From Arthrinium phaeospermum (taxonomy: Eukaryota; Ascomycota; Sordariomycetes; Amphisphaeriales; Apiosporaceae): a DNA stretch of 64,000 nucleotides. Where the stretch lies: contig QYRS01000001.1 in the NCBI GenBank assembly GCA_006503535.1, forward strand, positions 1,426,001 through 1,490,000, written 5' to 3'. Positions 1 to 64,000 of this stretch are shown here, one piece after another; within the stretch, counting starts at the first letter, position 1, and the number at the start of each line of letters is the position of its first letter. The position numbers and the translations under genes are program-made. The notes under the pieces were generated by a model, which saw nothing but the letters and a program-made list of their open reading frames with translations, had not been told where the DNA came from and did no database searches.

Positions 1-281
1 AATGGGGACCACCGAGATGCAGGTAAAGGTCCTAATTGGATTGTTAGCCGAGTTCATTTCGTTAGGGAGGCATTGGTAACCGTTGGTGGTTTGCCCTCTT
101 ACACTGTAAACGCCATGAATGCGAGCAGTCCGACAATAGCCCATTTGTAGGCCTGCGCCCACTCTAGCGGGTTCTCAGCGTCACCGCTGGGGTCGAAATC
201 GACAATGTCGTCCCGTGCATCCTCGATTTCCCGCACACGCTCTGCAGTCGCGTCCGGGAGCAGAGGGTTCGTCTCGTCCAT
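1..281 (-). CDS. MFS transporter, N-terminal exons (partial, runs off the window start)
   Basis: This is the 5' end of a major facilitator superfamily transporter, probably a DHA1-type drug or polyamine exporter in the plasma membrane. The ATG at 281-279 opens an acidic cytosolic N-terminus (MDETNPLL...), followed by the family-typical N-P-L-E-W motif, Y-K-W, and the start of TM1 (IVGLLAFMAFTV). A 71-nt intron (32-102, GTAAGA donor, GGCTAAC-like branch) joins in frame to T-F-T-C-I-S-V-V-P-I, which completes TM1. An upstream TTG at 293 extends the frame but is not a credible start. The rest of the gene, including motif A between TM2 and TM3, lies outside the window, so substrate class cannot be judged. 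The MFS call is firm and the DHA1 call is an inference from the N-terminal signature. Confidence 0.8.
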
Positions 282-1481
282 ACTGTAACACAAGAATTGG
301 CCCTCGGATGAGCCTGAACGTAAATGAAAACGGAGTGTAAAGGGGGGATGATGAGGGTCAGCAGCAGTCGGTCAGCTCAGTTCAAAAATGCAGATGCAGC
401 GGATTTTGCTGCAGTGGGTCGGCCACCACCACGCTGATTGTTTAGCGGCTTCGGCTTCGGCTGCCAGGCAGATCCTAGGTGCTTGGCGGTTCCTGTCAAT
501 GCTTACCGCCGGCGCTGAGATTGCATTTTCGCGCCCTATTGTTTACACCTCCCGCTTCTGTCAATTCGGATGCAACACATCGATACGACATGCAAGGCCA
601 ATCCCGTCGCGGTCAAGTGCATCGAGGCAATTGAGTAGTCGGCTGGAGTTTGCCGCGCTGCATTTTATATTGACTCGCCTTATTCTCTAAGCCTAGACGT
701 GCCTTTTTTGCCCAAAGTTTGTAGTTGAACTTGGAGTATCCAAGTTCTGGTTGACAACCCCTTTGCATCACTGCACTCGCGGACAACACCTGCGGGCTGC
801 TATGCCGCTCCGCCTTCTCCCGGCTGGACATATTATCACTCGAAGGCGACGAGTTATATGATTTCTAGGAGACGATCTGACGTGGGTGGGGTTGGCAACT
901 CGATTGCGTGATCTCGGCAAACTATTGCGCTGACTTGACTCATTTGATTCCACGATTTCAGCTTTAGAAGCATACCGACGGCATTACAACTCCTCCTTGA
1001 TGTTCATCATGCTATCCTCGGCAGGGTACGTCCTGTATATTACGACTGCTTCATGATAGTAGCCAAACTTAAAGGCCTCCCCGAGGTCGCGGCGGCAAAA
1101 CCCGCGTGTCTCGGAAGCGTGCCGCGTTATCGGAGTTGATAGTCGTTGCTCGTACAATCGATGCACTCAGCACTCTTATAACAGCTGGCACTGTGGCTGC
1201 CCTCTAATCAGGGCGACGATGGAGTTGTCTAACCACCACTTTTCCAACGACGCCCGAGAAGTCACATACATTACCAGGACATGCTCCGGACAAATCGCAA
1301 TTGGACTGAGAGAACGGTCTAACCCGATGCGTACCAAAATGATTTCATTCTCCCATGAGATAACCCAAAAGCGCCGCACTAGGTGGTGGACACTAGAATA
1401 TATACATGAAGCAAAAAGAGGTCCTTCGTTAATCATGACTACTTCATCGCCCATTCCTTTCCCATCTCTTTCCCCCAACGC
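282..1481. other. Intergenic, no gene supported
   Basis: This 1.2-kb gap lies between the MFS gene start and the expansin-like gene end, both on the minus strand. Short open frames occur on both strands (for example 388-690 plus and 984-1166 minus), but none has a recognisable domain, convincing splice sites or fungal-like composition. It should contain the MFS promoter (282 to about 900) and the expansin 3' region. Confidence 0.5.
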
Positions 1482-2260
1482 TTACGCATAGTTCTCCCCC
1501 GCCTTGGTAGTAGCCTCCGACTTCATTTGCACGTCCTTGAGCACGACGCTGGTGCCCGTCTCGGAGGTGACGCGGACCCAGGCGGTGGGAGCGCCGACGC
1601 CGCCGTTGCCCTCGAGCTTGAAGAAGTTGTTGACGTCGCGCGTGGTGGGCTTCCAGGTGGCGCCCTGGTCCGACGAGACCTCCATCTTGGCCGTGCGGTA
1701 GACGGCGTTCTCGACCGTGGCCGCGAACCAGTACTGCGACGCGCCGCCGTGCATGCGCACCTGGAGGGGGGTGGTGATGGGGCACGGCACGTGCTCCCAC
1801 TGGATCCCGATCTCGCCCAGCGACTTGTCGGCCAGCTGCGAGAACATGTCCGGGCTCATGTCGAGGTGCTGGGCGTTGCCGCCCGTCTTGTTAGTGATCT
1901 GCAGTCCAGTTGATTAGCGTTTAATAGACTGTGGTCATGGGAGGGACTATGACTTACCATGGCGATCTTCTTCTTGCCCTGATACGTGATGGACACGCAG
2001 CCGCCGCAGTGGTAGGCGTTGTCCCAGATGGTCTCGGACACGCAGGTCGAGCCGTCGATGCCGGCCGGCAGGACGTAGTCGACGAAGGCGCAGGGGCCGT
2101 TCTGCCAGCAGCCCTCCTCGCCGCAGCTCTCGCCGTACCAGGTGCCCTGGCCTGTCTCGGCAGCGGATGTGGTCAGGCCGGCGGGCGCGGGGGAGGCGGA
2201 GCTCAGAGCAATGAGGTTCATGGCCAAGGCGCCAAGGGTGTGCATGGTTCGCGAAGGCAT
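1482..2260 (-). CDS. Secreted expansin-like protein (double-psi beta-barrel plus expansin C-terminal module)
   Basis: Two exons, 2260-1958 and 1898-1482, flank a 59-nt intron (GTAAGTC donor, CAG acceptor) and give 239 residues. Residues 1-20 form a signal peptide. The first module starts at G-T-W-Y-G (about residue 36) and is rich in cysteines (CGEEGCWQNGPC, CGGC), as in the GH45-like double-psi beta-barrel of expansins and RlpA. It continues across the intron into I-T-N-K and N-A-Q-H-L-D-M-S, the expansin 'H-L-D-L-S' signature with a candidate catalytic-type Asp. The second half (from about W-E-H-V-P-C-P) resembles the expansin polysaccharide-binding module with aromatic residues (QYWF, W-K-P-T-T-R). 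Expansin-like proteins loosen plant or fungal wall polysaccharides without hydrolysis. The gene is intact and GC-rich. Confidence 0.85.
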
Positions 2261-3039
2261 TTTGAGGTTGATTTGACGGGTTGTACTTGGTGAATTCTGA
2301 GACGGAACTGTGTAAAGAGTGACTGTCTTGGGGAATCCGAATCTCTCAAGCAGCAGAACTCCGTCTCATTAAATACATCAACAACTTTTCAATGATAAAC
2401 ATCATCTTCTCGTTCCACCATGAGCGCATCGTTTTCGACCCCTGGTGCTGTCGTGGCAGTAATAAGCGTTTGCTGTACTTGAAACAGGATCTCGTCAATT
2501 TACAGCGGGGAGCTGCAGGTTGGCGCGAGTCGTGGAAATTGGATCGTGTCCCACACGCCCTGCCAACTGCCCTGCGCGCCGGGAGCAGCGTGGGGTTGGA
2601 ACAAGCTTCATCCAATCTTTTAGCGTCATCGACGGGGAAGAAGTAGATTTCAGATAGATAGTGGGCGGTCCCAGACGGGAAGCTAGGCCGGGAGTTTGCT
2701 CATCTTTCCACCAATCACCGTCGACCACTATCCTTGTTGGGACCGCCCTGAGTGCACCCCTTAATCCGACAGCCTGGCTCCTGGGTGTTGAACCGCCGAA
2801 CGCCACGTCGGATGATGATCGAGCGGCTGAAGATACGACGCAGCACATCGGCAGTTGTTGCTTGACATCCCTTACTTGACGTGTTTCACTAGCACGAACA
2901 AATCTCCGAGCGGGAAGCCAGCTACTTCCAGGCTAGTGTCCCAACCTGGGGGCTGTCACTGGGCTAGGAGTCTAGGGTGGGCAGAATCAAAACTTTACTA
3001 TTGAAAACTCGACGATAAAGACTGACCAGGGATGCTCCC
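2261..3039. other. Intergenic, expansin promoter and HET 3' flank
   Basis: The segment separates the expansin-like gene start (2260, minus) from the end of the HET coding region (3040, minus). Open frames such as 2495-2848 minus have no recognisable domain. No tRNA or repeat is visible. Confidence 0.5.
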
Positions 3040-5125
3040 TCAGTAAACCAAGCCTTCGGAACCGGGCTGGTCCCACGTAATGAACTTGCCCAGCATGTAA
3101 CCAACGCCGAGACGGTAGAACTTCCGGCCCGCCCCCATCCCAGCGGTCGACTTTAGGTCAGCCATGACGATGAGTACGTAATGTTTTGCCTCCCGCGTGA
3201 CAACATTCTTGGTTCTCGCGACGACAACGCACTGCGCCCGGCCGCCGCCATCCGAAGCGCTACGGTCCATGTCGAACAAGATGCGCGACTCGCCGACCTG
3301 GGACCCGCGCAGATCGTAATCCCGCGCCACCACCGCCAGGGTAGGAACCGTCCTCTGACCCTCCACGTCGCGGGGGAACGTCGCCGAGCGATCCGGCGGG
3401 GCGTCGCTGGTCTGCTGCCCCAGCCGGTGCCGGGACCAAGGCGGCCGGATGTCGCGCGTCTCCCACTCCATCTCCTCGAGGAAGGGCGGCTCGAGCAGGT
3501 AATCGATGGGCCCCGCGTACGCCATCCAGGACCACTTGGGCACCGCCGTACGGCGCTCGACGGGGAACACGATGGCCTGCATGTTGGGCTTGTCGTCCTG
3601 CTCCACGCCCCGGCGCCAAAGTAGGCTGCGGTGGAACAGTCCACCGTCAAGGCCATCGTCGAAGATGCCGAAGCCGCCGTCGGTCCGATAGGCCTTGCGC
3701 AGCCGGTTCTCCAGCCCGAGAATGGCGACGGCGCGGTCTTCCAGCCGCGTGAACTGCAGGCGGGAGTACTGCTTGTAGAGGTCTTGAAAGTACGCAATCT
3801 TCATACCCCGACGCCCGTCCATGGCCTTCTGGGGGAATCGGGGGTCCCCAAGGAAGGCGGCAAGATTACTAGGAGAGGAGAAGTTAGGGGAATGATCGCC
3901 AGCATACTTTCGGGTGTGCGTGGTCAGGATACTTACTTCTGCATACGGGCTAGGGTCTCGCATCGAATCCCCTCTCCACACTCAAAGTACATCTGCGTCT
4001 CGGTAAAGTACACAGTCCGTCGGGCCAAGGCACGCTCCTGCAACACCCAGCCGCGCTTGTTCAGTGGACTCTCAAGCACGTCCTGGCTGAAGTCGTCAAT
4101 GGGCTCGCACACGTAGAAGGGCGTCTCGGCCGCGGAGCGTGCAAAGGTGACAAAGTCGCGACGGCGGCGGCGTTCGCCAAGGAAGCCGTCGTGCATGCCG
4201 GTGGCGCGGCTGGCGGCGAGGACGCAGTAGGCGCCACTGAAGACATCCTCCATGCGGCTCGCCTCCTCGTTGAAGTCGCCGTCCTTGCCCTGGATGATGC
4301 AGATGGAGTCGATCCAGATATAACGAACACCAAGCGCCCTGGTGACAATCACGGCGTGTTGGAAGGTCGCGGGCATCTTATGGAAGGGTATGGATTGCTT
4401 GAACGACTCGACATCATGACCGTCGCCATTGACATCCGTCCGCCAAGAGCAGAAGGGTGGATGAAGGTTCTTCTCACCCCAGGGATGCGACAAGGCCACG
4501 TACTTCTGGTCCTGCGGCAAAGATTCCGAAGTCTCAATGAGGCACAGGGAAGGCTTCCCCTGGAGACCAACATCAATCAGCCGGGTCGGAACAGCCGTCG
4601 ATTGATTGCCACGGCATCGGTCATGTTTAGCGTCGCAGTCCTGCAGCCAAAGGCGGGCGATCTGGAAGATCATCTCACTGTTTCCTGGGAACAGCTGCGG
4701 GAACCCTAGCTGAACTGGTACAGGCGGCCTAGAGTCTTTGGTCGGCCCGTGTCAGATCTCTTCACTGAACGGCAAGATCAATACATACCTGGGCTCCGCA
4801 AAAATGTCAAGACTGGCTGTGGTGGTCCACCGACAATCCTCAAAGTGGATTGCTCGCGAATGAGTGCCAGTTTAGTCGTTCTGGCCATATCGTGCTTGGT
4901 ACATACACCCAGGAGCATGCGACAAAAATCGCATTTGCCATAGTCTTGTTGCAACTGAGAGGGGGCCACCTCAAACGAGAATCCTCCAACCCAGAAGTCC
5001 AAGTCCAGGCAGCGGTTGCACAATTTCGGGGGTGTAGAGTTCGGCGGCATGAGCTTATCGTGCCCAAGAGAGCTCGCAGCCAGTTGAGCAAAGTCATTAT
5101 CCACTGGGTATAACCAGTCCTTGAG
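3040..5125 (-). CDS. HET (heterokaryon incompatibility) domain protein, probably the C-terminal half of a kinase-HET fusion
   Basis: Exons 5125-4789, 4705-3937 and 3868-3040 (introns 4706-4788 and 3869-3936, CTAAC-type branch, all phases consistent) encode 644 residues with no internal break. The first exon carries the usual HET-protein Cys pairs (LCNRC, CDFC). The HET core follows: Y-V-A-L-S-H-P-W-G, then I-W-I-D-S-I-C-I-I-Q with the E-A-S-R-M block and V-L-A-A-S-R-A, and finally the third motif (N-K-R-G-W-V-L-Q-E-R-A-L-A-R-R). HET domains are TIR-related and trigger regulated cell death when hyphae of different genotype fuse. The first exon has no ATG near its start. Its frame is open back to a CAG acceptor at 5126, so it is most simply spliced in phase 0 to the microexon chain and the kinase exons upstream. 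A separate start at the internal ATG near 5050 is the alternative. Confidence 0.88.
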
Positions 5126-5677
5126 CTGAATAAAGTCATGTTCAGCGAGGGCATGTGAACAGAGTGACTATATGAGTAACTTACAGGCTGGCGAAAACTT
5201 AGTACCCAGCTGTCGTTTGTCTAAAACATGAGGTTTTCCTCATTGGGGAATGGTTGTTGCTCACCGGCTGATGTGCATGGTCAGTAAACGTATCAAGCGA
5301 TGATCGAAATCAGTGGACTCACAAGCTATGTGGGCGATGTCAGAACTGAAGTAAATGGCCTTTGTCACTTGCACTTGTTGCATCGTCAAGTCTGTCAGAG
5401 GGGAGTCTTACCGCCTAGAGCCATTAGCATGATCCCATAAAAAAGGTTGTAGGGTCATCATGGACTTACATACTACCAAATGTAGTGACATTATGTCAGT
5501 TGTTTCAGAGAAAAATAGGTTGGGGGCAAGGAGTGAACTCACATCCTGCATGGCCACGCAAGGCTCTTATTAGTCCAGGTCAATGAATGGAGTTAACTTT
5601 GGTTATGAGCCTACAGTCTATCAGCTGTCAGTTATTCCGGCCACTCAGGAGCCATGGTTCAGCGTGAGGAGACTTAC
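5126..5677 (-). other. Array of seven 3-nt microexons in eight short introns, linking kinase and HET modules
   Basis: Between the kinase exon (ending 5678, phase 0) and the first HET exon (starting 5125, phase 0), the minus strand reads as eight consecutive introns of 60, 69, 70, 55, 86, 55, 77 and 59 nt. They are separated by single-codon exons at 5617-5615 (ACT), 5545-5543 (GAT), 5472-5470 (TAT), 5414-5412 (GCG), 5325-5323 (CTT), 5267-5265 (CCG) and 5187-5185 (CCT). Donors are GTAAGT, GTAGGC, GTGAGT, GTAAGT, GTAAGA, GTGAGT, GTGAGC and GTAAGT. All acceptors are YAG, and a CTGAC, CTAAT or TACTAAG-like branch site precedes them (the last intron has a weaker CTGAA). The linker adds T-D-Y-A-L-P-P and keeps the frame exactly. 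The first microexon has the weakest donor and might be skipped. Splicing is inferred; no transcript was seen. Confidence 0.72.
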
Positions 5678-7562
5678 TCTGATCGGAGCCGGATGGAGTG
5701 GCACTGCAAGCGGTTCTGGGTTGTCCCCGGATGAGATATCTTGCACTTGTCGCTTTGCAGCTCCTATACCAGGGGAAAGTAATGATGGCCGATCTTTGGG
5801 TAGCGAGGGCGGCGGTATGTCGCCTCTTTCTGTTCGAGTCAGTAGGTATGCCGGATTCCGATTCACCTTTTCCGCAATTGCAGATAGACCCTGAAAAAGC
5901 CCTTCCGCCGTGGCCCTAAACCTTCCCGGCCCTACGTCGCCGGTCATCGGTGGCTGGAAGAACCGTAAAGTAGGAACCTCTGTTGAACCGGGTCGATATG
6001 TCTTTCCGCGTAAAGGTGGAAGATCAACCACGAGCAGCTTCTGTTGGGCCAGTTTCAGTAAGTCGCCTATGGCGCAGTCTGAGCGGCACTCTGGATCATG
6101 AGTCTGAAGGTGATGCATCCAAAGCTGGACCACTGGATGTACTGTAGCTCCTGCGTCGGAGCCGTGCTGTGGGAGCTCATAATAGGGACAGGCGTTGCGT
6201 GCGTTTCCTTGCAGGTCCTGATAGAATCTTTCCAGCCTATCATTCCCATACAACAGCCAGATGACAAACTCGAAGATGATACAGCCCATGGACCAAGTGT
6301 CGTAGAGACGAGAGAGTCCTCCGCTAGTAGAACTTTCAGCTTCCGGGGGTTGGTATTGAATCGTACCGTATCTTGTGGTTGTAATGAAGTCCCGATTCGT
6401 CGTCTTTAGAACATGCTTCTTCGCAAGGCCCATGTCGCCGATCTTCAGAGTCCCGAGGACTTTGTCGGGCTCAAGAAACCTAAGTAGGTTCTCAGGTTTC
6501 AAGTCACCATGGCGGATCGAAGAGTCTTGACCATGTTCTCTGGCGTCACTATCATCCATAGGTGTTTCAGCTGCTGATGGGTCCATAACGCTGCTCTCGA
6601 AATTATGAAGTTGGTCAAGTGCACCAGCAGACCGATGAGTTGTTCCAGAGCTTCCTTGATGAGATTTACCTCTGGGGATTGCGTCGGTGTTGCTATCCAA
6701 AGGTCCCTCAGACTATTGCCGGTAGCCCATGGAAACATGAAGTATCGACTGTGCTGTCTTCGGATGGCAGCCAGACACCGGATGATGTGAGGGTGCTCCA
6801 CTTGGTTGATCGAGGCCAAGGCCCTTGCCTCCCGTTCCCATGCCTCATTGGTTTCCAAGTCGTCGCCAGCCCTGTTGACCCGAATTTCCTTGATGGCAAC
6901 CTGGTGCGCATTAGAATGACAATGAATAAGGGTTGAGTGGATGCACTTACTGTGTTAATGGTGTGTTCCGTGTGTTCTGAGTGGATAGTCACTTTGTGTA
7001 CCCAGCTAAAAGCTCCTTCCTTAATATTCGCATCTTTCTCAGTGAAAGGCAGGATTCCTTTCTCGTTGAGGTTGTAATTGTATTGTGCTCGTGTGAAGAC
7101 GGGTGCCAGGTGCTGCCATCTGTACATGTGTAGGAACTCCTGTGCTTTCAATCTGGTCCAAATGTCTTCCGGAAAGATATGATAATGTTCATCGTCGCTC
7201 AGCTGTGATACGGACAGTCTCTCGTCATGGAAATTGTGATACCAAAAATGATGCATGGCATTTCTGGCGTCTTCCTGACCCATACCACACCTGATGAGCG
7301 AAAGAAAGACATTTTTAGAACCAGTCGTGATCCATTGAACAAGTTCTGTGCAAAACTGATCCTCGTCTGGTGGCAGCCTGTCTAGTTGGAGTTCTTTCCT
7401 TATCACCTCCTCGGTGACTAGGGAAGAACCAGTTTGATGTGGCAAAAAATCTCGGCTGGGGATGTCAAACTGACTTGGCACTTGGCAATCGAAGATTCGA
7501 TCGGAAAGACCGGAGCGTCGCCGCTGTGATGGTGGAGGCGGTCTATACAAAGTATTGGCCAT
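5678..7562 (-). CDS. Fungal serine/threonine protein kinase-like module (one 1-nt frameshift), N-terminal half of a probable kinase-HET fusion
   Basis: Exon 1 (7562-6951, 204 residues) holds an uncharacterised N-terminal module ending in N-Y-N-L-N-E-K-G-I-L-P-F, then a glycine-loop-like G-A-F-S-W-V. A 50-nt intron (6901-6950) leads in phase 0 to V-A-I-K (Lys208). Exon 2 (6900-5678) carries H-G-D-L-K-P-E-N (6503-6511 holds H-G-D), the Mg loop as D-M-G rather than D-F-G (6428-6436), and P-P-E in place of A-P-E, followed by D-T-W-S-M-G. H-G-D instead of H-R-D recurs in the second kinase of this window, so it looks family-specific. The frame shifts by 1 nt between about 6632 and 6612, in the helix before the catalytic loop. 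Exon 2 is 1223 nt, one short of a multiple of 3, so a single missing base explains it. The exon ends in phase 0 at a GTAAGT donor leading to the microexon array. Confidence 0.8.
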
Positions 7563-8148
7563 TTCTCCGGCTTAATGCTTCTGTGACTATTTTAGTCAAT
7601 CAAAATATTTGAATGGGTCTTGAACCTATGAGTCTTTGGTCTCAACATAGTCTTCGGCGTGAATGCATTGCCACGAAAGCTTGGGGTCGAGAAATGGGAG
7701 CGAATTTGAACTGTAAAGCAGTGAGATGAGGCTCTAGGTGGACAAGCGCAGTGCATTCTCCAATGTTCAGCCATTCGGGGCTGTCCGTCATTATGCACCG
7801 TGACGCTGGAATGATTTGCTTTTGGGCATGTTTGGGTTACTTCATTTACTGCCAGCCAGTTGTAAGCCGCAGACCATCCCGTGTTGCATCGACTAGCGCC
7901 GGGTCTGAACCCCAAACAACCAATCATCATGCAGATACTCAGCCGTTTACGAACTTGGGGGGTAACATCTCCGCTGCAATCACATCCTAACTGAGCAGGC
8001 TACAGCCCTGTGGCTTTCATTGCGACAATCCCGCACGTAAATTTAGACCCGTCCACAAAAGTTCCCTGCATTTGATCAGATCATGATCGAAGCCAAGCCC
8101 AAGCCAGTGTTCTTAGATGGTGCCGTTCTTGGATAGCCATGCCGACGT
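7563..8148. other. Intergenic, kinase-HET promoter region
   Basis: The gap holds the upstream region of the minus-strand kinase gene (start 7562). No coding feature is supported; open frames at 7592-7930 (minus) and 7751-7990 (plus) have no domain signature. Confidence 0.45.
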
Positions 8149-8538
8149 CTATCGAGCAAAGCCCCGCTTGCAGGCATCTATTGTGTCTAAGATGTTCGTC
8201 AGCTCAAGTCGTTAGTTTCATGCGGGATGGATGGAGGGGGACCGACCTGCGACAAGGGTCTGGGGGCTTTTACGTGGTAAAAACTGTCCATTATCTGCAG
8301 TGATCTCCGCGTCAGCGAAAGCAGGCCCAGAATAGCCCGGAGGACTGTTGCTAAGCAGGCAGCTTACCGATACCTCATAACCATTCGCTCCAAAAAGCCT
8401 CCTCAGTGTCGCTACCAGTTTCTCGCAGCTGATATTTGTGCATGGAATTGGGTCTTGTTCGACCCGTTGATGTGTTGGTAATCTGACAACGGCACGGTTC
8501 CGCTCCGCAAACGTCCAGAGTTCGATGGCATTGGACAT
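8149..8538 (-). CDS. Small hypothetical protein of about 90 residues
   Basis: The ATG at 8538 opens a 57-codon exon (MSNAIELWTFAE...) containing C-T-N-I-S-C-E-K-L and R-R-L-F-G-A-N-G-Y-E-V-S. It ends in phase 0 at a GTAAGC donor (intron 8295-8367). A 16-codon exon (8294-8247; M-D-S-F-Y-H-V-K-A-P-R-P-L-S-Q) follows and ends at a GTCGGT donor. A last exon from 8202 gives L-T-N-I-L-D-T-I-D-A-C-K-R-G-F-A-R and stop at 8151-8149. The last acceptor is uncertain: using TTAG at 8187 instead would stop after two codons. The composition looks like real protein and the splice sites are good, but I do not recognise the family. It sits between two kinases of one family, which may be chance. Confidence 0.5.
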
Positions 8539-9303
8539 ATTGTATCGCGTGTCTTTTTGGATGAAAGAGTATGTCCGGGAGAATGTGAGTCTGGTTATAC
8601 TTGCGATGGGTGATCATCATCAAGACACTGGGAGCATCAAGATCACATTATATACAGATGAGATAGGAGATCACATGGGGCCAGTTTCTCAAGGATGGGC
8701 TTCACAGAATCCATTCAGAGGCTTATACGCTTGTTTGGATTGGATGAGCCCGAGTGTAGATAAGACGGCAGGCAACCTGGGCGTATTTCGCTGAACACTG
8801 CCCTATCAGTCAAGGTTGGGAGGGGCCTGACCGACCGCGACCCCAGAACGGCTTTCTCAGCTGCATCAGGCTGAGCGAAGCCACCTCCAAATATTGGTTT
8901 TTACACTTCCCCCAATGGTTCGGGTCCAGCTGACCTGACCCTGGCTGCTTCGTATGCGATCCAACATATCGGTAGGCTGTGACCTGTTGCTTACCATCCA
9001 CCACACCCTCAGCTGCATTTATGTGTACAACCATCCCATGGGGGCGCAGTGTTTGAGATCAATTGCCCTTGGGCAAATATGCCTAGCCAAATGTCCCTAT
9101 GCATCCTTTCACCGAAACGTTGCCCGAAAAGTGCGGCCATATGAATACCTTCGACCAAAGCCTCGTTGCAGTTTCGAGGAACGGCATCCCCTTTCTAAAT
9201 AATTCCATTCACCATTAGAAAAAGAGCAGTCAGGCTCGTCAGTGAACCACAAGTCGGGGTTATAGGCCCTGTTCTCTCGGCCCCTCGGCGCTTCAACCCA
9301 ATA
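8539..9303. other. Intergenic between divergent genes
   Basis: The segment separates the small minus-strand gene from the plus-strand kinase pseudogene and would be a shared divergent promoter. No coding feature or RNA gene is supported. Confidence 0.45.
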
Positions 9304-11811
9304 ATGGCGGCTGCATCACCGGTTAATGACCAATCGGATCCAAATCTGAGTCATCTGGCAGTTACTCCACAACAACACGGGATCGTAGCACGCGGCTTGC
9401 AGACAGTGAGCCCAAAGTGTCGTCGCCAGCGCCGAATGCCACATGCCCGTGTTTCATGCAAATGACATCCACTCAGAACACAGCCTTTCCAGGAAACCGA
9501 CGAACCACATATTCCCTGACGGACTTGCGGAGATTCCTCGTACTGCTCCTGACACAATCATTGGCGGCGACAACAGCCAATGCTGTGAAGTTACCGATAA
9601 GGACCTGATCCCGTACTTCAGCTCGGACGAAGGCGAAAGAAATTATGGGGTGGGTCCTCGGAAATCGACGATAGTGATGTGGACTTAGCACCATCTACAA
9701 CATCCACATCTCCCAAATCGAAAGTTTCACACCCAATCCCCGTTCACCACAGCCAGACAGGCGACTGCACTCTGGATACTAGTGGTCCTAGTACCAACCC
9801 ACGGCTACACAAAGCGGTGTCGATGTAAGAGCTTCTCCACTTCCAATACCTTATTGATGCTAACAACCACGTGCTCAAGGGCTTCCTCGGTGTATCACCA
9901 ACTCTACCAGATGGTCATGGTGTCCCGGACGGCCATGAAGGCCTTGATCCAGCTGAATATGCGCAAGAGCCCCCCCTGCCACCACCACCTACAGTGGTAT
10001 CCGATGCGGGAAACCAACAGTTCAAGGGGCAGAACCGTATCAATAGCAACTCCAATTCATCTTGTTGGTTACCGCAGAAGACTCTAGAGGATCGGCTATT
10101 CGACGCTAGGCATCGCGCAACGCCCTCACTCCGAAAACTGGAGGGGCTTCATCCCAAAGAAGCAGCTAGACGACATCGTCACCGAGGAGTCCGTTATCCG
10201 GGAACTACAGGCGTGCCTTTCCAATCAAATCGGCTCGAAGAGATTCGAGAGTATGCCCAATGCGTCTGTCGTGATACGGAGTCCAGGCAGCCCGACGGCA
10301 GGATCAAGCTGAAGTCTTTCAAGTCGATATTCGCCCTTCTAATAATGTTCAGGAAGCCAGCTGAGATTCTTGACTTTTCTGAAGGAGGATGTCAGTGACA
10401 TTGATCTGCCTCTAGTCAGTCATGGCGGCACCTACCACATTGGCCGACGAAACCGCCTGTCAAGCCCGGAGAGAGAAAACGACTCTACTTGGGTGCTTTC
10501 TCAAGTGGAGCAGGATTGAGAGCGAAAGCTTTCTCAACTACAGTGGATGATGATCTCCGTTCTTCAGGGAAAGTCAGTACAATGATGTCCAGCACTACGA
10601 ACTCCACGAAAATCACATTCTGCCATGGGTCGGTCGTCGGAGGAATTCCCACCCGACGTTTCTCTCCTTGCCACCTACCTGCACCGTGGAAAGTACCACA
10701 TGATCTTCTACCGAGCACAAGGTGATCTTTTGAAGTATTGGAAGGCTGTCAACCCGAAACCCGACTTCAATTCGGACACGATAATGTGGGATGGCAAAGC
10801 AATGCGAGGGTATCGCAGGCGGCCTCGTGCAGCTTCACAGACATTTTACAACCTCTAAGCCGGGGAGGTCGACGACAAGCCAAAGAGTCATCAGAGTACC
10901 AAGCGAGGGAGTACGCAGACACGAGGAATGGCCAAGTTCCATTTGCAAGTAAGACGCAGTATGTCCTAGGCGGAAGAAAACCAGGGCATACGCCCAATCC
11001 AGGAGAGCGTAAAAAGTCCCGGGACGACTCGGACCCTGGTTTGCATAAGCTGGGAGGACATTGGCAATTTGGGAGGCATGGGGATTTGAAGCCGGAGAAT
11101 ATCCTTTGGTTCAAAGGGGGAGAGGACGGCCGTGGCACACTGAAGATAGCAGATTTTGGCCAAGCCGAACTGCACGAGTGGCATTGCAAGACCCGGAAGC
11201 GGTCTGAAGTGGCTGACACCATGGCCTACAGAGCTCCAGAGTGCCATTTGATGGCAAGAGATTTCGTCAATCGTCTGACGTGTGGTCTCTGGGTTGTCTA
11301 TTCTTGGTCTTTGTGGCCTGGACGCTCGGAGGCGAAGAACTGGTAGCAAGTTTGCCAGCGCTCGATCAGCCTTGGACCAATACTGGGGAATATTATCGGA
11401 TACGTTCTTCCAAATTGATCTTTTGACAGATGACACTCAAGCGTGGAGGGTCATGGTTAAACCAGCTGTTGTTCAGGTACGTACCCCCTTTGAACCCGAC
11501 TTTCACACAAGAATCATTCACTCACAGAACCTCGTCCACGCCTGCAGTTCATTCTCCAATTGCACTTGCATCCTAAGTGTTCCGACTATATTCACGACCT
11601 CTTGGATCTGATTTACACCAAGATGCTCGTCATCGAGTCCGAGTCGTCGGAACGACGCATGGCATGCATCCATGTCCACCGAGAACTGAAGAGAATGCGC
11701 GAGAGGTGCTGCGTCGATGCGGACTATGCCACTGCTGGGAACCCGTGGACAGCGCCCCGCGACATGCCGGTGCCGTCTGCCCTGTACAGGTTCGGCTCCC
11801 TAACGCAATGA
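9304..11811 (+). pseudogene. Decayed serine/threonine protein kinase, same family as the kinase at 5678-7562
   Basis: The ATG at 9304 opens a plausible N-terminus (MAAASPVNDQ...), and scattered frames to 10640 retain family-like segments. These include H-Y-E-L-H-E-N-H-I-L-P-W at about 10591-10630, matching the module end in the upstream kinase. After that the text jumps to S-L-L-A-T-Y-L-H-R-G-K-Y-H-M-I-F-Y-R-A (about 10665-10715). The glycine loop, VAxK lysine and alphaC helix are therefore absent, an internal deletion of about 60 codons by comparison. The catalytic half survives: H-G-D-L-K-P-E-N-I-L and I-A-D-F-G-Q-A in the frame of 10738-11346, then S-S-D-V-W-S-L-G in another frame (11241-11426), and a C-terminal lobe in a third (11560-11811, stop at 11809-11811). 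Multiple stops and frame changes plus the missing ATP-binding elements make an active kinase very unlikely. Confidence 0.75.
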
Positions 11812-12677
11812 TGATGGTGCCCATAGGAGAAGAAAATGCAGTCGGCCGTAAACGGTGGGGCGAAGAAAAAGGTATCGTTTGGTGTAACGCGGTATCAGTG
11901 CTTACTCACAAGGGCACAGACGGAGTGATTTTCTATGATAGACTACATAGATACCTGCATAGATTGGGTTTCAATGAACACCGCCCCTAACGCCTTAGGC
12001 TCTTGCTGCCACTGTGTGAAGCTGGAGCCACTCAGGCGATGGGAAACAATTACTTCTGTAGGACAGAATTCTAGTACTGCATGGTGTCGAATGTACAAAT
12101 ATCCACTCTTTAGTGGGCGGATAACGACATGGACCATCTCGCCTTGCATAACTAGACTACGCCCATAAGGCAATCTACCTTCCTCCGTTGAACTTGGGCA
12201 AGAACGAGAAACATTCCTACCGTAAAGTGTCCCTTCCCTCCTAATTTAACCAATAGTAGTTTTGTCGCAGACTCTCTTAGTCTTGTCAAGGCGACGAAGC
12301 TCAATATCATGCTCCCATGTGATGTACGATAGCCTCAGACGTGAAACATATGGGAGACGCACAGTCGTCACACAGCATACTTCGTTCATTGGGTCGGTTC
12401 TCTGTCCTATCATGATTTGGCATACTTGCAGGAAGCAAATTGTTTCGTATAACCCGTATAGCAAAGTCGTTGATTGAGACGGGACGCGATCTGTTTGATA
12501 CGGATACGGCGGAAGCTTCGGGGACTGCTCCTAAACACTGTTTTGTCGTAACTCGATCCAGAGACGACGCCTATATAACCTGCCTTCCTCTTGGCAACTC
12601 TCTCATAGCCAGAGCCGGTGTTTCCCCAAGCAAGCACATACAGCAATCACATCCCATCATCAGAACATTGTATCCTC
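11812..12677. other. Intergenic, no gene supported
   Basis: The segment is AT-richer than its flanks, with only short open frames lacking domain features. It probably contains the promoter of the small secreted protein gene (start 12678). Confidence 0.45.
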
Positions 12678-13051
12678 ATGGTCCGCATCGACATCGTCAC
12701 CCACTGCCGTCGTTGCTGCCCTTTGCGGCTTGGTCGTGGCGGACAATTGCAAGAACGGCATTGACTACTGTGGCAGAGGCCTTCTCCGAAAAGGTAAATA
12801 AAGCAGTTTCCATTATGACCCATGCAGACTCAACTTGGAAGTCGCCTCATCTAATATGTGACGGAATCTCAGGCAACTACTACGATGACATCATTCGGTC
12901 TCTCAACCGTGCCGGCCAGAAGACTGACCAAGACCACGTCAACGACTCCGTCTTCCACTGCGGGGGCCCGGACGACATCCCGTTCCAGAAGTTCTGCGGA
13001 AAAGGCAGGTGCAAGGATGGCGGCACCAACCACAACGACTACTGCGACTGA
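12678..13051 (+). pseudogene. Small secreted cysteine-rich protein (effector-like), frameshift in the signal peptide
   Basis: The mature part is clear: D-N-C-K-N-G-I-D-Y-C-G-R-G-L-L at 12742-12786, a 79-nt intron (12794-12872, GTAAAT donor, CAG acceptor) splitting a Gly codon, then N-Y-Y-D-D-I-I-R-S-L, a central F-H-C-G-G, and a C-terminal C-G-K-G-R-C-K-D-G-G...D-Y-C before TGA at 13049. Six or more cysteines, about 75 residues and a hydrophobic stretch (A-V-V-A-A-L-C-G-L-V-V-A) directly before the first Cys fit a small secreted fungal protein of the kind found in plant-associated species. The only suitable ATG (12678) is one nucleotide out of frame with the hydrophobic stretch, and no ATG exists in the mature frame for 200 nt upstream. 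The protein as given cannot be exported. No specific function is claimed. Confidence 0.6.
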
Positions 13052-14239
13052 GTAGCGAGTCCATCCGAGTTTGGGGGATAGGGGTATGGATGTTCAGTGC
13101 AGTAGGCTTTCGGGACATTCCATTCGTCAACCACTCTTAAGTTTGGGATCAGGATGCGTTCTTTCCCAAATTATTCCTCAACTTCTTTGCTTCAGGGTCA
13201 GGATTATGGTTCATTTGACACGGTATCACTTCACTGGTTACACTCTTTTCAGTGCATATGGGCTTATATAGGTGTTTGGTCAAGGGGTTGAACTTATGTA
13301 TCTATCAAGCACCGGCTCGTAGACCATATGACACTTCATCCCAGACATGGTAGCATTTCTTCATGTTGCGAAAGTCAACATCTTAGTCCCGTAATTAATG
13401 TCCAGCTACTCCCTGCATGATGACAATTTCCCTCAGGACGTTCCCAAGAAGGGGAGAGTAATGCAATGAAGCCAACGCAAAGTACGCATCACATACTTTA
13501 AGTGGCTTGATCACTGGTGTTGCTGTGCGTTTACTGTTGGATTAGCTTTTGTGTGGCAGTACCCATTTCCCACCACAAAGATGCTGGTGATCCGTGCGTT
13601 GCACACGTGATGCCCCTTTTCAGCCGCGCTGCTTACCCCTGGATCGGCATGACCCCAGCATTGACAAAACACTCTGGTTGGATGTTCTACCTAGGGCTAT
13701 CCTGTGTTTGGCTCAGAGCTTCTTCGTTATAGAGGCTTGCGTGAAGCATGCGAGATAGCAATCCATCCTCTACAACACCTGGTACCAAGATCAGAAGACG
13801 GTACGTTTGGTGCTGTCAGTGATCGTATGCGATTTACGGCGCGGCTCTCATCTTGCCAGTGGATTAATTGTCCACTGGGCTGATCTGAAAGGGGCCGACA
13901 TAGAGAGCTCAGCTCAGACGCCTTCCAGGCGTTGTCGTCAAGGCCACATTATGGCCATTGTTGGGATAAATGCACTTAGGCTAAAACAGCCATGGGATCT
14001 GCAACTGGAACATGTTTACTCAAATGTATTAATGGAGGTTCGATGAGAAGAATTTCTTGGGACTTCATAGGTATATATCCAGTTCCTGTCGCAGTTCTAT
14101 AAATCAATTCGTGCGAATTGAATTACATGCCGCAGAGTTGCTAGACCAGACAGAAGATAACTATCTGTCCTCACGCTTCCGTCGCTGAACCCATCTTCCG
14201 ACCTTCCGATACTTGGTACTCGAATGACAAATTCTGAGT
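13052..14239. other. Intergenic, no gene supported
   Basis: The region lies between two convergently oriented broken genes. Open frames of up to 79 codons occur (13517-13732, 13807-14046, both plus) without recognisable features. No repeat or RNA gene was seen. Confidence 0.45.
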
Positions 14240-15380
14240 TTATACTTCCATGAAAGGCTTGAAATAAGGTACGCATGCTGTTATCACACTTACGCTGAGC
14301 GTGGTTTGATTCAGAATGACCGGGACTTTTAGACTCAGGGTTAAGTCAGAGCTGGTCGTACTCTGAAGAAAGTGATCAACTGGGCGATAGCTGCTGCAAC
14401 AACTCTTCAGACCCAAAAAGGTCAGCTTATTGTGTCGAATCACCAAGGGACCTGTGGGTATAAACGGAAGGTCAACTTACAGGAGCCGTGTCAGGAAAAG
14501 AGACAGCACGACAACCTTTTCGAGCGAGATATCTGGACCTTGTACATGACGAGAAGGTACAAGCCACCGATGCAGAGCTCTGTCAACACATTGACAACGG
14601 AAACGTAACCCCACCACGCCCGCTGCCTATGGTTAGCGAGACGGTTTCGTCTTCGGTAAGATGTCTTACTGCGCCACGTACCCGATTGAGGCACTGATGC
14701 CCGTTGACGTAGTCCCATGGTGTAGGTATTGCACACTGGAATATCGAGCTGATCGTGGCCGTGACGAACCAAAGCCCAACAAAGGCAGATACGCTCCGGC
14801 GTGTGCGCGGAGTCACGATGTTTTGACTGAGTCTTTTGATGAAGACGAGAATAGACCATTTGACATGGTAAGAGAAAGAATGAGCAGGATGGTGCTGGCG
14901 TATTCCGTCTTGATGGGTCAAGCCCGGGAAATGTCAGTATAACTCCATGGCACTGCGATGAATAGGTCTGAGGCGAGAGAAAAAAACCCCGTACCTTGAG
15001 AAAAGTGTCCTGTGACTCTTCACTGAGGGAGGCCCAGGCCTCCCCAGACCCGCAGATGCCCCAAACGAGGTTGCTATGCACTCTCCGAGGTATATTGTCT
15101 GGTAAAGTGATTGATCAGTCCCAGCCCACGGTGTCCTGCGTCCCGACGGCTTCCTTGCAGCTCTCGGACGTCAGGGGCGGCGCTAATGTAAACGCACCTG
15201 TGCCAGGACTGTGAGCCAATCGTCTGGCCCCAGCTTGCGCACCATGATGTACTTCATCCCCAGCCCTATGACGGCGCTAAGGTGGCCGCCGTGAAGATGA
15301 ACCATATCAGATTTATGATTCGATCCGCGTCGAGTGTCGTGTCCGTTTGCGTTTGCGAGTTCTTTGGCAATGGTAGACAC
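14240..15380 (-). pseudogene. Fungal rhodopsin-like 7TM integral membrane protein, frameshifted
   Basis: Pieces in several frames on the minus strand follow the order of the fungal rhodopsin-domain family (PTH11/satratoxin SC1-like membrane proteins). A TM1/TM2 region ends in M-V-R-K-L-G-P-D-D-W-L-T-V-L-A (about 15200-15250). It is followed by W-S-I-L-V-F-I-K-R-L-S, F-V-G-L-W-F-V-T-A-T-I-S-S-I-F-Q-C and W-D-Y-V-N-G-H-Q-C-L-N-R (14700-14870). After a credible 57-nt intron comes W-W-G-Y-V-S-V-V-N-V-L-T-E-L-C-I-G-G-L-Y (14530-14620), then S-V-S-V-I-T-A-C-V-P-Y-F-K-P-F-M-E (14240-14300). Frames change near 15280, 14860 and 14520, each explicable by a 1-nt indel. The N-terminal start is not resolved. 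Such proteins sit in the plasma membrane; roles of most are unknown. Confidence 0.65.
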
Positions 15381-16025
15381 GAACTTAGAGACTACTCGTT
15401 GGATAGCTCTGTAAGCTTACTCTAATAAAGCATCAATCCAAACGAAACTTGAAATCTTGGGAAAGACAGTGCCGTGGTAAGGCTGGGGGATCAGAATCCG
15501 AAGGGATGAAATGGTTGCGTAAGCTGCAGAGAGCGTAACCACCACCTGGCTATTGTGTACGTCAGATATTACCCGGCGATGTTGTTGGCCACGATTAACC
15601 CGGTGTTCCGGGGTGCGCGGCAGGGCCCAATCACGGAGCTTCCCCGGCTTATTACTGCAGCGGCCATCGCTCCAGTCGTTTTGGTTGACGGGGCCGGCAT
15701 ATCTCTACACCCCTTCGCTCCAAGTTGCCTCCTTGCAATTGGCTTTCGGACTTCATGTCTCCAAATCTCACCCGTTACACAGTTACGCATGCGTTTAGGG
15801 CTGTTCCAAATATTTCCGATCTGCGCTGATTCGCTTGATTAGACCACTCGGCTGTCTTGATCTCCAATTTCTGAATCTTTCAGGGGCACCAATCTACACG
15901 TTTTGGGTTTTCACCTGGATCTGACATAGCCTTTTATCAGTCGATTTCGCATCACCATTTCGGGCACGCGAAACCCCCATGGCTTCTGATTCCTGCGACT
16001 ACACAAATCCTTATGATTCACAACC
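15381..16025. other. Intergenic, divergent spacer
   Basis: The spacer lies between the minus-strand rhodopsin-like gene and the plus-strand permease. Small frames at 15553-15842 have no domain. Nothing else is supported. Confidence 0.45.
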
Positions 16026-17855
16026 ATGTCTAGCGACAGCGAAGCTAAGCGGAAGGCACATGTTGACGGACCAACGGTGGTTCGACACGTTTGCGTGACG
16101 ACGAAGTCCTGGCAAGGCTGGGAAAGAAGGCCGTCCTCAAGAGAACTTGGCTTTCTCACTATATTGGGGTTCAGTTGTACAGTCCTCGTCACCTGGGAGG
16201 GCTCCTTGGTGTATGAAGCTCTGCCTTCTTTCCTTATCTCTCCTACGTTTTCGGCTAACGAATATCCAGGACATTCATTTGGGCTTGCCAAAGTAACACT
16301 CCCTCCATTTGACCTCTCTCCTGGTTAGCCAGATTCAGTGCTTACTTACTGATTATTTCCGGCAGTGGCGGTCCTTCCGGCCTCGTCTACAACTTCTCGT
16401 CGTCTGGGTTGGCACCCTCTCCGTATTCGCCGTTCTTTCCGAACTCGTCTCCATGGCGCCGACCTCGGGCGGACAGTACACTGGATCTCGATGCTGGCGC
16501 CGGCCTCGTGGCGAAAGTTCTTCGGCTACATAACGGGATGGCTGTGCATCGTCGGGTGGCAGCCGTGGCGGCCTCGTCGGCGCGCTGAGCGCCAGCAGAT
16601 CCAGGGCATCATCTTGCTCTGCCATCCCGACTGCTGAGCGCCAGCATGATCCAGGGCATCATCTTGCTCTGCCATCCCGACTATGCCAACACGATGCAGG
16701 GCTGGCACGGGCTCCTGATTTCCTGGGCCTTGGTGCTGTTCAGCTTCGCGGTCAATGCCGTCATCGGGTCTGTCTTGGCCAAGTTCGAGGGCGTCGTCCT
16801 GATTCTCCACCTGCTCGGTTCTTCGCCATCATGCTACCTCTCGTCCTGCTTGGCGAACACGTTTCGCCCGCCGATGTGTTTAACAATTTCGTCAATAATG
16901 GTGGCTGGCCCACTCAAGCGCTCTCCTCCAGCATAGGTATGACTGGTAGTGTTTTGGCCTTCCTTGGGGGTGATGCTGCAATGCATGTGAGTTTGGAACG
17001 AACTAAACACAACTGATTTCGAGTATCACACATGTTCTGACAATGGTACTGGCAGATGGCCGAGGAAATCAGAGGCGCCTCTCGTCATCCCTCGCTCGCT
17101 ATTTTCGGGGCTTATTCTCAACGGTTGCCTGGGTTTTGGCATGGTGGTGGCATGCATGTTTTCCCTCGGGGACTTGGATGAAGCCCTAGCCGAGAACCCA
17201 ACTTCCCTTACATGGCCATCTTCCATCGTGCCGTCGGCTCCAGATCCGGGGCAGCGGCCATGGCCTCCATCGTCGTGGTCCTGTGCTGCAGCGCCACGAC
17301 CGGCGCCATGGCGTCAGCGTCCCGCATCCTTTGGGCCTTTTCACGCGATCGGGGAACCCCAGGGTGGAGAGTATGGAGAAAGGTCGCCCGTCGAACAGGG
17401 ATCCCGTTCAACTCGGTTCTGCTAACCGCCTTCATCTCCATGCTCCTGTCTCTCATCAATCTCGGGGACGCGACCCGCCTTCAACGGCATCACGACCATC
17501 CAAATATCTGGACTTTGCGGCTCCTATCTCTTCGTTGCTACATTGTTGCTGTACAACCGGCTGGCTGGCCACGTTCAGGAGCCACATGATGACAACGCCA
17601 TCACCAACACGATGGGGAAAGACCTCACCTGGGGTCCGTGGCGCCTCCGCGGGTACCTTGGAACTGCGAATAACGCTTTTGCTTGCGTCTATCTGATCTA
17701 CGTCGGTTCTTCGCCTTTTGGCCCGCGAGCATTCAGGTCACTCCGAAAAACTTCAATTGGGCCGTCTTGCCCTTACCGTCATCACTCTGTTCAGTCTCCT
17801 GTACTACGCATTGTGGGCCAGGAAGACATATGCGGGGCCGATCATCGAGTTCTGA
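16026..17855 (+). pseudogene. Amino acid/GABA-type permease (APC superfamily), multiple frameshifts and a 50-bp tandem duplication
   Basis: From ATG 16026 the text follows a fungal amino-acid/GABA/choline permease almost end to end but changes frame repeatedly. Recognisable steps are E-L-G-F-L-T-I-L-G-F-S-C-T (first TM, about 16141), V-W-V-G-T-L-S-V-F-A-V-L-S-E-L (16400-16450) and the family hallmark M-A-P-T-S-G-G-Q-Y (16452-16480). Further on are W-R-K-F-F-G-Y-I-T-G-W-L, then I-Q-G-I-I-L-L (present twice because of a duplication at 16584-16682). Next come F-L-G-G-D-A-A-M-H-M-A-E-E with an intron inside, A-S-R-I-L-W-A-F-S-R-D, and a last TM before a stop at 17853-17855. At least six frame changes are needed. 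Introns are plausible near 16200-16370 and 16987-17055. The family imports amino acids or GABA across the plasma membrane; this copy cannot make a full protein as given. Confidence 0.75.
16584..16682. repeat. Imperfect 49/50-bp tandem duplication inside the permease
   Basis: Two adjacent copies start with GCTGAGCGCCAGCA (16584-16632 and 16633-16682). They differ by one T in the second copy, after GCCAGCA. The extra copy adds a length that is not a multiple of three and helps destroy the reading frame. Confidence 0.9.
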
Positions 17856-18804
17856 TAGCCTGGCCCTTGACACTCGCTACCTCGAAACGCCTGCGGGTTG
17901 CGAGCCCATCTTCTACGTAATAGGGGAATAAGCAAGTCATGCACGACTTCGCAGAGGCTCGTCGCGTGGCCGTTGACACCCCTTTCGGAAGGGCTGAACG
18001 AATTGAGGGATAGAAGAAGTGCACTTTCTCGCCAGCCTGTGAGAAATCACGCGCTATGTAAGTGCTAAGATGGCGGGGTTCAAAGGATTGGTTTCACATC
18101 TATCTACCGGGTCTTTCTCATATCATATGTACACATCATTGGTGTCTGAGCGCATACCAAATCATCGCTCTGAGCATTTGCTCACTGTATGGAGCACATG
18201 AGACCTTGCTAAATCTACCAATGGTTATTACTATGCGCCAATAATGGGGATGAGTGTCGTACTGTACTTGGGGGTTGCGAGGTACTCGAGGCGTTTTTAA
18301 GCGCCGACAAGCTCAAAGTGCCAATATATTCAGGTACCCAGATAATATGTACGAATATAACAGCGTTCTGTCCCTGACTTGTAGGCGTTGGCAGGATGGA
18401 GTTGATGAGACTTCTCTTGCCCATCCGTACCAAGCATCACTGGCAGACATATAAGGCTATTGGAGTGTTCCAGGAAGCAAACGTTGTCACACCAACCCGA
18501 TTAATTTGAAGCCAATTGGAATAGAATCGTAATTTCGAAGTTGATAAGACGCGAGTACGCACATTGTTCATCAAAGCCTCCTACGAAGTGAAGTGCCGGT
18601 TCCCCACAGATAGGAGAAGCATGAAGTTTTCGTTCCTTTTGTATGATTGGTACATGTTAACCACTAAACTACACTATATCATTCAAGTACTTATGGTATC
18701 GGCAGATTGAAGATCATCTCGTCAACCGTAACTATTTCTTCCCAGACTCAAGATACTTATGCAATACCTAGTGACGCCCGACGTTAGTGCTGACTGCCCT
18801 GGAC
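17856..18804. other. Intergenic, convergent 3' ends
   Basis: AT-rich spacer between the convergent permease and SNF2 genes. No coding feature is supported. Confidence 0.5.
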
Positions 18805-21800
18805 TTATTGCGTGAAAGGTCTCACCTGGGCTTTTCGCCTTTCAAAATTATCTGCGTTCTCTGGGTCGTCCATAGAATGACGGATGAGTCTCAATTTGTC
18901 GTCTTGAACCCATTTCACATACTGCGTAACATGTTAGCATTGATGAATTTCTGCCAGTCGGTTTGAACAGATAGATACCCACCATCTCGACCGAATCCTT
19001 GATCAAGTACCTTGTGATCGTCACCTTCTTTGTCTGCCCGATGCGATGGATGCGGTCGATGGCTTGGGCTTCTACCATGGGGTTCCAGTGCGGCTCCAAG
19101 ATGTGAATATTGCACGCCACGGTTAGGTTGATACTGCCAATTAGTTTGATGAATAAGCAAGACCGTGTTCGATCAAGTAGCACAACTCATCATGATGGTC
19201 CTCACTTACCCTTCTGCAGCACTCCCAATATTGCAAAGTATGACCAGACACTGCGGATCGGTTGTGAACTCTTGCTTTCGTTCTAGCCGCAATTGACATC
19301 TGACCATCAAGTCTCTGAAAACGGAAAGAGCAATTCCGAAAAGCTTTCTCAACGAGATTTAACATGGCAGTCCAAGAGGTATACACGACACTATTCAACT
19401 AGTGTCAGCGATGCGTCGCAACGAAGCTGTTCTTGTTTCTGCTCCACCTACCTTTTGCCGGGACTCTTTGTAGATTGGCCAACAGAGCTTTGACCTTAGC
19501 CGAAGGAGGCACATGATCGGATGAAACCGTATCGACAAGTCTTGTTGTGTCGTCATGTCATCTTTCTCCGCGGCACGGCATGAGCTACAGAATTGTTGGT
19601 CCTGCTTGGAACGTCGGGACGAATCATCTGGTGGGCTTAGCAAATCATCCATGTCTTCGCCACATCTCGAACAAGAGCTTTCCATTATTAATAGAGAGAG
19701 CTTCATTAGAGCTGGTGGTCGGGTCCAGAAGGTCGAAGGCGCGTGGAGGTATCATGTGTTTCCCATGGTCACAGATTCTTCGAAGAATGGTCGGGACGAA
19801 TCATCTGGTGGGGCTTAGCAAATCATCCATGTCTTCGCCCATCTCGAACAAGAGCTTTCCATTATAAGAGAGAGCTTCATTAGAGCTGGTGGTCGGGTCC
19901 AGAAGGTCGAAGGCGCGTGGAGGTATCATGTGTTTCCCATGGTCACAGATTCTTCGAAGAATGGTAATCAGTGACAGAATGTTACGCTTCGAGGTCTCGG
20001 TGCCTGAGATGCCGGTGTTGCGCTGTGCGGCCAAGGTTTCAGTTTTCGCCTGGAACATTCTGTATAGCTGGTGATCTTCTTCATCCAGAGTAATAATCTC
20101 GGATCTCTCTGTTTTCGCCGGGAGGGCACGCGCAAGACCAGCAGTGGCCTTGGTGCGACGAAGGCAGGTGGCGCTAACCAGATCCCTAAATATTCTCAGT
20201 GAATCCAGAGCCTGGTGCTTTATTGGATTAGAAATGTGCTTCTCAAATTGCGACTTTGTTGTGAGCGACGGGACGCCTAGAAACGCCAATAGGGCACCAA
20301 AGTCATCAATAGAGTTTTGTATAGGAGTTCCAGTGAGACACCATTTGTAGTGAGCATGAAGTTTGATGACGATCGAAAAACCTGGGAACTTCGATTCCGA
20401 ATATGGTGGGCTTTGGAACCGTTAGTCACATGACAAGGAAATGACTTCGTTGAAACTCCTTACCTTCATCCAACACCACCCTCAGCCATTTTCCCGTGGT
20501 AAGGGGTCCGCTTGACTTCAGATCTGACCTCAGTGTCTCGTATGTAGTCAGCACAACATCAAGGTCCTTAAAATATTTGGATAATTGGTCTCATTCCCAT
20601 GATACAGGATGTATTGAGTTGCTCGGTTTTGATGTGTCTTCGGGTTGAGTTAGTAAGTTCAAAGACTCATATTGACACCAAACGTACTGATGGATTTGCT
20701 GCTTCCAGCTAACCAAGGCGTTTCATCAGCAAGATTGTATTGAGAAGTCAGTGTTCTGCTTGTAACTCTCATACGGGCGGAATTCTATCGGCAGCCAGGG
20801 ATGGTTAACCTACTCGATTTAGGTGTGACAATGAGAGTTGCTCTTGCTCCCCCTCTTTCAACCCAGAGTGATCGCCGTCCAGTGAATCCAGTGATGAACA
20901 TATTAGAGCAAGAGTGCTTAACGATTTCCCAAGACCCATGTCCTGTTCTTCATTAGTATTGAATAAACGGATCAGAGTGGCCATACATCTGCTAATATCC
21001 CGCCATATGTTGGACTGGATTGGCACTGATTGTGCCAGTGACTTTGTGACGGTACCTTTAACGACAGGTAAGCAAAATGGCATAGGATTTCTCATCTGTA
21101 GACGCACCGGAGGCCTTTGGGGCCATGCTCCGAGACCCAAAGGGACGGGAACTTGTGATCCCTCCCTTATGGGTTTCGACTCCTTCTCCGTCATCATTGC
21201 TAGAGCTTGCAATTGGTGTGCCTAGGTGAAGTCAGCACTGATATGCAACCAATCAAGATTCTCTTACCTCATTAGTCCCGAAATCAAGCGAGGACTGGGT
21301 CTGATGGATTCAGGCACTGATATTGGACCATCTGCTGAATCAAAAATATGTAGCAGACGACATTGTTCGATTTCATCCGAGTTCGGTTGGGGGTTTTGCT
21401 AGGAACTTCGTTCAAGTTTAGATCCTCTAGTTGCGGCATTGCTCGCCCTGGTCGCAAAAGAAATGTGGATTCCAATAGGCAATATCATCATCCACTCTTC
21501 TGAAAATGGGTGCTGTAGGTACAGACCTGCATCGGACAGAGCTTTAGCCACATCATGTCCTTCGACTCGCAATCCATACGAGTATGCGGCAGTCAACGTT
21601 TGTCAGGTACGGTGTACTTGTTGGTCGCATTGATATTGCCGGCTTCGCATCCAGACTCGACCGCATAAGCCTTGGCCTCAATTGCACTGTAGGCCACGCA
21701 ACCAATCTGCGAAGCCCTGGGTGGTGCAGAATCCCCGTGTATTCAGATGTTTCTTTCGAGTACATCTTAAAGATGCTGCCGCATTTCCGAAGATCAATGT

Positions 21801-22414
21801 CAACAACCGATTGGGTTTTCAAAACACCCGTCGAGATTGTGAGTGGCACCACGATCTAATTTCAAATCGATTAGAACTTTAAATTCACAAGTAAATATAG
21901 GATGCGAAGTACCCACTGCCCCAAAACATGTATCCTGTGTCACTTGGGGAGAAGTCGCTGAGAATGGAACGTGATCTGATACCGTGGAGAGCCCTGCACA
22001 GTAGTCGGTCGAGGGTGTGCGTAATACTCCTGACTCATCGACCGATGATTTGTTGTCCAAGAGGAAATGTGTTTCATACAGAAATCCATTGCGTGCGACA
22101 TCATGAAAAGGTGGCAGTATGGTGCACTAGACCATATTCCGCAGAATCAGTATCAACGAGTGAAACCGCATCCTGGGAGTTGTAGCCTAGTTCATGACAG
22201 TCGTCGCCTGTTGGTGACGCGTATATCGGTTCGTCTCCTCCTCTGTAACCGCCAACGGTCCATCCCAAGATGCACTGGGCAGGTTGTTAGTGACGAACGG
22301 TTCCAGGGCTGGTTGATGATTTGAAAGTTTGGCGAGTCGCTTGGTAGCACGAGGAGATGTCATAAACTCATGTCCATTTCGGGGTAGCTTACGCTTGGCG
22401 GCAGCTTCAGGCAT
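18805..22414 (-). pseudogene. SNF2-family DNA helicase, RAD5/RAD16/HLTF-like, heavily frameshifted
   Basis: The minus strand carries, in order but in several frames, an N-terminal lysine/arginine-rich start (MPEAAAKRKLPRN from 22414), L-Y-L-Q-H-P-F (about 21510), and H-Q-L-Q-A-L-A-M-M-T-E-K-E (about 21200). Motif I follows as D-M-G-L-G-K-S-L-S-T-L-A-L-I (about 20910-20950), then V-V-L-T-T-Y-E-T-L-R-S-D-L (about 20520-20560). After that come C-L-T-G-T-P-I-Q-N-S (about 20310-20340), an intact stretch 20289-19970 with C-L-R-R-T-K, and I-L-R-R-I-C-D-H-G. The C-terminal helicase lobe follows, with Q-A-I-D-R-I-H-R-I-G-Q-T-K-K-V (motif VI, about 19030-19080). After an intron, the last exon ends at TAA 18807-18805. 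The region between motifs I and III is shortened and the DExx box is not readable. A 177-bp direct duplication (19613-19964) interrupts the frame. The family remodels chromatin or acts in post-replication repair. Confidence 0.78.
19613..19964. repeat. 177-bp direct tandem duplication within the SNF2 gene
   Basis: The block beginning GTCGGGACGAATCATCTGG at 19613 recurs at 19790 and continues to about 19964, with a few small indels (for example ATTAATAG versus ATAAG) and nearly no substitutions. Both copies contain the codons for the segment around I-C-D-H-G-K-H-M-I-P-P-R-A-F-D and E-D-M-D-D-L-L. High identity suggests a recent event. Confidence 0.92.
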
Positions 22415-22789
22415 GGCTATGGGGCACATGAGGTTTGCTAGGGAAAGCAAGCAGGTCAGCCGTAGCAAGCATTGAGAAAGCCCCCCGCCTCTTTTATCAT
22501 CTACGGAGCTTCCCGTCTTAGCAGGCTGGCAATGCTGAGCCACACGCGGCGGCGGCTCTCGTTCCCACACAGCCTTAGATTGGCTCCACCTTGTGCGTGT
22601 ACATGCAGTTTACGTGCTACGTGGCGCTGTTGTAAGGCATTTTCTTCTTGTACTCGCTTTCGAGGGCGGGGAATGGAGATCGTGTTCATGAAACCCCGTA
22701 CTGAGCGAATTGGAAAAACAAGTCATGGTAATAATCGCATGTTGACATTCTACTTCTTTCTATGGAAAGGGGGTAAAAGCAAGTGACGA

Positions 22790-25700
22790 CGAAGACGAGA
22801 ACACAGGAAAACCAAAAAGATACAGTGTCTCACTGGCGATGTAGCTGCGCCCTGTATCACAGTTCTCCCCCTTTCTCTGTTCTTGTATCTGTTCCACAGT
22901 TGCTTCCAGGTGACTCCCAACTTCCTTGGCAGCGGGGCATCGCAAATACCCCCTCCCCTCCTGTGATAGTCGGATCTGCCCCATGCAAGAGAAGCATTTC
23001 GCCATCTCCAGTCCTTCCGGTGTAGCGTTCATCGCTGCAACTCCAAGAGACGTCAATGTCGTGGTTTGGTTTTACCGTAAGACATAATTGACTGGTGCGC
23101 CACCATCCAGAATATAATGGAGAAGCTTCGTCGGGTAGATTCCGTTCTTGATGACGCACTTCAATGCCTTTGCGACAAACACATCAGGCTTTCGAACAGC
23201 TGTGCAGCATCCCAAAAGTCCGTCAAGAGATTCTCCCGGAAGGGATGGCCGGCAACGGTTCGAATCAAGCGTGCACTCGTGTAACCTGATGCAGTGGAAG
23301 TGCTCTCGTCTCCTAGCTTTGGCGGTTCTATGCCTTCACCGGAGGGTAACCGAGATCAAATATTCCGTAGGGCTTCCAGATGTCAATGCCTCTTGAGACT
23401 CGAGAGCAGCTCTGCCAACAGTATGCCATTGATGTGTATTTCCATAGAACTGGGAGCAGATTTGCAAATCCCTCGATGGCTTTGGCTTCCAGCAGCAATG
23501 TGAGGATTGCCTCCCATCCTCCATTGGAGACGGCAATATAATTCAGCTTCTCGTTGTCTTCCAACTCCGTTACAAGCATTTCCAATCCAGCCGCTGAGCC
23601 GGCCCGAGGCTGCTGCTTTCAAAACTTTGACTTGGCTTTCGCAGCTCGGATCAGAAAATCTGACAACAAGTCTTCTAGAGCAACTGTTTCGTTTGCCCGT
23701 GCCGCGTCGAGTATGAAATCTTCTTCAGCGAGATCGGAGGGTGAGTCTGATAGAGCGTTATCGTATCTCTGTGAAAATGCTCCATCGTCGCGCATCCTTC
23801 GCGATAAGAAACCTCCTTCAGCATATGGCAATCGGGAATGGTACATGTCCAGGACGATCGTGATGTTTCTCATGGGCAGCCCGGTCTTCGAGGCTCCCGA
23901 AGCCATACCGCCCAAAACGACATGAGATACCGCATAAAACGGACGGGGACCATGCCGTTTGTGCAAACTGATTGGGGCCGTTTGTGCAACTGATTGGGGT
24001 TATTTTCCGTGTTGGTCTTAACATCCTTGGATGCGGGATCCGAGAAATAACCCTATGAACCTGGACAGATGTCTCCGATATCCTCAACGGGTCTAGATGA
24101 GCCCACTCTCTCCTTTAAAAGGTTAGCATATGTATGTCTATTGGTAAAATATCTGAGCATGTGGGTGAAGGAACCGCATACCTTGATCAAGATGGAAATT
24201 CGGACCTGTAGCATATGGTGTTCTGTCTTCAAGACTTGCTTCAGTCGTGGGATATCACTGACTGATGTGTCATCTTCCTCACCCTCTCTCGTTCGAAGCG
24301 ATTTCAGCGAATCCAGGCTGCTGATAAGACTGCTCAAGTGGCCTTGTGATTCGTTTTCAATGATTGCGTTCGTTATCAGTTCACAGCATGTTCGGGCAGT
24401 ATAATTGTGAAATACATATGCCCCCCGGAGTATGCTATCTTTTACGCATTCTTCGGACAGTTCTGTCCTTTGAACGTCCATCAGGAGGTAGGCAAGGCAG
24501 ACCTTTGCTAAACTTGTTGTAGCATCTGTTGATGAGATATGGCCGGCAATGACAGGACTGGTGATGTACCTGTTTTACTATCATTAGCAGGCTGAATCAG
24601 GACGGGTAACTGTATAGTCAAGTAGAAATACTCACTCCTTAACTGTAAAGTGTACGAACTGGACGTAATTATCGTTGACCTCTATAATCGGGCCACAGAG
24701 TCTGAGAAGATCGATTTGCCCATGACAAGTACCTTTTCGCTTATAGTTCCCTCTCATTGCTAGGGCGTGGCTGAGTTCCTGGATGCTCATGGGGGTTGGT
24801 GAGCAGGCTGCCATCCAAGGATTTGTCTAGCCTTGATCCTGCTTGACGGGGTAAGATGATTCACGCGAGAGAGAACTCGCTTGTAGCTGTTCGAATGGTA
24901 TCAGTACTTTTCATACGAGACATCTCGAATCATTCCAGTCTTACGCTTCATCCAACGAGTCCGGTAACAATTGCGTTTCCTCATAGATTTCATCAAGTGA
25001 TGTGATATATTGGATACCTTCCAATATTATTCTGGCGTAGAGGAACATTCCTGTAATTTCTTAGCATCTGGTAAAACCACATGAATATCATTTGGGGCGG
25101 CAGGAACCATTATACCTTTAGCTTTAGACGGCAATGAAGAGAGTCGCTTTCGGATTTCCACCTGGGTGTCTTGCTCAAAATGACGAACAAGAAACCATCT
25201 GTCAACCCAGCTTGTGACGAAGGTTTGTATGCTCATTGCGTTGTGATGGTCCACTCGGATGGCCTTGGCGTCTTTCTGAAGTACTTCGTTCAGGTCAGAT
25301 GCTGGTCGACTGCTAATCAGAATCCTTAGGTTATTGCAGCCTTGCACCATGGGGATGAGCTCCTTCAGTAGCCTACTTCTGTCGGTCTCCCCTATTTCGT
25401 CTAGGCCGTCGATGACGAAGAACGAAGGCCCCGCTGCATCCACAACCTTTTGCAATATCCGAACGGTGTTGGGCATATCACGGCCATAATCGCCATGAGC
25501 TTCTTCTATCATAAGCGACTGAAGATCTTCGTCCCGAGAAGCTAACTGGAAGGTTAAGGACTGTAAAACATTTATAGCCGAGGACCCTCTGCTGTCGCGG
25601 AAGCTCAAGAAAGCAAAAGCCGTTCGGCCTTGCTTCTGTGCTTGGCTCACAGCTATGCTAGACACGAATGTCTTGCCTGTCCGTTGTGTTATGTTAAATA

Positions 25701-26671
25701 AAGGTAATGTACTGGGGTTTGGTTTCACACATACCTGAGCCTGGGATGCCTTGAACCCACAAAAATGCTGAATGCCTCGTCAGACTGATCGAGCCACTTC
25801 AAGAACGTTGAATTGGCAATGAGCCACTCCCAGTGCCCTCATAGGTCCTGTCACGTAAAGTGTCTAGTGTATTGTCGTAAAATACTGGCGATATGTCCGT
25901 TTTGATGGCGTTATACTCTGGCGCCTGCGAGCTTTAGCAGAAATTCGAAGTGCTCCAGTTCCCTCTGTCGAGCAATGTGTGCCTGTTGGATGTCCTCAGT
26001 CTAACCCCATTACGTAGGAGCTGTACATGATGCTGGATCAACCGGACCACGACATCGATTTATCTTTATGGCGGCCATAGAGACTCAAAGAGACCATCCA
26101 GCCTGGAGCAGGGTCAACAGAAGGTCTAAAGGGTATATCATCTTCGAATAGATCTCACGTGTTAGCTTGAAGAACCGGAAAGCTATCAAGTAGAATTCGA
26201 GGATATCCCTGAAGAACAGAACAAGGATGTCGTTGATATGGGCATTTCCAGGAAATAACTCGGCCATGAGCTTGAATTCTGGCAAATATTGGCCGATGTC
26301 GGAAGTCGTGTTGATGATGGCATCGAAAGACGATTTAAGAACGCTGGCCCATTGTAGGAGCAACCTGATCGGCCCCAGATGAGTGCCAGAATATCCGGCT
26401 TTATCTGGACAAAGACCTCTACAGAGGAAGCGTATTCGTTAAGTCGGTTTAAGTAGGGTTCGATTTTGGAAAGATGACGAAGATGGCCCTTCTTCCTCTG
26501 TTCTGCTTGCAACTTATCCGTCGTATCATAAACCTGGTCAATCGAGGTGGTTGAAGGATCTGGTGGTAAATCGAATCGTCCCCTAGTTTCGTTTTGAAAT
26601 CTCGGATCGTATCGTCGAAGGCCTGGTGTACGGGTCAGAGAGCTCCATCGTGAGCTACACATGTGTCCCAT
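22790..26671 (-). pseudogene. NLR-like protein: helical N-domain, NACHT, winged helix, C2H2 fingers, ankyrin-like region; frameshifted
   Basis: The start is at ATG 26671. The N-terminal domain (Q-V-Y-D-T-T-D-K-L-Q-A-E-Q, V-E-V-F-V-Q-I-K-P-D-I-L-A-L-I-W-G) is the one common in fungal NACHT proteins, with a frame change near 26365 before L-L-L-Q-W-A-S-V-L-K-S-S. The NACHT P-loop G-I-P-G-S-G-K-T-F is split by an intron (25677-25734). Walker B is F-F-V-I-D-G-L-D-E-I (about 25390-25420) and sensor R is I-L-I-S-S-R-P (about 25310). Then come a winged-helix-like block (F-V-H-F-T-V-K-E near 24630-24660, intron, Y-I-T-S-P-V) and a helical block (24481-24053). C2H2-like text with G-F-G-S-L-E-D-R-A-A-H-E-K-H-H (about 23860-23910) follows. 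Ankyrin-like pieces (L-H-Y-I-L-D-G-G-A, L-L-H-G-A-D-P-T-I) lie at 23100-22960. At least five frame changes. Fungal NLR-like proteins mediate incompatibility and other immune-like responses. The 3' end is approximate. Confidence 0.72.
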
Positions 26672-27393
26672 GAGATTGGATGGTGTTTTGCTGGCTTGAC
26701 GGTGGCTGGCTGAGGATTTGGGCCGTGGTCAGCCATGGAGGCGGGGTAAAGATGAGGCAGCTCAGGCAAAATTACCGGGTACACAGCCACAGCCACAACT
26801 TATGTGTGCCAATAAACAAGTGGGAACCAGGGGAATGCGAAATTGGGGGCCACGGAGCCACGTTACAGCACCTCCCAGGCAGAGCCGCCCTGTATCACCC
26901 CTTGACAGATGCTGCCTAAAAAGGCCCAATGCAGATCGGCACGTCGGACTATGCCTAAAAGGCCCTTGACTCATATGTAAGTAGGGAAGAAAGCCTTGAG
27001 TGACTTGGTAGGTCTAGTGTGGGCCACAAGATGCTGAGTGTAGCCACTTGTCATGAGAGTACCAACATGTGAAGGATATGATCAGGCGCAATACATATGT
27101 CAGGGTGTCTTTGTGTGCACATTATCATTGGATCACACCTGTACTCGGGGCTTTCCGACCAACGGAGGCACATTCCTGACGCCAGAATGCATCGCCCAGC
27201 CCATGCATTGTTGGTAATATCGGGAGTGCAGCCGGACAAAGGGCTGGGTCTACATATATATTCCAGGACACTCCGAACCCCACAAGAACTTGGCAGACGC
27301 ACCGCTTCTTAGTCAAAAACAGCAATCACTCTGAAGATTATTTTCCGTCTTCTCTTTCTAAGAGTTCAATCACCGATCCAGATTTCCACGGAA
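26672..27393. other. Intergenic divergent promoter region
   Basis: No coding feature is supported. Near 26918-26965 two close copies of a CCTAAAAAGGCCC-like element occur about 37 nt apart. A TATATATA stretch at about 27251-27258 lies 140 nt before the ATG at 27394 and could serve the small gene on the plus strand. Confidence 0.4.
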
Positions 27394-27710
27394 ATGCCAA
27401 ACCACCATGTCGCCGTAGCAGATCTCAAGCGTCAGGAGCTAAGGCTTGACAAGGCCGTAGCGGAAGGTACGTTGTCGCCTGGTAGATGCACCAGAGTTCA
27501 GAATCCAATGCTGACCGGACCGATAAAACAGGAGAACCTCACGAGACCGTCCCCGTCCCTCGACTGAAACGCCATGTCGACATACGTCTCTCGGACAAGA
27601 CGGGTGAAAGCAAAGAATTCGTGGCTCGAGTCAACATTTCGCGCTTAGGGTTGGGATACAATTTCCATCGTTTTGTCAGTCAGAAGCAGTTGTACGTTTA
27701 CACGCGTTGA
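27394..27710 (+). CDS. Small hypothetical protein, about 83 residues, two exons
   Basis: The ATG at 27394 follows a TATA-like element and a pyrimidine-rich leader. Exon 1 (27394-27466) encodes a charged, helical-looking segment (MPNHHVAVADLKRQELRLDK...). A 65-nt intron with GTACGT donor, GCTGACC branch and ACAG acceptor (27467-27531) joins in phase 1 to exon 2 (27532-27710), which is basic and ends with TGA. I do not recognise the family. The splice signals and the lysine/glutamate-rich first exon favour a gene, but the C-terminal third looks less protein-like, so the model may be a fragment of a longer decayed gene. Confidence 0.35.
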
Positions 27711-28973
27711 ATAGGTGGGGCAGACATTGGTTAAGGGGCTGGTCCTGGTCAAATTGTTCGACCGTCACGTACTTACTCGACGTATGGGATTTGGATACGG
27801 TGCCTTTATTTCTATTGATTCGGATGTCTCCTTGATAGGTTACCCGGTCCTTATTTGTATGCCGAGATAGTTTGGGATTTTAGCAACTTGGATACTTCAC
27901 TATTCCTCGAGTGGCCCTTCGGATTATGTTTCATCTTCGCAAATGTGAAAGTCCAAAATCTACGTCTTACGTGCTTACTCAGTTCCTATGTTAGGTTTAG
28001 GGTGCACTTCCAACCTCGTTTCTGGGACAACCATGCATGTAGATACCTTAATTCTAGTTTTATATTTCGGTCCATTGATACTTTTGCATCTCCAAACCAA
28101 CATTGGTATTCTGCCACGATCCATGACGAGATAACAATCTGCCATTTTCAAGATCTTGGGGTATTCGAATGGAATTAGAAAATCCTGATTTCATGGCGGT
28201 GAGTGCGACTTCCCATAGCTGTTAGCGCCAAGGTGGGCTCCAACTTTTAATTTGGTGTGTTTTGCACCCAACCCAAGACTGTATCTTAACATGTCACTAA
28301 CAGATGCGACAAAGCTATGATGGTGTGTTACACAACATGCAATCACGTCAGAGCCTGGCCACCACTGCTGACCACCTGCTGCCGGCTGAGTGTGTTGTGG
28401 AGATTACTACAATACGAGGAAGTACCTAGCACAACCTCTTCTAACTCTTGTTTGGTCTCATTTTAACCCTATCATACCTACAACGTTTTCCCTCATTAAC
28501 CCGGGACTATCGCCAAATATAGACAGATCATTGTAAGACAAATCGCTACAATCTCCATTGACTCTCGTTATGAAGCTTTGACGAGACTCCGGACGCTTCT
28601 CCAAGGGTACCAGCCATGGCTGCAACCACCCCCAACTATCTGCATCGGCGCATGCCAATCGGGCTCTCCAAAGTTGCAAGTCCGCGATCACACCCACCCA
28701 ATTTTGGATACTATATGATAGGCCCCTTTGACCAGCACATAGTGCGCCACTCCTTGGTATTTACACCGCCAACCTATGGTATCAACCGCCCAATGTAGCC
28801 GCTGCTCTCACAGCGGCATCTAATTTCGGTGTATTGAGGCTCTGCAGATCTAATGGGCGTAGTAGCGTCCTGAAGCGAGACCAAGAGGGCTCTCCCGCTG
28901 ATCCAAGTCTAGCCCATAATGATGGGTGACCAGTCTCTTCTCTTACTAGTTCACAGTCTTAGCTGTGTCCACG
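27711..28973. other. Intergenic, no gene supported
   Basis: AT-rich in the first half (27711-28190), with open frames lacking domains (for example 27855-28178 plus). The last 500 nt precede the patatin-like gene. No RNA gene or repeat was recognised. Confidence 0.45.
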
Positions 28974-30722
28974 ATGGAGTCCCGTGACCCTATTAGCAGA
29001 GAGGTATCCGAAGTGACAGCTGACAGCGCCAATGGCCAGCGTACCAACCATGGACCTGATGCTCCTAGCTCCGAGGAGACTCCACTCACTGGCCCTCAGT
29101 TTACCGACCTCAACAGCGAATTGCCCGGGGCAGAAAGACAGTGCTCACGTTGGGTAAGATACAACCACTTCTTCGTCTCTTATTGTTGTCTAATAAGTAA
29201 TGCACAACTTTTAGATGGAGGGGGGATTCGTGGTTACTCAAGCCTCCTGATTCTGCAAAAGATTATGCATGAGGTCGAGCGGATTGAAAGAGAACATCCA
29301 GATGGAGCGCATTACTCTAGCTTCGACTATCCCTGGAGTGGACAAACAAACCCACGCGAGAGAGAAGGTTCATACCTTCCATGTCATTACTTCGACTATG
29401 TCGCTGGTACATCCACCGGAGGGTATTATGATCCAGCGCCTTGGAGAAACCCCAGTTGCTAACATCATTCTAGGTTGTCCGCAATCATGCTCGGGAGGCT
29501 TCGAATGAGCGTGCAGGACGCACTTGCTGCCTATACCGAGTTTGGAAACGAGGTCTTTGGGAAATCCCGATTTTGGCACATCAACAGTGCACTGTGGTAC
29601 CCAAGGTCGAAATACGCCAGTCTCCCATGGAAAAGGTGTTTTCTAAACTCATTTCCCGCCATCTTGGAATACGGGATCCCTGGGAGGCTACCAACGAAAG
29701 GCTGGAATCCCCTGAAGATCAAACAAGAACGTAAGTTATGATCTTTCATTCTCATTGAGCGCATATCATTGACTGTCCATGCACGTATTGCAGCATTGCA
29801 TTCTCATGGAGTCAGCCGGCCATGTCTGTACCATATCTTTGGAGAAGCTACGATAACAGTTCTCGGACGGGAGGCCAGGGCCCCAAATTCCATCTCAACC
29901 TCGGCCGAGCGGCCAGCACTCCAATCTGGGAGGTGGCTCGAGCAACCTCGGCCGCTCCCCGATACTTTGAGCCAATCGTGATTAATCGTTTCACTCACGT
30001 CGATGGAGCTCTCGGGCCAACAATCCGTCACCCAAGACCATCAAAGAGGTCTGTTACAAGGAGAACCAACGAGTCCCTGCGCTAAGCGTGAGCATTGGGA
30101 CAGGGGTCAATCTTCAAGAACAGGATGACAGCATGGATTTCTCCCAAGGCATCCAGAAGGTGCTGAGAAACCGAAAGACCAACAAGCTCAGGCGACGGCA
30201 GATTCTCAAAAAATACTGGGAGCTCTTGACCGGCGTGACAAAGCAGATAACAGACACAGAAGTGGATGCAGCAAACTGGGAGCACGACTGCGGGCTCATC
30301 CAAAGGGCAGGCTACCCAAACGTGGAGGACTTCGAACCGTGGTGGCACCGGCTCAACGTCGACAACACCCTCAAAGCGATACCCTTGGACGATTGGACCC
30401 CGCGCAGGGGCGGGCAAGAAACCTTGAGGCAAATCAGGGACCTGACCGACGAGTACTTGAAGAAGAAGCAGCAGGTGCAGGATAGCATAAGACGCATTGC
30501 TGAGGCGTTGGTTGAGAAGAGGAGGAAGCGTGTGCGCACTGAGAAGTGGAGCACTTCATCATGAAGGTGACATACTGTTGCCCCTGGAACAAGGTCCATG
30601 ACGAGCATTTCAACAGCCGAGAGGATCTGCGCACCCACCTTCAGGCGAAGCACAGTGACGTAACTGTGACGGACGAAGAGATGCACGCAGTGTTGAACAC
30701 TGCGCGTGTAGTGCCCAGCTAG
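28974..30722 (+). pseudogene. Patatin-like phospholipase with C-terminal C2H2-like finger, frameshifted
   Basis: The ATG at 28974 gives M-E-S-R-D-P-I. The patatin oxyanion motif D-G-G-G-I-R-G-Y-S-S is at about 29217-29246 and the catalytic serine motif G-T-S-T-G-G at about 29405-29423. An intron (about 29423-29473) then leads to L-S-A-I-M-L-G-R-L-R-M-S. A further intron near 29730-29794 precedes P-Y-L-W-R-S-Y-D-N and W-E-V-A-R-A-T-S-A-A-P-R-Y-F (29925-29970), followed by the catalytic Asp motif V-D-G-A-L-G (about 29998-30015). There the frame shifts by 1 nt at a GGG run. The new frame gives A-N-N-P-S and L-S-V-S-I-G-T-G, and runs to 30540, where another shift leads to a Cys/His finger (Y-C-C-P-W...H-L-Q-A-K-H) and stop at 30722. 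Fungal patatins hydrolyse phospholipids and often sit in NLR-like proteins. The catalytic Ser and Asp are both present. Confidence 0.75.
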
Positions 30723-31149
30723 TCTTGACTTGGCCTCACGTGACGTTGGTCATAGATTTGGGGTGCTCCTGATTCAGGAGCAACTGGTACGCTTCGTATT
30801 ATCTGTTTATAGTATTGGAGGTTGTAATACTCATAGCACTTGTATCTTCTCGATATCCCTGATTCATGTTATTATTGATGAGTCTCATGACCGGAGACGA
30901 TAGGATGCCGCGGCCAAGTTCCAACGCACCTATTATGAGTTATTAGTAGGGAAACGATTCCATAGGTATGCACTTTATAACGTCTATACCAGCTCAGGTA
31001 TCCATGCGAGATATACGCTATTAGATATGCTTTCATGATGGCACCCACCATGCCGGACCATTAGCCCAACCACTTGGCGAGAATCCAAGTGTCTGAACCG
31101 CGGCGTGCCTTGTTGGGGTCGGGTAGAAACTGGTGGCCCGGCTTCCCCT
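30723..31149. other. Convergent intergenic spacer
   Basis: AT-rich 3' flank between the patatin-like gene and the surface protein gene. No feature is supported. Confidence 0.5.
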
Positions 31150-32204
31150 TTATTTTGCAGCGTCAGCCCCTTTCTCGATACCTGGGCTTGGGTATTGACC
31201 TTCCGTATACGGAACTTCGGGTAGTCTTTCGCCATCCATCTCGGGGCACATCCTGCTTCCTTCCAATTCCGCCCGTGGCGCATCAGCAGCGGGTAGTTCG
31301 GAGTGGTCATGGCGCCGCCGCCTACGCCGGATCTGCATCACGACTAGCGCAATAATTAGCCCCAGGAACGCAATGGCCCCGACGGATATCCCCGCCACTT
31401 GGCCCCTTGACAGTACAGGGGCCACATTTGCATTATCTTCTGCAGTCTTGGCTACAGTACCGCTTGGGCCTGGGTGTGAGAGAACTGAACTCGGGCCTCC
31501 GACGCCGAAATCGCCGACGTCCGTACCCGCGGTGCTGGCCGGCATTTGCAGTGGGAAGGCCTGGATACGATATGGCCATGCCTGGTCTGGAGGTACTGTG
31601 GAGAAACGAGTAGTCAACTGGTTCGCTTGAGTATCTTTGTAGACTGTCGCGACGAATGTCAAGGTCGAGACCATGCTGACGCAGACCCGCATAGTAGCAG
31701 ACGGCGTTTGAAAGGTGTTGATGACCGTTGTGTCGCACTGATACGACCTATTGGGGCAGCACCATATCTGCGAGTGTTCCTGCGAGCCAATCGGAGGGTG
31801 GTGGAACAAGCAGTCTGCCACCCCGCTCTGCACGCCGTGCCTGGGTACGCCGCGGCGGGCTCGAAGTCTAACACGATCACCACTCTTTAGTAATGCGCTT
31901 GCGTTGGTCTTTGGTGTGAGGGTTGTCTCACCTAGGCTAAATATCCATCCGGGAAGCAGTCCAGCTTTCGATCCGTCGTCACGAGCCCACTATCCCCCAG
32001 GTACACATATGACGGCAGACACGACACGGGCCTTGAAATCCGTTGGCCAGACAACGGACAGAGGCTTCGCATTCCGTTTCGACATCGATACGGGGGGTGA
32101 ATGGGGTGGTCTGGGGAGCGAGCCAAACAGTATTGATAGGGGTATCGGCGAGTCCCCCACTGGCTCGCGTGTATTGCGTGAACAATGTACCCATCACGCC
32201 ACAA
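31150..32204 (-). pseudogene. Single-pass transmembrane surface protein with cysteine-rich ectodomain, probable frameshift
   Basis: The C-terminal exon (to about 31833, stop at 31150) is coherent. It has a Ser/Thr/Pro/Gly-rich stalk, one TM segment (A-G-I-S-V-G-A-I-A-F-L-G-L-I-I-A-L-V-V-M at about 31340-31400), a stop-transfer run of six arginines, and an acidic cytosolic tail ending D-A-A-K. Upstream, an ectodomain with paired cysteines is visible: D-C-F-P-D-G-Y (about 31950), an intron with GTGAGA donor and TTAG acceptor (about 31871-31935), then P-G-T-A-C-R-A-G-W and, in a different frame, I-W-C-C-P-N-R-S-Y-Q-C. This is the arrangement of a widespread class of fungal surface proteins of unknown function. 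The frame change near 31800 and an unresolved N-terminus keep this tentative. Confidence 0.5.
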
Positions 32205-33235
32205 TCAATGCATACAAGCAGATCAAATTGGGGCGGCTAGAGAAGATCAATCGTCCAAGCTTTGGTGGTTGAAGATGGATCAATACAGACTGACCACCAG
32301 AGTCTCGAGGCACTGAAGTTTTGGTCCGGTGGGTGAAAGAAAGAGATCATGGGCACTATCTGTAATCCAACCTGGAACGAAATCGGATGGATGCCTACAT
32401 CCATACCTTTTCACATTTGGAATTTCCAAATTGCCAAGGGGGTCTTTGCTGCCGTTTGGCCAAGGTATGCAGGTGATGATATGGCTACAGGGGTAAGGGT
32501 AGCGGTAGCGGTGGGACAGCAAGGTCCCAAAATGCCGGGAGCTTGACCATCCAATCACAACTCGCGTGACTGGCGGGTGCGGGGTTGTGTTGGTTCGTGT
32601 TCTGCAGGGCACCGCCAACAACCTACTTCTGCATCACAGTCACTCGACCACGTCATTGTATGTACAGACCTCTTTTGTCATCATTTTATTGCAGCTGGAA
32701 ATTCACCAAGCAAATAACTTCAATTGCTTAAGTAATATGAAAAGCAAGAAAACAGAAAAAGAAAGCAGTTTGGAACTGGAAATCTAACAGCAAAGTACTA
32801 ATAAACCGACATCCACTCACAGCCTCATGAACTTTTCTTCAAACCTTCCGCCCCCAACTCCAGCCAAGACGTCCCACAGCAACCATCAAGCCCCGCCAAG
32901 CCCAAAGCAGCAACCTCCCCTACACCACCTCGGCGTTGGGAGCGGCCCCCCACCGAGCTCACCGTTCACGCCGGCAATCAAAGATGCAGTTGACCTGGAA
33001 GAGCCTGCTGCACGAGTAGGCGCTTGCGAGCCCAAACCCACGAGGATGACCCGCTCGCGTGTCCTCGTTCCACCGCTGGTTGATGAGTTCGAAGACGGGC
33101 TTGGCGGCCGCGGACAGGGCTAGCTTGGCGGCCCGGCAGCAGGCATCGCCGTAGTTGACGCGTGGGTCGAGCAGGGCGGCCGGGTCGCGGCGCAGCGGCA
33201 CCGACACGGGCCGTGGCGGATGCTACTCCTCCTGG

Positions 33236-33236
<1 letters not shown>

Positions 33237-33271
<35 letters not shown>
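33237..33271. repeat. 35-nt uninterrupted G homopolymer
   Basis: A run of 35 G on the plus strand (C on the minus strand) is bounded by CCTGGC on the left and TTCATCCGG on the right, within a GC-rich block. On the minus strand it would encode polyproline. Runs of this length are highly unstable and are also typical of sequencing or gap-closing artefacts. Confidence 0.95.
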
Positions 33272-33273
<2 letters not shown>

Positions 33274-34760
33274 CATCCGGTCGTGGTCCACATGGTCTCG
33301 AGCGAGGCGCGCCTCCTCATCATCTCAAACAGGTAATTACCAGACCAGAGCGCGCGTCTGCCTCTTGTCTTCGGCCTCAGCGTTGTTGTCGTAAACCTGC
33401 ATCGCCCATTTGGGACGGTTCTGGGGGGGCTGTGCTGAGCAGTAACATACAAAGGTCCAGGCAGTGTAGCTATGATGGGTGCTGTCTTGGTTAGGCGCCC
33501 GCTCTACGAAAAGTCTTCAGTACACTGTTCAGGCCACGGTACGACGACATGAATGCAGATATTCGACCCATGCTGGAGGTTGAAATAGAGATTGAAGTCA
33601 AGCCCGAATCTTTTGTCAACATCAGACGGGCGCTAACAGTAGCTGAGAAGCTTGGACTCGCTAGTTCGGCTTGGTCTTGAACTTTAGGCACCTCTGACCA
33701 CAACCGCATCCAAGAGACAGCCTCTCCAATACGGCTTGGGTCATAATAAACGTGGCCATGGGCGAGGGTAAGTTGAACAATGCATGGACTGGTATTCTGG
33801 CTTGTGATATTCCAGGCTTGACGCTGTGAGATGTTACGGGATTCTTATGGGGTGCTGGGGACAAAAAGTCATTACGAGCTGAAGGTTTCAGCCTAACAAA
33901 ATGCCAGGAGCTAAAAGATTACATTCGTCTAAAGTGTACCCGAAAAACCCAAAATAGCACATGGCTTGATCAAGACTGCCTGGCCGTTTCAGCTACGTTG
34001 AAATATAATTTATGTGCAGTCTTGGCCAATCGTGGTGCTTACTCGGTTTACTGTCCATATCGTGCATAATTATAGCGGCTGAAGTGGACTTGCCTTACTC
34101 AGCCCCACCCGCCATGGCCCACGCCTACAACGGCTCAATAGGCTTTTGTTGGCCAATCAGCTTGAAGTATTATCAAAAGGGGCTGTCTTACTACAGCTCT
34201 CTGTATCTAATGTGATGACTTCGGTCAACGCATATCGCAATTTGAATCTAGTTACAACTCATAGCTTGCTGGGAATGGAAAGTTGCCTAGATATGTCGCC
34301 CCTGATATACTCATAGGTACCTCTCCCCTTGTGCAATCAAGATAGGCTCTGAGAGAGCAAACCATCTTGGACGATATGATGGACAAGCAGATAGTAAGCC
34401 TCGACACTGTAGCTCATACAAGCTGATTGGTTTCCAACTTCCAAGAGTTTTAGCTAGATCTATTCGTTCTTCTCAAATAATCCTTCTGTAGCTGCCAAGT
34501 TCCAATCTGTTTCAGCCTTTACAGTGTCTGGTAGACTTGGATCCTTTCCGTCAACTGATTGGTCTGCTTCGAAAATCAATCGCGGGGTTCATGCTGTGCA
34601 GGATGAGTTGCTATCGCTTTGTGGTCGTCGGGGGAGATGGCATGACATCAACTCATATCGATGTACGTAGGCTAGATAGTAAGCATCGTGTCAGAAGAAG
34701 GCTATGATCAACTTGAACTTCATTGTGAAGATTCCTGTCCTGAAGTTGATTCGAGAAGAC

Positions 34761-34768
34761 CTATAAAG
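34761..34768 (+). promoter_or_regulatory. TATA-like element of the NLP-like gene
   Basis: CTATAAAG lies 148 nt before the ATG at 34916, followed by a pyrimidine- and CAACA-rich leader typical of well-expressed fungal genes. Position and context only. Confidence 0.4.
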
Positions 34769-34915
34769 ACTGCTTCTACGCCGTGGTAATTTCTGTCATC
34801 TCCCGGCATCAGCATCAACTCAACAAACCAACAACCCCCGATATTATTCTACACTCACTCCCTTGACTTTCTCCTGTCGTTAAAACGACTTGCATCCTCT
34901 CCTTCCACTTTCAAA

Positions 34916-35847
34916 ATGCACGCAATCCAGACCGCACTGCTCATGGGGAGCCTTCTCGCCGCCGGCGAAGCCAAGATCGTCGGAGCCTTGGCGACAGCGC
35001 CTCGGCCCTCGAGCAGAAGTTCCACCCCATGACCGACTTCGACACAGACGGCTGCTACTTCACAGCCGCCATCGGCCCCGAGGGCAACACCAACCCCGGC
35101 CTACCCAACCCGGTCGGTAAAGGCATGGCCAGCGACTGCCGCGACGACAACCGGCTCGAGTTCAACAACCTGTACAGCCGGTCGCGCTGCAACAACGGCT
35201 GGTGCGCCGTCATGTACGAGTATTACTTCGAGAAGGACCAGCCCGTCTGGGGCTCCTTCGGCCACGGCCACAACCACGACTGGGAGAACATCGTCGTCTT
35301 CGCCAAGGGCGACGACATCAAGCGCGTCGCGCCCTCGTGCCACGGCAAGTGAGCATGCCAAGAATGGCTTCCTGCATGACGGCACGCACGCCAAGATGGT
35401 CTACCACAAGGACGGGCCCAACACGCACTGCTGGCGCTTCGCCAACGGCGACGACGACAAGAAGCAGGAAAACTACACCAAGAAGTGGGTCCTCGGCAAC
35501 CTGATCGGCTGGGACAACTGGCCCTCGGTCCAGGGCAAGGGGTCGCTTCGGGATGTGCTGTACAATGCCTTCAACGGCGGCGTGGGGCCAAGTTCTGGGA
35601 CAAGGACGACAAGTTCACCAACACGCTGCGCTCGGCGGCTGGGGACTCGGTGCCTGGGTTCGACCAGCCAAGGACCAGTAAGTGGTCATGGCTACGAAGT
35701 GTAACATTATCTTTGGGGCTTTTTAGGGATGGGTTATATGGGACGGTGTTAGAGTCTTTGGGGGAATCTACAGGGGTCGATAGGGTACTGGGGCTTCGGG
35801 GTTTTGGGTCTTCTTCGGTCGTTTCGTTTTTTCACTTCTTATACTGA
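34916..35847 (+). pseudogene. NPP1/NLP-type necrosis- and ethylene-inducing-like protein, broken by small indels
   Basis: The family is recognised from the central segment (about 35020-35350), which has the NLP hallmark heptapeptide region G-H-N-H-D-W-E with its acidic and histidine metal-site residues (about 35270-35285), and from a conserved downstream segment (35360-35580). A hydrophobic N-terminal signal follows ATG 34916. NLPs are secreted, and many bind plant membrane glycosylinositol phosphorylceramides; others are non-toxic. As given, the reading frame is broken at least three times by 1-2 nt changes: near 34980, near 35350 (a stop directly after the central segment) and near 35590. 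No full-length product can be made. The 3' end is uncertain because the last frame stays open to 35847, beyond the usual family length, and a GTAAGT at about 35680 may be a donor. Whether the breaks are real or assembly errors is open. Confidence 0.75.
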
Positions 35848-35981
35848 ATATCTACAAAAATAAAGATACTTCAGGATGCTTGCGCGTCTGTCTCGGGTCG
35901 CATTACTAAGACATGTTTGATGAAATGTGGTTTTAGTATCTATTTTTGACGAAAGAGCTGTCCGCTATGCATGCGGCCGGA

Positions 35982-36692
35982 CTACCGTGTGGCCCTTGCG
36001 GCTGGCGGTTTGGACATGGCTTTCAGCTTGGCCTGGGCTTCTAGGTCGATCCGACTTCTCGGGTGCGACACATGTGGATGTCAGTCTTGGTGGATCGTTT
36101 GTTCGTGGGGTGCTTTGAATTGCATGGCAACATACCATAAGGGGCAGGTGTGCGATAGCTCGCAGAGCCAGTGGTCGATGCACGCGGGGTGGAAGAGATG
36201 GCCACACGGTAGGTTGCGAAGTTTGTCGCCCTCGCAAAAGTCCTCTGTGCAAATGGAACAGGTAGACAGCGATAAGTGCGGCTCCTCCTCGTCTCCTCCA
36301 CGTCGACCCCGGCGTATCATGGACCAAAGTCGCGCTCCCAAGGCCCGGGGCCGCGTCGCCCTGTCATCATCCCTTTGTTGAGATTTCACATGGCGGGCCA
36401 TATAATGTGTGAGATCTGATGTCGATGCGGCGATGGTGACGAGTTGTCGTGGTACTTGATCATGGGTATCTTGTCCACGGCGTTTTGCCCCAGACCTTGC
36501 CGAGTGAACCGTGATGCGGGTCTGGACTGCTCTTCTTGCCCTTTGGTGCCGTAACCGCGCTTTCCTAGGGCCAAAGTGGCACATGCCAAAGAGGACTAGG
36601 ACGAGAAAAGATACCGAGACCGCCACGGCGATGCGAATGGTCTTGTTTTCGAGTGGACTGCTGTCCTTGTCGCCGGTGGTTGGGGCCGACAT
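35982..36692 (-). CDS. RING-H2 zinc finger protein with one transmembrane segment (probable E3 ubiquitin ligase)
   Basis: Exon 1 (36692-36136) and exon 2 (36054-35982) around an 81-nt intron give 209 residues. The start at M-S-A-P-T-T-G-D is chosen because the frame upstream is leader-like and TM segment residues 20-40 (I-R-I-A-V-A-V-S-V-S-F-L-V-L-V-L-F-G-M) follow closely. A basic linker precedes the RING-H2 domain: C-S-I-C-T-E-D-F, L-P-C-G-H-L-F-H-P-A-C-I-D-H-W-L, then T-C-P-L-C. The last zinc-binding cysteine codon is split by the intron (TG | T); reading through instead gives Trp, so splicing is required to complete the second zinc site. The tail is R-I-D-L-E-A-Q-A-K-L. Architecture matches small fungal membrane-bound E3 ligases acting in endosomal or ER sorting. 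Intact. Confidence 0.85.
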
Positions 36693-39409
36693 GTTGGCAC
36701 CTGGTAGATGATTTGGAATGAAAAATGTGATAGGCCGCACCAAAATATTCCCCTCAACTCTGGTAGCTTTAACCAATAGGGGAAAAAAAAAAAGAAAGTC
36801 GTGCACCAGTAAACTCAAGTGGGAAGGAGCAACTGGTCGACATAATGGCCCCGACAAGATGTCTATCTTCCTGGCTTTTATGACTTTACTTGCACCTTCG
36901 TATTTCTTCTTTCCCCTCTGTTTAAGAGGGGGCCGGTTGACCAAATTGCCTCAAAATAAAAGGAGCGGTATACCAAAGATGGCACAGTCGAAGGTTCCAT
37001 GTGCGCCGTCAGACGCATCAACTGAAGTTGCGGCGGTTTCCGCGATGCCGATCGGGAGTAGCGTCCAGGCAACCGAATTCCGACGCGAACTGACAGCCCT
37101 GCCAGGGGGTCCTCGGTGGTAACCGGGAAACGTGACACGCAGGCTACCCGCATCTGTCCGGAAGAGGATAATCACGGCACGACAAGAGCCCAGAACGAGG
37201 CATATAGCTTATACGCTTGCCATACCAAAATGCTGTTGGCTTTGGCTGGCATCGATTCGGCATTTGACACCAAAAAAAGAACATCAAAATGCTCCGAGCT
37301 TCAGCGGGTCTGGCTGGCCCTCCGTTAGGCAGTCTCGGCTACTGTTGACTGTCGTGATTGGCCGACTGCAACAGTCATCAAGCACCTGTCATGCTATTAA
37401 TAGCCTTCGCGCATGGCTCCTATCCGGCAGGTGTCAATCGACGTGCCATAGATTTTGCCTTTTCTCAGTGTTGGAATTCGTGTCCGCATCTTCCACCAAG
37501 CTTGGGATCTTGGTGGTGTTGGCTGCGACCATGCCATCAGGTAATCCCCGGAAGCGGGCGAGTTGGCATTGCATTGGTTTGCATGCGGGCAGAAACGGGT
37601 ACTTAAGATATGGCCTGTAGCGATTGGAGTACGTACCGTTGGTGTTTGGTGTGGTTAACCGCTGATAGGTCTGTGGGTCCTGGAGGGTGGAGGGTGCAAC
37701 AGTCCAGGGCCGGCTTGAAGGAATGCTTGAAAGTTGAGGGATTTTTTACCCATTGCCCCCAACCGCCAGTGCCCAGTGGGTCGTTTCCGAGAAGATATGG
37801 AGCCAGGCCCTGGAGTACTAATTTGCTTAATCCGACTTTCTCTCTCACAGACTTTGTATGGGCCTCAAGGTCTACACTTAACAAGAACATCCTGTATCGT
37901 ATGGAGTTGGTCGGTGCGCCTCCTTGGGGGGTCGCCCAGCCGTGACCAGAAATACTGGACATGTCCTGTAAGTCCCTCAAATAATCTATGGTGGCGGTCG
38001 GTCTGGGCAATGTGATGCCACTGGGGGCAGCCAGAATAAGCCTCTACGCTATGCGGATGACATCATGTCAATGGCCATTGCCCGACGATAAATACCCCTG
38101 CGCGTGTAGGCGGTTGTTAGTCTTGCGGATGCGTGTGATGCCGCTAGATGTCCTGGGTCCTTTTGCTTCCCATAAAACCCCCTATGTATGGCCACAGACG
38201 ACTCAGTGATATGGCAAATCGGCGATGAGGAAGAGGGCCACTTGATTCGGGTAGAATCCCGACCAGAAGCATGACACTTCCACAATCTTTCTGTTACTCA
38301 CAACTCGAGTATTGTTTCTTCACAAACAGTACTCTCAAGACACGGATGGCTGATAAGCATTAGATCCCAGGACATCGACGATGCCGAAAGACATTAGATG
38401 GACAGCTGGACCAGCAAGGACGCGGTGGCGTTGGGTATGTCTATCCCCTCAACGTTAGACTTATCATTGTTGCCCCCGAGCAGCGTACTGGCACATCATT
38501 TCATGTATGCAGAGTTCGATGACAGCTAACTGCTTTCCTCTCGGAGCCCTATCTGAGAAGATGGCACAGGGACCTTCACCTCGGAACTCTCCCCGAGGTC
38601 CGGGACAGATACACCAAAAACTCCGCCATTCATCAACTCGGGAGCGCCGTGGGCCTCTAAACACAGCCAGTTTCGACAACGAAATCCCTCGGCCCAGCTC
38701 GCGAGGAGGCGGATCTGCGGGAACGCGACTGATCAAGCCCGCGCCTCGGTTTTTCTGAGGGCCTCGGATCGCTCCCGAGCTCCGCGGGATGTGGTCCGAG
38801 CGGTTCAGGGTCGGGCTCGGCAGCCGGATAAAGCTCCTGGCAAAAGTCTCCATACACGCGGAGCCCAAGAGGCTGGACTTGTGTCTGTCCGGGGAGAAGA
38901 AGGGGTTTGTGCGTTCCGGAACCGGGTTACCTTATGTCTCGCAATGTCGTCGGAATAGATCAGATCCGTTGGTTATCCCCCGGGAACGTCTTCCGCGGAG
39001 ACTAAGGTGTATGTCTTCCGTGAAGTTCAACGTAGCTGACCCCGATAGATCCGCCACGTCCCGAGATCCGAGTCCCGAGATCCCGAGTTTATCCCATTTC
39101 CGGGCTGGTATTCGTAGTTGTAGGCATGTTCTCGTTATCAGCACGGTTAGTGTTGTCGGCATGGTGCCACGGACGGTCAGCGTTCGCCGGAACGTTCCGA
39201 GAACTAATTGTGACTCCGGTCTCACGCTCTAGCCGTCTCCCGTCAGTGTGGCATGGTGACGAAGCACGTCGACCACGATAGTTCGTCCCTGAAGCGATTC
39301 CCGCCCGGATCGCCGCATTATCCTCCGCCGTAAAGAAGGAAAAGAATAAGTCCACCGTGGTACCTACTTAACTTCGGGACCAACCCCGAATCCCGTATTG
39401 GTCTGGCGA
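36693..39409. other. Gene-free 2.7-kb segment
   Basis: No gene is supported. Open frames up to 147 codons occur (37132-37620, 38789-39232) but have no domain, no splice structure and biased composition. The block 38530-39370 is GC-rich with repeated CCGAGATCC/CCCGAG-like words and might be the remnant of a transposon terminal region; I could not find terminal repeats or target-site duplications. Confidence 0.45.
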
Positions 39410-39830
39410 TGCGGACGTCTTCATGCTCAACGAGCACCAATGGTACAAGATCCGCAGATACCCAAGATCGTCTTCTGGCGCACGACACCAGACCAAAGGC
39501 TGCTCATCTTGCGGGAGCTTATGTGCGCGAGCGAGATCGAGGGCAAGACCGGCGATGGTGTCGACGACGCGTTCGCGCTCAAGGCGGCCGACATCGGGGA
39601 CCAACCTCGCAAGCGGCTCGGATATCGCCATAGACACCGCCAACATGGTGCTCCTCGACTCCGTTGCTGCCATCGTGGAGGCTATCAAGTATGGGCTGAG
39701 TTCTGGTCTGTCTTCACTGATGTTGTTTTTGCCCTGTCGCAAATTTTGACCTTGTTTCTCATGATCATCATCTCCCCTTTGGAGATTTTCCGCTCCGGCA
39801 ATGGCTTATGGTACCGTTTCACAACTGTAT
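39410..39830 (+). pseudogene. P-type ATPase fragment (P2-type cation pump), internal deletion and frameshift
   Basis: A short piece of a P-type ATPase hinge and TM5 region is readable. I-V-F-W-R-T-T-P-D-Q-R-L (about 39470-39500) matches the 'F-A-R-x-x-P-x-x-K' segment, and the hinge motif appears as T-G-D-G-V-D-D-A-F-A-L-K-A-A-D-I-G (39549-39599; the usual form is T-G-D-G-V-N-D-A-P-A-L-K). In a second frame come S-G-S-D-I-A-I-D-T-A-N-M-V-L-L-D-S (39610-39662) and A-I-V-E-A-I-K-Y-G. The following helix is missing, and the first frame resumes with E-F-W-S-V-F-T-D-V-V-F-A-L-S-Q-I-L. The wording is closest to fungal Na/K-ATPase-like pumps. No phosphorylation motif or other domain is nearby, so this is a relic. 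Confidence 0.65.
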
Positions 39831-42664
39831 GACAGCATGGCTTAAACATTTGGGGGTTGCTCAGCATGCCATTTCTGTTTCGTTACCCAACTTGCAACTG
39901 CATTGTTTTACTGAGGATGGGGACACGGTGACTCACTCAGAGACCCATGTGCCTAGAATACACGCCTTCAGCATACTTGCCAGCAAAGACACTGAGTAAG
40001 GTTCTAAAATTGCATCTTCAGTACGCCCCAAATATTCCCGACTTCATGCACTCCAGTCCGAGGCTTCCTCATAGGCTCGCTGCAGGAGACACAAGACGGG
40101 ATGGCCGAGATTGTTGAGGCCTGCATTCGACATCCAGATGATTCCGCCCGGTATCTGACCAGTTATTGACGTATGTGCCCTCGGCTCGAGTCCGGACCTC
40201 AACTAGGGCTGAAGAAACACGGGCCATGGCACGTGAAGGCGGAAAAGACCGAGAAAAAGCAAACAAAACATCCGTTTTGGGATGCAGTCAAGAAAAAGCA
40301 AAGCCATGAAATCCCGAAAGCAGGCTTAAGGCTTTCTTTCTCGGGGCTTCCGTCTGCAGACCATCATCACTTGCATCAACACGGCACAGTAGGCGCTTGC
40401 TTCTGCGGTAGAGACACTATGAAAGCTGATCAACGGCCGAGGTTTCGGTGGCTGGGAATGGGGCAGGACGCATGGAGTCACCTGATGAACATGTTGTTCT
40501 GGCCAACATGTCTTCACGGGGCTATCAGATTACTGGAGCTCGTTCTTGGAGGCGAGGTGGGAAGACCTGAAGGCGATGGTGTATACCTGAGGTGGTCTCG
40601 ACCGTGATCTTCTCCGGAGGGGCAGAGACCTTACTGGGCTTCGAGTCGGCGGTCAAGTCTTCTGGAGACCGAGCTGCTACATCGATCCTAGATCGTAAAA
40701 GATTGGAAAGGGATCGCGGAGTAGGCTCGTCGGAGGCGATCCGAGAATGGTCAAGAGCGATCAAGACGGGCTGAGCCCAGGCCCTCTCCACGGCCTCGTC
40801 ACCCAGCCAGCTTTCGATCAACCCAGCAAACAATGCGAGTTAGAAGCAGTTCGGGCGCCGGACCCCTACGAGCCTCGTCTTGGTTGTGGGGAGCTGAAGA
40901 AGGAGGGGTTTGAAAACACCGAGCTTTTTCAGCTCCGGCTTCTAGATGCCGTTGATTGCAGACAAATCAATTCGGCACATGACCACGCGAAGACTTCAGC
41001 CGCAAAACGTGTGAGTTCCGGATTGAGCGGGCTTAAGTGACGAGAATGGATGCCGAACAGCAGGCAGGTTCTTTGCCGGCCTACCTGAGGCCGCTAACTT
41101 TTAGGGTGACCGCTTCGATTGGCGAGATCTCGACCGTTGGGGCTCAAATATTGGTCTCTGTTTTCGAGCTCATTGCCACGAGCCAAACCCAGACGAAGGC
41201 TCTAGACGTGTGGCTAACACCAGTAAGGGAAGGGGTGGAGGGTACCTGTATGCGTGTTCTGCTCGACGTCGACCTGACGCCAACCCAAATGCAGGGTAGA
41301 GCTCAAGTTCAGCTTGACAGGTTCAGGTGGCTTAAGCCACAACCGATTTAGGCACCTGAGCTACTGGGCTAGCACTGGCGTTAAGAGCTATGTTGCTGGC
41401 GCTAGGCACTGAGCTGCCCATTCCAGGTACCTAGCGTCAGGGCGCGCGCTCTGGCCCAAAATGAATGGCTTCACCAATTTCAATTCGACCAACACAAACA
41501 ATCCCAAAAGGGCAGAAAATTTGAACGCCGACGCCGGACGCCTGTATTCAAGCCGCAAATGTCAGATGCTGCATAGTTTTAATGGTATTTGCGTCTCTTG
41601 CAATCAATACTGGTTTTGCGACGAAACGTGGGCATGCGTCTTACGTACTTACTCTCAATGAGCTTGCGATCCATCGCAGAAGTTGATGCTCTTATCTTAT
41701 CGTCTGAAGCTGTGCTCAGCTTTCAGGCATTGGGTTTGAATAGCTCTACTCGCTTGCCAGTTAGACAAAGCTAAAAACGCACCACCCGAGGATCTGGGTC
41801 AGCGCCGGCTTTGGGGTTTAAGCCGTCTTTGCCCTCATGGCAAGCATCCCGGTTTGCTCTGTCGGATTGCGCTCCGGCGCGTGTTAACGCCAGCTTCCAA
41901 GCCACCCACATCACGAGTTTCCTCTTGCAGAACGTAAGACGCCCGAGCTCGGCCTGGTTCACGGTTTCCTACAGACCAATGTATGTAAGCATAACTGGTG
42001 GCTTGGGCCAGCCCACGTTAGTGCCGACCCAATCAATAGTCTGATGGACAATACGATCGAGGGCCATCATATCTACCTACCTAGCCCAAAAGCAGTGCTA
42101 CATGCCGGTCCCGAACCAATGGCCACAGCGCCTCTAGCCCGAGCTGAGCACGCCGGACTCTGATTGCCCCTCAGCTCTTGACTGCCCAGATGTTTGTTGC
42201 GGGGTCATTATCTCGTGTTCTTTGGCCGCCGACTTGCTGCTGGACTTTGCGACATGGGGCGAAACCTGGCTTCAGTTCAGCTGCGCTAGGCGTCCTGTCA
42301 ACATGTCGCCATATCCATCGCATCGCATCGTGATGCGCTTCGCTTTGTTTCTGTGGCCAAAGGGACTATCGAGCCTTGAGCTGGGCGCTGCGGCGAAGGC
42401 CTGGACCACATCGTACCATTCCAGACCAGACCACCAGGTGAGTCTTCCCCGGAATTCTCACGGGCCCCAACCGCAATCCACTTGCTATGGAACCCTACGA
42501 CAGATCGTGTATATAACGCCGATCATTCCCTTTCCAGAGTTCTTCCTCTTTCCAGATCAGCAAGCAATCCCACCAGCCCTCTCAACCAACCAGCAGTCCC
42601 AAAGCCTTTTCGATAGTACTCTTCTCTCAGCCCTATCAATCCACCCCCACTCCCTTCCATCACA
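39831..42664. other. Gene-free 2.8-kb segment and PAN-protein leader
   Basis: No gene is supported between the ATPase relic and the secreted protein at 42665. Open frames (40173-40607, 40747-41040, 41037-41351, 42222-42668) have no domain; the last one overlaps the likely 5' leader of the next gene. A TATATAAC element at about 42510 lies some 155 nt upstream of ATG 42665, followed by a CT/CCA-rich leader. Confidence 0.5.
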
Positions 42665-43826
42665 ATGAAGAGCTACGCATTCGCCAGTGTTGCCCTCGCG
42701 GCTGTTGCCCGGGCCCAGCTTCTTGACCTCGAGGACCTTGCCACGTCCGTCCCGGCTCCCGTGGTCATCACTCCCCCTTCGGTGGTGACGCCGAGCTGCT
42801 CGCCACCCGCTCCACCCTCCGCTACGCCAAGCGTGACACCCCCTCCTGCCCGGCCCAGGCCCAAGGCACCGGTCCTCAGCCCGAGGTGGACTCCGCCGCT
42901 GGTTTCGTGAACTCTCAGCTCTTCTCCGACACCGCCGCCGGCGCCGCTACTCCTGATGGATACTCCAACACCTTCCAGAACGCCAAGGGCTCTATCGAAG
43001 GCGTGGGTTACAAGACCATGAAGACCATCGAGAGCTACAGCCCGGATGCCTGCGCTACTGCTTGTAACGAGATGGACGGCTGCAACGCCTTCAACATCTT
43101 GTACGAGCGCAACGGCCTGTCCGTAAGTAAAATGAACACTGCCTTGCTTGAACAAACCCCAACTGACTATCAAGAAGAAATCTGGCGACGGATGCCCCCG
43201 GCCCGCTTCCACTACCATCATCAAGTGCACCTTCTGGACTGTCCCGGTTGTTAAGGAGCACGCTACCAACGTGGGCAACGGCGCCATCGAGACCGACTCC
43301 AACCAAGACTTCGCCATCGTGATCGCCGCCTCTAACGGCTACGTCAGCAACAACTTCAAGGCCCAACCCGGCTGGCCCGGACCCAGCGTCCCTGTCGACG
43401 CCGCCATCAACGCTCCCCTGGACAACGGCAAGGACACCTTCATCCGATCGCAGACCTTCCCCATCTCGGCCGACTACAAGGGTTCCAACTGTGTTAAGGC
43501 CTGCGCCGAGCAGGCTGCCTACGAGTACGCCCACCCCTCCGCCGGCGGCGCCCGCGCTTGCCAGTTCGTCAACAGCTACCTGCTCCTCAAGAACGGCGTG
43601 GCCCAGAGTCAGGTCTGCTCCATGGTAAGAACCTCGTTCCCCTTCCGCATGCCTCTAAATGCTACTGGATTACTGACCTTTCCCGCTCTTTCCCCTCTTA
43701 TAGTACACTCAGCCTTGGAACGCCACTACCTACGCCACCAACTACGGCCAGGCCCGGGGCAACGACAAGTACACCATCACCTTCGGCCTGACCTACACCA
43801 ACGGCACCGTCGCCACTGCCTTGTAA
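42665..43826 (+). CDS. Secreted PAN/apple-like protein (one 1-nt frameshift near the N-terminus)
   Basis: The ATG at 42665 gives a signal peptide (MKSYAFASVALAAVARA). The frame then slips by 1 nt near a CCCCC run at about 42772-42785. The second frame (A-E-L-L-A-T-R-S-T-L-R-Y-A-K-R-D, a basic site that could be processed) runs into the rest. Exons are 42665-43122, 43175-43624 and 43704-43826, with phase-0 introns of 52 and 79 nt. The region with Y-S-P-D-A-C-A-T-A-C-N-E-M-D-G-C-N-A-F-N-I has the cysteine spacing of a PAN/apple-like module. A second such block (C-V-K-A-C-A-E-Q-A-A-Y-E-Y-A) lies in exon 2. The end is N-G-T-V-A-T-A-L. High GC and strong codon bias suggest good expression. Similar cell-wall or secreted fungal proteins have no established function. 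The frameshift is probably a homopolymer error. Confidence 0.75.
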
Positions 43827-44405
43827 GCGGCCTTTTGTTCCATGAGCAGCCTCCCTGGCTGGCGGGGCGCTCGATGACGACTTTACGGACGCAAGCGCAG
43901 CATGGTTGACATATTTTAGGACGGGTGAGGATTGTTAATAAGTGGATGATTTGGTTGCATGTATATGACGGATACATGATCAGCGGGCAATAATGATTTA
44001 GAAGCTTGTACATAATCAAAAATAATACTCGCGCTTCGGCACTGCATGCCCTGCAAAACAATCGGTTCTGGTTTTCCTTCTTCCTCGTGACCTTGAGTAT
44101 TCCAATACCCCAACTCGGTCTGCAAGGTAAACAATCAAATCCAATCCAGAAAGAGGCCCTCAGAAGATTTCCTCGAGTTGCGATACACTCATTCTCATTC
44201 ATCGTCCTTCTTTACAAGATTTGAACGTTCCTTCCGTTTTGAACCCAAACAACCTCTTTTTGCAACCCAAGCAATTCTCTTCCCCCGTAACTCCATCAAC
44301 ATCATCCCCAACATCATCAATATCTCTCACCGTCGTAACAGCAGGCACATATTTCACAACATACATATTTCTTGAGAGACCAGGCATTCCACAATCAACT
44401 TTCAT
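43827..44405. other. Intergenic
   Basis: 3' flank of the PAN-like gene and upstream region of the first BTB-family gene. No coding feature is supported. Confidence 0.5.
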
Positions 44406-44861
44406 TTGATCAGAAAGAACCTTTTAGCAGCTGTAAGTCCACAAGGTGACTCTCAGCTGTACCTTCACATACAGTGTGAGCTACTTTTCACCTTTTTCTC
44501 CCACAATCTCTCATCTGTTTTCCCACTTTCATTTCCTACAAGCCTGCCTCTTCCAAGCTTACATCTTCTAGAGGCTACTGCACATCAGACACACTCTCTC
44601 TCCATCTATCTTCACGTCAAACTCTTCGTAAGTTCCTCCTCGCAAGATCATCAATATTTATTTTCTCCAACCCACTTCCTCCAACCTTACTTCCTTTCAC
44701 TTCAATTCCTTTCACCTCACTTCCTCCCACCTCACTTTCTTCCACCTTAATTTCCTCAATTCAAATTTCTACCTCTTTTGTTTCAGCTGTGGTCACCAAA
44801 CTTACAAGTTCTATCTTGAAAACACAGACCATCGATCATCCTATCATCATCAACCGTCACC
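44406..44861 (+). promoter_or_regulatory. Pyrimidine-rich 5' leader of the first BTB-family gene
   Basis: About 400 nt before ATG 44862 are strongly CT-biased on the sense strand. They include a run of imperfect CACTTCCTCC/TTCACTTCA units at about 44675-44755, and the leader ends in CCGTCACCATGG, a strong start context. CT-rich leaders are common in well-expressed filamentous-fungal genes. Confidence 0.5.
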
Positions 44862-45983
44862 ATGGACCGTATCGGATTGGACGAAGAGGTCATCGTGACG
44901 CTCCAAATCCCGGTGGCTGGGGCAGAGGGCGAGTATGTGCCCTACAAGTTCGATGCTAGAAAGCTACGTGATGCCTTCCAGCCCGGTGATGTCAAGCACG
45001 AGGTCCTCTTCAACCCGGAATATAAGTTCCCTGATCATCATCCATCAAATGCCGTCGACCTTGCCTTACGCATCATGAGCAACCCATTCAACGCGAACGT
45101 TCCCAAAGTGCTAGACGTGGAGACCCTCTACCATCTCCTCAAGTTCACTCGCGCCCTGAACGTTACGCGTATCACGAGCCGTTGGGCCAAGATGTGGGCA
45201 GCTGGAATCAACCTTTCTGTCGTCGGTGCTTCTGGGGTCACTAGCGAACGACTGTTCATCGCCTGGGAGCTGGGAGACAAGGTTTCGTTCGACGAAATGG
45301 TGACCTGGATGGCGCTCAATGTCAAGAAGCCGCACGACAGCAATGTACAAGAGGCCCTCAAGGGTTCGGGTTGGTTCAAGGATATTGCAAATATTCCAAA
45401 CCCTCGAGGCGAACTAACAGGTCTCATTCTGGCTGGTAAGTGACTTTGATCATGATTTCTTATCAAGGCAATGTACTGATCGCCAGCGCCAGACGATATC
45501 AGTGAAATCCGACGCGACGCTATCAACCTGATCTATAAAACGATCAACGAGGACATGAAAGCCCTGTTCTCAGAAGGAAGCAGCCGCATATCAGGAGTGC
45601 GTCCTTGCCACGCCACCGAGGATCAGGATCTTTGCGAGGAGATTCTGGCCGGTTCACTTTCGACCCTGCTCTACAAGTGCAAGCTCTGGCCTCCGGTACT
45701 GGAGCGCCCTGCCGTGGCCGACCAACTGAAGAGCGTCAACGACATGCGCGATGAGATCAAGTTCGTAATGCGTCGTCACAATGAGCTTGTCGATTGGTGG
45801 CCTGATTCGAAGCACCCGCGGTGTGGCAAGAAGCTGCCGCTATTCGCCAACCTGGAACCCAAGATCAAGCAGCTCTCAGTGCTGTCCCGACGTCACTTCA
45901 ATTTCCACTTCAGCAGACAAGAACAGCGGACCGACTTTGCGGCTCCGTCAGGAGAAGTCATTGACCTCATTGACTCGGACTAA
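44862..45983 (+). CDS. BTB/POZ-family protein, divergent paralogue (BTB-1)
   Basis: Exons 44862-45435 and 45487-45983 flank a 51-nt phase-1 intron and give 356 residues. The protein aligns by eye with the two minus-strand genes downstream: a BTB-like core (residues about 8-110), then R-L-F-I-A-W-E-L-G-D-K-V-S-F-D-E-M-V against L-W-I-C-W-V-L-G-A-K-S-E-F-T-K-V, and a helical C-terminal half. All three have a phase-1 intron at the same place, just before the C-terminal half, which supports common descent. In this copy the usual opening (D-P-x-G-D-L-x-L-x-V-G) and the R-V-C-S-R-T-L-A-R-S-S motif have diverged. Fungal BTB proteins act as dimerisation or Cul3-adaptor modules; the role of this subfamily is unknown. 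The protein ends in an acidic I-D-L-I-D-S-D. Confidence 0.78.
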
Positions 45984-46450
45984 GGTTTTGGGGGCGATTG
46001 TTTTTTGGTCCGGGGGTTGGGACTCGAGCAAGATGAACCGGGAAAGATCTACAGTTTGATCACTCGGACTTGTCGTTGACATTGGCACTGGAAAGTTTGA
46101 AAGACGCTTGGACTTAAATTTTTGACAGAAATGTTGCTAGTCCACTATGCTGGTTTGGATTCATGCAACTTGCAAAGAATCCTAAGAGATAAGAAGAGAT
46201 TCAGATGACAGATACCCGACGAATTGACGAAGATTTTACTGATATCTCATTTCCTGGTAAAACAAAGCTACATCTCTGCCGTAACGTCTGTGTTGTTTGA
46301 TGCAGCTTAGGTTTGCACGATTCAAGCAGTTCTTTACGGATATTCAGAAAGTCGGACTAGAAAGTACATAAACTGGGGCCGGCCCTGATCCGAAGGGATT
46401 ATGAGTTCTACTATACATGAGTGATCCAGTACGGGCGCGTCAAAGGATAG
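45984..46450. other. Convergent 3' spacer between BTB-1 and BTB-2
   Basis: AT-rich, no coding feature supported. Confidence 0.5.
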
Positions 46451-47838
46451 TTAGATGACGAGCCGCCTTCTTTTCTTGGCGCGCTCCTCGCCCGCCATGA
46501 CGAGACCTGTTGCCCTCCCATGTTCCTCAAGCTGAGTCGTCTGGTAGTCTGTAAGCATAACTTTAATGCTACTTCTGAGTGACGGGCGGTATAGCGGTTC
46601 TTTCAGCACCTTTTCACAAGGATTGATCGGATTCGGGGCCGCGGATTCTCTGTGTACAGATCGCACCGTGTCTTGGTCCACTTCGTTCAGAATGTCTGCC
46701 AATAGCTCGACAGATGTCTTTACATCTATAGCTTGTGGGAGAGGCCATAGATGATGCTTGTTCAGTGAGCGTATGAGTTTGCCTAGCATCACTTCCTCGC
46801 AGCCTGCGGTTCCAACCTTGCAGCTGTAATAATGATTTTGTCCTCCCGATGCCAGCATATCCAGGGCGTCTTGGAATGGAAACAAGGCATCAGTGAGTAG
46901 CCTCCATCGAATATCTTCGATCATCTCTGAACGAATCATCATTAGTCTTCTCAAATCAACCCAAACAAAACAATGGATGCGATCTTACCTGTTGTGCCAG
47001 GTGGCTCCAGCATACATAGGGCATGAGTCTCGGCCTGTTCCAGTCGTTCTTCGATTTTACCGCATCTCATGGCGATGTATCGTATGACTTTTGTGAACTC
47101 CGACTTGGCACCAAGGACCCAACATATCCAAAGACATTGCCTCAAAGTTGACACATCCTCAACCCCACCTCGAATATCGCGCATGATGTGCCTGACCCAC
47201 GTCGCCGCCCAAGGCCGCACGAACCGGACATTGTCGTATTTATCCGCAAGTACGGTAACCTTATATATCCATTCCGGGTCTGGTTGATTGAGAAAATGTG
47301 GAAGGTGATCGAATCGGGCATGAATCGTGTTGAGGAAGAATTCGACGGCCGGTATGTCGTCGTCTGGCAATTCGATAATCCAGTCGCCGTCTTTCGGTTT
47401 GGACTCGGCAAATCCGCCAAATAGCATCTTCTTCCAAACTGGCGAGGACCTGGCTAACGTGCGAGAGCAGACCCTGAATTTGGCTGGGGGAGCATGGTCA
47501 TGTTCCTCGTCGCCATCTTCAGACTCTTCAGTCACTTCGACTTCCTGCTCTTCATAATCCTCATTGGCCTCTACCTCCGGCTCTTCATCCCGGTCATCTC
47601 TCATATCTTCCTCCAGCTGTGCCTCTAGCTCTTCTGTTGGTTCCTCTCCATGATCGGTTTCCGATTCTTCCCCTTGTCCTGCGACGGAGCCCTCCTCCAT
47701 CTCATCTGCCATAGGGTTATCATCAGAGGGAATGCATCTCATGCAACCAACTTTCAGGAAGAGATCGCCATCAGGGTCAATTTCGACTACTGCGGGCTCT
47801 TGAACCCGAAGAGCCTGCGCACATGGTGCTGACTCCAT
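46451..47838 (-). CDS. BTB/POZ-domain protein with acidic insert (BTB-2)
   Basis: Exons 47838-46989 and 46926-46451 flank a 62-nt phase-1 intron (GTAAGA donor, GACTAAT branch, CAG acceptor); 441 residues. The start M-E-S-A-P-C-A-Q matches the M-E-P-T-Y-C-A-Q start of BTB-3, which fixes it. The BTB opening D-P-D-G-D-L-F-L-K-V-G is followed by an unusually long insert of about 85 residues that is mostly Glu and Asp. The core resumes with F-R-V-C-S-R-T-L-A-R-S-S-P-V-W, L-F-G-G-F-A-E-S and E-L-P-D-D-D-I-P-A-V-E. The C-terminal half ends in a basic K-K-R-R-R-L-V-I that could be a nuclear signal. The insert is much shorter and less acidic in BTB-3 and absent in BTB-1. Function unknown; nuclear or protein-interaction role is an inference. 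Confidence 0.85.
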
Positions 47839-48410
47839 GGTGGCCAAGTAGAGATTGACCGTTAAATGAAGAGAGGGTCTTTCATACAACCCTGGCAAAC
47901 TTGGGTAGGATCGATGCTAGTCTCTTAGAAGCGCGGTTCCATTGCGGCAAGGTATCCGATGCGTTTGTTGTGAGATGCGGGATACTTAGAAGGGATGACA
48001 TAGGTTTGGTTGACGCGTGACAAACGCGGTTCAAGTCGCGTCCTCGAAGTTCATTTAGAGTGGGCTGTTCAGGGGAAGCACGGATCAGACCAGTCGAGCG
48101 GCAGCTGTCTCCATCTGCCAGCAGCTAAGATTGCATGCCACCGCACGTTATACCAATGTGGGGCGCATACCATTATATTGCTTTTTCTTCTTTTAGTGCA
48201 ACTCCTGTTACGCAGCATCTCTTGAAAGGTACCAAGAGAACACAGACATGACTTTTGGGACACATGTTCTTTCAAACCCGTTACTAGGGACTGTCCATTT
48301 TAAGCGCCTGGCAGATCATGGCTGAACATCAGAAGTTGTTTGTACTAATGAAATCAAATTTGACATTCTGTAAGATGACTCTGTGTGAACTATGGGGCTA
48401 TTTTGGTCTT
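47839..48410. other. Intergenic between BTB-2 and BTB-3
   Basis: Promoter of BTB-2 and 3' flank of BTB-3, both minus strand. No coding feature is supported. Confidence 0.5.
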
Positions 48411-49639
48411 CTACCCGGTTGGCTCATCTTGGCTGAACAGACCTGTCGACCTTCCATTCTCCTCGAGAACTCTCCTCAGTCCTGCAGACAGGTCTACATG
48501 TGAGAGCTGCATCATACGGTCCCTGTTCATCTGTTCCTTGAACTCCCTTGGGCACGAACTATGCCTGATATACAGAGCGTCTGAGTCTACCCTGCACAAG
48601 TGAATAAACAAGAGCTCGGGATGACCTCGCACGTCGGTGTTCTTGGGGATTGGCCAAAGGTTATACCCACGAAGTGAACGCGTAAGTCTGGCATGAACCT
48701 TTTCATCGCATGTCGTATCTTTGTACTTGCACCTAGGCGGTTGGTCCGGCTTCCGGCGAAGTAGCTCATCGTAATGGGTTTGAAACGAAGCTAGAAGAAC
48801 CTTGATCAGTTCCAGCCGCATCTCCTTGATCATCTCTACGGGAGAAGATGCCGTCAGCTCTAGTTAGGTTACTTTTGGGAGGGGTCGGGCAGGCCCTTAC
48901 GAATTGCTCCGGGTGGCTCCAGGATATCGAAAGCCCAAAATCCCATTCCTTCGTACTCGCGGCCCCCGTACCGCATTGCAAAGAGTCGAATTATTTGGAT
49001 AAACCCGGTCTTAGCACCGAGTATGTAGGATATCCATAGATACCGCATCAAGATCCGTCGGTCAGGACGTGGTTTGATTCTGATTCTCTCAGTGATGGCA
49101 TCAGCCCACGTGTTTGCCCAGGGCCGCAAGTGTCGCATCATATCCCACTTGTCCGCGGTAGTAGCAATTTGGTAAAGCCTATTGACCTCGGGGGTCTGGT
49201 CGAAAGCTGCAACAAGGTCAAGTCTCGCGTGGGCAATGTAGAGGATAAATTCGATAGCTTCTGCGTCGTCATCCGGCAGGTCGACCACCCAGTCGCTACC
49301 GACTGGTTTCGATTCAGCAAACCCGCCGTACAGCATCTTTTCCCATACACGTGATGACCTCGCCAAGGTACGGGAGCAGACCCTAAAAGTGACTGTAAGA
49401 GTATGATCATGCTGGTCTTGGGTGTGCTTAGTGATCTCGATTTCGGTGCGTTCGAGTACTTCCATGCCAGTGCTCCCAGCGGCGGCTTTCGTTCCTGGGG
49501 TGTCCTTGTCTGTGGCGGTGTCTTGCGAATCAGACTCGATGCAAGTTGTCTGGCCAACCCTCAGCAAAAGGTCCCCGCGAGGGTCTATGTCGATGGGCGG
49601 CAGCTCTTGAGGCGCTTGTGCACAGTATGTTGGTTCCAT
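48411..49639 (-). CDS. BTB/POZ-domain protein (BTB-3)
   Basis: Exons 49639-48901 and 48835-48411 flank a 65-nt phase-1 intron; 387 residues. The frame is open further upstream, but M-E-P-T-Y-C-A-Q at 49639 is preferred by comparison with BTB-2. The BTB opening is D-P-R-G-D-L-L-L-R-V-G. A 45-residue polar linker replaces the acidic insert of BTB-2. Then come F-R-V-C-S-R-T-L-A-R-S-S-R-V-W-E-K-M-L-Y-G-G-F-A-E-S and D-L-P-D-D-D-A-E-A-I-E. The second exon contains N-L-W-P-I-P, matching H-L-W-P-L-P in BTB-2. Tandem arrangement with BTB-2 in the same orientation and the shared exon structure indicate local duplication followed by strong divergence. Confidence 0.85.
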
Positions 49640-50726
49640 GGCGATCGTGTTCAGCTTGATCTCGACTGCGTATAGCTGAAGTTGTAGGAAACATTGGTAT
49701 AAATCGGAAAAAAGAAAGAAAGAAGTAGTGGAAAACAAGCTATGAGAGACGCAGGGTCCAGCAAGGCGATTGTGATACGTTAACCGATGCGCGTTTCAAG
49801 GGCGCTCAAGACGTTACATCACGGTCGCATTGGCGCGTAGCGGGCGCGACTCCAACTGCGACCCCGAAATAGATTTTGAACTGGTCTCCCAAGGGGGCGA
49901 CACAGATTAAAGCAGCTGGTAGCCAGCTGACATGAGCCATCATCAGCTAGGATTGTCTATATATCGTACCACATATGGTCTTTCGCTGCTGGTGTTGGGC
50001 CCCTCTCTAAAACTATGAACAACTCATCGATTATTACAAGAAGCCAGTCTTAACATCTGTTGGAAGGGACTTATGTTCTCAAGATACTTGTTTTGGAGAA
50101 ATGATGCAGCGATTTCTTGATCATGGCCCCTCGAGTTGCGTAGCATATCGGTAAGTAAGTACAAAGACCGGTCGTTACACCGCATCTTTTGGCAGGCGGC
50201 TGACCGATACGGGCAGACGTTTCTCTGTCACCAATTCAAATACACTCGGATATAGCGTTCCATGGTTATGGATGGAACCAGGTATATTTGTTTTCAGTGG
50301 CATACTAAATGACCGGGGCACCCACAGGTATCCTCATCAGACCCTCATCAAGCGCATTGGGTCCAGGCATTGTTCAATCCAGACTTTCGATCGGCAATCT
50401 GAACGAATCCCAAGGGGCTACTGAAATTGGCATGCAGTGTGAAAAGATATCCCTGTTGTAGCTCCTGTCCCTGGCGATGGGTCACTATCCGGGTGCTTCC
50501 CCGAAACCTTAACAGGGGTTGGCTTCTCGGGGAGCAATTCCGAGCGAACCGCCACAGCTACATTCCGAGGCCAACATCCATATTTAAACTTAGACCCAAG
50601 GCTTGGTATCTTCGATTTCAGTACCCCATTGCTTGCATCCAAGATGCATCATTCAGAAATACACACTGGAACACATATTCGAGTAACGGATATTACTGTT
50701 CTGGTAACTCTAGTTCCGTAGCTCCC
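49640..50726. other. Intergenic, 1.1 kb
   Basis: BTB-3 promoter and methyltransferase 3' flank. No gene, RNA or repeat is supported. Confidence 0.5.
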
Positions 50727-51784
50727 CTACAGGCGAGTTGCAGTAAACATCATCTGCTTCGTCTCGTCACCCTGCCACCCACGCCGATCATCGTCCCAGT
50801 TGGCGGAGCCGTACCGACCGAGGGAGCTCGTAACCTCCCACCGGACCTCGCAATCTTTGCCGCCGTTCATCCCCTCCTCTTCGTCGTGGGAGGAGGACTG
50901 GAAGAGGTCCGCAATGGTTTCGGGATCGTGCCGGTACAGGTCCCACCCAATAGACTCCATTCGGAACGGTCCGCCCTTGCCGGCACCAAGGTTGCGACCG
51001 AAAACCATAGACCCAGAGCATGGGCGCAGCAGCCTTCGGAGCTGTCTGACCACCACTCGTTGTTGCGGTTCGCTAAAGAGGTGTAAAAAGCTTCCCAGGT
51101 AAATGATATCAACCTTGCCGCGATATTCCTTCAGGAGGTCCTCGGCAAAAACGTCACCGGGGACGAACGTGGCGTCGAACCGGTCCCGGTCCGCGAACAG
51201 CTCGTACCCTAGCTGCAAGAACGCCGGTTCGAGATCCGTGCCGATGAGGTTCCGGGTCGTGGTCTCGGGTCCCGCGTCGTAGGCCAGCTTCCGGAGATCC
51301 TGCCCGAAGCAGCATCCGAGGTCCAGAAGGGTGGCGCCATCTTGCACCCGCTTCACGACGGTGGAGTAGTTCGGCGACAGGTGGATGCTGAAGTCTAGGA
51401 AGCGGAAGAGGCCAATGCAGGGGTACGGGAGGCTGTGGTGACCGTGCCATCAGTACTTTAGCTATCGTATGCTTGTCGCTCCGTTTATTCATGGCCAGGC
51501 TGATGACCTGAGATGGAAGGGGGCTGACAGGTAACTTACACTTTCCACGCCATGTCCCTGATCCTGTATATATGGCTTTTGATGGCCTCTTCGCCCCTTA
51601 TCCCGACATAGTTCTCGAAGAGCTCGACCGTGCTGTCGAAGAGTGACTTGACTGTGGGCTGGTACCACTCCACAGATTTGGTAGGATCGTCCCTGGCATC
51701 CCGGGGTCGGTCTATGGCCTGACTGGCTTGATGGGTTTCCTTAGCCATCCAAGGCTTGGACTCGTTCTGAATCGGGGCCAACAT
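50727..51784 (-). CDS. SAM-dependent methyltransferase, fungal meroterpenoid (AusD-like) type
   Basis: Exons 51784-51540 and 51432-50727 (107-nt intron, GTAAGT donor, ACAG acceptor, phase 2) give 316 residues. The first exon has W-Y-Q-P at the start of the family region and ends R-D-M-A-W-K. Across the intron the text continues V-L-P-Y-P-C-I-G-L-F-R-F-L-D, the signature of a fungal methyltransferase subfamily that includes enzymes of austinol/terretonin-type pathways. Motif I is L-L-D-L-G-C-C-F-G-Q-D-L. Later motifs are G-T-D-L-E-P and D-I-I-Y-L-G-S-F-L-H-L-F, then a C-terminal M-M-F-T-A-T-R. These enzymes O-methylate small molecules in the cytosol. No polyketide synthase, prenyltransferase or P450 is seen in this window, so if it belongs to a cluster, the rest is elsewhere or lost. 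The gene is intact. Confidence 0.85.
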
Positions 51785-54700
51785 CGCTTTTGATTGATGT
51801 GCAATTATACTCCTGTGATTATAAGCGGGTTATTTCTGTCGTTTCGATATAAGTTTGGCCAAAGGTTTGAGCAGAGCGTGGCCCAGTAATGCCAATGATA
51901 TATCCCATCCCCGTCTGTACTTCCACTGCTTATCGTACTCGGCTTATGCTTGCATATATGAATTGCTTCGGTAGAGGTTGCCAATGTGCGATGTTATCTC
52001 GGTGCTATCAGCGGCCAGAGTCTTCTGGTGGCATGATGCGACTGCTTCCGTGTATCCCCGAAGGCGCTCAAGTCCACATTACCCGAAACGGTATTGATGG
52101 ACGCCGTCCCGTACTTCTCCTCGAATAAGGAACTGATACGTTTGGTTTGGGTGGCGCTATCTGACGACATTGTTCCAGTTTGTGTCATGTATCTGGTTGA
52201 AGAAGTATAGATTGTCAAAACAACCGTATATCCCCACCTTTGATCACCCCCTCGGGCTCCTTATTTTGCTGTTGGTGTAATATTCTCCTGCTGCATTTCA
52301 ACCCTCATAGGGAAACAACATATTATGTGTCTCAACATCTGCGTCAGTAGCAGAATAAGATTGGTCGGTGCTTGCTTATGAGATTTCTCACATAATCACG
52401 GGAAGTGATCGTCATCGAAACCGCCCCCTTGGGTCGATGGTGCAGTGGCTATCACACCTGCTCGGGGAAGACCCGGCATTGTACCACCGGAAAGGTACGA
52501 AAATCCAGACTTTGTGATCATGGCTTGAGTGGAGGAGTCTAAGTTATCCTTATCTTCGGCCCGACCCGCATCGTTGGGACAGCCGGAAAAGGCCGGGCTA
52601 CTGGCGTGTGGCAACGCAATGATGCAACTCGGTGTTCTCTGTTTTCTCAAATGCGCTCTAAAGGGATATGGGAGCCCCGTAGCTCACTACCTGGGAGTGA
52701 TGTGTGCAATGTTGGGGAGGCTTGGCAGACACGGCTTGCTTGATGATCTACCTCGCCGTGCCCCAGCGGTGCAGTCCCACATGCGCCACTATTGATAATT
52801 GGTATCTCTCATTGGTCACGGAGAGTGGTGCTCTGGAAGTACTGAGAGACCCATTGGTGCGCCTTTCGACGATTTTGAACCACGACGCAACTTCAGTGGC
52901 ATTGCCACGGGGCTTTCCGGAGTGGGTACGTTCCTACTCGTAAACACCCTCCCGAGGAAGCCTGCTTTCCCAAATTCCATGCCGCGGTAGAAATTCTAGA
53001 TCCTCAAGAGTTTGGCCCAATAAGAAGAGCAGGTGGCCGGGTTGACGACCGAGCCCTGGATACCCGCGTCGGCTTGATCTAATCCCGTAGGCACTTGGTA
53101 CCCGTCATGGTGTACAGCCAGTCTTCGGAACACTCCCCGGACACATTTCCGATCATCGCCGTGATTCTGACCGCGTCAGCCTCACCCTGAGATGTTCTAG
53201 ATGATTATTTCAGCTCCGACAATGTCTCTAAGTCGCTCGGTAGAGTCCGAAAGGCACACTCAACATCGTCAGCAGGCACCATACCAAGGTCAAGCAGCGC
53301 AGGCTCTTCAACGGGCTCGGTAATTTCGGGAATTGTATTATTTCGTTGGCTAAATTGACGTTGCCCCCCCGTGAACTGAGTTCCTTTGGTGAAGACAATT
53401 GACATGCAGGTAGTCTCAAGGGTAGCCGGGGTCCGGGGGAAGAATCCGAAATTTGCAAGCAAGCCGCGATAGCGCTGTATCCCCCATTTTCTCAAATGCA
53501 AGTGAAGAATGAGTTAATTCGGCGCCCAGCGACACGGCTGGTCTAACGTCCTTTCCTCCCCGAAGTGGGGAGACAATGGAAATTGTCAACGTGAGAGCAG
53601 CCGGGGGGATCTCTCCGACAGATTCGGGAGTCTGGCCCCGGAATTATTCCGAACATGTCAACCCCGGGCATTCCGGTCACCAATACCAACAGCCAGACCT
53701 CGCGTCCCAGACGGGTGTGAAAGCAGCGTACACGTACATATATAGAAGTGAGCATGTCTGGAGCAGCATTTTGCACAAGCACTGCCGGTTATATCTAGAC
53801 AACTACGGTGACCGCGGTGGGACTGTTTACTCGCCGGGTAGAGCCCCATAACAATGCAAATCATATTAGTGACAGGTTACACAGAGTGCCTGTTGCATAC
53901 TCAAAGTGTATCAACTGAGGAACACAGTAATCGGGCAGCAGTCGATATAGTCCTGATCGCACGAGTGGGTTGTTGTCGATTAATACTCAATGGCTGACAC
54001 GGCTGGGTCAAACTTGCGTCGCCTATGAGTTCTTGGCCGCTGCTCCCGTGGTTCGCCATCCTTATTCTCATCTTCAGGGATAGTAGTATGTACTGTTCCG
54101 AGCTCGCGCCTTAAGAACGGATATACAAAAGCTTAGTTCATCTGCTTATCGAGCGGGCCGCACGCCGGGTTGATTGCACCAATCAGCTGCAGGCCACCGT
54201 CCTAAGTAAAGATTGGCAGATGCACCGCCCCCACGTGTCGTGAAGCCCAATGGGCTGGGTTCTGGGCTGGGTGCAGAAATGATAACGCCTTAGTGCTTAC
54301 CTGAAAGGCTGGTAGCGGCGCAGCGCAGCCCATTGCAGTTTGCCAGCACGGCTATCCGGCACCCAAAGAAGATGGTGTCCTGTTCCAAAGTTCCCAACTA
54401 CGATGACAGTACACAAGGCTGTCCGAGATGTGATTGTTTCTATTCTAAGATGCTCGGTTTCGGTAGACATGCTGAATAATCATCATCATCGGTCGGGGGG
54501 ATGGGGGGAAGTCTTTCTTATTGATTTGCCGTGTTGTGGCTGCCAAGAAATGACCCCCTGCAACATGTAAGACGCAGTAATACCCATGCAACAGACAACA
54601 GGCAGCTTGTGACTAACCTCATCACACCTGCTAGGGAAGGCAAATTTTTGATTGAGATGATATCTTGAGTATGGTGGTTGTACCAGCGGCATATGCAGCC

Positions 54701-54963
54701 CCCAATGGTTTTCTGGCCTAAGGTAGACGCCATCATTACCATGGCTGCCGCTGAACGTGGGTTATGTGCAGGGGTATCGGCTAGTGCTCAAGTGGGATGA
54801 TCAGCTAGGACTCAGCCGCGGATGTGGTCGGAGCCTTGCGAAGCAGATCAGCATCAGGCTGTAGAAATATAAGCAAGCCATTCGGCATTTCTGTAAGACC
54901 TGAGCCTCTCTAACCATCAATCTACATCGATCTGACCGGAAAGCTGCATACCAATGTGCTACA
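51785..54963. other. Gene-free 3.2-kb segment
   Basis: No gene is supported. A minus-strand frame at 53501-53205 (H-L-R-K-W-G-I-Q-R-Y at its start) recalls the end of a Clr5-type domain, but nothing upstream supports it. The remainder holds the divergent promoters of the methyltransferase (left end) and the 844-residue protein (right end). Confidence 0.45.
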
Positions 54964-57498
54964 ATGGTGCAACACGACATTGAACTCCAGCAACGTCTAT
55001 CTGCGCCAGACATGTATGGCCCTCCTGCCGACATGTTCGACGGGCGGGGCGACATCTCGCAGCCTGATCCATCCCATTCGAATCATGGATCATCCCAATA
55101 CCATCGAATCTCGCAAGTGACCGAGGACGACTCCCGTTCCGTCCGACCACTGCTGTACAACCAAGGTACCTCCTATGCCAACCAAGATACCGACTACGCT
55201 TCGAGTTATGGCCAGTCCTTTCACAAGCCGGACGCCATCAATACAGGAAGACCGAAGAAGGTGCTCGAGACGAGCTGGTTGCGCTTTTTCAAGACCTGGC
55301 CCGTCCACATGCTCGCCATAGGGTCGACGGTCGGGATCACCTACGTCGGCTCCAGGCACCTGTTCTGGTACCCCGAGGAGGGACCGGTCGTGCTCGGGCA
55401 GCAGCTTACCCACGACATCACGTCCAACCTGCTGCAGTTGGTGACCAAGGTGCACGAGATCATGATTGTCTTCTCCTTCTCTGCCATGGCGTTGGCCATG
55501 TTCCGACGCCGGCTGGTTGGCGACGGGGTGCGGCTGGGCTTCCTGACTGGAGGCTATCGGGTGGGGGACCTCATGTACCTCACCAGCTCCTCCTTCTGGC
55601 GCCAAGGCTTGGATCAGGAAAGGCCCTGGGAGGTTCTTCTTTGCGGCTATTTGGTTTTCGCTACTCTCATGTCAACTGTCGTAGGGCCGGTGTCTGCTGT
55701 ACTCCTGATCCCGGCTCTCGACTGGTACCCCTATGAACCTGGTACGGCCTTCAGCAACATCAGGCCCCCTATAATATACCATCTAGCCCGGGACCAAGTT
55801 TGGCCTGCTGTCATGAAGGCAGAGGGAGACCCCATGAAGATAGACAGATGTGTATGGGGCTATGGTATCTATATGTCGCTGTGTCCTGCGTCGGGATTTC
55901 GAGAGGTCAACGAGTGGGTCAAGGACTGGGCTGCTACCGACCTGAACAACTCTCTGGCGTTCCAATCTACCACGGCCGATATTGGCCGACGACTGAGGCT
56001 CACCCAAGCAGCCGAGAAGTCACCGGTGGTTCTCAGCACAACCCCGTCGGAGTTTCTAATGCACAGCATCGGACTCTTCCAGAACTATATCCGGGACGGT
56101 GATGTTGGCGATATCTCGGGCGAAGGAAAGCCCCGATACAGGTTAACCACAAAGGGAAGAAACGATTCGGCAGATCTCTTTTCGGCACAACTGTTTCAAC
56201 CACTGGTGCAGTCCAAGTGCAAAATGTATGACAAGGCTATCTTCAAGGACAGCAAGAAGGTGTTTTATCCTACCGAAGGTCTCAACTGCATGGGCGACGA
56301 GGACTGCGAACGTCGTCAAGAGAGCCCACGCGAGCTCATACCGGACAAGTCCATTTTCCAGGACAAGAAGGGAGAGGGAGAGGACGATATTATCACCGGT
56401 TACTTTGTGGCTGACCGTAACTCGTCCTCATCCGTCGTCTATTTGGCCGGGCAGTTTCCACAATCTGCAGTCGGCCGCCCACACCACAACGTATATCTCT
56501 GCAACTTGGTGGCGAGCTGGATCCCCGCCGACTTCCATATCAACCAGACCGAGAGCGACGAGCTCGTCTCGACGCAAAGCTCGGATGAACGCATGCAGGA
56601 AGCATTTCGTCAGACCCCCGCACAGAGCCGGGTAGTGGGGTTCGAGGATAGCTGGCTGAGGTTGTTGAGCCCCCTGTTGGTCAACATTACAGAGACCAAT
56701 TACAAGTGGACCGCGCTCCAGGCGCTGACCAAGCACTTCAGCACCAAGGAGCGGCAGGACGACTACGAGGCCTACCAGACGTCGGCGTCCCGCGGCGACG
56801 CCGACGAGGATGCCGAGGTCTTCCTGGCCCGGGTGTTCGGCGTCTATCTCACCGAGGCGCTGGCGCGGGTGTCCATGGCCCGGCGCACCCTCGTCACGCT
56901 GCATCGCAACGAGACGGTCCTGTCGTACGCCGACCTCAACTACCAGCACCACCCCGTCCTGGGCGTCAACAACATCACCAAGGCCAACGAAACCCACGTG
57001 TTTGACGACAGGGCCGACCGTTACTTCAACGAGTCCCTCGAGAAGTACCATAAGAACCTCATCGAGTCCCATCTCCCCATCGTGCTCGAGGCGGAGCGCT
57101 ACGGCTACGGCACGGGCAAGGAGCGCAGGACGCTGCGGTTCGCCCAGGCCATCATGGGCATCTACCTCGGCACCATGGCCCTGTACGCTCTCGCCATCGC
57201 GGCGGGCCACCTCCTCGAGCTGGGCCGCGTGCGGGGGCGGAGCGGCGGGCCCATCCGCGCCGTGAGCGTGGCGGCCTGGTCCGACCTGCAGGACCTGGTG
57301 ATGCTCGCGCTCAAGACGCCCGCGCCCACCGCCGACGACGACGACCTGGCCGACGCCGGCGCGGGCGTCACGTCGGCCGCGACTTGGAAGAAGGTCGTGC
57401 AGACCCGGGCGGATGAGATGAACCGCGTGCAGCTTGTGTTGAGGGACAGGGCGGAGGCGCCGAGGCTGAATAGGGTGGGTAAGGGGCTGTATTACTGA
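54964..57498 (+). CDS. Large multi-pass membrane protein of unknown function, single exon
   Basis: An uninterrupted 844-codon frame from ATG 54964 to TGA 57498. Residues 1-100 are polar and probably cytosolic. Hydrophobic segments lie at about 112-130, 163-180 and 222-252 (long enough for a hairpin), with one more near 727-752. Between residues 255 and 725 is a large, probably extracellular region with several N-x-S/T sites and few cysteines (a C-M-G-D-E-D-C-E cluster). The C-terminal 90 residues are polar, with an acidic run near 780. This is the layout of a fungus-specific family of membrane proteins found mainly in plant-associated ascomycetes; I know no function and propose none. Codon use is GC-rich in the second half. 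Intact, no intron needed. Confidence 0.85.
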   Translation: MVQHDIELQQRLSAPDMYGPPADMFDGRGDISQPDPSHSNHGSSQYHRISQVTEDDSRSVRPLLYNQGTSYANQDTDYASSYGQSFHKPDAINTGRPKKVLETSWLRFFKTWPVHMLAIGSTVGITYVGSRHLFWYPEEGPVVLGQQLTHDITSNLLQLVTKVHEIMIVFSFSAMALAMFRRRLVGDGVRLGFLTGGYRVGDLMYLTSSSFWRQGLDQERPWEVLLCGYLVFATLMSTVVGPVSAVLLIPALDWYPYEPGTAFSNIRPPIIYHLARDQVWPAVMKAEGDPMKIDRCVWGYGIYMSLCPASGFREVNEWVKDWAATDLNNSLAFQSTTADIGRRLRLTQAAEKSPVVLSTTPSEFLMHSIGLFQNYIRDGDVGDISGEGKPRYRLTTKGRNDSADLFSAQLFQPLVQSKCKMYDKAIFKDSKKVFYPTEGLNCMGDEDCERRQESPRELIPDKSIFQDKKGEGEDDIITGYFVADRNSSSSVVYLAGQFPQSAVGRPHHNVYLCNLVASWIPADFHINQTESDELVSTQSSDERMQEAFRQTPAQSRVVGFEDSWLRLLSPLLVNITETNYKWTALQALTKHFSTKERQDDYEAYQTSASRGDADEDAEVFLARVFGVYLTEALARVSMARRTLVTLHRNETVLSYADLNYQHHPVLGVNNITKANETHVFDDRADRYFNESLEKYHKNLIESHLPIVLEAERYGYGTGKERRTLRFAQAIMGIYLGTMALYALAIAAGHLLELGRVRGRSGGPIRAVSVAAWSDLQDLVMLALKTPAPTADDDDLADAGAGVTSAATWKKVVQTRADEMNRVQLVLRDRAEAPRLNRVGKGLYY

Positions 57499-57721
57499 AG
57501 GACACATGGACTGTTTTGGGTAATGGAGGTATCCAAGACCTGTGGACTGGATGAATGATAGAGGCGGTTACCTAGGATATACTTTTTCTAGATAGTCGCG
57601 TAATACTTTATGAACTAGTAATAGAAAATATAAAATAAAGGAGTGTCCAATATTACTCAGTCGAATGGCTATGCCATTCCAACCACTTTATACTCTAAAC
57701 AGTGCTTTATGCATAAGCGTG
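57499..57721. terminator. Convergent 3' region
   Basis: About 220 nt, AT-rich, shared by the convergent 844-residue protein gene and the AAA ATPase gene. It contains AATAAAGG-like text at about 57636-57643 that could serve as a poly(A) signal on the plus strand. Confidence 0.35.
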
Positions 57722-60700
57722 TTAAGCACCGGTGGCACTGCCCTGTCCGCTATGCGAGGTTTGGCTCTGCACCGGATAGCCCTCACCAGTTGTTGGCCCT
57801 TGTATCCCGCCGCCTTGCTGCAAATTGCTGGAGCGATAGATTGAGTGTCCCTGATGCTGCTGCTGCTGCTGCTGTTGTTGTGCCACTTGAGGGCTTTGCC
57901 ACTGGGGGTTAGGCATCTGTGCTTGTCCCTGATGCAGGCCCGCAGCAGGCGGGTAGCCTTGATTCATTCCAGGGCCAGAACTGCCCCAACTCTGGCCATA
58001 GCCCTGCTGGCTAGTCGATTGGTAGAGCCTCGGTTGATTCCCTGGGTATGAGTAGCCCTGGCCCTGCGGACGTGCTTGCATGTTGTACATAGCACCAGGT
58101 CCGGTCTGGCCGGGCGGCTGCCCATGTTGTCGGTAAATCTGAGGGCCCATGGAGGATGTATGGCCCGCCGTATACGCACTATCGCTACCGCTCATCTCAT
58201 CCTGGCTCACAGGCGGATGGGATGCATCAGCTGACTGAACTCCCTGGGACGGATAGCGTGGTCCTTCGTAGGGGGTATCGAAGCTGGTGGATAGGTGTCG
58301 GGCCGGGTAGCGACTGGCGCTGAAGCCCGCTGCGTTGGACGGTGTGGAAGGGTAGCCAGGCTCCATGGTCTGGTACAGCGTTTGCGTCTTGGCGCGCAGG
58401 CCATAATCGATGGCGCGCCGGTCGCCTTGGGTGCCGCGGATGTCCCCGAGATACTTAGCGAAGTCGAGGTACGCCGTCTGCACGAGCTGAAAGTGACGGA
58501 GCTCCAATGCCACAGTGATGCCAGCATCCGTTTCATCGTCCTCTTCGGGCACCCGATCGCCGTGGGCGTCGTACTCGGCCAGCGCCAACGCCGTCTGGCA
58601 TGCGTTGCGGATCTGCCGCCCGTTCCAGCGGCTGTAGACATGGGTCCGGAAGTGCTGCTCGGCAAAGTTTTCGATGGAAGAGCGGTCGTACATGATCTTG
58701 CGGCCCTGTCGGTCGAATCGATCCTGGATGAGATCCAAGTTGACCTTGAAAATCTTCTTCGTTTTCATCTCGTCTAACTCCGGGTAGTAGAGACTCATGT
58801 GAATCCGAGAGGCAAAGGCCTCGTCAAAGTCGCCGATGCGATTGGTGGTCAGGAAAAGTATACCCGTGTAGTATTCTAGTACTCGAAGAAACACTTCCAG
58901 GCATAAATTGCATCAGTAACGGCCACGGTGGAAATGTATGTGGTGACACTTGCCTGCGACCAAGCCGTTCCGTTCGAAGTCTTTGCGTTCGCGAGCTGAC
59001 AGGAAGACATCGGCCTCGTCTAGCAACAGGATGCAGCCCCAGCGGCTGGCAAGGGCAAAGTTCTTTTCCAATTCTTGTTCGACGTCACGGGCAGTGGTTC
59101 CGAGGTCGCCTAACGACAGTCAAGACCCGTCAAGATCCAGTCTGGATATCATTCGCTCAACTTACCACAGGTTATATGAAACAATGGCTTCTGGAATAGC
59201 TCTGCCACGCCCTCTATCTCAAATTTAGCTCCGTAAGTCCCTAATGCCAACGTGGTCATTGTCACTTACCGGCAGTCGTGGTTTTCCCGACGCCAGGGGC
59301 GCCATGCAGCAACATGATCAGGCCCTTGCCTGCAAAGTTTAGGTCAACAGTAGAAATTATCTCATGCGTGATTATCTTACCCTTTCCTCTGACTATGTCG
59401 GTCCGATCCACATTTACACTTGAAGCTCTTTTGCCACGAAAGTGCTGTGTCACCAGTGATTTTACCATCTCTCGGTGACCTGTCGGAAGCTCCAGGCGAT
59501 CAAATGCACCCAGCGTCGAATCTCGTGCATCTTGGTTTTCGTATCGCAGGTATGTGAGGTCGAGTTGCGCTGTATTCTGGGTTAGAAAGCATAGGCTTGA
59601 ATTTATGAGACAACAGCATGAACTTACCCCATTTTCGCATCCGCAACACAAACCCAAAGACACGATGTGTCATGACGAGGAAATCCTCGTCGTTTGGCTT
59701 GTATTCCGTCCCGAGCGACGATTTACCCAGGGGTCTAGGTGAAAGGATCAACGGAAGAGCCTGGAACCGCTCTTTAGGTACCAGTGCATCCAGGAAGTCC
59801 TTGGCCAATCTGAAGTCAATGTATGATCCCGGGGAAGTGAACGACACACTACAGCAAAGCCACGAACATGGTTCATAGTTTGCTTGGGAAACATTGTCAA
59901 TGGGCTCCACCACAGGTGCCCAATCCCTGCGCTGTTCGTCGGTCAGGGCCTCGCTGTGGTCAATAATAACCTGACTATCAATATCCTCACCCGTCTCCAG
60001 GGCAGCGCCTGTATAGTACACTGGCTGGAGATTTGTTATTTCCAACAGCATTTTTCCACGCGCCACGAGCCTGTCACGCAAGCTAACGTCTTCCGCAAGT
60101 CGTAGCGGATATATCGGCAACGAGTCGACGTTTTTGAGACCTCCAAAGGGGAAGATGGTAAACGTGACTTTGACCGGGCCAAACTCTTTGCCGTTGAAGT
60201 CAATGTAGGCACAGTGCACCTTCATTGTCTGTCTATCCTGGGCTGCCTTGGATCTTTCGTCCGTCGATTGCACACTCAAGAAATGGTTGAAAAGATCTTC
60301 TCCCAGGTGATGCGGGCTCTCAACTTGAATGACTCGGAATGCTCGTTTGCCAGCCTGATCTACAACCTCATCCCCGGGTTTGTATATATGCCAAAGATCA
60401 TGAAACAGGATCTTGCGGCATTGGTCGCTGCTGTAGTATTCGAGCTTGGGCTTTATTTCCTTGTCGAAGAAATCCATAAAACAGCGCAGGTGAAGAAGAG
60501 CTTCAATGGAATCGGACATCGATTGGGGCCTATCCGCGTTTGTAGCTTCCCCATCTAATTCAGTTCCTGATGTATGCCCCTCTGTATCTTCTTGCCTCCC
60601 TTCGTCAGCATCTCGGCGTCGTTCATGAGCCTCAATGGACAGCTTCCCGCTCTTTTTCAAGGCGTCGTAGTCCATTTCAAGATTGGCCAAATGGGCTCGT

Positions 60701-61563
60701 AGTTTTCCCTCATTGTATACAAACTCCTTGAATGGCCGAAGGAATACCATGTCTTTTTCAGGGCCGCCTTGACGATAGAATTCCCCTCTGTCAATGTCGG
60801 TCAAGGTGATGAAGACAGAGCGAAGCGCGTTCGAGTGAAACTTGACCCTTTCTGGAAGTAGCCCTCGTTCCGGATCCCAGGTCACAACGTCTCCTTCTGG
60901 GTGATTGAGAAATATGTCCTGTTGGCCAGGTGAGAAGCCCGAAGGAATGCTACTGTGGACTTGTGAGTCTAGCTCCCCTATAACAGCCACGATCGGGTTA
61001 TTTATCGACTCTTCTAAGGTTAGTCGAAGCGCGTTGGCAAATTTAGACCAGTGCATCCACCCCCAAGTTGCGGGCTTGCCTTCCAGATACGCCTTCGTGC
61101 TCATCTTCCGCGCAGCTTCCAGATCTGACGAAATCGAAGAACCGCCATTGAGTTGTCTCTCGCTGTGTAACTTCGCTCTCCGACGCCGCCGCGCACGTTG
61201 ATATTGTCCGTGGCTGAGAGTCAATTGTCCCAAGAGCCGAACCGTTTCGTCCATCACGTCCCGTACGCGTTTTCCATTGTACGAAGCATCTGAATCGTCT
61301 GAATCATAAGAGTCTGACGAATCCGAGTCGTATTTGATGTCGTTGCCCTCTTCTGGTTCCGATCGGCCCTGCAGGTTGAAGATGTTGTTGACCAGTGTGA
61401 GTTTCGCATCCAGGGCCCTCAACCGGTCGTCGAAGGCCTCCATGTCTGTGAGACTATGGGTGACTGGGGCACATGGCGACGCTGATCTGTCACTGTGACC
61501 CGTTCCGTCACTTGACTCCTGGTTTGATTCCCGCGGGGAGGAAGGTTCCGCGGTTGACGCCAT
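57722..61563 (-). CDS. AAA+ ATPase with fungal N-terminal domain and Pro/Gln-rich tail
   Basis: Six exons (61563-59628, 59569-59381, 59329-59270, 59213-59166, 59109-58954, 58893-57722), all phase 1, give 1186 residues. Residues 1-120 are acidic and Ser-rich (D-S-D-S-S-D-S-Y-D). Residues 130-640 form the large domain usually paired with this AAA module in fungi. Walker A is G-A-P-G-V-G-K-T-T-T (about 718-727), Walker B C-I-L-L-L-D-E-A-D-V-F (775-776 = D-E), sensor 1 F-L-T-T-N-R (N about 814), and the arginine-finger region F-A-S-R-I-H-M. The last 200 residues are rich in Pro, Gln, Gly and Tyr, with a polyglutamine run near 57857-57884. The fifth intron (58894-58953) has a GC donor (GCAAGT). 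Such AAA proteins resemble BCS1/ATAD3-like remodelers; the substrate is unknown. Intact. Confidence 0.9.
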
Positions 61564-62187
61564 CTCGTTGTCAAAAGCTCAGAAGCCACGGAAACACGAG
61601 GTTGTTCAGTTTGGGTGCAGTTGCGGTGCTCAGCTTCTCGTTATGTGCGGGGTAAGGAAGTTCTGGCTGATTGGGGAAAAGGCCTGGCTGGCTGCCTGGG
61701 TCTTTTGGGTTGCGAGTACGGCCGCCGCCGTGTTTGCCTTGGAGCCCAATACCACTGCAGTCGTCTCATCATTGGAAGCGAATGATAACAGCGATAGGAA
61801 AACTCTGCACTGGATGGCCATGGGATTGGCTGCGTGGCATGTAAATGCTGCATGGTGGAAGGGATGCTGAGAGCGGGGGTTGGGGGCCATAGGCGTTTTC
61901 CGGTTGCCCGTTAGGAGTGGCTAGGACAAGGTGGGTGGTAATGACCAACACACAGGCGCAGCCTTCTCGCGAGTTGTGTTTTCTTCAATGTTGCCCTCCC
62001 CGATTGTTTGGCACTTGAAGCTCAACCTTCTCGGCCTTTCGGTGCCAAAGACGATTACTGAACATATCGTGGATTATCATTGCCACCTACTACTTCACCT
62101 GTCAGATGTGGCGTTGTCAGTTGTCCTGACGTTGACACTTGAGACCACGCGAACGTTACCATTCGGCAGTATTTAGCAGGAAAAGAA
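61564..62187. promoter_or_regulatory. Divergent promoter between the AAA ATPase and the STAND-like gene
   Basis: A 624-nt spacer between two divergently transcribed genes. No clear TATA element was seen, and short open frames here (61568-61870) are not supported as genes. Confidence 0.4.
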
Positions 62188-64000
62188 ATGCCAAGCGAGG
62201 GGGCGAATCAGTCGAGTCGCTTTAGTACCCCCCGTCAAGATTCAAATCCTGTCCTCCACACTCCAGCACTTGACTTCATTGAGAATCGAAGTCATGAGTA
62301 CCACCGTGCATTCGACTCGACTATGTGTCGTTATAGCCCTACACAGAAGATTTTCGTTCCACTCTCAGGCGCATCTACTGTCATGCCTAGACTTGACTTG
62401 TCCACCATGGCAAACATACCAGCTGGGCCGACTCTGCCACCACCACCAAGACCGACTCCCAGCCTAATCAGCGACATGAGCTTCTGGGCTGAAGTGTTTC
62501 CCGAGGCCATGAGGCGTCTCAACGAGGAGCCACAACCATATAGCGGGCCATACAGACCCGAGTGGTCGGTTCGAGACCTCAGTGAGTGGCGACAAGTCGA
62601 AGAAAAGCTTGACTTGGCGCGTAAGGAGTATGAGCACTTCAATGGTCACCAGAAAGTCGGCAATTTTAGGAGAAAGCTGCGTAGTGCTATGGACAACTCG
62701 GTACAGCCGCTCAAGCAGGCTATGAAGTTGGTACCGGACATAGAGATAGCCTCGCCGGTGGTTGGCGCCATCGAGCTTCTCGTCGATGTAAGGGTTTTAC
62801 TTGATCGAACCTCGCTCACGCGGCTAATACATACTCGCATTACAGGCATACCGACAAGCTGCTACGGTCCGTGGTACAGTGAATTCGGGGTTTGATGACT
62901 TGCCAGAGACGTTCGGGCGAATGGAATTCTACTTGACGTCGTACCCAAAAGATGAGAACATCCTTGAAGCACTCATCGATCTCGTGTTTGCCATATTCAA
63001 AGCCATTGAGGAGGCTATTCGGTTCTACACAAGTGGCCAAGGTGGGAGTGTTTCTTACTACGTCTTTCCTTGCATTCTTAAACGTATTCCCAGACTCTAA
63101 CAGGGGATCTTGCAGCTAAGCACGCCGGGCTTGCAATACTCACTGGAGAAGAGTATCAACAGAAACTCCTACGTAGCCTCAAAGAAATCGGTGTTTGCTC
63201 CGAGAGGCTAGAGGCAAGGGCATCCCTGTCTTTCACGCATCGCGTTATTTCGGGTGCGTAGCATTCCCCATTCGTCTGGTGCAGGCAGTCGATGGCATTC
63301 CTATCAGCTTGGCGCCGCCCCAACATCATTCTTGACACCAAGACTTGCTGAAGGAGGCCTGCTGAAGGGATGCGGGTTGTGCGCTTGCCAGTACTGATTC
63401 TTTCTTATTTCAGATGGTACTGCAACTCGCCAGTCACACGCTGCAATCATGGAAGACAATTGGGCAACACATCAAGTGCTCGGTGCAATCATGCACGGGC
63501 AGCTAGAGGGAAACTCTCAAACGGCCTGGATTGCGAAGCTGCTAACCAGGCTGTTGGGTGTTCTGGGCGACCGAGAGAGTAAGTCATATGCCCCCTTAAT
63601 TGCACTCCTCAACACCACACGCACGACCAGCATCCTTACAATACTAAACTATAACAATCCGTTCAGATAATTGGCCCCCGATGATACCAACTCTTTCGGC
63701 CCCAAACCTCGTTCCAGATAGACCCTTTCTTCCTGGCCCCACCCCCGGTCCCAGGCAATGGTCCAAAATGGAGCTCCTGTCGCATCTGTTCACCCCGCCT
63801 CTCGACGAGGTCGACCTCCAGGACGTTTTATGCAACGCTGGCGAGGCTATTTTAGAGCATCGCGAACGCGCCGAGCAAATGATGGTTACCCGGGAGCTGC
63901 ACGATTGGATGACCAGCCCTGGTTCCTACAGACTGCTTGTGCATGGCAACTTTGACAGCACAGACGCCATCGACAGAAGGGTGACTCCTTTGTCCGTGCT
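62188..64000 (+). CDS. STAND/NLR-like protein, N-terminal part (runs off the window end)
   Basis: Exons 62188-62787, 62846-63041, 63116-63253, 63414-63578 and 63667 onward join in consistent phases through introns of 58, 74, 160 and 88 nt. The first 85 residues are polar and Pro-rich. Then F-W-A-E-V-F-P-E-A, a basic helix (F-R-R-K-L-R-S-A-M-D), P-D-I-E-I-A-S-P-V-V-G-A-I-E-L-L and, across the intron, G-F-D-D-L-P-E-T-F-G-R-M-E form the helical N-terminal domain typical of fungal STAND proteins. This is related in style to the N-domain at 26671. The last exon has L-L-S-H-L-F-T-P-P-L-D-E-V-D-L, then W-M-T-S-P-G-S-Y-R-L-L-V-H-G-N and T-P-L-S-V-L. The nucleotide-binding or effector part, if any, lies outside the window, so NACHT content is not shown. 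The frame is unbroken in the visible part. Confidence 0.75.

Follow-up and report, generated by a model that had tools for sequence, protein, structure and literature searches.

A chain of eight putative introns separated by 3-nt exons between kinase and HET exons in a fungus

On the minus strand of the 64,000-nt stretch of Arthrinium phaeospermum DNA analysed here (the window), the exons of a kinase gene are followed by an array of predicted short introns separated by single triplets, and then by three exons carrying a HET domain. The features are, in the direction of transcription:

6951..7562, minus strand: first exon of the kinase gene (MANTLYR..., from an assumed start codon), an open frame without a Pfam domain, with a phase-0 donor GTAAGT at 6950
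6901..6950, minus strand: ordinary 50-nt intron of the kinase gene (GTAAGT...CTAAT...CAG)
5678..6900, minus strand: kinase exon, in two frames (N-lobe part 6900-6625; catalytic part, with HGDLKPEN, 6712-5678)
5618..5677, minus strand: intron 1 of the array, 60 nt (GTAAGT...CTGAC...TAG)
5615..5617, minus strand: microexon 1, ACT (Thr)
5546..5614, minus strand: intron 2 of the array, 69 nt (GTAGGC...CTAAT...CAG)
5543..5545, minus strand: microexon 2, GAT (Asp)
5473..5542, minus strand: intron 3 of the array, 70 nt (GTGAGT...CTGAC...TAG)
5470..5472, minus strand: microexon 3, TAT (Tyr)
5415..5469, minus strand: intron 4 of the array, 55 nt (GTAAGT...CTAAT...TAG)
5412..5414, minus strand: microexon 4, GCG (Ala)
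5326..5411, minus strand: intron 5 of the array, 86 nt (GTAAGA...CTGAC...TAG)
5323..5325, minus strand: microexon 5, CTT (Leu)
5268..5322, minus strand: intron 6 of the array, 55 nt (GTGAGT...CTGAC...CAG)
5265..5267, minus strand: microexon 6, CCG (Pro)
5188..5264, minus strand: intron 7 of the array, 77 nt (GTGAGC...CTAAG...CAG)
5185..5187, minus strand: microexon 7, CCT (Pro)
5126..5184, minus strand: intron 8 of the array, 59 nt (GTAAGT...CTGAA...CAG)
4789..5125, minus strand: HET exon 1 (LKDWLYPVDNDFAQ...), an open frame whose first in-frame ATG comes after 25 codons
4788-4736, minus strand: first HET intron (acceptor AAG)
3937..4735, minus strand: HET exon 2, which bears the HET domain (PF06985; E 6e-28 for the HET exons taken together)
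3936-3869, minus strand: last HET intron
3040..3868, minus strand: HET exon 3, ending at a stop codon; the intron before it has the same position and phase in a paralogue (C14, below)

The catalytic piece of the kinase exon matched Pfam PF00069 at 50.4 bits (E 2.7e-13), and the N-lobe piece at 27.0 bits (E 3.6e-6), under the cut-off of 31.7. Near 6,625 the kinase frame shifts by one base, with the domain lying in two frames (6694-6526, minus strand). No intron with good signals, as judged by eye, accounted for this change. It may reflect an error in sequencing or real damage to the gene; in the latter case, a full-length kinase-HET protein would not be made. The HET domain scored 98.5 bits against a curated cut-off of 22.5, and the HET frame is intact for 654 aa across its three exons. 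In the inferred product, the Pfam search detected only Pkinase and HET domains, and no NACHT-ankyrin architecture. Another kinase-like gene lies at 10726-11637 on the plus strand; it is spread over more than one frame and has 28.6% identity to the first kinase (query residues 15-201). On the minus strand, the window also contains an NLR-like gene at 25030-25779, with an NPHP3_N frame (E 3.6e-18) and a NACHT match of 25.9 bits, just below the cut-off, and adjoining frames at 57725-61578 with a fungal AAA+ lid domain and DUF7025. The genome as a whole yielded at least 152 HET, at least 56 NACHT and at least 173 Ank_2 matches (matches, not genes), and it appears to hold a large recognition and cell-death repertoire. 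At L081:2500-2960, an A+T-rich stretch, perhaps a mutated repeat, was noticed by eye in otherwise balanced sequence.

The 552 nt from 5677 to 5126 (minus strand) split without remainder into eight introns and seven triplets. When the coordinates and junctions were re-derived, they agreed with an earlier note on this DNA, which had described eight introns of 55-86 nt, spaced by exactly 3 nt and in phase 0, running from the kinase donor to the HET acceptor. The spacers were exactly 3 nt in all seven cases (ACT GAT TAT GCG CTT CCG CCT, or TDYALPP), the donors were GTRRGN in 8/8 introns, and phase 0 holds throughout, including the kinase exon before the array and the HET exon after it (from 5125). 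The further claim that each intron has its own donor and YAG acceptor, and nearly all a branch site, also stood, with YAG in 8/8 introns and a branch-like CTRAN in 8/8.

The motif YAG-N3-GTRRG occurs 21 times in the window on both strands, and seven of these occurrences form the one chain in the array. As a null model, 20,000 dinucleotide-preserving shuffles of the array's 552 nt were generated, of which 19,234 contained no such junction, 753 one, 13 two and none more; a linked pair of 3-nt-spaced junctions was seen in 0 of the 20,000. In 3,000 further shuffles, each scored at its most favourable spacing between 0 and 30 nt, the maximum was two junctions. The control set consisted of 81 stretches, taken from 79 loci of this genome and from the window outside the array; some of them overlap, they total 673,924 bases over both strands, and the three array-containing loci were excluded. 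Junctions spaced by 3 nt numbered 48 in this set, none of them forming a linked pair, and the longest chain at the other spacings from 0 to 30 nt was two. The absence of linked pairs from both the 20,000 shuffles and the 673,924 control bases bears out the earlier view that chance is a poor explanation of the array. With regard to a second array in the same genome, these 79 loci and the remainder of the window, which cover ~0.34 Mb (overlaps included) of 48.4 Mb, held no linked pair.

The branch motif played no part in defining the array. CTRAN was found 8-25 nt from the acceptor in 8/8 array introns versus 10.1% of 18,104 control YAG sites and 3 of the 48 isolated control junctions, and the stricter CTRAY in 6/8 array introns versus 4.9% of the control YAG sites, figures that are somewhat flattering in their exact values because the 8-25 range and the loose CTRAN were picked after the introns had been inspected. 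Seven of the eight introns passed the first-AG test; the exception, intron 2, has AG dinucleotides between its branch site and its acceptor, which counts against the splicing model. Furthermore, the three introns of this gene outside the array are built in the same way (50-68 nt, GTAAGT or GTATGT donors, CTAAT, CTGAC or CTAAC branch sites). Judged from these sequence signals, the array very likely consists of eight real introns.

A paralogue on another contig (C14:320188-322374; L049:1189-3375) contains Pkinase and HET in a single open frame of 728 aa, and since it holds both in one frame without the array, a fused kinase-HET gene is plausible at the array locus. When it was compared with the inferred 977-residue product, residues 38-722 aligned in one stretch at 32% identity. 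HET exon 1 resembles the paralogue from its third codon (DWLYPVDNDFA / SWQVFPDNEFA), a resemblance that begins upstream of the first HET ATG and is weak when taken alone (E 0.061). The paralogue is not simply an intronless copy, because the last HET intron (3936-3869) is common to both genes in position and phase, while the array and the first HET intron are missing from it. The conservation test that the earlier note had proposed spoke against conservation in the one relative compared, where the array is missing and the linker is one contiguous exon; with an identity of only ~32%, the missing array is no argument against splicing at the present locus. The array may represent a gain here or a loss in the paralogue. 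With default penalties, the alignment is ungapped across the seven codons, with 0 identical residues in them, and it was rejected as proof of seven-codon inclusion, being gapped just upstream and without identity in the seven columns; the linker varies too much between the two genes for the paralogue to show whether the codons are included.

On one strand at C2:443016-444740 (L032), neighbouring kinase and HET genes are unfused, which counts against fusion. The pair, at 443-445 kb of that contig, is a possible pre-fusion layout, and its HET gene had no match to the inferred product at E 1e-3. At C9:71 kb, a match considered as a third member of the family (E 0.0028) was attributed to chance because it is antisense to a long unrelated open frame. 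A kinase on C3 (~494 kb) near a HET match (~487 kb) was also set aside, the two being ~7 kb apart, and no linked pair was found in L083 (C3:486,500-492,500). Through the array, we infer that the kinase and HET parts of the locus are carried on one transcript.

We consider it probable that the locus is one kinase-HET gene, whose linker is spelled by seven 3-nt exons lying between eight ordinary short introns that are spliced in order. Fungal introns of such size are recognised across the intron, and each array intron, with its own donor, branch site and YAG, would be recognised across itself in this manner (intron definition). Most simply, intron 1 would be excised during transcription, so that the kinase exon gains one codon and the following donor becomes available, and this step would be repeated to intron 8. 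An acceptor and the donor that follows it after 3 nt could hardly be bound at once, and the splicing of the array would therefore have to be ordered. The main product would have the linker R-TDYALPP-LKDW. In agreement with the earlier proposal that the one-codon cassettes are frame-neutral, skipping any codon keeps the frame, because all the splice sites are in phase 0, and none of the seven triplets is a stop codon; thus, a minority of shorter linkers would be expected. We favour a splicing of the array that is mostly constitutive and ordered, with mostly full inclusion, since the splice signals are uniformly good. That the RNA is spliced as the array implies, the order of the steps and the dominant isoform are all inferred from the DNA.

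An extension of this reading would have the codons included or skipped independently, in a regulated manner, thereby tuning the kinase-HET linker, as has been claimed for the truffle NLR genes. Independent inclusion would allow up to 128 in-frame combinations, corresponding to 96 distinct peptides because the two prolines are alike. The phase-0 sites and the stop-free triplets would permit this, leaving out a single codon would make an intron of 128-144 nt, a size that we judge tolerable in fungi, and the truffle genes offer a precedent as far as excerpts of the literature describe them. However, the uniformly good donors and branch-like sites favour constitutive use, and the linker of the C14 paralogue is one contiguous exon, so that regulated combinatorial splicing seems possible but rather doubtful. 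It is somewhat less likely, and compatible with the splicing model, that the gene is a pseudogene in decay, whose array currently serves no purpose. The kinase frame change would be a mark of such decay, but it may be a sequencing error, and both the signals of all eight introns and the HET frame are intact.

Alternatively, the kinase and HET parts could be two genes, the kinase ending at a TGA (5645-5647) and HET starting at its own ATG, the first in frame in 4789-5125, with the array serving as HET 5' untranslated sequence or as an unspliced spacer. If intron 1 is retained, the kinase frame continues past 5678 for 10 more codons and stops at this TGA, and the unfused neighbours at C2:443-445 kb give an example of such an arrangement. 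In contrast, untranslated introns would need neither an exact 3-nt spacing nor phase 0 at both ends, the resemblance to the C14 paralogue reaches upstream of the first HET ATG (although it is weak alone), and that paralogue is fused in one frame; we therefore regard the two-gene arrangement as improbable. Very unlikely is a single intron of ~550 nt in the course of being divided by stepping-stone sites, with the triplets mostly skipped or serving as transient recursive points. Such a process would resemble recursive splicing with abutting acceptor and donor, and the 55-86-nt pieces into which it would cut the 552 nt are similar in length to the three introns outside the array. At classical recursive points, however, no nucleotides are left behind, zero-spaced YAG-GTRRG is absent from 5090-5720 on the minus strand (0, versus seven with the 3-nt spacer), and sequential splicing would keep every triplet.

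Returning to the one-gene reading, the origin of the array was approached by aligning the introns with one another and comparing the scores with those of shuffles (28 pairs); z averaged 0.30. Introns 1 and 8 formed the top pair (z 3.25, p 0.005), and 4 of the 28 pairs had p < 0.05, when 1.4 were expected, three of the four involving intron 1. This is too little likeness to claim kinship, and a common duplication of the eight introns was set aside, although some kinship is possible; without clear likeness, the array would be old or the introns would have arisen separately. No tandem repeats were found in the array, and the repeat search yielded one 14-nt pair at 93%, between intron 5 (5368-5381) and the kinase exon (5740-5753), which is probably due to chance. 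It is possible that the array arose by division of one long intron through new AG-NNN-GT sites; 3 nt is the smallest non-zero exon length that preserves the frame.

A broader proposal, which we put forward as speculative and on balance unlikely, is that serial one-codon exons arose in a kinase-HET cell-death gene independently of those in the truffle NLR genes and that stepwise splicing yields a controlled set of linkers, with 0-7 extra residues, that determines the ease with which the kinase turns on the HET domain. If the array were borne out, runs of 3-nt exons in recognition or cell-death genes of fungi would be more than a peculiarity of truffles. The array also offers a compact 552-nt substrate in which the spliceosome has to deal seven times in a row with an acceptor followed after 3 nt by a donor. 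Whether exons of this kind came about as an accident of splicing or serve to generate diversity in nonself recognition can be addressed in one amplicon. Abstracts on microexons in plants and Drosophila state that exons of very small size frequently escape annotation or are annotated wrongly, and genes with microexons could therefore be annotated as two genes or as truncated ones.

Several known systems resemble the array in part. The stepwise removal proposed here, in which each step exposes the next donor, is like recursive splicing at the ratchet points of Drosophila, but these, as described, have acceptor and donor juxtaposed within long introns, whereas the array would leave 3 nt in the mRNA at each step and has introns of 55-86 nt. 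The stwintrons of Aspergillus and Hypoxylaceae are likewise adjacent fungal U2 introns that need ordered excision; as described, a stwintron has a splice signal broken by another intron, whereas in the array no internal intron interrupts an external signal, and 8/8 introns have their own donor, branch-like site and acceptor. The micro-exon genes of schistosomes contain symmetric, frame-neutral tiny exons, mostly longer than 3 nt, and give rise to variant secreted proteins. They share with the array the serial arrangement of such exons that permits variant proteins, but they are animal genes with secreted products and mostly larger exons, while the present gene is fungal and its exons are 3 nt.

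The closest comparison is with the nank genes of the truffle Tuber melanosporum, in which codon-sized microexons were reportedly described by Iotti et al. 2012, Fungal Biol 116:261. The earlier note had known of no described fungal case of serial 3-nt exons. In this respect it did not hold, because passages of three papers (PMC3689799, PMC4986451, PMC10197012) cite the NACHT-ankyrin (nank)/NLR genes of this truffle as having alternatively spliced, codon-sized, 3-bp microexons and credit them to Iotti et al. 2012; of its interpretation, frame-neutral one-codon exons in series, with complete introns on either side and within a probable kinase-HET gene, were supported, while independent inclusion or skipping of each codon would be a possibility. 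As these passages have it, both cases concern a fungus, a self/nonself-type gene family and many serial 3-bp exons, and consecutive 3-nt exons between complete introns are present here at the sequence level (seven of seven triplets, eight introns). In contrast, the truffle genes are described there as having 'tens' of exons in the NLR sensor part, an expanded family and reported alternative splicing, whereas the present gene, known from its sequence, has seven exons in a kinase-HET linker, is the one such gene found, and does not encode a NACHT-ankyrin protein. Tuber melanosporum has two HET genes, against at least 152 HET matches in the present genome, which most likely belongs to a different lineage. 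The microexon of Trichoderma Xlr2 (PMC11121469) is described as functional in a fungus, but it is single and lies in a transcription-factor gene; the abstract of that paper (2024) states that functional microexons were previously undescribed in filamentous fungi, and its introduction calls the fungal microexon record limited, with Iotti among the references. Among the literature matches listed (title and start of abstract, with subscription journals mostly outside), none dealt with 3-nt exons in series in a gene for a HET or kinase-HET protein. Thus, serial 3-nt exons have already been credited to truffle NLR genes, and here they seem to occur in a different kind of gene, one that appears to join a kinase to HET.
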